In this document: one piece after another, positions 1 to 33,543 of the stretch
Layout of the letters: each line of letters opens with the position of its first letter
How positions within the stretch are numbered: the stretch's first letter is position 1
Assembly (NCBI GenBank): GCA_003551945.1
Contig: PUNZ01000143.1
Location: forward strand, 1 to 33,543
DNA from: Halovenus sp.
GTDB lineage: Archaea > Halobacteriota > Halobacteria > Halobacteriales > Haloarculaceae
DNA length: 33,543 bases
Direction: 5' to 3'
Position numbers and translations under genes: made by a program
The notes under the pieces: model-generated
The model's database searches: none
The model's input: the letters and a program-made list of their open reading frames with translations, nothing else
What the model was told of the DNA's origin: nothing

Positions 1-421
1 CGATAATTGCGCCAATCATATCCGCTTCGATGTGTGGCACACAGTAATAATCGTATCTGCCCTCGTGTTCGAACGTATATTCGAATGATTCACGCGTTGA
101 TAGCTTCGTATACTGGTCCGTCGAGTACCAGTCATCAATTGCTTCCTGTTCCGACTCGATTCGGCCTTCAGGGTCCGAGGCCCAGTATTCCGCTTCGTCG
201 GGGTAGGAATCCTGAAATGCAGCGACGTTGTGTGAGTGAGAACTGGTGTTCCCGAACTCGACGGTCGTTCCGGGTTCGACTGTCAACTCTTGTGGACGAT
301 AGCTATCAATTGTCATTTCGACATCGAACGCGCCCGTTGATTCATCCCCAGCACTGAGACAGCCGGCAACTGCAAGACTCGCGCTCGCGCCTGTAACTGC
401 GAGAAACCTCCGGCGATTCAT
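1..421 (-). CDS. Halocyanin/plastocyanin-like copper lipoprotein, 3' end beyond window
   Basis: Translating leftward from the ATG at 421-419 gives 140 residues and no stop before the window edge, so the C-terminus is missing. The N-terminus is a Tat-type signal with an RRRF twin-arginine motif, a hydrophobic stretch and a lipobox ending AGC (Cys21), so the protein is probably exported folded and lipid-anchored outside the membrane. Type I copper ligands are visible: His64 in SHSHN, then Cys127, His130 and Met135 in the C-x2-H-x4-M pattern of plastocyanin/halocyanin. Such proteins carry electrons at the outer membrane face. About 60 residues separate the first His from the Cys, including an acidic stretch, which is longer than in a minimal halocyanin. 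A TATA-like TTTATTAGT on the minus strand (449-441) lies about 25 bases upstream, fitting a leaderless start. The exact redox partner is unknown. Confidence 0.88.
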   Translation of the reverse strand, partial: MNRRRFLAVTGASASLAVAGCLSAGDESTGAFDVEMTIDSYRPQELTVEPGTTVEFGNTSSHSHNVAAFQDSYPDEAEYWASDPEGRIESEQEAIDDWYSTDQYTKLSTRESFEYTFEHEGRYDYYCVPHIEADMIGAII

Positions 422-462
422 GAAAGGTGATTAGGCGTGTACTAATAAATGGGGCACGATTG

Positions 463-484
463 TTCCCTTCTGATGGGAAGGGAA
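463..484. promoter_or_regulatory. Inverted repeat between divergent promoters
   Basis: TTCCCTTC (463-470) and GAAGGGAA (477-484) are perfect inverted copies separated by six bases. The repeat lies between the minus-strand TATA-like box of the copper lipoprotein gene (441-449) and the start of the HEAT-repeat gene. Its size and place suit an operator or a short hairpin. No known regulator motif was recognised. Confidence 0.35.
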
Positions 485-517
485 ACGCCTTTGGCCTGAT
501 GCGCCGCAGTGTCAAGT

Positions 518-1849
518 ATGACCACCGGGCCGGAATCATTCCACGAACGGCTTGATGCGGTAGCCGATGCCGTCGAGGCCGCCGAAACTGAGGATGACCT
601 TGATAAGATTGATGCAACGCTCTCGGAGATTGGAGATGACCTCGAAGCGGCTACCTTCGAAGGCGAAGACCTTGATGAAGAAGCCGAGGATGAAGATGAT
701 GACGAAGACGACCCTCGAGAAGAACTCGAAGACCGAATCTCTGACTTGCAAGACGACGCAGACGACCAACGTGGACCCTACGCGTCGGATGTTGCAGACG
801 ACCTTTCCGGTGCGAGCGGAACGGTCGAATCCAGCGAATGGACCGAAACTGGACTGATTTCCGTGATTGAGGCTGTCGAGGCAACCTTCGAAACTCTCAG
901 TGAGGACGTTTCTCCGGATGCGCTGTCCGATGATACTGAAGACGATGTGTTTGTGCTGTCAGTGACTGCTGAAGATGCCGGAGCGGACGGTGAAGCCGAC
1001 GATGAGACTATCGCGACCGTGAGTGAAGCACTTTTGATGGCAAGCGATGCACTTGAGTCGTCATCGCTTGACCCTGACGATGATGCCGAGACGATTGCGA
1101 CGCTTTTAGAGGCGACAGAGACACTCGATAGCGAGCTTGATGATGCGCAGGTGTTCGGTGACCTCGAAGTCAGAGAGCAACTCAGACGACTCGGCTTTTA
1201 TGATATTCTGACGGCGGACAAGCGCAAAGATTTCCCGCCGGAATGGAGCGCAATCAAGCAGTATGAACTCCGTGGCGAGGTTGAGCCGATGTTGCTCGCG
1301 ATGGAGATGTTTGACTCCGACCACTTTGAAGAAAACGTCCTCAAAGCGCTCGAACACATCGCACCGGAAGAGGCATTTGATGACGTACACGCCCTCGCCC
1401 AACGACGGAATCTGCTCCCCGTTCGTATTCTTGGACGAATCGGGGACGACCGTGCCTGCGACACACTACACAATTTCCTTGGGGGTGGCGATGTCGAACT
1501 TGAACAGACCTCTCTCCAAGCGCTTGGTGCAATCGGCAGCGAAGAGTCAACGGAACCTGTTGCAGAGCGACTGGTTGCCGACAATCCCGAAGTGCGTTCC
1601 AGTGCTGCACGTGCGCTCGGACGAATCGGCGATACTAGAGCGATTGACCCGCTTGTCGAGGTGCTCGAAGATGACGACGCTGAAACAGTTCGAGCAAGCG
1701 CCGCATGGGCGCTTAGACAGATTGGGACGCGAGCTGCGCTTTCGTCCGTTGCCTTCTTTACTGGCGACCGGTCCTATCTCGTGCAAGCAGAAGCACAAGA
1801 AGCCGCGGAGGCGCTCGGCGAGAAAACCGGTCCAGAGATGACTGCGTAA
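518..1849 (+). CDS. Acidic HEAT-repeat protein
   Basis: The ATG at 518 gives 443 residues; a GTG at 509 would add three. The N-terminal half is very acidic, with runs of Glu/Asp around residues 45-75, low in hydrophobics and probably flexible. From about residue 250 to the end there are tandem HEAT / PBS-lyase-like repeats, seen as recurring ALGxIG and ALRxIG helix pairs such as ALGAIGSEES, ALGRIGDTRAIDPLVEVL and ALRQIGT. Such repeats form an alpha-solenoid used for protein-protein contacts; no enzymatic motif is visible. The gene is followed 79 bases later by the clamp-loader small subunit gene on the same strand, but that gene appears to have its own promoter. A link to replication is only suggested by position. 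The function is unknown. Confidence 0.85.
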   Translation: MTTGPESFHERLDAVADAVEAAETEDDLDKIDATLSEIGDDLEAATFEGEDLDEEAEDEDDDEDDPREELEDRISDLQDDADDQRGPYASDVADDLSGASGTVESSEWTETGLISVIEAVEATFETLSEDVSPDALSDDTEDDVFVLSVTAEDAGADGEADDETIATVSEALLMASDALESSSLDPDDDAETIATLLEATETLDSELDDAQVFGDLEVREQLRRLGFYDILTADKRKDFPPEWSAIKQYELRGEVEPMLLAMEMFDSDHFEENVLKALEHIAPEEAFDDVHALAQRRNLLPVRILGRIGDDRACDTLHNFLGGGDVELEQTSLQALGAIGSEESTEPVAERLVADNPEVRSSAARALGRIGDTRAIDPLVEVLEDDDAETVRASAAWALRQIGTRAALSSVAFFTGDRSYLVQAEAQEAAEALGEKTGPEMTA

Positions 1850-1928
1850 ACTCCCCCTCTTTTCGGCTGTGGGTTTGTCCGCTACGCAACCCAAACGTTT
1901 CTATTTCGGCCCCAGCTATACCATCCTG

Positions 1929-2951
1929 ATGGACGCTCCGCTGTGGACTGAGACGCACGCACCGTCGCTTGACGAACTTCCCCAGCCTGCGGTGCGTGAT
2001 GCCCTCGGTCGTGCGCTTTCCGAACCGATGAACCTCGTCGTTCATGGCCCGAAAGGCAGCGGGAAAACTGCGGCTGTTCGGGCATTGTCTACAGAGGCTC
2101 ACGAGAATCCCGACGCCGACAGAATTGAGATTAACGTCGCTGACTTCTTTGATAACACAAAAAAAGAAATCGCAAACGACCCCCGCTTTTCCCCGTTTAT
2201 CGATGCGAAGCGACGGCGTGAATCCTCGAAAGCCGACCTTATCAACCACGTTCTGAAAGAGTCAGCAAGCTATGCTCCTGTTTCCGGGTCGTACAAAACA
2301 GTTGTTCTCGATAACGCTGAAGGGATGCGTGAGGACTTTCAACAGGCGCTCCGCCGTGTGATGGAACAGTATTACGAAACGACACAGTTTGTTATCGTGA
2401 CGCGGCAACCATCCGCGCTCATCTCGCCGATCCGCTCTCGGTGTTTCCCTGTTCCAGTCCGTGCACCGACGCAGGACGAACTCGTGTCGGTCCTTGAGGC
2501 GATTGTCACACGCGAGGAGGTCGACTACGAGGATGATGGGCTTGAATACATTGCCGGTGCTGCGGGTGGTGATTTGCGTGAGGCAATTCTCGGTACGCAG
2601 ACCACTGCCGAACAGGCGGGGGAAATCACCATGAACGCCGCGTATGAAACGCTGTCAACGGTGGGCACGGACGAACGGATTCAGGAGATGATTACGGATG
2701 CAGAGGCCGGAAACTTCACTGATGCTCGGTCAACGCTCGATGAGTTACTGGTCGAGGAGGGCTACAGCGGCGACGAAATTCTCGAATCTATCCTCGATGT
2801 TTCACGGTCCCGATACAGCGGGAGTGAACTCGCATCGGTGCATCGACTCGCTGGCGATGTCGATATGAACTTACATGAAGGGACAAGCGACCGAATTCAC
2901 CTCTCCTCGTTGTTGGCACAACTTGGCGATGGTATCGAACAGCCGTTGTGA
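1929..2951 (+). CDS. rfcC: Replication factor C small subunit 2 (clamp loader AAA+ subunit)
   Basis: This 340-residue AAA+ protein belongs to the clamp loader that opens and loads PCNA on primed DNA. Walker A is GPKGSGKT (residues 40-47). The Walker B region reads VVLDNAE (125-131), so the usual catalytic DE pair of the DEAD box is DN. The SRC motif with the arginine finger is present (RSRC, 169-172). The C-terminal half is the RFC helical and collar region. The length and the N-terminal LWTETHAP match the second small-subunit type of haloarchaea, which is distinct from the canonical RfcA type. The start at 1929 is chosen because a TATA-like TTCTATTTC (1899-1907) lies about 27 bases upstream, which excludes the longer frame from 1869. 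A six-T run at 2957-2962 probably ends transcription. The family assignment is firm; the letter of the gene name follows Haloferax usage and is less certain. Confidence 0.88.
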   Translation: MDAPLWTETHAPSLDELPQPAVRDALGRALSEPMNLVVHGPKGSGKTAAVRALSTEAHENPDADRIEINVADFFDNTKKEIANDPRFSPFIDAKRRRESSKADLINHVLKESASYAPVSGSYKTVVLDNAEGMREDFQQALRRVMEQYYETTQFVIVTRQPSALISPIRSRCFPVPVRAPTQDELVSVLEAIVTREEVDYEDDGLEYIAGAAGGDLREAILGTQTTAEQAGEITMNAAYETLSTVGTDERIQEMITDAEAGNFTDARSTLDELLVEEGYSGDEILESILDVSRSRYSGSELASVHRLAGDVDMNLHEGTSDRIHLSSLLAQLGDGIEQPL

Positions 2952-2956
2952 TACGC

Positions 2957-2962
2957 TTTTTT
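2957..2962 (+). terminator. Oligo-T terminator after rfcC
   Basis: Six consecutive T residues begin six bases after the rfcC stop codon. Archaeal RNA polymerase terminates at such tracts without needing a hairpin. The next gene has its own TATA-like box downstream. Confidence 0.5.
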
Positions 2963-3045
2963 ACCCATATACGTGCGGTCATAAAAGTGAGCGAGGACGA
3001 CCCTGTTGTTGAATACTTTATTATCTGGGTCTCCTATGACTAGCC

Positions 3046-3222
3046 ATGACTGATACGGAACAGACGATGGTCGAACAACTCAAAACCATCTATACCGACC
3101 CAATTTTGCTCATGACGATGCTATTTGGGTTTATTATCATGGTCATTGCGGGGACCCTCTTCGGGATGTTCTTTATTCTCGTCTTTAGCACGTTTTATAT
3201 CATGTGGCACGACAAATTCTGA
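3046..3222 (+). CDS. Small two-helix membrane protein (58 aa)
   Basis: An ATG at 3046 opens a 58-codon frame ending with TGA at 3220-3222. After a polar, slightly charged N-terminus of about 18 residues, residues 20-53 are almost entirely hydrophobic (LLMTMLFGFIIMVIAGTLF, then MFFILVFSTFYIM). They can form one long or two short membrane helices. The end is a charged WHDKF tail. A TATA-like CTTTATTA at 3017-3023 sits about 27 bases upstream, as expected for a leaderless haloarchaeal mRNA, which supports this as a real gene. It lies between rfcC and the convergent CetZ gene and belongs to no operon. No family is recognised, and no function can be inferred beyond a membrane location. Confidence 0.68.
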   Translation: MTDTEQTMVEQLKTIYTDPILLMTMLFGFIIMVIAGTLFGMFFILVFSTFYIMWHDKF

Positions 3223-3264
3223 GGCCACGACAGGCACTTTCCACTGCTCCGGTTGCGTTGTGAG

Positions 3265-4365
3265 TTAGGACTGGTCACGAATCGCTGTGAGTGCACTCTC
3301 TTTGAGTTCTTCAATCCGTGGAACCGTGGTCACGTTCGAAAAGAGTACAGCAACACGCAAGTCATCAGCCGTTGGACGGGGTTCATCACCCGCAAGGACG
3401 ACGACTGTCTCAGTTTCCTGTTCGAGCCACTGGCGAGCTTTTTCAAACCCTTTTCTGGAACAGAGATGTGGTGGTCCCGAGAGGACGACAAGTGCTCGTT
3501 CGGTACTGGTGCGATCACAGGGGAGTGTCAACTCGGAGTTTGCAGCAGCCTTCACAAGTTGTGTGATTCGTATCGCATCCGTTGTCTCCTCTTCTCCGTT
3601 GTAAAAGAGTGCACGAAGCCGTTGAAAGAGCGTTGTCGGATTGTGAACTGCTATCTCAGCATAGCCAAGCGTTGAGACACCGCCAGTCTCCATAATCCGC
3701 ATGACATCGCTCGTATCCAGTCGATTCTCAGCAATGTCTGCTGACTGTCGTTCGCCAGCGGCAAAGACTGCCAACAGCCGGTGAGCAAGAAGCTCATTGA
3801 GTTCTTCGTATTGCTCTGCCAATGAACGCTCCTCGTCGTACCAACTTTCGTTATCAAAGAGGAGTGTGTTATCACCGTGCGTGACGAATGATTGGAGCGA
3901 ACGGGCGGCGTTAACTGTTATTGTCGCATCTTCAGCCGTTGTTGGAAGCACACCCAGTACGTAGATAGGCAGTTCGGAAACTGCAGTAAGTGCCTCGACG
4001 ATAACCGGTCCGACGCCACCGCCGGTTCCACCACCAAAGCCTGCAGCGACGAACACAGCATCCATCTCATGGAGGTCAAGTTTATCGAATTCGCGGTGGA
4101 GTTCATCACGGTCTTCTTGTGCAACGGCCGCTGCCTGGTCGATATCTCCGTCAGCACCCGTGCTTCCAAGCGCTTCGTGGGTATCCCCAACGAGGACGTG
4201 TCTATCGAGTGGGACGGCATCGAGCGTCTCGAAGATGGATTTATCCGTATCGTACGCCAGCACATTTCCGCCGGAAAACGACCTGTCAGAGTTCTGTTCG
4301 ACCTGCATGATGCGGTCGACCAACCGACAGCCGGCCCCCCCAACGCCCACAAGTGCAAATTTCAT
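3265..4365 (-). CDS. cetZ: CetZ-family tubulin-like protein, divergent second copy
   Basis: This 366-residue protein is a member of the FtsZ/tubulin superfamily in the haloarchaeal CetZ group, whose studied members are GTP-dependent polymers that control cell shape and motility. The N-terminus MKFALVGVGGAGCRLVD is the nucleotide-binding start. The tubulin signature is GFGGGTGGGVGP (residues 109-120), with GGG in place of the usual GSG. DNxSW, NAARSLQSFV and GGVSTLGYA are shared with the upstream copy. The T7 region TGGV is preceded by an acidic DTSD (217-220). The protein ends at SALTAIRDQS and lacks the acidic C-terminal tail of the upstream copy. Its start lies 3 bases after the stop of the upstream CetZ gene, so the two are surely co-transcribed and perhaps form mixed polymers. 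The CetZ subtype was not resolved. Confidence 0.88.
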   Translation of the reverse strand: MKFALVGVGGAGCRLVDRIMQVEQNSDRSFSGGNVLAYDTDKSIFETLDAVPLDRHVLVGDTHEALGSTGADGDIDQAAAVAQEDRDELHREFDKLDLHEMDAVFVAAGFGGGTGGGVGPVIVEALTAVSELPIYVLGVLPTTAEDATITVNAARSLQSFVTHGDNTLLFDNESWYDEERSLAEQYEELNELLAHRLLAVFAAGERQSADIAENRLDTSDVMRIMETGGVSTLGYAEIAVHNPTTLFQRLRALFYNGEEETTDAIRITQLVKAAANSELTLPCDRTSTERALVVLSGPPHLCSRKGFEKARQWLEQETETVVVLAGDEPRPTADDLRVAVLFSNVTTVPRIEELKESALTAIRDQS

Positions 4366-4368
4366 GGC

Positions 4369-5541
4369 CTAGATGACCGGGTCAAGTTCGTTATCTTCGT
4401 CAGTTATGAGGTCTTCAATCTCTTGCTCCCGGACGGCATCTTGTGCTTTGATTTTCTCCTGGGCGTCAACAGCCTGACTCTGGAGTTCTTTGATTCGAGG
4501 AGTCTCAGTGACGTTCGACAGGAGCACTACCGCAGACAGCTCAGCGGCATTGTCTCGTGGGTCGTCACCCGCAAGCACCTCAACGGTGTCTGCTTCTTGT
4601 TCGAGCCACTGTCGCGCACTTTCAAGCCCTTTTCTCGCGAACGTCTCAGGAGGACCGGAGAGCACAATGAGCGCGCGGTCTGCACTTGAGACTTCACATG
4701 GAATTGTCAATCGCGAGTTCACAGCGCGACGAACCAATCCCTTGATTTTTGCGGCATCAGTTGCCCCATCATCGAAATCTTGTCCATCGCCACGGAACTT
4801 TCCAATCAGTCCTGCTTCCTCGTCGACTTTACTCGATGCATAGCCGATAGAAGAGACACCGCCGGTATCAAGCGTTCGCATGATGTCGCTTGAGTCCATT
4901 GCATTCTCGGCGACCTCCGTGTTATCTTGCTCACCAGCAGCAAGTAAGGTGACAATGCGTGTGGCAAGTTCCCGGTTCATATCCTCATATCCTTCTTCGA
5001 TGGTCTGGTCACGCATTCGCCAAGCATCGTTGTCGAAGGCAATGAAGTTGTCAACGTTCGTCACGAACGACTGGAGCGAACGGGCGGCATTGAGTGCTGG
5101 GCGACCACCTTCGTACTTGCCGGGGAGGACACCGAGCCCATAAACCGGTTCGTCATACATCTTCTGGAGTTCGTCGATAACCACTGGTCCGGCACCGCTC
5201 CCTGTTCCTCCGCCGAGACCGGCAGAGACCAAAATTGCATCAACATCGTGAATTTCAACGTCGTCAAATGCACGGCGAATCTCTTCGATATCCGTTTTTG
5301 CAACGTCTGCTCCGATCTCGACGTCACCACCGACGCCGTGGCCTTTGGCTTTCTGGTGGGTATCTCCAATCAAGACACGTCGGTCTTCCGGGACAAAATC
5401 GGGCTTTGCCAGGTCAGTTCGTGCCGTATTGATTGCGAGGGCGTGACGGCAGAGATTCCGGTCAGTGTTGTATTCGAACTCGAGCATCCGGTCGAGAATT
5501 TTGGTACCGGCGTTACCGATACCGATAGTCGCGAGTTTCAT
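4369..5541 (-). CDS. cetZ: CetZ-family tubulin-like protein with acidic tail
   Basis: The start at 5541 (MKLATIGIGNAGTK) is the conserved CetZ N-terminus; a frame opening at 5580 adds 13 unlike residues. The 390-residue product has the GTP-binding signature GLGGGTGSGAGP (108-119), VYGLGVLPG (133-141), NAARSLQSFV (151-160), an FDNDAW segment (169-174) and the T7-loop region DSSD (216-219) ahead of TGGVSSIGYAS. The C-terminus from about 365 is a linker plus an acidic tail, DLITDEDNELDPVI, similar in style to the short conserved tails of CetZ proteins that mediate contacts. The family polymerises with GTP at the membrane and affects rod formation and swimming. It is the first gene of a two-gene unit with the shorter CetZ downstream. 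CetZ1 or CetZ2 identity was not decided. Confidence 0.9.
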   Translation of the reverse strand: MKLATIGIGNAGTKILDRMLEFEYNTDRNLCRHALAINTARTDLAKPDFVPEDRRVLIGDTHQKAKGHGVGGDVEIGADVAKTDIEEIRRAFDDVEIHDVDAILVSAGLGGGTGSGAGPVVIDELQKMYDEPVYGLGVLPGKYEGGRPALNAARSLQSFVTNVDNFIAFDNDAWRMRDQTIEEGYEDMNRELATRIVTLLAAGEQDNTEVAENAMDSSDIMRTLDTGGVSSIGYASSKVDEEAGLIGKFRGDGQDFDDGATDAAKIKGLVRRAVNSRLTIPCEVSSADRALIVLSGPPETFARKGLESARQWLEQEADTVEVLAGDDPRDNAAELSAVVLLSNVTETPRIKELQSQAVDAQEKIKAQDAVREQEIEDLITDEDNELDPVI

Positions 5542-5709
5542 GGCTGGAAGTATGTGTTCTACCCCTCGTTCGCAGACCAACGGTGAGTGTGTTTCGACTC
5601 TTGGTCCCGTTCGAAGGGCGCGTTGTCGGAGGCTTGCGTCCCATCTATTTCAATGTGTGGCTGACAATGTTTGGCTGTTTGATATGAATCGCTCCTGTAG
5701 TATCCCCTG

Positions 5710-5717
5710 AGATTTAT
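5710..5717 (+). promoter_or_regulatory. TATA-like box of ridA
   Basis: GATTTATCAC around 5709-5718 is centred about 30 bases before the ridA ATG, the spacing expected for a leaderless or nearly leaderless haloarchaeal transcript. Confidence 0.45.
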
Positions 5718-5743
5718 CACTGTCCCCGTCACCACTGGTAGGT

Positions 5744-6124
5744 ATGCGACGCGTCCTTCACACTGACGATGCACCGGAGGCAGTCGGTGCCTACAGCCAA
5801 GGTATCGAAACGGATGGGCTCATCTTTACTGCGGGGCAGATTCCGCTGACGCCCGAGGGTGACCTGCTTTCTGATGCCGCAATCGATGTTCAGACACAAC
5901 AGGCACTGGAGAACCTCTCTGCCGTCCTTGAATCTGCCGGTGCGAGCCTGAACGATATCGTCAAGGTGACTGTTTTCTTGACGGATATCGATGATTTCGA
6001 AAAGATGAACAACGTCTACGAAACGTTTTTCGACGACGAACCGCCAGCACGCAGCGCAGTGGGGGTGGCGGAACTCCCCAAAGGAGCGGATATCGAAATT
6101 GAGGCGATAGCTACGACTGAATGA
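5744..6124 (+). CDS. ridA: RidA family enamine/imine deaminase
   Basis: This 126-residue protein has the full RidA (YjgF/YER057c) fold length. Known members hydrolyse reactive 2-aminoacrylate and related enamines released by PLP enzymes, protecting other PLP enzymes in the cytoplasm. The conserved features are AVGAYSQ near residue 13, IFTAGQIPL (27-35), and the C-terminal PPARSAVGVAELPKGADIEI with the substrate-binding Arg103 and the conserved Glu at 118/120. RidA proteins act as trimers. Several PLP aminotransferases are encoded elsewhere in this window, which fits a housekeeping role but is not evidence of pairing. The gene overlaps the next one by four bases (ATGA at 6121-6124), so the two are translationally coupled. 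Confidence 0.93.
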   Translation: MRRVLHTDDAPEAVGAYSQGIETDGLIFTAGQIPLTPEGDLLSDAAIDVQTQQALENLSAVLESAGASLNDIVKVTVFLTDIDDFEKMNNVYETFFDDEPPARSAVGVAELPKGADIEIEAIATTE

Positions 6125-6330
6125 ACCGTGAGTACAAATCGAGTCTGCTCTGGGGGCTGATAGGCGGGCTTTCGTTTCTCGTCCTCATCCAAGCCTATCA
6201 TATCGTTACCGGTGAGTTTATCGGCATCCCCTTGATGGCGGGAGTTGCACTCCTTGTCTTTGGGCTCAGTGCGGTCTCTGCACAACTGCTTCGTCCCACG
6301 ATTCGCCGGCGCGCGAACGAAAGGACTTAA
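6121..6330 (+). CDS. Small two-helix membrane protein coupled to ridA
   Basis: The ATG lies in the ATGA overlap with the ridA stop. The 69-residue product has a short basic N-terminus, two clear hydrophobic segments (about residues 9-28 and 34-58) joined by a short loop, and an Arg-rich tail (RPTIRRRANERT). The positive-inside rule puts both ends in the cytoplasm. It resembles conserved small haloarchaeal membrane proteins of unknown function that follow ridA; the exact family was not confirmed. The last codons overlap the TATA-like element that should serve tRNA-Ser. Confidence 0.75.
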   Translation: MNREYKSSLLWGLIGGLSFLVLIQAYHIVTGEFIGIPLMAGVALLVFGLSAVSAQLLRPTIRRRANERT

Positions 6331-6332
6331 TT
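6324..6332 (+). promoter_or_regulatory. TATA-like box of tRNA-Ser, inside the 3' end of the upstream gene
   Basis: An ACTTAATT element, preceded by the purine-rich CGAAAGG that could serve as BRE, lies about 27-30 bases before the first base of the tRNA. It overlaps the last codons and stop of the small membrane protein gene. Confidence 0.4.
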
Positions 6333-6357
6333 GGCCCGTCCCGCTACCTGCATACGA

Positions 6358-6439
6358 GCCAGGATGGCCGAACGGTAAGGCGCACGCCTGGAAAGCGTGT
6401 TCCCTTCCGGGATTCTGGGTTCAAATCCCAGTCCTGGCG
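6358..6439 (+). tRNA. tRNA-Ser (anticodon GGA)
   Basis: The full class II cloverleaf can be drawn. The acceptor GCCAGGA (6358-6364) pairs with TCCTGGC (6432-6438), with discriminator G at 6439. The D-arm is GCC/GGC with AACGG in the loop. The anticodon stem CACGC/GCGTG encloses loop CTGGAAA with anticodon GGA. The long variable arm has TCCC/GGGA pairing. The T-arm is CTGGG-TTCAAAT-CCCAG. The long variable arm and G discriminator identify serine, reading UCC and UCU. CCA is not encoded and no intron is present. It lacks G at position 15 only if the D-loop is numbered differently, so archaeosine status cannot be judged by eye. Confidence 0.97.
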
Positions 6440-6530
6440 CTTCTTGTGAGTCCCTCACCTGTGAAGAGTTTCATTGTCTCTCTGAGCGCCCGCCACCTAT
6501 TTTATTTATGTCGCTGAACGAACGCAGTAT

Positions 6531-6929
6531 ATGAGCGAGCGAAAAAAAGAATTTGTTGCCGAGGAGTTGTGGCTTCTAATTGCTGTGTTAACCGTCGGGA
6601 TTACTGCGCTCGCTGGAGCGATTGGTCTGCCAGATGTTATCCCTGGCGTCCTTGCCATTCTTGGCTTCGTTATTCTGACCCCGCTGTTTCTCTTTTGGGG
6701 CGAAGAGATTGCTGAGCTCTGGCTAGGGGAATCGGAAGCGAGTCAGGAGACCACAGCCCCTGATGCGCTCTCGGAGCTTAAGCGTCGGTATGCACAGGGG
6801 GAAATTGATGACGAGGAGTCTGAAAGGCGTCTCGACCGGTTGCTAGAACTCGATGACGACCTTGATCGCGGGCGGTATCGGGTTCTGGATGAAGAGCAAA
6901 CGCTTGAAAAGGAATCGGAGTACAGATAG
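6531..6929 (+). CDS. SHOCT-domain membrane protein
   Basis: The 132-residue product has two hydrophobic helices (about 13-32 and 36-56) after a short charged start. These are followed by an acidic linker and a SHOCT domain at about 77-107, seen as DALSELKRRYAQGEIDDEE followed by RRLDRLLEL. SHOCT modules are short C-terminal domains common in prokaryotic membrane proteins and are thought to promote oligomerisation; the biochemical role is unknown. The acidic and charged C-terminus should face the cytoplasm. A TATA-like TTTATTTATG at 6501-6510 is about 27 bases before the ATG, so it has its own leaderless promoter and is not co-transcribed with the tRNA. Confidence 0.85.
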   Translation: MSERKKEFVAEELWLLIAVLTVGITALAGAIGLPDVIPGVLAILGFVILTPLFLFWGEEIAELWLGESEASQETTAPDALSELKRRYAQGEIDDEESERRLDRLLELDDDLDRGRYRVLDEEQTLEKESEYR

Positions 6930-6980
6930 ACCACCACTCAAAGCGGGACATTCATTTTCTCGGCCGGTGAGCGTGTGTAT

Positions 6981-7460
6981 ATGGAGATAAAATCGCGACA
7001 TCATCTTCGGTCGGATGCCATCGGGGAGATTGAGGAGGCCCTAGCGACCAACCTTGCCGTTGAACTTGACGCTGACTCGTTCGAAAAAGTGGAGCTGACG
7101 AACGACGACTGGGATGTTGTCCTTGTCGATGGAAAGCCGCTTGTTCTGTATCTCGATGATGAACCGTTTTTGACCGTTCGCGGTGCAAACGCATACCCGC
7201 CTGAAGACCACGTTGTTACCGTTGATGCAGGCGCTATTCAGTTCGTTTCAAATGGTGCTGATGTGATGCGTCCGGGTATCGTTGAGGCAGATGAAACCAT
7301 TGCTGCTGATGACCTAGTGGTCATTCAAGAGGAGACACATGGTAAGTTTCTTGCAGTCGGTCGCGCGCTCGCATCCGGTGAGGACATGGTAGGGGACGAG
7401 GGACGGGTTATTGAATCGCTCCATCATGTTGGGGATGACCTCTACGAACTGCAGGCGTGA
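6981..7460 (+). CDS. PUA-domain RNA-binding protein (MCT-1/Tma20-like)
   Basis: The ATG at 6981 (MEIKSRHHLRSD) gives 159 residues; a GTG two codons upstream is less likely. The N-terminal part (about 1-75) resembles the pre-PUA domain of archaeal homologues of MCT-1/Tma20. A C-terminal PUA domain spans about 78-150, with VVTVDAGAIQFVSNGADVM, the MRPGI turn, and GKFLAVGRA. PUA domains bind structured RNA such as tRNA or rRNA. In eukaryotes the related proteins act with DENR in ribosome recycling and re-initiation. The archaeal role is not settled and is given here only by homology. It lies alone between the SHOCT gene and the histone gene. Confidence 0.82.
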   Translation: MEIKSRHHLRSDAIGEIEEALATNLAVELDADSFEKVELTNDDWDVVLVDGKPLVLYLDDEPFLTVRGANAYPPEDHVVTVDAGAIQFVSNGADVMRPGIVEADETIAADDLVVIQEETHGKFLAVGRALASGEDMVGDEGRVIESLHHVGDDLYELQA

Positions 7461-7550
7461 CCCTCACGCTCATTCCCACGTACCCATTATCCGATTCCAT
7501 TCGTTACCATTGAGTGGGCAAGACATCTCTGTTATGCGACGGATTCGGAA

Positions 7551-7560
7551 ACTCTTAAGA
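7551..7560 (+). promoter_or_regulatory. TATA-like box of the histone operon
   Basis: CTCTTAAGAT is centred about 28 bases upstream of the histone ATG, after a purine-rich CGGAAA that could be a BRE. The spacing supports a leaderless mRNA for the histone-deacetylase pair. Confidence 0.45.
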
Positions 7561-7583
7561 TTCCCACCGCCCCGTACTGTCGT

Positions 7584-8024
7584 ATGAGTGTTGAACTTCC
7601 GTTCGCGCCGGTCGACGAAGTAATCCGGCGCAATGCGGATGGGTTGCGTGTGAGCGCTGATGCTGCAGAGGAACTCGCACGGAAGATTCAACAGGAAGGG
7701 GCCCAGCGTGCAACAGTGGCTGCGCAACGAGCGGACGCAGACGGGCGAAAGACGCTGATGGCGTCGGATTTCGGTCATAACTCGCTTCCGGAAAAGGAGG
7801 AACTTGCGCTACCGATTGCTCCAGTTGACCGGGTAGCCCGATTGGATATTGACGACCGATACCGCGTCTCAATGGACGCCCGAATTGCACTTGCGTCCGA
7901 ACTTGAGGGGTACGCGGATACGGTTGCGGCCGCCGCTGCGTTGCTGGCACGACATGCTGACAGGCGAACAATCAAATCCGATGACATCCAACTATACACA
8001 GAGCTAACACAGTATTTCGAATGA
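7584..8024 (+). CDS. hstA: Haloarchaeal double-fold histone
   Basis: The 146-residue protein contains two histone folds in one chain. The first covers about residues 5-64 (LPFAPVDEVIRRNADGLRVS onward) and the second about 77-140 (LPIAPVDRVARLDIDDRYRV onward, ending in TIKSDDIQLYTELTQYF). Each has the typical short-long-short helix pattern and starts with the LPxAPVxRxxR motif. Fused tandem histones are normal for haloarchaea; the homologue is called HstA in Haloferax and HpyA in Halobacterium. The protein is acidic, so simple compaction of DNA as in methanogens is uncertain. In Halobacterium the histone is not essential and behaves more like a regulator. There is no N-terminal tail for acetylation. 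The stop overlaps the start of the deacetylase-family gene by ATGA. Confidence 0.95.
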   Translation: MSVELPFAPVDEVIRRNADGLRVSADAAEELARKIQQEGAQRATVAAQRADADGRKTLMASDFGHNSLPEKEELALPIAPVDRVARLDIDDRYRVSMDARIALASELEGYADTVAAAAALLARHADRRTIKSDDIQLYTELTQYFE

Positions 8025-9034
8025 GGTTTGGATATCGCGAGGTCTGTCTGGAGCACGAAACTGGCCCACGCCACCCTGAGAGCCCAGACCGTCTCCGGGC
8101 AGTCAGACAGAAACTCAAAGAGTGTCATGGCGTCACCTACGTCGACGCTGATTCTGCCGACCGAGACCGTCTCGAAGCCGTCCATGATGATGAGTACGTT
8201 GAAACGTTTGAGGGGTTCTGTGCACGAGGCGGCGGTAACTGGGATGCAGATACCGTCGCCAGCCAAGAGACGTGGGATGCCGCGCGTGCAAGCGCCGGAC
8301 TTGCGGAGTGGGCAGCAGAGTCCGCCCTCGAAGGTAACGATGGCCGTGAGACACCATTCTCACTTGGCCGACCGCCTGGCCACCATGCTGTCGAAGACGA
8401 TGCCATGGGCTTTTGTTTTTTCAACAATGCCGCCGTCGCCGCCCAATCCGTCATCGACAGTGGTGCGGCCGAACGGGTTGCCATCTTTGACTGGGATGTC
8501 CATCACGGAAATGGCACCCAAGATATCTTCTATGAACAGGGGGATGTGTTCTATATCTCCATTCATGAACGAGGTCTCTATCCCGGAAGCGGTGCAATCG
8601 ATGAAACTGGATCGCACGACGGGGACGGGACGACAATGAATATCCCGTTCCCACCAGGAACAACTGGTGGTGCCTTTTTGGAAGCGCTCTCTTCAGTTAT
8701 CGGTCCAGCCCTTGTCGCATACGACCCAGATTTGTTTTTAATTAGTGCTGGATTCGATGCGCATGAACACGACCCAATCTCACGAATGCGTGTCTCAACG
8801 GAGGACTTCGGTCGCATGACACAATCAGTCAGTGAGATTGCTGCTGAGACCGACGCCGCGCTCGGGTTCATCCTCGAGGGTGGGTATGGCCTTGATACGC
8901 TCTCGGAGAGCATACGAATGGTACATGAAGTCTTTGACGGGTATCAACCCCCGCCGGCCGATGGCGAGATCAGCGACGGAGCACAGAGTGTCCTCGCTGA
9001 TGTCAAAGAACAAGGGTTTCGCGGCGTGGAGTGA
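8021..9034 (+). CDS. Histone deacetylase family protein (AcuC/HdaI-like)
   Basis: The 337-residue protein has every catalytic element of class I/II arginase-fold deacetylases: RPPGHHA (117-123) with the His pair, GFCFFNNAAVAA (130-141), DWDVHHGNGTQ (157-167) with zinc ligands Asp159 and His161, SAGFDAHEHDP (242-252) with the third ligand Asp246, and LEGGYG (285-290) with the transition-state Tyr289. It should therefore be an active zinc deacylase in the cytoplasm. Natural substrates in archaea are not settled; candidates include acetyl-lysine on proteins, acetylpolyamines and small acetylated metabolites. The ATG overlaps the histone stop codon (ATGA), so both are made from one mRNA. Archaeal histones here have no tail, so the histone is not an obvious substrate. 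Confidence 0.93.
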   Translation: MRFGYREVCLEHETGPRHPESPDRLRAVRQKLKECHGVTYVDADSADRDRLEAVHDDEYVETFEGFCARGGGNWDADTVASQETWDAARASAGLAEWAAESALEGNDGRETPFSLGRPPGHHAVEDDAMGFCFFNNAAVAAQSVIDSGAAERVAIFDWDVHHGNGTQDIFYEQGDVFYISIHERGLYPGSGAIDETGSHDGDGTTMNIPFPPGTTGGAFLEALSSVIGPALVAYDPDLFLISAGFDAHEHDPISRMRVSTEDFGRMTQSVSEIAAETDAALGFILEGGYGLDTLSESIRMVHEVFDGYQPPPADGEISDGAQSVLADVKEQGFRGVE

Positions 9035-9083
9035 CGGTACCCAAACCGGATAGCATTTGACGGAGGCCATCGCATGCTCACTT

Positions 9084-10265
9084 ATGGATACCCAACCAAT
9101 TGGTGAGCTTTTGCCACCTGAACGGATGTTGATGGGCCCTGGTCCAAGCGATACGCACCCGCGCGTTTTGCGTGCGTTTTCGATACCGCCAGTCGGCCAT
9201 CTTGACCCGTCGTTCGTCGAGATTATGGATGAAGTGCAGTCGTTGTTGCGGACGGTATTTCGAACGGATAACAGATGGACGATTCCGGTGAGTGGGACCG
9301 GCTCAGCGGCGATGGAAACCGCGATTGGTAACCTGACAGAGCCGGGAGATACCGTGTTGGTTCCCGGGAATGGGTATTTCGGTGAGCGGATGGCGAAAAT
9401 GGTCAAACGGGCTGGTGGAGAGCCCGTGGTCGTCGACGCCCCTTGGGGCGAACCACTCTCCATTGAAGCAGTGAAAACGGAATGTGAAGCACATGACCCA
9501 GACATTGTGTGTTTCGTCCATGCTGAGACAAGCACAGGCGTCAAACAACCACGGGTTGCGGAGCTGACAGGCGTTGCACATGACCACGGTGCGATTGTCA
9601 TTGCCGATACGGTCACTTCACTTGGCGGCGTTGAACTCGAAGTTGACGACTGGGGTATCGACGCGGCATACTCGGCCGGCCAGAAGTGTCTTAGTTGCCC
9701 CCCGGGAGCAAGCCCGCTGACGCTCTCTGACCGGGCAGTGGAGAAAGTCACCAGCCGCGATGATCCTGTCCGGTCGTGGTATCTCGACTTGACAGAACTT
9801 GGCTCGTACTGGGGAGAGGAGCGTGCCTACCACCACACCGCCCCAATCAACAATATCTACGCGTTGCGAGAAGCACTCCGCATTGCTGTTGACGAGGGGC
9901 TTGAATCACGCTGGGACCGTCACGAGCGGGTTGCCGGAGCGCTTCGGGACGGTGTCACGGCAATGGGGCTTTCACTCAACGCTGACCCAGAGTTCTGGCT
10001 TCCATCGCTGAATGCGGTTCGACTCCCTGATGGGGTCGATGACGGGGCTGTTATCGAACACTTACTCACCGAGTACAGTATCGAAGTCGCCTCCGGACTC
10101 GGTGCGCTTTCCGGTGACATCCTTCGGATCGGCTGTATGGGCCACAGCGCAAAACCCGAGAACGTTCTGGCGGTTGTTGCTGCACTCGGTGATGCCCTCG
10201 AACGACAAGGGGCGGTCGTCGATGCTGCTGCTGGTCTCGAAGCAACGACTGAAGCTCTAAGATAG
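9084..10265 (+). CDS. Class V aminotransferase (alanine/serine-glyoxylate or serine-pyruvate type)
   Basis: The start at 9084 (MDTQPIGELLPPERMLMGPGP) gives 393 residues and places the conserved LMGPGPS near the N-terminus; a TTG at 9057 is not needed. It is a fold-type I PLP enzyme. Substrate/PLP contacts are at SGTGSAAMETA (70-80), the PLP-stacking and Asp region is IADTVTSLGG (173-182, Asp175), and the Schiff-base lysine is Lys201 in SAGQKCLSCPPG. RIGCMG near the end corresponds to the carboxylate-binding Arg. The family transfers amino groups between alanine or serine and glyoxylate or pyruvate in the cytoplasm. The precise substrate cannot be told from sequence; phosphonate aminotransferases are a remote alternative. 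It ends 12 bases before the convergent glycosylase gene. Confidence 0.9.
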   Translation: MDTQPIGELLPPERMLMGPGPSDTHPRVLRAFSIPPVGHLDPSFVEIMDEVQSLLRTVFRTDNRWTIPVSGTGSAAMETAIGNLTEPGDTVLVPGNGYFGERMAKMVKRAGGEPVVVDAPWGEPLSIEAVKTECEAHDPDIVCFVHAETSTGVKQPRVAELTGVAHDHGAIVIADTVTSLGGVELEVDDWGIDAAYSAGQKCLSCPPGASPLTLSDRAVEKVTSRDDPVRSWYLDLTELGSYWGEERAYHHTAPINNIYALREALRIAVDEGLESRWDRHERVAGALRDGVTAMGLSLNADPEFWLPSLNAVRLPDGVDDGAVIEHLLTEYSIEVASGLGALSGDILRIGCMGHSAKPENVLAVVAALGDALERQGAVVDAAAGLEATTEALR

Positions 10266-10277
10266 CGCCTTCGCGGC

Positions 10278-10910
10278 CTAGTCACACAGGCGTCGCAGTG
10301 TTCGCTCAATTTTGGCGTGATACTCATCGGACGTATACCCGAGCCGCTTGACCCAGACGTTTTGATAGGACGGATGAATGAGCGGCACGACTGTCGTCCC
10401 AAGTGAGGGACAAGAAATTGGCTCAAGAACGGTCTCCAGAAACCCATTAAGGTGTTTGTCAGCGAGTGAGAGAACTGATTTTGTGGCGTGTTTACCAGTT
10501 GGCACGATAACGCTCGGCTCGATAGTCTCGATTTCAGTTTGAAGATACGGTCGACAGTTTCGTCGCTCCGCTGGCGTTGGCTCACGGTTGCTCCCTTCGT
10601 CGTTGCTCGGAAAGCATTTGACCGCGTTCGTAAAATAACAGTTGCCCGCACAAAATCCAGCCTCAGCGAGCATCTCTCTGATTTTTCGACCGGAGTGTCG
10701 TGAGGTGTATGCCATCCCCGTCCAGTTACCGCCCTGCCAGTCATTCGCGTTAGGATTGCCAGCACCGGGTGCCTCACCGACGACCACAAGTGAGGCATCG
10801 AGCGGCCCATTCCCCCATGAAATACAGTTTCGTGCGGAAACAAGTGCTGGACACTGTTGACAGTCGGGTGCCAGAGCATGCTGGAGGTCTGTTGACGGAA
10901 ACTGTGGCAT
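10278..10910 (-). CDS. Uracil-DNA glycosylase, family 4-type (iron-sulphur)
   Basis: This protein removes uracil from DNA, the first step of base excision repair of deaminated cytosine. Motif 1 is VVVGEAPGAG (about residue 46-55 counted from the alternative ATG at 10922) and motif 2 is HPSYQN. Four cysteines fit the [4Fe-4S] cluster of family 4: the CQQC pair at the N-terminus, CYFTNAVKC in the middle (second Cys) and NCRPYL. NAVKCFP and the PSVIVPTGKHA strand are also family features. Two in-frame starts exist, 10922 and 10910; the shorter one (MPQFPSTDLQ) looks more natural. The gene is divergent from the PHP gene and convergent with the aminotransferase, so it stands alone. It is one of possibly several UDGs in the genome. 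Confidence 0.87.
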   Translation of the reverse strand: MPQFPSTDLQHALAPDCQQCPALVSARNCISWGNGPLDASLVVVGEAPGAGNPNANDWQGGNWTGMAYTSRHSGRKIREMLAEAGFCAGNCYFTNAVKCFPSNDEGSNREPTPAERRNCRPYLQTEIETIEPSVIVPTGKHATKSVLSLADKHLNGFLETVLEPISCPSLGTTVVPLIHPSYQNVWVKRLGYTSDEYHAKIERTLRRLCD

Positions 10911-11002
10911 GTGCTCTATCACAACATTAGGTGCTGTAAGTGAGTATATTTCGGTGAGAATAGACCGGGTCGCTTTTGGCCTTCACGAGCAAATCCCAGG
11001 GT

Positions 11003-11677
11003 GTGCTTTCATTCGAGTTGCACTGTCACTCTGAACGGTCACACGATGGGGCTGACCCGGTTCCCACCATGCTCAAAGCGGCGAACGAGGCGGGATTGGA
11101 TGGCCTTGTTGTTACTGACCACGACGCTATCGAAGCGAGCAAGACCGCTGTCAAATTAGCCCCAGAATACGACTTACTGGCTATCCCAGGTATCGAAGTC
11201 TCTAGTTCGGATGGCCATGTACTGGCGCTAGGCGTTGACCAACTTGTTCCTGCTGGCGAGCCGTTCGTAGAGACCGTTGCGATGATTCATTCACAGGGTG
11301 GCGTTGCTGTCGTTCCGCATCCGTATCAGCGGTTGCGAAAAGGGGTGCTTGCGAACGTACCGGAAGCGGAACTATCTGTGGCGGATGCAATCGAGGTCTA
11401 TAATTCACGATTTCTGACGGGCTGGACAAACAGAAAGGCTGAGCGGCTAGCTGAACGACTTGATATGGCGAAGACGGCTGGAAGCGATGCGCACGTCGCC
11501 GAAATGGTTGGAAGGGCAATCACGAAAATTAACGCGGAACCGACGAGGGAGTCGGTGTTGGATGCGATTCGGTCCGGTCGAACCGCCGTCGATGGGCAAC
11601 GAACACCGCTCCCGGTCACGATTCGACAGGCAAGTGGTACTGCCCGCCGTCGATTCAAGAAGAAACTGAACCAATGA
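11003..11677 (+). CDS. PHP-domain metal-dependent phosphoesterase
   Basis: A GTG start at 11003 gives 224 residues opening MLSFELHCHS, the usual N-terminus of stand-alone PHP proteins; a TTG at 10976 would add nine residues, and a TATA-like GTATATT near 10943-10950 fits either. All PHP motifs are present: HCH (7-9) with Asp15, TDHD (38-41), PGIEV (62-66, Glu65), VVPHPY (103-108) and GSDAH (160-164). These bind two or three metal ions and hydrolyse phosphoesters in related enzymes such as histidinol phosphatase, the polymerase PHP domain and RNase AM-type exonucleases. The C-terminus is basic (RRRFKKKLNQ), unusual in this acidic proteome, and might contact nucleic acid. It overlaps the next gene by ATGA. 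Substrate unknown. Confidence 0.86.
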   Translation: MLSFELHCHSERSHDGADPVPTMLKAANEAGLDGLVVTDHDAIEASKTAVKLAPEYDLLAIPGIEVSSSDGHVLALGVDQLVPAGEPFVETVAMIHSQGGVAVVPHPYQRLRKGVLANVPEAELSVADAIEVYNSRFLTGWTNRKAERLAERLDMAKTAGSDAHVAEMVGRAITKINAEPTRESVLDAIRSGRTAVDGQRTPLPVTIRQASGTARRRFKKKLNQ

Positions 11678-12765
11678 CGCTCCGTGGCACCACTCCCGAG
11701 ACCGTCCGTCGTGCGCTTGAGACTGGGGAGCCGTTGCCCGGAACTGCCGGATTTGCTGGGGAGGTTGATGGAACACTCGTTCGTGATGTACTTGGCAGAC
11801 AGCCGCTCTTTTATGACACTGAAACCGACGCCTGGAGCTTTGAGCGAACTGCGCTGGAGCGGCCAGTGTCATTTCCTGCTGGCTCAGCTCTGGACGAGGG
11901 TCAACCGTCGCCAATCCAGACATGGACGCTTCCATCGATTGACCCTGAAACCGACCACGAGACAGCCATTGAGGCGGTTCGAACCGCCATTGAAACAGCA
12001 GTAGGGGCTGTGGATACCGACGGGTTGGCACTTGCGTTTTCTGGTGGTATCGACTCAGCGCTGCTTGCCGCGCTTTTGGATGTCCCGTTGTATACCGTTG
12101 GATTCCCGGATAGTCACGACCTTACGGCAGCCCGAACTGCAGCGGCGTTGCTGGATGCAGAGCTCAGAGAGGTCATTCTGACCCATGAAGACATTGAGCG
12201 TGCGCTCACTCCTGTCGTCGAAGCGGTTGGGCGAACAAATGCCATGGATATTCAGATTGCGCTTGGGCTATACTTTGCGGGCGAACAGATTGCTGCCGAC
12301 GGGTTTGAAACAGTCGCACTGGGGCAGGGTGCCGACGAACTGTTTGGGGGCTACGCCAAGGTTGAAAAGGCACCGGATGACCACCGGGTCGAGGCGGATA
12401 CTGTTCGGGGTGCACGCCGAGAGGTCATGAAAACACTCCCTGACCAACTTGAGCGAGATGTGCTCACGCTCCGAGCAGCTGGAGTGGAGCCCGTCACTCC
12501 ATTGCTTCATGATGCTGTTGTTCATGCAGCACTGGCGCTCCCGGACGAATTGTTAGTCAGCGAGAAGCATCGCAAAGTTGCGCTTCGTCGTGCTGTCTAT
12601 GACTGGCTCCCCAAAGAACTCGCATGCAGACCCAAAAAAGCCATGCAGTACGGAACGCTTGTTTCACGCGAACTTGACCGGCTTGCTCGACAAGCAGGAT
12701 ACAAACGGCGAATGGATAACCACATCCAACAGTTTATCGAATCCAGACGACCTGCTTCGGACTAG
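11674..12765 (+). CDS. Asparagine-synthase-like ATP pyrophosphatase with degenerate glutaminase half
   Basis: The 363-residue protein has the adenylating domain of asparagine synthetase B: the ATP-PPase P-loop AFSGGIDSALLAALL (121-135), and GQGADELFGGY (217-227), the signature that binds aspartyl-AMP. The C-terminus includes the conserved KxxLRRAxxxWLP region. True AsnB proteins are over 450 residues and start with Cys2, the glutaminase nucleophile. Here residue 2 is Thr, and only a remnant of the class II glutaminase is seen (VRDVLGRQPLFYDTE, 36-50). It therefore cannot release ammonia from glutamine in the normal way and may use free ammonia or another nucleophile. Similar short forms are amide synthetases of unknown substrate. 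It is translationally coupled to the PHP gene (ATGA), so the two likely share a pathway, not identified here. Confidence 0.82.
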   Translation: MTLRGTTPETVRRALETGEPLPGTAGFAGEVDGTLVRDVLGRQPLFYDTETDAWSFERTALERPVSFPAGSALDEGQPSPIQTWTLPSIDPETDHETAIEAVRTAIETAVGAVDTDGLALAFSGGIDSALLAALLDVPLYTVGFPDSHDLTAARTAAALLDAELREVILTHEDIERALTPVVEAVGRTNAMDIQIALGLYFAGEQIAADGFETVALGQGADELFGGYAKVEKAPDDHRVEADTVRGARREVMKTLPDQLERDVLTLRAAGVEPVTPLLHDAVVHAALALPDELLVSEKHRKVALRRAVYDWLPKELACRPKKAMQYGTLVSRELDRLARQAGYKRRMDNHIQQFIESRRPASD

Positions 12766-13182
12766 TGCCCAACCAATTCTTATCTACAGTAAGGGACAGC
12801 CAGTCAGGGAATCATATCTCTTTTCTGAGCCCTTGCCAAAAACATATAATATGTGATATTATTTCAGGTAAAACGTGTGCATGAGTTGTATATATCTCTG
12901 TCAATATGTGTCACTATATCTGAGTAATATCCTATCATCTCGTTGCTTTGAGCGTGACAGTGTCAGCCGTAGAGTGTGGTGCGACTACCCTGAGCGGCGG
13001 ATTCATCTAATGAGAACCGACTGTACTGTTTCCCAAGGCTGTGCAATTCAGTAGTCTATTTCTACTTTCTCCGTGGTGGCAGTTTTCACACACCTTGGCT
13101 TTCGTCCTTCACGCTGACAGAGACGTATAGTGAACGACATATTTATTAGAATCAGACAAGTAACTAATTGTGGATACAAATA
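12766..13182. other. AT-rich gap without a recognisable gene
   Basis: About 417 bases separate the asparagine-synthase-like gene from PadR. No coding frame on either strand resembles a protein, and no tRNA-like fold is seen. The part from 12830 to 12950 is strongly AT-rich, with several TATA-like runs (ACATATAATATG, GTATATATCTC, ACTATATCTG). A TATTTATTA at 13139-13147 could be the PadR promoter. The region may be regulatory or a decayed gene. Confidence 0.5.
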
Positions 13183-13458
13183 ATGTATGACCTGACAGGC
13201 TTTCAGCGTGACCTCCTCTATGTCATCGCTGGACGTGAGGAGCCCCATGGGCTTGCAATTAAACAAGAACTTGAACAGTACTACGAAAAAGAGATTCACC
13301 ACGGTCGGCTCTATCCAAACCTCGATACACTGGTTGACAAAGGGCTTGTCGAGAAAGGACAGCGCGACCGACGAACGAACTTTTACAGTCTGACCCGCCG
13401 AGGCCGTCGCGAGATTGAGGCCCGCCACGAGTGGGAAAGTCAGTACGTCGACGCCTGA
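13183..13458 (+). CDS. PadR-family transcriptional regulator
   Basis: The ATG at 13183 (MYDLTGFQRDLLYVIAG) gives 91 residues; an upstream ATG would add five unlike residues. It is a small winged-helix protein covering the PadR domain. The core is the helix-turn-helix with HGLAIKQELEQYYEKEIHHG, then GRLYPNLDTLVDKGLVEKG and the wing TNFYSLTRRGRREIE. There is no separate ligand domain and only a short C-terminal dimerisation helix, as in the compact PadR group conserved across haloarchaea. It should bind DNA as a dimer and usually represses its own or neighbouring genes. The long AT-rich gap in front may contain its operator. It faces a class III aminotransferase gene 175 bases downstream with its own TATA box; whether it regulates that gene is unknown. 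Confidence 0.92.
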   Translation: MYDLTGFQRDLLYVIAGREEPHGLAIKQELEQYYEKEIHHGRLYPNLDTLVDKGLVEKGQRDRRTNFYSLTRRGRREIEARHEWESQYVDA

Positions 13459-13564
13459 TAGACCTCGGTTGTGCTATTTTCAGCGGGATATCTATTTTCA
13501 GGAATGCACTTGCTCGCGAAATACTTCAAGAATGTACATATGTATTGCTCTCTGTTCAACATTC

Positions 13565-13597
13565 GTCATACTATTCTCGTAGAAATGCGAATATGAC
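13565..13597. promoter_or_regulatory. Inverted repeat upstream of the aminotransferase TATA box
   Basis: GTCATA (13565-13570) and TATGAC (13592-13597) form an interrupted inverted repeat just upstream of AATTATATAGG (13603-13613), the likely TATA box of the next gene. The position suits an activator or repressor site, possibly for the neighbouring PadR protein. The half-sites are short and could be chance. Confidence 0.25.
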
Positions 13598-13633
13598 AGT
13601 TGGAATTATATAGGGTCTCTCCGAACCCTGGGT

Positions 13634-14977
13634 ATGGACCGCGATAGCGTCGAACCCAAGGTGGATAGTCTTCCAGGGGAGCAGGCAGCCGAGGTCGTTT
13701 CGTATCACCACCAATTTGCCGCACCGAGTACCTATATTTACGAGTTCGTCTGGGACCACACCGCACCAGCAATTGGTCCATTCTGTACCGATATTGATGG
13801 GAACGTGTTGATGGATTTCACCGGACAGGTTGGTGCGATGCCGTTGGGCTATAATAACCCGAAGCTACTCGATAGATTTGCCGAGTTCGATATCATCGAC
13901 CCGCTCAAAATTGCTGGGCAGGATTTTTACCTTCCGGCAGCTGCTGTTTCTGAAGACGACCGATTACCTGGGCCGGCGGATTTGATGTCGCGACTGACCG
14001 ACATCTCCTCGCAGTATGGGATGGATACGGTGTTTCTTTCGAACAGTGGTGCCGAGGCCGTCGAGAATGCGCTCAAAATCAGCTTTGATGACACGCACGG
14101 AAAGTATGTCATCACCTGCGAAGGTGCGTTTCACGGGCGAACGCTCGGGACGCTTTCGCTCAACCGGTCAAAGGAGGTCTACAGACGACATTTCCCAGAG
14201 ATTGCAAGCGTGCAGGAAATCCCATTTTGTACAGACCGGGCATGTACTGCTGAGACTTGCGACTGTGGCTTTTTCTTCGACGAGATATCGGCGCTCCGCC
14301 GGATGCTCGCTGACGGCTCAGGCTACGTGAACCCCGCAGAAGTTGCCGGCCTTATTTTCGAACCAATTCAGGGCGAAGGCGGATACCGATTCCCGAGCGA
14401 GTCCTTCGCCTCGGAAATTGCGGCCTGTGCAAAAGCGTTTGATATCCCGATTATCGTTGACGAAGTCCAGTCCGGGGTTGGCCGAACCGGCGAGTGGTGG
14501 GCGTCCGACCACTATCCGTTCGAACCGGACGTCATCGCCAGTGCGAAAGGGCTCCGCGTTGGTGCAACTATCTCTCGAAGTGATGTTTTCCCAGAAGAAA
14601 AGGGGCGTCTTTCCTCGACATGGGGTGCTGGTGATATCCTCTCGTCTGCACAGGGCGTTTTGACCCTCGATGCGATAGCGGAGTATGATTTGCGGGACAA
14701 TGCCGTCGCTCGCGGGATGTTGTTCAAAGACCTGTTAGCCGAACACGCTCCTGAGGGGGTCGTGGATGTCCGCGGAAAAGGGTTGATGTTGGGTGTCGAA
14801 TTTGTCTCCCAAGAATACCGTGACGCCGTCGAGGCCGCAGCATTCGAACGAGGATTGCTCGTTATTGGCTGTGGGACCAAAACAATCCGCCTCTTACCAC
14901 CGCTTGATGTGACCGAGCGGGAAGTGCATCTCGGTGTGGAGTTACTCACAGCGGCCTGTGCTGAAGCCGCGAATTAA
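13634..14977 (+). CDS. Class III aminotransferase (4-aminobutyrate/ornithine/lysine type) with Cys-rich insert
   Basis: The 447-residue fold-type I PLP enzyme has SNSGAEAVENALK (136-148), the PLP-contact GAFHGRT (164-170), the EPIQGEGG (243-250) loop, VDEVQSGVGRTG (275-286) with Asp276, and ASAKGLRVG (302-310) with Schiff-base Lys305. The second half carries VRGKGLMLGVEF and IRLLPPL. The family transfers the terminal amino group of substrates such as GABA, ornithine, acetylornithine or lysine to 2-oxoglutarate. The exact substrate is not decidable. Residues 199-211 carry four cysteines (Cys199, 204, 209, 211) between the HGRT and EGG motifs, which could bind a metal. Length is normal. AATTATATAGG at 13603-13613 marks a promoter about 26 bases upstream. 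It converges with the next gene, 3 bases apart. Confidence 0.9.
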   Translation: MDRDSVEPKVDSLPGEQAAEVVSYHHQFAAPSTYIYEFVWDHTAPAIGPFCTDIDGNVLMDFTGQVGAMPLGYNNPKLLDRFAEFDIIDPLKIAGQDFYLPAAAVSEDDRLPGPADLMSRLTDISSQYGMDTVFLSNSGAEAVENALKISFDDTHGKYVITCEGAFHGRTLGTLSLNRSKEVYRRHFPEIASVQEIPFCTDRACTAETCDCGFFFDEISALRRMLADGSGYVNPAEVAGLIFEPIQGEGGYRFPSESFASEIAACAKAFDIPIIVDEVQSGVGRTGEWWASDHYPFEPDVIASAKGLRVGATISRSDVFPEEKGRLSSTWGAGDILSSAQGVLTLDAIAEYDLRDNAVARGMLFKDLLAEHAPEGVVDVRGKGLMLGVEFVSQEYRDAVEAAAFERGLLVIGCGTKTIRLLPPLDVTEREVHLGVELLTAACAEAAN

Positions 14978-14980
14978 TCG

Positions 14981-15508
14981 TTAGTGGAGTGTCCCTTCTC
15001 GGTGCTTGACATCATAGGCAAACAAAGCGTATCCAACTGCCTCGGGCGAATAACCTGTCTGTTCTGCAATCTCACGGATTGGCCCAATCATCGTTACATA
15101 ATCTGCCGCATCGAATGATTCCTTACGTCCGTCCAGATACTCAAACCGTTCGAGCGTCGCCCACACCCGTGTATCAACGACAGCATGCGTTTCTGGGTCA
15201 AGTGCAGTAAGGACGCACGAAGCCGTTGGTGCCTTGAATCCACGTAGCCCAGAAAGTAGGTGAATCTTCGAAAAGTCGCCTGAGACGGAGATGACGTTCT
15301 CCGTCACTTCACGACAGCGTGATTGTGGATTCCGTTTGACGTGATGGGCACTGCGAGTTGAGGATTCATATGCAATTTCGTACAGTTGGTCGCGTGTGAG
15401 ATAGCCCTGCTCTCGATACCAGTTGCCAAACTCTGATAAGCGCTCCGGCAACACACCTTGTGTCTGTTCGTAGTACGCAAGATAGTCCTCGATGAGCGAG
15501 TGGTCCAT
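14981..15508 (-). CDS. Uncharacterised protein with helix-hairpin-helix glycosylase-like signature
   Basis: The 175-residue protein is not recognised as a named family. Residues 84-117 read like the HhH-GPD core of base-excision DNA glycosylases: a hairpin-like LLSGLRGFKAPTASCVLTAL followed by DPETHAVVDTRVWATL. In endonuclease III the corresponding stretch is LPGxGRKTAxxVL followed by VDTHxxR. The catalytic Asp would be Asp112, while the catalytic Lys position of bifunctional enzymes is Pro94 here, although a Lys is present at 92. The N-terminus is Tyr-rich and helical, and no Fe-S cysteines are seen. It could be a monofunctional lesion glycosylase or a non-catalytic DNA-binding relative. This reading is by eye and needs profile search. 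It is upstream of and separate from the convergent aminotransferase. Confidence 0.72.
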   Translation of the reverse strand: MDHSLIEDYLAYYEQTQGVLPERLSEFGNWYREQGYLTRDQLYEIAYESSTRSAHHVKRNPQSRCREVTENVISVSGDFSKIHLLSGLRGFKAPTASCVLTALDPETHAVVDTRVWATLERFEYLDGRKESFDAADYVTMIGPIREIAEQTGYSPEAVGYALFAYDVKHREGTLH

Positions 15509-15561
15509 ACCAAGACAACTGTGCTTGTGTGCCGCAAAGATTCCGGTTTTTGTGTATTGCG

Positions 15562-16455
15562 TTAGGGAAGCGTCACATCGACGCCGGTCTGTAGACTGGT
15601 CGCCTTGATTGTGTTATAGAGCAACATTGCGCGGGTCATGGGTCCGACGCCGCCGGGAACGGGCGTAATCGCTCCGGCCTTTTCCGACGCGCTTGCAAAC
15701 TCAACATCGCCGACCAATTTGTACCCTTTGTCGGTATCTGCATCCACGCGGTTGATTCCAACGTCGATGACTGTTGCGCCCTCGCCGACCATTGACCCGT
15801 CTATGAGCTCCGGTACACCCGCTGCTGCGACAAGGATATCTGCTTCTCGCGTCTTTTCGGCCAGATTCTCCGTCCGGGAATGACACACGGTCGTTGTTGC
15901 GTTCCCCCCTGTTGCTTTCTGAATGAACAGGTTGGCCATTGGTTTTCCGACGATACGCGAACGGCCAACGACGACTGCTTCTTTCCCCGCTGTTTCGATA
16001 TCAGTTGCTTCGAGGAGCTTTTGAATTCCATGTGGTGTACAAGGTTTATACACCGGATAGCCAGCAACGAGCTTTCCGATATTTTCCGGGTGGAAGCCAT
16101 CAACGTCTTTCACTGGGTCAATCCGTTCAATGACCTCACGGTAATCGACGTGGTCCGGTACCGGCGACTGGACCAAAATCGCATTTACCGATTCGTCTGC
16201 GTTTAGCTCATCAATTGTCTCGAATAACTCTGCTGCTGGTGCGTCAAGTGGCAACTCAATGTCGAGCGCGTCAATACCCAACTCCTCACAGTCGTTTTGT
16301 TTCATTGCCACGTACGTCTCGCTTGCGGGGTCAGGGCTCATCAACACTGTCGCGAGCGTCGGCGTTTCATTTGCTGCGGTCAGCGTCTCAACACAGCTAC
16401 GAAGGTCAGCCCGGATATCCTCGGCGACGGCGTTTCCGTCGATACGTTCGGCCAT
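15562..16455 (-). CDS. folD: Bifunctional methylene-THF dehydrogenase / methenyl-THF cyclohydrolase
   Basis: The 297-residue protein interconverts 5,10-methylene-, methenyl- and 10-formyl-tetrahydrofolate with NAD(P), supplying one-carbon units in the cytoplasm. The FolD features are in order: SETYVAMKQ (45-53) with Tyr48 and the catalytic Lys52, the loop VQSPVPDH (95-102, usually VQLPLP), KDVDGFHPENIGKL (117-130) with the conserved Asp, the Rossmann dinucleotide site VVGRSRIVGKP (163-173), and PVPGGVGPMT near the C-terminus. Length is normal. The start ATG at 16455 is the only good candidate. It sits upstream of the glycosylase-like gene on the same strand, separated by 53 bases, and may be co-transcribed with it. 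Haloarchaea use folates of this type instead of methanopterin, so its presence is expected. Confidence 0.96.
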   Translation of the reverse strand: MAERIDGNAVAEDIRADLRSCVETLTAANETPTLATVLMSPDPASETYVAMKQNDCEELGIDALDIELPLDAPAAELFETIDELNADESVNAILVQSPVPDHVDYREVIERIDPVKDVDGFHPENIGKLVAGYPVYKPCTPHGIQKLLEATDIETAGKEAVVVGRSRIVGKPMANLFIQKATGGNATTTVCHSRTENLAEKTREADILVAAAGVPELIDGSMVGEGATVIDVGINRVDADTDKGYKLVGDVEFASASEKAGAITPVPGGVGPMTRAMLLYNTIKATSLQTGVDVTLP

Positions 16456-16726
16456 ATACGATTTCGGGTGTCGGTTCGTTTCAACCTCTCGAATTGAAAC
16501 CGGATATCACAAGAGATTCAATGCAGAAGGTTCAAATTGTTAGCTATCCCGAATATTACCAACAACGAGTCAAAGCATGGCTGACCAAGGAACTTACATA
16601 TGTCTTTTGCTGTCCTTTGTTAGCGCATGTCATTACCAATCAATAGGTGTATTCACCAGACGTAACCGGAATCGTTCTATCCAATTAGCCCCTAGATGCT
16701 GCCCACCTCGACACTGACTGCACACC

Positions 16727-19700
16727 ATGCCTTCTCCACCAATCCAGCTTTCGATACTGTTTCTCGGTTCACCAGCGTGTGCAGCGTCCTCGGAGCCTTG
16801 TTTTGAGACTCTTCCGAGTGGAGCTGTTTCGGCTGAGACAGACGTAGAGTCCGTCATTGATGCGCTCTCGACCGGCCCACAGTGTATTCTGGTTGATGCG
16901 ACTACCGACCCCCGGCATGCTGTCGACTCGGTGCGAAGAATACGGGCGCATACGACAGTTCCCGTGATTGCATTCGTTGGGAAGCAACCTGACGATGTCA
17001 TTGAGAATCTGTTTAACGCAGGTGTGAGCGATATCCTGCAATCAACTCCCTCAGACACGAACCCAACAGTCCTCCAACGGCGAATCGAAACAACGCTCGA
17101 GGCTGATAAACGCGAGACGCTCCAGAGACTTGGACAGTATCGGACACTTGTTGAGGCTTCTGCTGACGCACTGTATCAACTTGATGTAGAGGGGAACTTT
17201 CTTGCTGTGAATGAGGCAACTGCTGACTTGCTTGGAACGTCTCGGTCCCAATTACTCCAATCGAACGTTCGTGAGTTTCTCAACGAAACAGATATCTCGC
17301 GGGCGGAACGAGCGCTTGTGCAACAACTCAAAGATGCAGATACGTCGTTTCACACGCTGGATTTGACCTTTGAGGCTGCGACTGGCGAATCAATACCCTG
17401 CAGTACACGCTTTTCAGCGTTGCAAGTCGACGGCGAGTTTGTCGGTTCGGTCGGCGTTATTCGCAGTGAACGAAAAAAACGTGCTCGTGAACATCGCCTC
17501 CAAGAGCGCGACCAATTATTACGTTATCTCAGTGAGAACCTTAATGCAGTCGTTTGGGTTGCGTACCCCTCTGGTGAGATTGATTTCGTCAGTAGCGCGT
17601 CCCAACAGATTCTCGGCCAACAACCGACACACATCTTCGACAGTGACGAGCCGCTGCTTAAACAGATTCATCCGGAGGATAGAGAACGAATTCGGGAAAC
17701 TCGCCAGCAAAAGCAAACTGCTCCTGACTCATATGACGAAGAGTACCGACTCTTGGGTGAGGATGGAGACATAACATGGGTCCGTGAACAGTGGTTTGAA
17801 GTCCACGAAGAGGAGGCACTCACTCGAATTGTCGGAATTATGCAAGATATTACTGCGATGAAAGAACGAGAACACGAACTTGAGCGCCAACGCGAGTTCG
17901 TTCAACAGACCCATGAGGTCGCCGATGTTGGTGGGTGGGAACTCCTTTTTGCCGACAACACTATCCGCTGGACGGATGAAGTGTACTCGCTTTTGGACTT
18001 ACCTCAGTCATATGAACCGACGTTTCCGGAGATATTTGATCTCTATCACCCTGCGGACAGGGAACTGATTAGGGAGGGGTATCAACGGGCGAAAAACGGC
18101 GAACCGATGGCAGATGGTGAAGTTCGTGTGCAAACCGGAGATGGTGAGATGCGGTGGTTCCAACTGTCCGGTGAGTTCATCATGGAGGATGGTGAGCACG
18201 TCGGCCTCCGTGGCGTGTTTAAAGATATTCACGAACGTAAACAGCGGGAACAAGCGCTCCAAAACGAGCGCGACCTTATCGAGCGCATCCTCGAAACAAG
18301 TCCGATCGGCATCATTGTCTATGACGCAGATGGGACGGTCATCCGAGCGAATAAACAGGCATCGACACTGCTTTCCGTTGACCACGAAACGCTTCTGGGT
18401 GTTGACCCCCATCCTGTTGACCTGACATTATTCTCACCAGAATCGGATACCGGTGACCAGATGGAACTTCCATTTGACCGCATTACACGGACTGAAAAAC
18501 CAGTCTACGATGTGGAAGTCGGTGTGAGACACCCCTCAGGCGAAGAGTTCATCCTCAATGTTGACGGGGTTCCCCTGTTCGATGGTGGTGAGTTAAGCCG
18601 AGTCGTTATTGCTTTTGATGATATTACTGAGCGGGTCAACCGAGAACAGCGGCTTAAAGCCAAGCGAAACGAACTCGCTCAACTTGACCGCCTGAACCAT
18701 CTCATCCGAGATGTCGATAAGGCGCTGCTTGAATCCACTTCACGAAGTGAGATTGAGCGAGCAGTCTGTGATAACCTCTCTTCGTCCGGGCGATATCAGT
18801 ATGTCATGGCGTTCCGACAGACGACAGATGACGAACTTGTTCTCGGTGAGGGCGGGCCGTCCACTGGGGAGTTTCCTGAGGATGTGTTCCCCATCGAGGG
18901 TGCAACGGCCGAAACGTGTCCTGGCTATCGCGCCATTGCAACCGGGAGAACGCAGGTCATACAGAACCTCCAAACATCCGATTCGTCGACCCCGCCAGGC
19001 TTTGAATCGCTTGCAGTTGAGTTAGACCTCGGTTCGATTGCTGCAATTCCGGTGCGTTATGGAGAACGGACATACGGTGCGATTACGGTCTACTCGACGG
19101 ATATTGATGCCTTTGGCGAGCGAGAGATTGAGGTCTTAAGCGAACTCGGTGAGGTCGTAGGATATGCGATTTCAGCGGTCGAAAGCCGCGAACGAGAGGA
19201 AACGCTGACCGCACTTTATGAGGCGACACAGGATTTACTCGCTGCCGAATCGCGGTGGGCTGTCAGTCGCGTGGTGGTGAACACGGCCGCTGACGTTCTC
19301 GGTCCCGCGGGGATTGGCATTTTCCTGTTTGATGATGAAGAGAATACCTTACGGCCGGCAGCAGCCACTGATGCGCTGCATGAGTCCTACGGTGACTTGA
19401 CGAGGTTTGGCCCGGGACACCCCGATTCGGCCATCTGGGATACGTACGTCACTGGTGAGACCAATATGTTCCCGGAGATTCACCACTCAGAGCAGGGTTC
19501 ATACCCGGCAACGGATACGAGACGGAGTTTGGTTGTTCCGCTTGGTGACCATGGTGTGTTTGTCGTTACTGACAACGACCATGGTACATTCGATGAGGAG
19601 ATGCAACGACTCATTGGATTGCTTGCAACAACGACTGAGGCGGCGCTTGACCGAGTTGAAGGGCAAGCAGACCTTGCAGAGCGTGATGAAAAACTCGCTG

Positions 19701-20890
19701 AACGTGGTGCACGAATCGACCGGTTCGAAGAAATGTTCTCGCTGATTGGGGATACAGACCGGCTGCTGCGGCAGGCGGGGACACGGACAGAAATTGAACG
19801 AGGAGTTTGTGAGCGATTCACCGAGACTGACCAGTATCTGTTTGCATGGATTGGTCGAATCACGCCACAACACACCCAGCTTGAACCACAGGCGTGGGAC
19901 GGCCTCAATGATGGCTATTTGGATGCATTGCCGTTCGATAGAACGTGCGAAGAACCCGCAGCCAAAACGGCACGAACTGGAGAGCCAACGGTGGTTCGGA
20001 ACGTGACCGACCACCTCCGAAAGGAGCCATGGGCACGCGAGGCACTTGATCGAGGCTATCAATCGATGCTCGCTGTCCCGCTCGCCTATGGTGATGCAAC
20101 GTACGGCGTCTTGGCGGTCTATGCGGACGAACCCAATGCCTTTGATGATATCGTCGAACCAGTCATCACAACGCTTGGCGAAACAATCGCATACAGCATC
20201 AACGCCATAGAAACACGTCGGGGGATTCTTGCCGACACGGTTGTCGAGCTTGAACTGGCGCTAGAAGGGACTAAAACGTTTCTGAATACTGTTGCGGAGG
20301 TTGCAGATGAAGCAGTTAGTTACCGAGAAATAACGCCGGATACGGATGGTCGTTCACAGGTTCTCTTTGCGGTCTCTCATCCTGTGGTTGACGATATTCT
20401 GGCACTTGAGTCCGAGTTCGTCGCTGTTGAATCGCTCACACACGTTGAAAACGGCGGCGAACATTTATTCCGTGCCGCTATTGCTGAACCAACGGTTGCT
20501 GATACGTTACTTGAGTGTGGTGCAATTCCGAAAGAAGTTACTGCAACTGCAAGGGGCTCTCAGGCACGCGTGCACCTCCCTCGTGAACGTGACGTCCGTG
20601 AGTTTCTTGACCGCGTCCGGGACCGGTATCCCCAGACAACGCTGCAGTCACAGCAGACGATTGATAGCCGTCAGACGGCCGATTCGCTCAATGCGACAGT
20701 AGAAAATGAGTTGACGGACCGACAGCGAGAAGTCTTGCTGACAGCGTTTGAAAGTGGCTATTTCGAGTCCCCGCGGGCAACCTCCGGCGTCGAGCTTTCG
20801 GAGTTACTTGATATCTCGCAACCCACCATGACTCACCATCTCCGCGAGGCACAGCGTCGACTGTTCACCTCGCTATTTGACGAGAAATAG
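16727..20890 (+). CDS. Multi-PAS/GAF sensor with Bat-type C-terminal HTH (transcription regulator)
   Basis: The 1387-residue soluble protein joins many sensor modules to a DNA-binding domain. In order: a receiver-like N-terminal domain (about 6-125, Asp57 in ILVDATTDP, but no acidic pair or late Lys, so probably degenerate); PAS domains at about 135-250, 262-380, 390-505 and 515-637; a coiled linker; GAF domains at about 665-815, 825-985 and 1010-1165; then the Bat-type association domain and an HTH_10 domain at about 1330-1382 (LTDRQREVLLTAFESGYFES and SELLDISQPTMTHHLREAQR). No histidine kinase region is present. This is the Bat (bacterioopsin activator) architecture, where sensing of light, redox or a ligand controls transcription directly. 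The target genes are unknown, and no opsin gene is near. It is a single gene in a large intergenic context. Confidence 0.92.
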   Translation: MPSPPIQLSILFLGSPACAASSEPCFETLPSGAVSAETDVESVIDALSTGPQCILVDATTDPRHAVDSVRRIRAHTTVPVIAFVGKQPDDVIENLFNAGVSDILQSTPSDTNPTVLQRRIETTLEADKRETLQRLGQYRTLVEASADALYQLDVEGNFLAVNEATADLLGTSRSQLLQSNVREFLNETDISRAERALVQQLKDADTSFHTLDLTFEAATGESIPCSTRFSALQVDGEFVGSVGVIRSERKKRAREHRLQERDQLLRYLSENLNAVVWVAYPSGEIDFVSSASQQILGQQPTHIFDSDEPLLKQIHPEDRERIRETRQQKQTAPDSYDEEYRLLGEDGDITWVREQWFEVHEEEALTRIVGIMQDITAMKEREHELERQREFVQQTHEVADVGGWELLFADNTIRWTDEVYSLLDLPQSYEPTFPEIFDLYHPADRELIREGYQRAKNGEPMADGEVRVQTGDGEMRWFQLSGEFIMEDGEHVGLRGVFKDIHERKQREQALQNERDLIERILETSPIGIIVYDADGTVIRANKQASTLLSVDHETLLGVDPHPVDLTLFSPESDTGDQMELPFDRITRTEKPVYDVEVGVRHPSGEEFILNVDGVPLFDGGELSRVVIAFDDITERVNREQRLKAKRNELAQLDRLNHLIRDVDKALLESTSRSEIERAVCDNLSSSGRYQYVMAFRQTTDDELVLGEGGPSTGEFPEDVFPIEGATAETCPGYRAIATGRTQVIQNLQTSDSSTPPGFESLAVELDLGSIAAIPVRYGERTYGAITVYSTDIDAFGEREIEVLSELGEVVGYAISAVESREREETLTALYEATQDLLAAESRWAVSRVVVNTAADVLGPAGIGIFLFDDEENTLRPAAATDALHESYGDLTRFGPGHPDSAIWDTYVTGETNMFPEIHHSEQGSYPATDTRRSLVVPLGDHGVFVVTDNDHGTFDEEMQRLIGLLATTTEAALDRVEGQADLAERDEKLAERGARIDRFEEMFSLIGDTDRLLRQAGTRTEIERGVCERFTETDQYLFAWIGRITPQHTQLEPQAWDGLNDGYLDALPFDRTCEEPAAKTARTGEPTVVRNVTDHLRKEPWAREALDRGYQSMLAVPLAYGDATYGVLAVYADEPNAFDDIVEPVITTLGETIAYSINAIETRRGILADTVVELELALEGTKTFLNTVAEVADEAVSYREITPDTDGRSQVLFAVSHPVVDDILALESEFVAVESLTHVENGGEHLFRAAIAEPTVADTLLECGAIPKEVTATARGSQARVHLPRERDVREFLDRVRDRYPQTTLQSQQTIDSRQTADSLNATVENELTDRQREVLLTAFESGYFESPRATSGVELSELLDISQPTMTHHLREAQRRLFTSLFDEK

Positions 20891-21213
20891 CGTTGATGGT
20901 AGAGCGTGGGATTCGTCCATTCGTGTGACCAGTGTATCGATAGAATTGGTACTTGTACACAAATCCGGAGTGATTTATGATCTCCCTACCTGTTTCCATC
21001 TTTTATATTAACACCTTCAATAAATAATGTCATTGGTTGTGGATGTCTACAATTATTATCGGTGTCTGTTGGGGCTGTGCTGGGGCCAGTAGACAAATGC
21101 CCGTGCTACGTCTGCCACTTTTTGACGAACATCTAGATATTTAGCCCCCTTTGCCGGACTAGTTTTGTATGTTAGTAGTCATCTGTATGTGTAAACAGTT
21201 CTACTACTATAAT
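20891..21213. other. AT-rich gap downstream of the sensor gene
   Basis: No protein-like frame or RNA was recognised here. A TATA-like TTTTATATTAACACC near 21001-21015 is followed by an ATG at 21027 that opens only 21 codons (starting MSLVVDVYNYYRC), which I do not call. CTAGATATTTAG near 21132-21143 and ACTATAATG at 21206-21214 are further TATA-like runs; the latter is correctly placed to start transcription just before the structured island. Confidence 0.45.
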
Positions 21214-21233
21214 GACGGTCATATTGGACCGTC
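21214..21233. promoter_or_regulatory. Perfect inverted repeat at a TATA-like box
   Basis: GACGGTC (21214-21220) and GACCGTC (21227-21233) are perfect inverted copies around ATATTG. The element lies directly before the structured island and directly after ACTATAATG. A protein bound here would control transcription into the island. Confidence 0.4.
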
Positions 21234-21399
21234 TCTCCCACTAGTTGTGTGGGGCTCTGTCAGAGGCACACTGACTCCAGCGGGAGGCGGCATGTGACCG
21301 CGCTTGGACACCGCGGTTTGCTGCGTCCCGCTGGAGTTACGCCGTCACCGCCTCTTGCTCCCGAGGCCAGGACGGCTCTTGCCCCACGCGTCTCTCCCA
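21230..21399. repeat. 11-bp direct repeats flanking the structured island
   Basis: CGTCTCTCCCA occurs at 21230-21240 and again at 21389-21399. The 148 bases between hold the whole folded island. Such a pair could be a target-site duplication left by a small non-autonomous element, or a coincidence of pyrimidine-rich sequence. Confidence 0.5.
21241..21395 (+). ncRNA. Candidate structured RNA or MITE-like element of unknown class
   Basis: A GC-rich block inside an AT-rich gap folds by eye into nested helices. The outer helix is GTGTGGGGC (21247-21255) with GCCCCACGC (21381-21389), one G-U pair. Helix 2 is GTCAG (21259-21263) with CTGAC (21271-21275). Helix 3 is ACTCCAGCGGGA (21274-21285) with TCCCGCTGGAGT (21326-21337), a perfect 12-bp stem capped by ACCGCG/CGCGGT (21297-21302 / 21312-21317). 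Helix 4 is GCCGTC/GACGGC (21341-21346 / 21371-21376) capped by GCCTC/GAGGC (21350-21354 / 21363-21367). It shows no tRNA, SRP, RNase P or known guide-RNA signature. The strand is a guess from the TATA-like ACTATAATG at 21206-21214. A mobile-element remnant is the main alternative. Confidence 0.45.
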
Positions 21400-21480
21400 A
21401 CACCAGACAGTGAGTCTCTGGTCCCCACTCCGTTCTGGCATTATTCCTGAGACTTTAGTTACTTCCGTCCAAGAGTGCGT

Positions 21481-22029
21481 ATGGAACCGTGGCGAACGAT
21501 TTCACAGGAACGTGCCTATTCGTGTGGTGGTTTCGATATCATCAACGAGACCGTTGAACTCCCTGATGGCAACGAGGCTCCATTCGATTATCTTTCGGAA
21601 ACTGAAAGCGTCATCATTCTCCCGTTTACAACTGACGGCGATGTGGTTACTATCCGTGAGTGGCGACACGCAGTCAGACGGGTAAACCTCGGTCTTCCGG
21701 CTGGCTCTCTCGAACCGGAAGAGGAGCCACGTGAGGCGGTCAGTCGGGAACTGCTCGAAGAGACTGGCTATCAAGCGGGTGAGATCGCTCATCTCAGCAC
21801 TGTTGAACCCTCGAACGGGTTTTCCGATGCTATTTTTCATTACTTTGTTGTCTGGGACTGTCACCCGGCCGGCGAGCAGAACCTTGACTCGGATGAGACA
21901 ATCGAGCCAGTCCTTTCATCGTTCGACGAACTCAGCGAGGCCGTCCGAGCAGGCGAGTTCCGTGATGGGAGGTCTGCGTTTGCCATTGCACAGTATTTGC
22001 TTCAGTATCCTGCTGACCCACATCTCTGA
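21481..22029 (+). CDS. NUDIX hydrolase, ADP-ribose pyrophosphatase-like
   Basis: The ATG at 21481 ([13 protein letters not shown]) gives 182 residues; a GTG two codons earlier is less likely. The NUDIX box fits G-x5-E-x7-RELLEE-x-G exactly, from Gly75 to Tyr97 ([20 protein letters not shown] then TGY). It is preceded by a beta strand [21 protein letters not shown], whose REWR and LGLPAG match the ADP-ribose/nucleoside-diphosphate-sugar hydrolases. Such enzymes split ADP-ribose and similar compounds to remove toxic metabolites. Substrate class is inferred from the REWRH...LPAG pattern, not proven. A TATA-like GACTTTAGTTA about 30 bases upstream gives it its own promoter, downstream of the structured island. 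It is followed by tgtA after 47 bases, possibly co-transcribed. Confidence 0.88.
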
Positions 22030-22076
22030 GGCGGGCAAGCGCAATCCTTACCGCAGCGCTTCCCGAAAAGGCGCTA

Positions 22077-23624
22077 ATGCGAGACCATTTTGAACTCACG
22101 AGTCACGACGGGGCTGGGAGATGTGGCACCTTCCATGTTCCACGGGCGGATGTCACTGTTGAGACACCGGCGCTTCTTCCGGTAGTTAATCCGCACGTAC
22201 AGACACTTCCTCCAGCCGAGCTGGAATCGACGTTTGGCGCGCAAATTCTCATCACGAACAGCTATATTATCCACGGAAGCGACGATATCTGTGAACCAAT
22301 TCGCGAACAGGGGCTCCACGAGTTTCTTGACTTTTCAGGCGCTATTATGACCGACTCTGGGTCATTTCAGCTTGCCGAATATGGGGAAATTGATGTGACG
22401 ACCGAGGAAATCCTCTCGTTCCAACACGAAATTGGGTCGGATATCGGCACGCCTGTCGACATCCCGACGCCACCGGATGTCTCATACGAACGGGCTCACG
22501 ATGAGCTTCAGACGACACAGGAGCGACTTGAACTCGCCGAAACCATCGAAACCGGTGACATGCTGGTAAGCGCACCGATTCAGGGGTCAACCCACCCTAC
22601 ACTCCGTACTGAAGCCGCACGACACGCCAGAGAGACGACGCTTGATATGTTTCCAATCGGTGCTGTCGTCCCACTCCTTAACGAATATCGCTATGCTGAT
22701 ATCGTCGACCTCGTTGCGGCGGTCAAAGCAGGATTGGGGCAGTCTGGCCCAGTCCATCTTTTCGGTGCTGGCCACCCGATGATGTTTGCGCTTGCCGCTG
22801 CACTTGGCTGTGATCTCTTTGACTCTGCGGCCTATGCGTTGTATGCACGCGACGACCGGTACCTGACGGTCCGCGGGACCCGACATCTCGAAGATCTGAC
22901 CGAGTTTCCCTGCTCGTGTGCGGTCTGTACGGCACACAGCCCACAGGAACTCGAAGCGCTGGACGATGCAGAGCGCCATGACTTACTTGCCCGCCACAAC
23001 CTTGCTGTCTCGTTTGCGGAACTGCGCCGCATCCGTCAGGCAATTCGGGCAGGCCGATTGATGGAACTCGTCGAAACACGAGTGCGTGGCCACCCAACAC
23101 TCGTCGATGGCTTTCGCACACTTTTCGAACACGACCAGTGGCTTGAAGCCACGGAACCCGTCGCCAAGGATACGTTCTTTTATCTCTCCGCCGAAAGCGC
23201 ACGCCGACCCGAGGTTCGACGTCACCATGACCGATTGGCACGACTCACCACGCCTGATACTCTTTTGTTGACTGCGGGCAATCCGCATGACTCATTCGAG
23301 GAGTCCTGGCGGTTGGTTCCTCCGTTTGGTCCCGTTCCACGCCCACTGTCGGATGTGTATCCACTCACTGCGGAACTGCCCGAGAACCTTGACCGCGCCG
23401 CCTATGAATCCGCCGCACAGGGTATCTGTACGCTTGCGGACACTCACCCAGAGACCAGCATCACCGTTTACCATGACGACTGGCCCGATGAAGCGCTCTC
23501 GATGCTTCCCAAGACAGTTACCGTTGAACGCCTCGGCGAAACTGAGCACAAAGAGGCTGACTTGTTGACCGACGATTCAGAACCGACGCACAGTTATTCG
23601 GGAGCACCTGAGACCGACCAATGA
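22077..23624 (+). CDS. tgtA: tRNA-guanine(15) transglycosylase (archaeosine pathway)
   Basis: The enzyme exchanges guanine 15 in the D-loop of many tRNAs for preQ0, the first tRNA step toward archaeosine. The 515-residue protein has the catalytic TIM-barrel domain with TDSGSFQ (92-98, Asp93), the second aspartate in [13 protein letters not shown] (Asp249), and the zinc site CSCAVC (279-284: Cys279, 281, 284) with His307. [10 protein letters not shown] (165-174) is the substrate loop. A C-terminal extension without PUA domain follows, as in haloarchaea, where PUA is on the partner ArcS. The 3' end overlaps arcS by four bases (ATGA), so the two enzymes of the pathway are made together. Gene assignment is firm. 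Confidence 0.96.
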
Positions 23625-25372
23625 CTGAGTATTTTGAGATTCACGAACGAGATGGTGCGGCACGACTCGGTGAACTCCGTCTCGCGGAGTCACACCGGAC
23701 TCCCGCACTTGCAGATGAGTTGCTCGTTGACGCTGGCAGTGAGTGGACACAGGAGCGTCAGCAACCTGCTGGTGATGGGTCCAAAGTGACGATTCTCCCA
23801 CACCGAGCGTTTCCCGGTGGCACCCCTGGGGAAGTCCAGGATGCGTTTGCTACCGACTATCCAGCTGTCGAGTTTCCGAGCGCTGCGGTCGTTCATTCGG
23901 AATCAGTTGCGAATCACGGAACCGATGTATACGTCCTTTCGAATGCACAGCAATTAGCTGGACATGCAGCAGCATTCGTTGATGCGATTATCGCAGTACG
24001 GGAGACGATACCGGCTGATACCGCACTGTATCTCCCTGGTGTCGCGACGCCAGCGACAGTTCCGATGCTTGTTGCTGCCGGTGTCGACCTCGTTGATTCG
24101 TATGCCGCCCAAATTGAAGGAACCCGTGGACAGTATCTCACAAGCAACGGTGCGCACTTCCTCGAAGACCTCGAAGAGCTGCCGTGTTCGTGCCCAGCCT
24201 GTCAGGGTCCGCGTGAGGAGTTTACGCTTGAAGCGTGTGCAGAACATAACGCAACTGTCCTGGAACAGGAACTCCGGACGGTTCGTGAACGGATTCGTGC
24301 CGGTCGGCTCCGTGATTATCTGGAAGGGCAGGTACGACACGACAACTGGGCAACGAGCGTTATGCGACAGCTCGACCAGCAGTATGGCTATCTTGAGCAG
24401 CGAACGCCGCTCATTCGCCGAGCCAACCTCACCGCTGCGACGGATGATACGCTCCGTCGCGTCGAAATCCAGCGCTACGCGGAGCGGGTCACCAGCCGGT
24501 ATCAAAACCGCTTTGATAATCCGTGTGTGCTCGTTCCATGCTCTGCTCGCAAGCCATACAGCGAATCTCAGAGTCACGCACAGTTTCACCAAGCAATTCA
24601 GTTCCGTGGACATCTTGTCTCAATGACGTCTCCTATCGGTGTCGTCCCGCAAGAGTTAGAACTCACATATCCCGCCCAGCATTATGACACGGTCGTGACC
24701 GGTCACTGGAGCGAGACTGAAAAGGAGTTTGTCAGCACCGTGCTCCGTGCGTATCTGGAGCGGACTTCTTACCCACGTATCATTGCCCACGTTCCTGATG
24801 AAGGATATCGGGCAATCTGTGAACGAGTTGAGGATGAACTTGGGCTCTCGTTTGAGTACACCGTCGAAGAACACCCAACAACGACTGACTCGCTCGCCAA
24901 CCTCTCTTCGACCCTTGCTGGTGAGGAGAAATATCTCAAACGCGACCGTCAACACAATACCATGCGGGCAATGGCGGATTATCAGTTCGGTGATGGTGCG
25001 GGCGATATGCTCTTTTCAGACATTCGCACTGAAGGCCGGTATCCAAAACTACGGGCACGAAACTCCGACGGAGACCAGCTTGCGGTGACGGTTCCGCAGT
25101 ATGGGGTTCTCGCATTGACACTGGCCGGTGCAAAGGAGTGGGTCGAGAGTGATGCACCGACGAAACGTGTCGAGATTGATGGGTTCGTCCCGCATGGCTC
25201 CGTTCTCGCCCCCGGTGTCGTCGATGCAAGCGAGGATATCCGGCCAGGCGATGAGGTCGTTATCGAAGGACCGAAAGCATTTGGCGTTGGCCGAGCGGAG
25301 ATGTCCGGGCCGGAGATGACTGACAGTACACGAGGGATAGCCAGTAGCGTCCGCCACGTCGAAGAACGATAA
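23621..25372 (+). CDS. arcS: Archaeosine synthase (TgtA2 type)
   Basis: ArcS acts on preQ0 at tRNA position 15 after TgtA, converting the nitrile toward the formamidine of archaeosine. The 583-residue protein starts with a degenerate TGT-like domain that keeps the zinc motif CSCPAC (189-194) and His209 but lacks the TDSGSFQ catalytic motif. The ArcS-specific motif [14 protein letters not shown] (306-319) is intact. A PUA domain occupies about residues 500-580 ([35 protein letters not shown]), which binds the tRNA. The start lies in the ATGA overlap with tgtA. The lysine route through a RaSEA partner is known in some archaea, but no such gene lies in this window. Confidence 0.96.
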
Positions 25373-25434
25373 CTCCCCACACAATGGTGGCTGGTTCAAT
25401 CAGATACAAGAGGCCAGACGTCCTTGGCCCACGT

Positions 25435-25596
25435 ATGGCAACCCCAGGTGCAAACAAAGCGCTCGAATGTCGGTGCACGCGGTGTAAATACAATAACAAT
25501 GGCGACTGTGGCTATCCCGGTCGCGTCGTTATTAACCAAAACGGCGAATGTCAGGTTCGTCAGGATGGTTTTGGTGACGAACCGTTCCCGTACTGA
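25435..25596 (+). CDS. Five-Cys zinc microprotein (DUF1540-like)
   Basis: The ATG at 25435 (MATPGANKALECRCTRC) gives 53 residues. Five cysteines are placed as C12-x-C14-x2-C17 then C25 and C39, with YNNNGDCGYPGRVVINQNGEC resembling the short DUF1540 pattern of paired Cys around a small hairpin. This suggests a zinc-binding microprotein, a common type in haloarchaea; the function is unknown. A longer frame from 25384 adds 17 residues with no conserved look. The stop is one base before the ATG of the next gene, so the two are co-translated. Confidence 0.75.
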   Translation: MATPGANKALECRCTRCKYNNNGDCGYPGRVVINQNGECQVRQDGFGDEPFPY

Positions 25597-25597
25597 T

Positions 25598-26029
25598 ATG
25601 CAGGAGTATTCGGATGTTTCACCGGAGACACTGTCCGTTCGAATTATCGATAGCGATATCACCGTCACTTACTCTGACGGCAGGGAGGTCTTCTATCGTG
25701 GGCCAGCAACGCGCACAGAAAGTCCTCACCAGACTGCGCCCGGAAAAGACACACACGTTCTTGTGACTGATGAAAGCGAGACACAAGGCGTGTTACTCTA
25801 TGTGAACGAGGATAGAACAGATGATGCCATCCTCAAAGGTTCCGGCGTCGGACGCGTTCTGTTAGGTCAGGGCGAGGAATCGACGCTCTTTCCGGGTGTC
25901 ACTGTTCGCGGTGGCGGTATCCGTGATGAGATTCTCGTTGATCACGACCTACTCGATGGACGAGTCTTTGTCTTTGAAGAAGACCAGTTCGAAGAATTTG
26001 CGTTCGAGATTGTAGACCGGACCGCATAA
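25598..26029 (+). CDS. Conserved haloarchaeal protein, probably DUF5796 family
   Basis: The ATG at 25598 (MQEYSDVSPETLSVRI) gives 143 residues. The sequence is mostly beta-stranded, with the pattern VTYSDGREVFYRGP near the N-terminus, a mid segment THVLVTDESETQGVLLYV, and GGGIRDEILVDHDLLDGRVF toward the end. I recall this as a haloarchaea-specific conserved protein of unknown function (DUF5796), but could not check it. No signal peptide, membrane helix or catalytic motif is visible. It follows the five-Cys microprotein by one base, suggesting they are expressed together. On the opposite strand a possible small RNA ends just at its stop codon. Confidence 0.8.
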   Translation: MQEYSDVSPETLSVRIIDSDITVTYSDGREVFYRGPATRTESPHQTAPGKDTHVLVTDESETQGVLLYVNEDRTDDAILKGSGVGRVLLGQGEESTLFPGVTVRGGGIRDEILVDHDLLDGRVFVFEEDQFEEFAFEIVDRTA

Positions 26030-26034
26030 AAGCG

Positions 26035-26150
26035 AAAAACTTGACCGCTGGTGGCAAAGCGGTCAGGCGCGAGTCCCCAGCTAGCCGGGCCATATATGGT
26101 CGGGTCAGGTCGCCCGGCAGTTTAGTGTAATCAGTGAAAGACAAAGAGCA
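26035..26150 (-). ncRNA. Candidate leftward small RNA with two hairpins and T-rich end
   Basis: On the minus strand TATATAAAC (26180-26172) is a strong TATA-like box with no gene at the expected distance. The following ~115 bases hold two perfect stems, GCCGGGC (26112-26118 on the complement) with GCCCGGC (26074-26080) and TGACCGCT (26058-26065) with AGCGGTCA (26042-26049), then GTTTTTCGCTTTT (26039-26028), an archaeal T-rich terminator. A promoter, structured body and terminator together suggest an RNA. The hairpins might instead end the convergent coding transcripts. The 87-codon frame starting at 26162 runs antisense to the DUF5796 gene and is rejected. Confidence 0.4.
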
Positions 26151-26211
26151 CCACTCGGTCATACTGCGGGTGTTTATATACTACCACTCTGGTTGCTTCA
26201 AAAGAGAGAAC

Positions 26212-26218
26212 AAAAAAA
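26212..26218 (-). terminator. Oligo-T terminator of the acyl-CoA dehydrogenase gene
   Basis: Seven A residues on the plus strand give seven T residues on the leftward transcript, starting 14 bases beyond the acd stop codon. This fits archaeal intrinsic termination. Confidence 0.55.
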
Positions 26219-26232
26219 CAGCGACGGCCGAA

Positions 26233-27396
26233 TCAGGCGAAGCCTTTGCCCTGTAGCTCGCGAGCGATGATGTTTTTCTGGATTTCCGTCGTTCCCTCGT
26301 AGATTTGCGTAATCTTTGCGTCACGGTAGAACCGCTCGACATCGAAGTCGTTGACGTAGCCTGACCCACCGTGAATCTGAACGGCCTCGTTTGCAACGTC
26401 GACAGCCACGCGGGAGGCGTATTCTTTGGCCATCGAAGCGAGCATCGTCAGGTTGGTGTCATCATGGTCGTTATCGACTGCCCAGGCGGATTTGTAGGTG
26501 AGCAGACGTGCAGCTTCGGTCTTCGTGAACATATCAGCGAGTTTATGCTGGATTGCCTGGAACTCGCCAATGGATTTACCGAACTGCTCGCGCTCTTCGG
26601 CGTATTCGAGTGCGCGCTCTGCAGCACCACGGGCAATACCAACACCCTGTGCGGCAACAGCGGTTCGGGTCTCATCGAAGAACTGCATCTGCTGGAGGAA
26701 TCCTGCACCGCGAGTGCCGACGAGATTCTCCTCTGGCACACGGACATCGTTCAGGATAAGTTCAGCGGTATCGGACGCACGGATACCGAGTTTACCTTCG
26801 ATTTTCTCGGCGTCGAAGCCGTCCCGGTCGGTTTCGATGATAATCTGTGAGAAGCCGTTGTAGCGGCCCTTTGCATCTGGGTCAGTCTGGCAGAGTGCAA
26901 CGACGTAATCTGCGACGGTTCCGTTCGTAATCCACATTTTGTTCCCGTTGATGACCCACTCGTCACCATCCTTTTCGGCCTGCGTGGAAATGGACGATAC
27001 GTCGGAGCCAGCGTGTGGTTCGCTGATTGCCGCACCGGTAATCATTTCACCCTCAGTAACCGGACGCAGATACTGTTCTTTTTGCTCTTCCGTACCGAAG
27101 CTCGTCAGCACTTCTGTCCCGAACGCCGTCGAAATGAGCGACAGACCAATACCCGGGTCAGCAGCGAACAACTCTTCTGTGATAATCATTACGTCCTGAT
27201 TGGAGTAGCCTGCTCCACCGTACTCCATTGGGATGTGTGGTCCCATCAGGCCCATTTCCGCGGCTTTATCGATGACTTCGTGTGGGTACTTCTCCTCGAC
27301 ATCGTACTCACGAGCGATGGGTTTCACCTCGTTCTCGGCGAACTTTCGCACTTCATCGCGAATCTGTTCTTGCTCCGCGGATAATCCAAACTCCAT
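26233..27396 (-). CDS. acd: Acyl-CoA dehydrogenase
   Basis: The 387-residue FAD enzyme introduces the trans-2 double bond into acyl-CoA and passes electrons to electron-transfer flavoprotein, in beta-oxidation or branched-chain breakdown. Family signatures are [13 protein letters not shown] (119-131) and MWITNG (153-158) at the FAD site, [20 protein letters not shown] in the C-terminal helices, QIHGGSGY and the catalytic Glu367 in [10 protein letters not shown]. The length is typical for the short/medium-chain and isovaleryl types. Substrate chain length cannot be told. It is the only fatty-acid gene in this window, though methylmalonyl-CoA genes lie 4 kb away. The promoter region carries two adjacent inverted repeats that might bind a regulator. 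Confidence 0.94.
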
Positions 27397-27497
27397 GGTA
27401 ATTACTTAGTGCCCAATACAATAACGGTTCTGAAATGTGAATAAACTCGAATATAGTTTTATTTACTGGCTGTAATCTGACGTATTAGGTTCTCTGG

Positions 27498-27529
27498 CGG
27501 TTTGTAAACCGTCTAGATGTTTTCTAGAC
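27498..27529. promoter_or_regulatory. Two adjacent inverted repeats upstream of acd
   Basis: CGGTTT-GT-AAACCG (27498-27511) and GTCTAGA-TGTTT-TCTAGAC (27511-27529) share one base. They lie about 100-130 bases before the acyl-CoA dehydrogenase start, in the gap after the lipoprotein gene. They may be operator sites or part of the lipoprotein terminator. Confidence 0.35.
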
Positions 27530-27628
27530 TCCGTAGCATTCGCACCGTTCCATACTGAGCGCATCTTTCAGTAGCCACTCGGAGTCATGTAACTCGATAT
27601 TCGCCGTTTTCAACGTCCGCTGTGCCTG

Positions 27629-29191
27629 TTACTCCTCGACATCAAACGCAACGGCGAGTGCCGGGTCCCAAAAGACGAACCGGTATCGTCCTGGTTGGAG
27701 GTCCGGGCAGACACTGAGGCGGTCCACATTTTCATTCTCGGAGATGATACCTTCTTCTGACAATTCAACCGTCCACTCGAATCCATCGCCTGCTGGGTGC
27801 AGTATTCCTTCGTCAGTGTATTCAACCGGCGAATCTGTCTCGTATCCGCGGACATCCTGCCAGCCTTCCTCGGTGTATAACTGGATATTATGTTTCGAAC
27901 TGTTTCCAGTCACGAGTTCTCTTTCCGAAACGTTTGTGAGTGTGATGGCAACTGTCTCCCCTAACTCGTAACTGGTCTCTTCGACACGCATTGACCACGT
28001 TGGTTCGCCATCCGACTCGCGGTCACCGAAGACGATTTTGTCTTCGTCAGTGCCCTGTGGATGTCGCTCAAACTCCTCATCCTCACACTCAAGCGTTTCG
28101 GGAACGACGTCTGGGTCACCATCAGGCTCAATATATCCAGCAAGGGACTCTGGGTCAACGGAACGGCCGTCCTCCGTCGAGACACGCGAGGTCTCACCCC
28201 AGCCATCCGTGATTTCGAAAGCTGCTTCCCCCGGCACTGCACCCTCAAATTTGACGGCCAGTAGTGCCCATGGGTAGGTTATGGCGTCGCCACCCACATC
28301 ACCCTCCGCTTTGACACGGACATCGCCGGTAACCACCTCATCTTCGAGGCTAATGTTCTCGAACGAAAGTTGGTTATAGTTCGTCCGTGGGCCGACAGAA
28401 CCGACCAGCAGGAGCAGTGTATCCTCACGTTCATGCTCTGCGAGAAACTCCTCCACCTCCTCATCGTCTGGGATAACATCAGCGTCGTGTTCGGCTGGCA
28501 GGTCATCCAGTTGGTAGACCACACCGGTTTGGTCAGTCTCAAACTCGTACCATCGTGGTTGGCTTCCGGTACCACCTAGCTGTAACACTGCTGTCTCTTT
28601 CACTGTTGTTTCCTCCATTTCAAAGGGAACCAGTTCAATCGTCTCCTGGTCATCTCCTGGTCCTGTGACCGTTATTTCCCCACCTTCCGGAATCCCTCCG
28701 TCGATATCAGCACGGACCAGCGCGTGTGGGTACGTAATTATATCATTACACGCTTCGGCGTCCTCGTCTTCTCGTGTCGCACGTGCTTCACCGACTACCT
28801 CTCCATCCTCAATTGAGAGATTCTCGACGGTCGCCTGATTGTAACAGCCGTTCGAGCCGATAACACCCACAAGGACCAGTAGTTCCTCAGAGAAGTTGGT
28901 TTCGTCAACGAACTCACCCGTCTCCACGTCAGACCACTCAAGTAACTCACGTTCCGCGGCATCATACGCCGATTGGCTTTGGAACTGATAGGCAATCCCC
29001 TTGGTTTCATCGTCGCGCGTCCACGCTGCTTGTCCACCCGTTCCTAACTGCAGGTGTTCGATGTCACCGACGGTTGTCTCATCGGTCCCGCGGTTTTCTT
29101 CATCACCTTCCTCTTCGAGACATCCCGCAACCAGCGTCCCAACACCAAGGCCACCAGCTAGGAGGGCATCGCGTCTCGTGATATCTCTCAT
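27629..29191 (-). CDS. Tat-exported lipoprotein with duplicated domain and Ig-like C-terminus
   Basis: The 520-residue protein begins with a Tat signal (TRRDALLAGG) and a lipobox ending VAGC with lipidated Cys24, so it is anchored outside the cell. After an acidic linker there are two copies of one domain: residues about 46-165 (LQLGTGGQAAW ... LLVLVGVIGSNGCYNQATVE ... ITYPHALVRADI) and about 200-315 (LQLGGTGSQPRW ... TLLLLVGSVGPRTNYNQLSFE ... ITYPWALLAVKF). The first copy has two extra cysteines, possibly a disulphide. The C-terminal 130 residues look like an immunoglobulin-type domain (YELGETVAITLTNVSE, SKHNIQLYTEEGWQDV). No catalytic motif is seen and the function is unknown; surface binding is possible. 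TACTTATGA (29225-29216) is a TATA-like box about 27 bases upstream. Confidence 0.85.
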   Translation of the reverse strand: MRDITRRDALLAGGLGVGTLVAGCLEEEGDEENRGTDETTVGDIEHLQLGTGGQAAWTRDDETKGIAYQFQSQSAYDAAERELLEWSDVETGEFVDETNFSEELLVLVGVIGSNGCYNQATVENLSIEDGEVVGEARATREDEDAEACNDIITYPHALVRADIDGGIPEGGEITVTGPGDDQETIELVPFEMEETTVKETAVLQLGGTGSQPRWYEFETDQTGVVYQLDDLPAEHDADVIPDDEEVEEFLAEHEREDTLLLLVGSVGPRTNYNQLSFENISLEDEVVTGDVRVKAEGDVGGDAITYPWALLAVKFEGAVPGEAAFEITDGWGETSRVSTEDGRSVDPESLAGYIEPDGDPDVVPETLECEDEEFERHPQGTDEDKIVFGDRESDGEPTWSMRVEETSYELGETVAITLTNVSERELVTGNSSKHNIQLYTEEGWQDVRGYETDSPVEYTDEGILHPAGDGFEWTVELSEEGIISENENVDRLSVCPDLQPGRYRFVFWDPALAVAFDVEE

Positions 29192-29232
29192 AACTGTTTA
29201 ACCCTACGACAGGTTCTCATAAGTACTTCGTG

Positions 29233-29250
29233 AAGAGTGAAATCACTCTT
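29233..29250. promoter_or_regulatory. Palindrome AAGAGTGA/TCACTCTT before the lipoprotein promoter
   Basis: Two perfect 8-base arms (29233-29240 and 29243-29250) with a two-base centre lie just upstream of the lipoprotein TATA-like box and after the leftward NUDIX gene stop at 29290. It could be an operator for the lipoprotein gene or a hairpin ending the NUDIX transcript. Confidence 0.35.
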
Positions 29251-29289
29251 TGAGTCACTGCTGAACGGTCCATCTAGCGCTTGCTGCCC

Positions 29290-29721
29290 TCACTCAATCT
29301 CGTCGTAGTGCTCGTCGATGAACTCGTGAGCCTCCTCGAGGATTTCGCGCGGGCCGTCCTGCGTGATGGTGTTGATTGCCTGTTCGTAATCGCGCCACTG
29401 GAGGTCGCGGTGCTCATGAGAGAGCTCCGCCGACGCCTCAAACGAGTGGGCGATAAAGAGGTGAACGGTTTTGTGTATCGTGTTACCGTTCGCCTCGAAT
29501 ACGTAGTCGTAGTCTTCTCGGAAGCCGTCTATGAGCCGGAAATCATCGATTCCGGCCTCCTCTTTCACTTCGCGGATGGCAGTCTGTTGGAGTTCTTCGC
29601 CGCCTTCGACGCCGCCTTTCGGAAACTCCCAGTCGCCGGGTCTGCTTTTGAGCAGCAGGTACTCCCGGCGGCCACGCGTATCGCGAAAGAGGATGGCTCC
29701 CGCGCTCGTGGCCTCTATCAT
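29290..29721 (-). CDS. NUDIX hydrolase, bis(5'-nucleosyl)-tetraphosphatase type
   Basis: The 143-residue protein fits the diadenosine tetraphosphate hydrolase group, which splits Ap4A and related stress nucleotides. The NUDIX box runs from Gly36 to Ile58 (GGVEGGEELQQTAIREVKEE then AGI), matching G-x5-E-x7-REVKEE-x-G. WEFPKGGVE just before and FLFIAHS-like VHLFIAHSFEAS after support this group. The ATG at 29721 is preceded by a plausible promoter and no closer start is better. It is monocistronic, with the lipoprotein gene starting about 100 bases downstream. Substrate is inferred from the subfamily and not shown. Confidence 0.9.
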   Translation of the reverse strand: MIEATSAGAILFRDTRGRREYLLLKSRPGDWEFPKGGVEGGEELQQTAIREVKEEAGIDDFRLIDGFREDYDYVFEANGNTIHKTVHLFIAHSFEASAELSHEHRDLQWRDYEQAINTITQDGPREILEEAHEFIDEHYDEIE

Positions 29722-29846
29722 TATCAGTACATACTCGACCCCCCGTTAAGAGAATGTCGGAGTGGCTGACTGATTCATGACGACCCATCCCCCGCTCACA
29801 ACCGCCCTTCGATAGTGTTAGAAAGGACCGGTACAGAATCAGGCAT

Positions 29847-29960
29847 ATGGGTCTGTCTCGCTCAGGTGCCGCTCTCTTTCATCACACACTTGAGTGCGTG
29901 CGGGAACCAGTCGAGTATAGCTGTCGAGGGACGTGCGCTGTCAGCGGAGGGAACCGATGA
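29847..29960 (+). CDS. Possible 37-residue leader peptide overlapping ribL
   Basis: An ATG at 29847 opens a 37-codon frame ([20 protein letters not shown] and so on) whose TGA at 29958-29960 overlaps the ribL ATG by the ATGA pattern. It has three cysteines and no known homologue by eye. The overlap suggests translational coupling, but the frame is short and could be chance, and ribL has its own GGAGG site within it. It is reported as a candidate only. Confidence 0.25.
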
Positions 29961-30382
29961 AACGCGTCGTTGCGCAAGGGACATTTGATATCCTTCATCC
30001 CGGTCACGTCCACTATCTCCGCGAGGCGAAAGCAATGGGCGACGAACTGACTGTTATCGTTGCTCGTGTCGATAATGTCACCCACAAAGCTTCCCCAGTG
30101 GTATCTGGGCGTCAACGCGTCGAGATGGTTGAAGCGCTTGAGCCAGTCGATGCTGCCCAGCTTGGCCACCCTGATGATATTTTCATCCCTATCGAGAAGC
30201 TTGAACCCGACATTATCGCGCTTGGCCATGACCAGCACCATGACGGTGATGCCATCAGGAAGGCACTTGCAGAACGTGGGATTGACTGTACTGTTCGCCG
30301 CTGTTCTGCCCGACCTGAAGAAGACGATGAAATGCTTTCAAGTCGAAAAATACTCCGACGGGCCATCGACCAGCGCGGGTAA
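29957..30382 (+). CDS. ribL: FAD synthase (archaeal cytidylyltransferase-like)
   Basis: The start at 29957 ([20 protein letters not shown]) gives 141 residues; the longer frame from 29933 is rejected because GGAGG at 29946-29950 is a good Shine-Dalgarno seven bases before this ATG. It is a nucleotidyltransferase with HxGH (His14 to His17), LGHDQH near residue 90, and ISSSRKI-like [10 protein letters not shown] at the end, the motifs of the archaeal RibL family. RibL adenylates FMN to FAD. Many haloarchaeal starts are leaderless, so this SD-dependent one is notable. It is followed by a double hairpin between convergent genes. Confidence 0.92.
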
Positions 30383-30399
30383 ACTACTCCTACCTACTC

Positions 30400-30448
30400 A
30401 GCCGCAGGCGCGGCTTCCTTGAGGACGGGGGCTTCCCGCCCTCAATTT
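30400..30448. terminator. Double hairpin between ribL and cheF
   Basis: AGCCGC-AGGC-GCGGCT (30400-30415) is a perfect stem. It is followed by TTGAGG-A-CGGG, loop GGCTT, CCCG-C-CCTCAA (30419-30445), an 11-position stem with one A-C mismatch, then TTT. Lying between convergent genes, it probably ends transcription from either side. Its two-hairpin form also recalls the right ends of IS200/IS605-type elements. Confidence 0.5.
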
Positions 30449-30459
30449 CCGCTAATCGA

Positions 30460-31329
30460 TTATTGTTCGTTCATTGCCTCGCTTGCTAAATTCCGACCAT
30501 GTGCGTTGAGTGCTACTTCTGTCCGGACGCGGATTTCATCTACTGCCCCGACCTCGAGTAGCTTCTGATAAATCTCTTCGACCTCGTCAACCGAGATACC
30601 GACAAAGTCGGCCATCTCAAACGGTGAGACGCCGGAATACAGTGCCATCAGTACTTGACTCTCTATCTCGGTCAACTCGTGGTCATTTTGTCTGTCCTCG
30701 ATAACGTGTCCAAGCAACCGTTCAAGCGCTTGCACGTGCCAGTCCATGCCAGAAAAGTGCGTTTCGACGCTTCGTTCTTGACTGTCGGTGTGTTCTACCT
30801 GTACCACCGATCGTTGCTCTCCCATTACCTGCTGTGTTGCTGTTTTAATCGTCCCGACGTCATCAAGTGGGAAACTGACTCGCTTGCTTCCCGGCAAGCC
30901 GAGCGTAATTTGGTCGCCATCCAACCCAAAGCGGGCTTTCGACCACGCTGCATTCTCCTGTACGACACCACCAACTATCGCAGGAGACTTTGCGAGAATG
31001 ATGGCATTCTGAAGCGCCGCCCGGCAGTATTCGATACCGAACGCCTCGCTGTCTTGCGTATCCAGTAAGACAATGGTATTTCCAATACGAAATGGGGTCG
31101 CAGATGCTGTGCGTTCAGGGAGAGAGACGGGAATGTCAGCCTCATCGAGTACCGTGATTTTCCCGTGAGGGATTGCTTGTTTCCCCCCGTTTGTCGAGAG
31201 AATCAATCGCTCGCTCGTCAGTATCACCCGACAGGAGTTCCAGGAGGGGTCTTCGACTGGCTGTCCATCCTTGACAGCATACAGGTAATCACCAGCAGAA
31301 TCGACGAGCTTCTGTTCCCCTGTACTCAT
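30460..31329 (-). CDS. cheF: Taxis protein CheF
   Basis: CheF (DUF439) is an archaea-specific adaptor that binds CheY and the archaellum motor switch complex, so that chemotaxis signals reach the motor. The 289-residue protein has the family start with EQKLVDSAGDYLYAVKDGQP and W-x-SCRVILTSERLIL (30-44), a central beta-rich part, and a C-terminal winged-helix-like region (LTEIESQVLMALYSGVSPFE, then FVGISVDEVEEIYQKLLEVG). Length is normal. In most haloarchaea cheF lies inside the che-arl cluster; here it stands alone between ribL and the epimerase gene, so it is either an extra paralogue or a moved copy. TTAAATATGC on the minus strand (31371-31362) gives its own promoter. Confidence 0.9.
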   Translation of the reverse strand: MSTGEQKLVDSAGDYLYAVKDGQPVEDPSWNSCRVILTSERLILSTNGGKQAIPHGKITVLDEADIPVSLPERTASATPFRIGNTIVLLDTQDSEAFGIEYCRAALQNAIILAKSPAIVGGVVQENAAWSKARFGLDGDQITLGLPGSKRVSFPLDDVGTIKTATQQVMGEQRSVVQVEHTDSQERSVETHFSGMDWHVQALERLLGHVIEDRQNDHELTEIESQVLMALYSGVSPFEMADFVGISVDEVEEIYQKLLEVGAVDEIRVRTEVALNAHGRNLASEAMNEQ

Positions 31330-31376
31330 TGACGCGCTCTATGTCGAACTAGTCCGCCCTGCATATTTAATTGCTG

Positions 31377-31404
31377 CTGAGCCTCCTGCGCGGTTCCGGC
31401 TCAG
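31377..31404 (-). terminator. Hairpin at the 3' end of the epimerase gene
   Basis: CTGAGCC (31377-31383) and GGCTCAG (31398-31404) form a perfect 7-bp stem that overlaps the mce stop codon. On the leftward RNA it is followed by AATTAAATATG, so termination and the cheF promoter are close together. Confidence 0.4.
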
Positions 31405-31811
31405 TGTTCGACGAACTCGAGCAGAATGCCGCCAGTGGATTTTGGATGCAAAAAAGCAACCTCATGGCCCCAGGCACCGGGTCGTGGTTCTTCGTCGATA
31501 CACTCGATGCCTGCAGATTTCGCGATTTCCAGCGACTGGTCGATATCGGTTGTCTCAACGGCGAGATGATGAATTCCGTTCCCGTTCCGTTCAAGGTAGG
31601 TTGCGATGGTTCCATCGGAGTCCTGTGGCTCTAATAACTCAAAATAGCCGTTTCCGAAATCAAGGAAGACCACGGTCATTCCGTTAAACGTCTCACGGTG
31701 AACGTCTTCGCAGCCAAATAACTGGCTATACTGGGTTGCAAGGGTATCAGCGTCTGTTGTTGCGATACCGGCATGGTCGAACGCAGTCTCTGGCAGTTGG
31801 TCGCCTGTCAT
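31401..31811 (-). CDS. mce: Methylmalonyl-CoA epimerase
   Basis: The 136-residue VOC-fold protein interconverts (2R)- and (2S)-methylmalonyl-CoA next to the mutase. Metal ligands are visible: His13 in FDHAGIAT, His82 in GIHHLAVET, and Glu132 in LLEFVEH at the end. FELLEPQ and the [17 protein letters not shown] loop are family hallmarks. The stop lies inside a hairpin. The start overlaps the mutase stop by ATGA (31808-31811), so both subunits of the pathway are coupled. Length is normal and assignment is firm. Confidence 0.95.
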
Positions 31812-33490
31812 ACTGCAGTCCCCGGGTTATATTCGCCAAATTCGTCACGGAGCGTGTGACAAATTTCACCAGTTGTCGCGTACACTTTCACTGCATCCAC
31901 AATATACGGAAGCAGATTATCATCACCGCGGGCGGCTTGGGCAAGGGCTGTGAGTTTGGCATCGACAGCCTCGTCATCCCGTTCTGCCCGGACCTCATCA
32001 AGCCGTCTTTGCTGGGCTCGCTGTTGCTCTGCGGAGACTTCTTCGATATCCACATGCTCTTTTTCATCAACTTTGAACTTGTTGACACCAACGATAATCC
32101 GCTCGCCCGACTCAATCTCTCGCTGGCGTTCGAACGCTGTATCCTGAATCTGACGTTGGACCCATTGTGACTCGATTGCTTGGCGCATCCCGCCACGCTC
32201 TCTGATTTCATCCAGCAACTCGAAGGCTTCTTGTTCAACTGAGTCCGTGAGCGATTCGACGTAGTAGCTGCCCGCTAACGGGTCAATGGTATCTGCAGCA
32301 CCTGACTCGTGGGCAAGTATCTGCTGGGTTCGAAGCGCGGTTCGGACAGACTTCTCGGTGGGGAGTGAGAGCGCCTCATCTTTTCCGTTGGTGTGCAAGC
32401 TTTGGGTCCCGCCGAGAACCGCTGCAAGCGCCTGATAGGCAACGCGGACGACGTTGTTTTCGACTTGCTGTGCGGTCAGCATCGAGCCAGCGGTCTGGGT
32501 GTGGAATTTCAGTTGCTTGGATTTCGGATTCTGTGCGTCAAACCGTTCATCCATAATCTCCGCCCACATCCGTCGTGCGGCACGGAACTTTGCAACCTCC
32601 TCTAAGATGTTGTTGTGTCCGTTGAAAAAGAACGAGAGCTGTGGGGCGAACTCATCAACGTCAAGGCCAGCCTCAATCGCGGCTTCGACGTACTCCATGC
32701 CGTTCCCGAGGGTGAATGCAAGCTCCTGTGCGGCGGTTGAGCCGGCTTCGCGGACGTGATAGCCGGAGATTGAGATGGTGTTGAACTTCGGCGTTTCTTC
32801 GGCACAGAACTCGAAGATATCGGTGATGATGCGCATCGAGGGCTCCGGCGGGAAAATGTAGGTGTTCCGCGCAATGTACTCTTTGAGGATATCGTTCTGA
32901 ATCGTTCCGCGGAGTTCTGACCGGTCGACGCCCTGTTGGTCACCAACAGCGATATACATCGCAAGCAGGACGGAGGCGGGCGCGTTGATTGTCATGCTGG
33001 TCGAGACTTCATCGAGTGGAATCCCATCAAAAACGGTCTCCATATCTCGCAGCGAGTCAATGGCGACTCCTGCTTTCCCAACCTCACCGGTTGCCATGCT
33101 GTCATCCGAGTCGTAGCCCATCTGTGTTGGCAGGTCGAACGCCATTGAGAGACCAGTCTGTCCCTCATCCAGCAGATAGTGAAACCGCTCGTTGGTCTCT
33201 GTTGCTGTTCCCATCCCAGCATACTGTCGCATGGTCCAGAGGCGGCCGCGGTAGCCAGTTGGATAGACACCGCGCGTGTACGGCTCCTCACCTGGGAAGC
33301 CCAGCTCTTCCTGATAGTCTACTTCACCACGGTCTGCGGGGGTGTAGAGCCGCTTTACCTCCTGACCACCAGTATCGGTTTCGAACGTTTCTTTTCGTTC
33401 GCCAAATCGCTCAAGTACTGGGTCGAGTTGTTCGTCCTCCCAGCGGTCTTTGGCCGACCGAATTTCGTCGAGTTCGTCGGCAGTGAACAT
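31808..33490 (-). CDS. mcmA: Methylmalonyl-CoA mutase, large (catalytic) subunit
   Basis: The 560-residue protein is the catalytic barrel of adenosylcobalamin-dependent methylmalonyl-CoA mutase, which converts (R)-methylmalonyl-CoA to succinyl-CoA and back. It is used in propionate or branched-chain breakdown and in the methylaspartate cycle or 3-hydroxypropionate-type steps of haloarchaea. [17 protein letters not shown], the substrate region [26 protein letters not shown] (catalytic His) and [15 protein letters not shown] are all present. The cobalamin-binding domain (DxHxxG) is absent, as in archaeal two-subunit enzymes; the small subunit must be encoded elsewhere. A TATA-like GACTTAACC lies about 30 bases upstream of the ATG at 33490. 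Confidence 0.96.
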
Positions 33491-33543
33491 ATCCCAGCTA
33501 TTGCTGCCCGAGAGGTTAAGTCTTGCAACCTCATTCGTTCATC

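Follow-up and report, generated by a model that had tools for sequence, protein, structure and literature searches.

Among the small RNAs described in Archaea, sRNA162 of Methanosarcina mazei is an intergenic RNA of 191 nt, located beside a transcription-regulator gene and composed of three stem-loops and an unstructured single-stranded linker, which pairs with an mRNA and masks a ribosome binding site; its homologues are found in close relatives only (PMC3510493). In haloarchaea, sRNA132 of Haloferax volcanii, reported only in the genus Haloferax and conserved there in its location, acts on a phosphate transporter operon via the 3'-UTR (PMC6560208), and halite metatranscriptomes have revealed conserved haloarchaeal intergenic sRNAs to which no function has been assigned (PMC7002113).

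The locus described here lies in the window, namely the whole stretch of 33,543 nucleotides of Halovenus sp. DNA that was analysed, and is most likely a stand-alone structured non-coding RNA gene of haloarchaea, previously uncatalogued and with homologues in at least 16 species. Comparison of these homologues delimits a predicted RNA gene on the + strand, from ~21212 to ~21400-21430, with its own promoter at 21132-21188 (Table 1); the predicted transcript would most likely be roughly 190 bases long. A sequence-only reading of the same DNA had singled out positions 21230-21399 as a GC-rich folded island and had left two alternatives for it, a structured non-coding RNA or a MITE-like insertion with an 11-bp target duplication. 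The first is borne out by the 16 homologues, the conserved upstream region and compensatory changes, while the second is contradicted by the single copy and by synteny. The island itself stands, but its limits were drawn too narrowly: the feature is larger and also takes in a 5' hairpin that begins at ~21212 and, ahead of it, conserved upstream sequence that begins at 21132.

Table 1. Features of the predicted RNA gene and of the adjoining genes, with their positions in the window.
Feature	Position	Strand	Description and basis
bat-like regulator	16727-20890	+	1387 aa (PAS, GAF, BAT, HTH_10 domains); immediately upstream of the RNA in 14 of 16 genomes
Block A, TCTAGATATTTAGCCCC	21132-21148	+	Nearly invariant; begins 40 nt before the TTAG of block B; alignment A3, spacing
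Block B, TTTGTATGTTAGTAGTCATCTGTAT	21164-21188	+	Holds invariant TTAG (21172-21175) and TAT (21186-21188), the presumed TATA element; alignment A3, spacing
Start motif ATGACGG (family RTGRCGG)	21212-21218	+	Predicted 5' end of the RNA, +/- a few nt, from the fixed distance to block B
P1, 5' hairpin GACGGTC/GACCGTC	21214-21233	+	Folding, G012 comparison, duplex test
C-rich motif, copy 1, CGTCTCTCCCA	21230-21240	+	Upstream copy of the 11-bp repeat; for the most part unpaired
P2 closing helix, 5' strand GTGTGGGGC	21246-21254	+	Centroid fold, G012 comparison
Core CTGTCAGAGGCAC	21257-21269	+	Homologue comparison
H3, long hairpin straight after the core	21272-21339	+	Includes the 12-bp perfect stem 21274-21285/21326-21337; folding, similar in most homologues
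H3 tip ACCGCG-[CTTGGACAC]-CGCGGT	21297-21317	+	Loop CNTGGACAC common to G029, G170 and G236; stem covaries
H4 hairpin	21341-21376	+	8-nt C-rich loop TTGCTCCC (21355-21362); folding; counterpart with C-rich loop in G005, G008 and G013
P2 closing helix, 3' strand GCCCCACGC	21381-21389	+	Centroid fold, G012 comparison
C-rich motif, copy 2, CGTCTCTCCCA	21389-21399	+	Second copy of the repeat; predicted 3' end of the RNA near or past here
NUDIX-domain gene	21475-22029	+	Downstream of the RNA in G000 and G012 only

In the window, the region 21200-21420 was folded against 200 dinucleotide shuffles, and its + strand reached a minimum free energy of -107.1 kcal/mol, compared with -76.9 +/- 4.5 kcal/mol for the shuffled sequences (z -6.72; 0/200 as good), far better than shuffles; folding of the - strand was weaker (z -4.85). 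The helices and the repeat that had been read from the letters are present at the positions given for them, among them the 12-bp perfect stem, the outer closing helix (nine pairs, one of them G-U), which in the fold of the window encloses the core, H3 and H4, a further capped stem (H4), an inverted repeat at the entry (21214-21220/21227-21233) and an identical 11-mer on either side of the island. Taken by itself, the pair of 11-mers is weak evidence: when the window was shuffled 100 times, 15 shuffles gave at least two matches with up to one mismatch. Within the RNA family the 11-mer belongs to the C-rich motifs and occurs here in two copies.

The closest relative carrying the island is Halobacteriaceae archaeon Tc-Br11_E2g27 (record LKNH01000016.1; G012, the window's own genome being G000). 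There the island sits at the corresponding site, with the bat-like gene on one side and the NUDIX gene on the other, and shows 90% identity over 219 bases with both copies of the 11-mer kept, whereas the neighbouring coding DNA of the two genomes is only ~79-83% identical. An RNA structure model built from these two closest sequences (R1) gave no convincing match beyond them, either in 148 genomes of the family or in 394 genomes of the order, the weak matches in G028 and G229 being at chance level. When the query was extended upstream, the 60 bp before the RNA matched in six more genomes of the genus, in five of which the 13-mer (C/T)TGTCAGAGGCAC follows, the sixth carrying the variant CAGAGGTGCAC. 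A sequence model of the upstream region (R2) then picked up a single locus per genome in additional genomes, two other genera among them, and a pattern search for the upstream TTAG plus the core added one homologue in another family (G236); the architecture was absent from G200, G245, G344 and the other extra matches of the pattern search that were inspected. The resulting set comprises 16 genomes of four genera and two families, namely 13 of the own genus (G000 and G012 included) plus G029, G170 and G236, with one locus each where searched. No R2 match was found in five incomplete genomes of the genus, and a model from all 16 upstream regions revealed no further convincing genome among the 394 of the order. 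Outside cellular genomes, plasmids gave no match, two short matches in phages were due to chance, and in viral contigs the H3-tip motif was not matched, while five matches to block A fell in AT-rich contigs without the core.

The homologues share a common architecture: a rigid upstream region (TCTAGATATTTAG, TTAG, TAT and RTGRCGG, ~80 nt), a 5' hairpin, the core, a GC-rich hairpin after the core and C/U-rich unpaired stretches, which recur behind the core in most homologues. The core GTCAGAGGCAC is exact in 14 of the 16 genomes and reads CAGAGGTGCAC in G005 and G008. In the alignment of the upstream region of the 16 genomes (A3), spacing is almost fixed: TTAG and TAT are 14 nt apart and TAT and the start motif 26 nt apart in most genomes, and block A lies 80 nt from the start motif (range 77-81). 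An archaeal TATA element is expected ~26 nt ahead of the start. As the TAT-to-start-motif distance has this very value, the conserved TAT is the presumed TATA element of the RNA, and we infer that the RNA starts at ~21212. The TATA-like ACTATAATG to which the sequence-only reading had assigned this role overlaps the predicted transcript start and is conserved only in the closest relative, being absent from the other species. A trans-acting sRNA is expected to be a stand-alone gene with its own promoter, in a position independent of its target gene, and the upstream blocks at fixed spacing, together with a different locus in two species (see below), agree with this description.

Since the group alignments are rough, with many predicted pairs breaking in one member, weight was put on the comparison of G000 with G012, on a test for stems behind the core and on covariation in the H3 tip. 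Between G000 and G012, one helix pair is changed on both sides and two are changed on one side yet still paired, while a single pair present in the fold of the window (columns 53/104 of alignment A1) is lost in G012. In the stem of the H3 tip, three of the six pairs show changes on both sides, with a covariation score of 0.433 that was equalled in 1 of 500 shuffles, a value obtained from few sequences related to one another; slid registers scored 0-0.1 in five of six cases, and the slide by +3, which leaves three pairs, also scored 0.433. The apical loop CNUGGACAC of this hairpin is shared by G000, G012, G029, G170 and G236. Covariation between homologues is seen in the helices compared with G012 and in the H3-tip stem. 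In 10 of the 16 genomes a stem that begins no more than 18 nt behind the core is stronger than in shuffles (individual p < 0.04; combined p ~4e-11, uncorrected for relatedness), and no clear long hairpin lies right behind the core in G001, G002 and G004. For P1 the same stem test gave a combined p of ~5e-5, and most homologues allow a hairpin to be drawn there. Folding of the whole RNA exceeds shuffles with z < -3 only in G000, G012, G005, G008 and G015, the other 11 of 16 homologues being not clearly different from shuffled sequences.

These features make it probable, in our judgement, that the locus is a stand-alone non-coding RNA gene with its own promoter, whose product acts in trans as a regulatory RNA pairing through C-rich single strands. 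Such an RNA would consist of the 5' hairpin, the almost invariant core (CUGUCAGAGGCAC), the long hairpin behind it, a further hairpin and C/U-rich unpaired stretches; as a trans-acting regulator it would use its C-rich single strands (CUCUCCCA, twice here, and the loop UUGCUCCC) to pair with G-rich mRNA sites, for example UGGGAGAG, near start codons, and this pairing would hinder or promote translation. The invariant core may hold a protein or a tertiary contact, and the 11-bp repeat would represent two copies of the pairing motif rather than a target-site duplication. A search of G000 and G012 for TGGGAGAGAC, which is complementary to the C-rich motif, revealed no clear enrichment (12 non-self sites vs 5 for the control in G000, 6 vs 4 in G012), and two complement sites, one in each genome, fall at possible start codons and are to be taken as leads only. 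In G012, the start of a small HTH-type gene (AUGGGAGAGACGGUC; L185, contig C17, ~15875) is complementary over ~20 nt, with one bulge, to the 3' arm of P1 and the C-rich motif, making this gene a possible candidate target. In G000, a sequence complementary to the C-rich motif (AUGGGAGAGAC) overlaps the start codon of an open frame of ~500 codons starting with MGETVTEKIL (L184, C21:7280), which is likewise a possible candidate. An 18-nt match on contig C85 of G000 lies in sense orientation relative to its gene and is not a target.

The same C/U-rich single strands could alternatively serve to bind a protein, and the strongest competing explanation, which we regard as somewhat unlikely, is that the RNA works through a bound protein, as a scaffold or sponge and with no mRNA pairing. 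An RNA- or DNA-binding protein, which may be the adjacent bat-like regulator, would then recognise the invariant core hairpin and the C/U-rich strands. In 14 of 16 genomes the core does not differ by a single base, whereas the stems have been rewritten, and such a short invariant motif suits protein recognition; a bat-like gene adjoins the RNA in the same number of genomes. Against this explanation, G003 and G015 have no bat-like gene next to the RNA, and the adjacency elsewhere may be mere synteny. More tentatively still, the invariant 12-13-nt core and the unusually rigid multi-block promoter might denote a haloarchaeal RNA family of a new functional class, in which stems and C-rich strands evolve too fast for sequence search to reach beyond near relatives. 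Its members would be regulatory RNAs or form a core ribonucleoprotein, and might serve a bat-type light/oxygen sensor as its post-transcriptional arm.

It is very improbable that the locus is an untranscribed element acting only at the DNA level, such as an operator, or a barrier to transcription lying behind bat. Conservation is indeed strongest in the AT-rich upstream blocks, the core is short and most homologues fold no better than shuffles, but the compensatory stem changes and the conserved loop, the stem at a fixed place behind the core and the TATA-to-start spacing all point to an RNA, as does the stronger folding of the + strand than of the - strand in G000, G005, G008 and G015.

The gene neighbourhood also bears on the independence of the predicted RNA gene. 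Several genomes of the genus display the order folD, bat, RNA, glyA, with glyA pointing toward the RNA; in the other species with bat-folD synteny it is glyA, on the opposite strand, that lies downstream instead of the NUDIX gene. The bat-like regulator is only ~45-55% identical among members of the genus, yet its position beside the RNA is kept. In G003 (L118) and G015 (L116) the RNA, with promoter and core kept, is found at another locus, before a redoxin-like gene and with no bat-like gene adjoining, which indicates that the gene is independent and is not a cis-acting part of bat, of glyA or of the NUDIX gene. That the locus is a riboswitch or other cis-regulatory leader of the NUDIX gene behind it might be imagined from the shared strand, the ~80 nt that separate the end of the island from the NUDIX start and the identical order in G012; we consider it very improbable, because the downstream gene varies among species (glyA, often on the opposite strand, or the redoxin-like gene), whereas a riboswitch would always precede the same gene family, in its 5' leader. 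Furthermore, at 21453-21461 of the window, ~20-27 nt before the NUDIX start, the sequence TTTAGTTA / CTTTAGTTA is conserved in G012; this suggests that the NUDIX gene has its own promoter and that its mRNA may be leaderless.

The palindromic GC-rich island with a direct repeat on either side had pointed to a MITE, a non-autonomous small transposon that would have duplicated 11 bp of its target, but this reading can be set aside as extremely improbable: the island is present in one copy in its own genome, RNA-model and DNA searches of the 148 family genomes gave no scattered copies but only the syntenic one of G012, the conserved upstream region of the homologues lies outside the island, the C-rich motif falls within the transcript model, and the G012 island, at the same site, 90% identical and with both repeats and changed helices, excludes a recent insertion. 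The direct repeat expected of a target duplication is there, with both copies kept in the syntenic G012, and no empty site was found. Another GC-rich folded island before a NUDIX gene (L033, G009:C281; z -5.4) resembled a diverged homologue and proved to be unrelated, being a multi-copy mosaic repeat with relatives in 120 of the 148 family genomes; it is likely a real MITE or IS-derived repeat.

The locus does not fall into a catalogued class, in line with the earlier statement that no known class was recognised: neither the window region nor the 15 homologous loci matched Rfam 15, which includes archaeal SRP RNA, RNase P RNA, tRNA, guide RNAs and riboswitches. At the gathering threshold only a tRNA at 6358-6439 was found in the whole window, and with E up to 5 the region 20900-21600 yielded only mir-1304 (E 2.9; 16.7 bits vs a cut-off of 90); eight of the loci were also without match at E up to 1. 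Inspection by eye noticed neither a kink-turn with an ACA box nor C and D boxes of an H/ACA or C/D guide RNA, and no reading frame across the core is common to the homologues.

To our knowledge, comparison across genera has been used to characterise few archaeal small RNAs, and sRNA132 and sRNA162 are each confined to a genus; the predicted RNA described here is recognisable across four genera through its promoter and core even though its body has been rewritten. Their conservation offers a search handle (TCTAGATATTTAG, TTAG, TAT, RTGRCGG and GTCAGAGGCAC) for a family that is missed by ordinary BLAST and by Rfam, and the locus provides a concrete gene for testing RNA-based regulation in haloarchaea. 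When set beside the known systems, it shares with the conserved intergenic sRNAs of halite, compared by description only, its conservation, its structure and its occurrence in Halobacteria (PMC7002113). Like sRNA132, it would be a haloarchaeal intergenic sRNA with a conserved location, but, on a comparison by description, it spans four genera and two families. In design, sRNA162 comes nearest, for its size, its regulator neighbour and its combination of stem-loops with a single strand; it belongs, however, to another archaeal class, whereas the sequence common to the present family is the invariant core and the promoter, its single strands are C/U-rich and its targets are only candidates.
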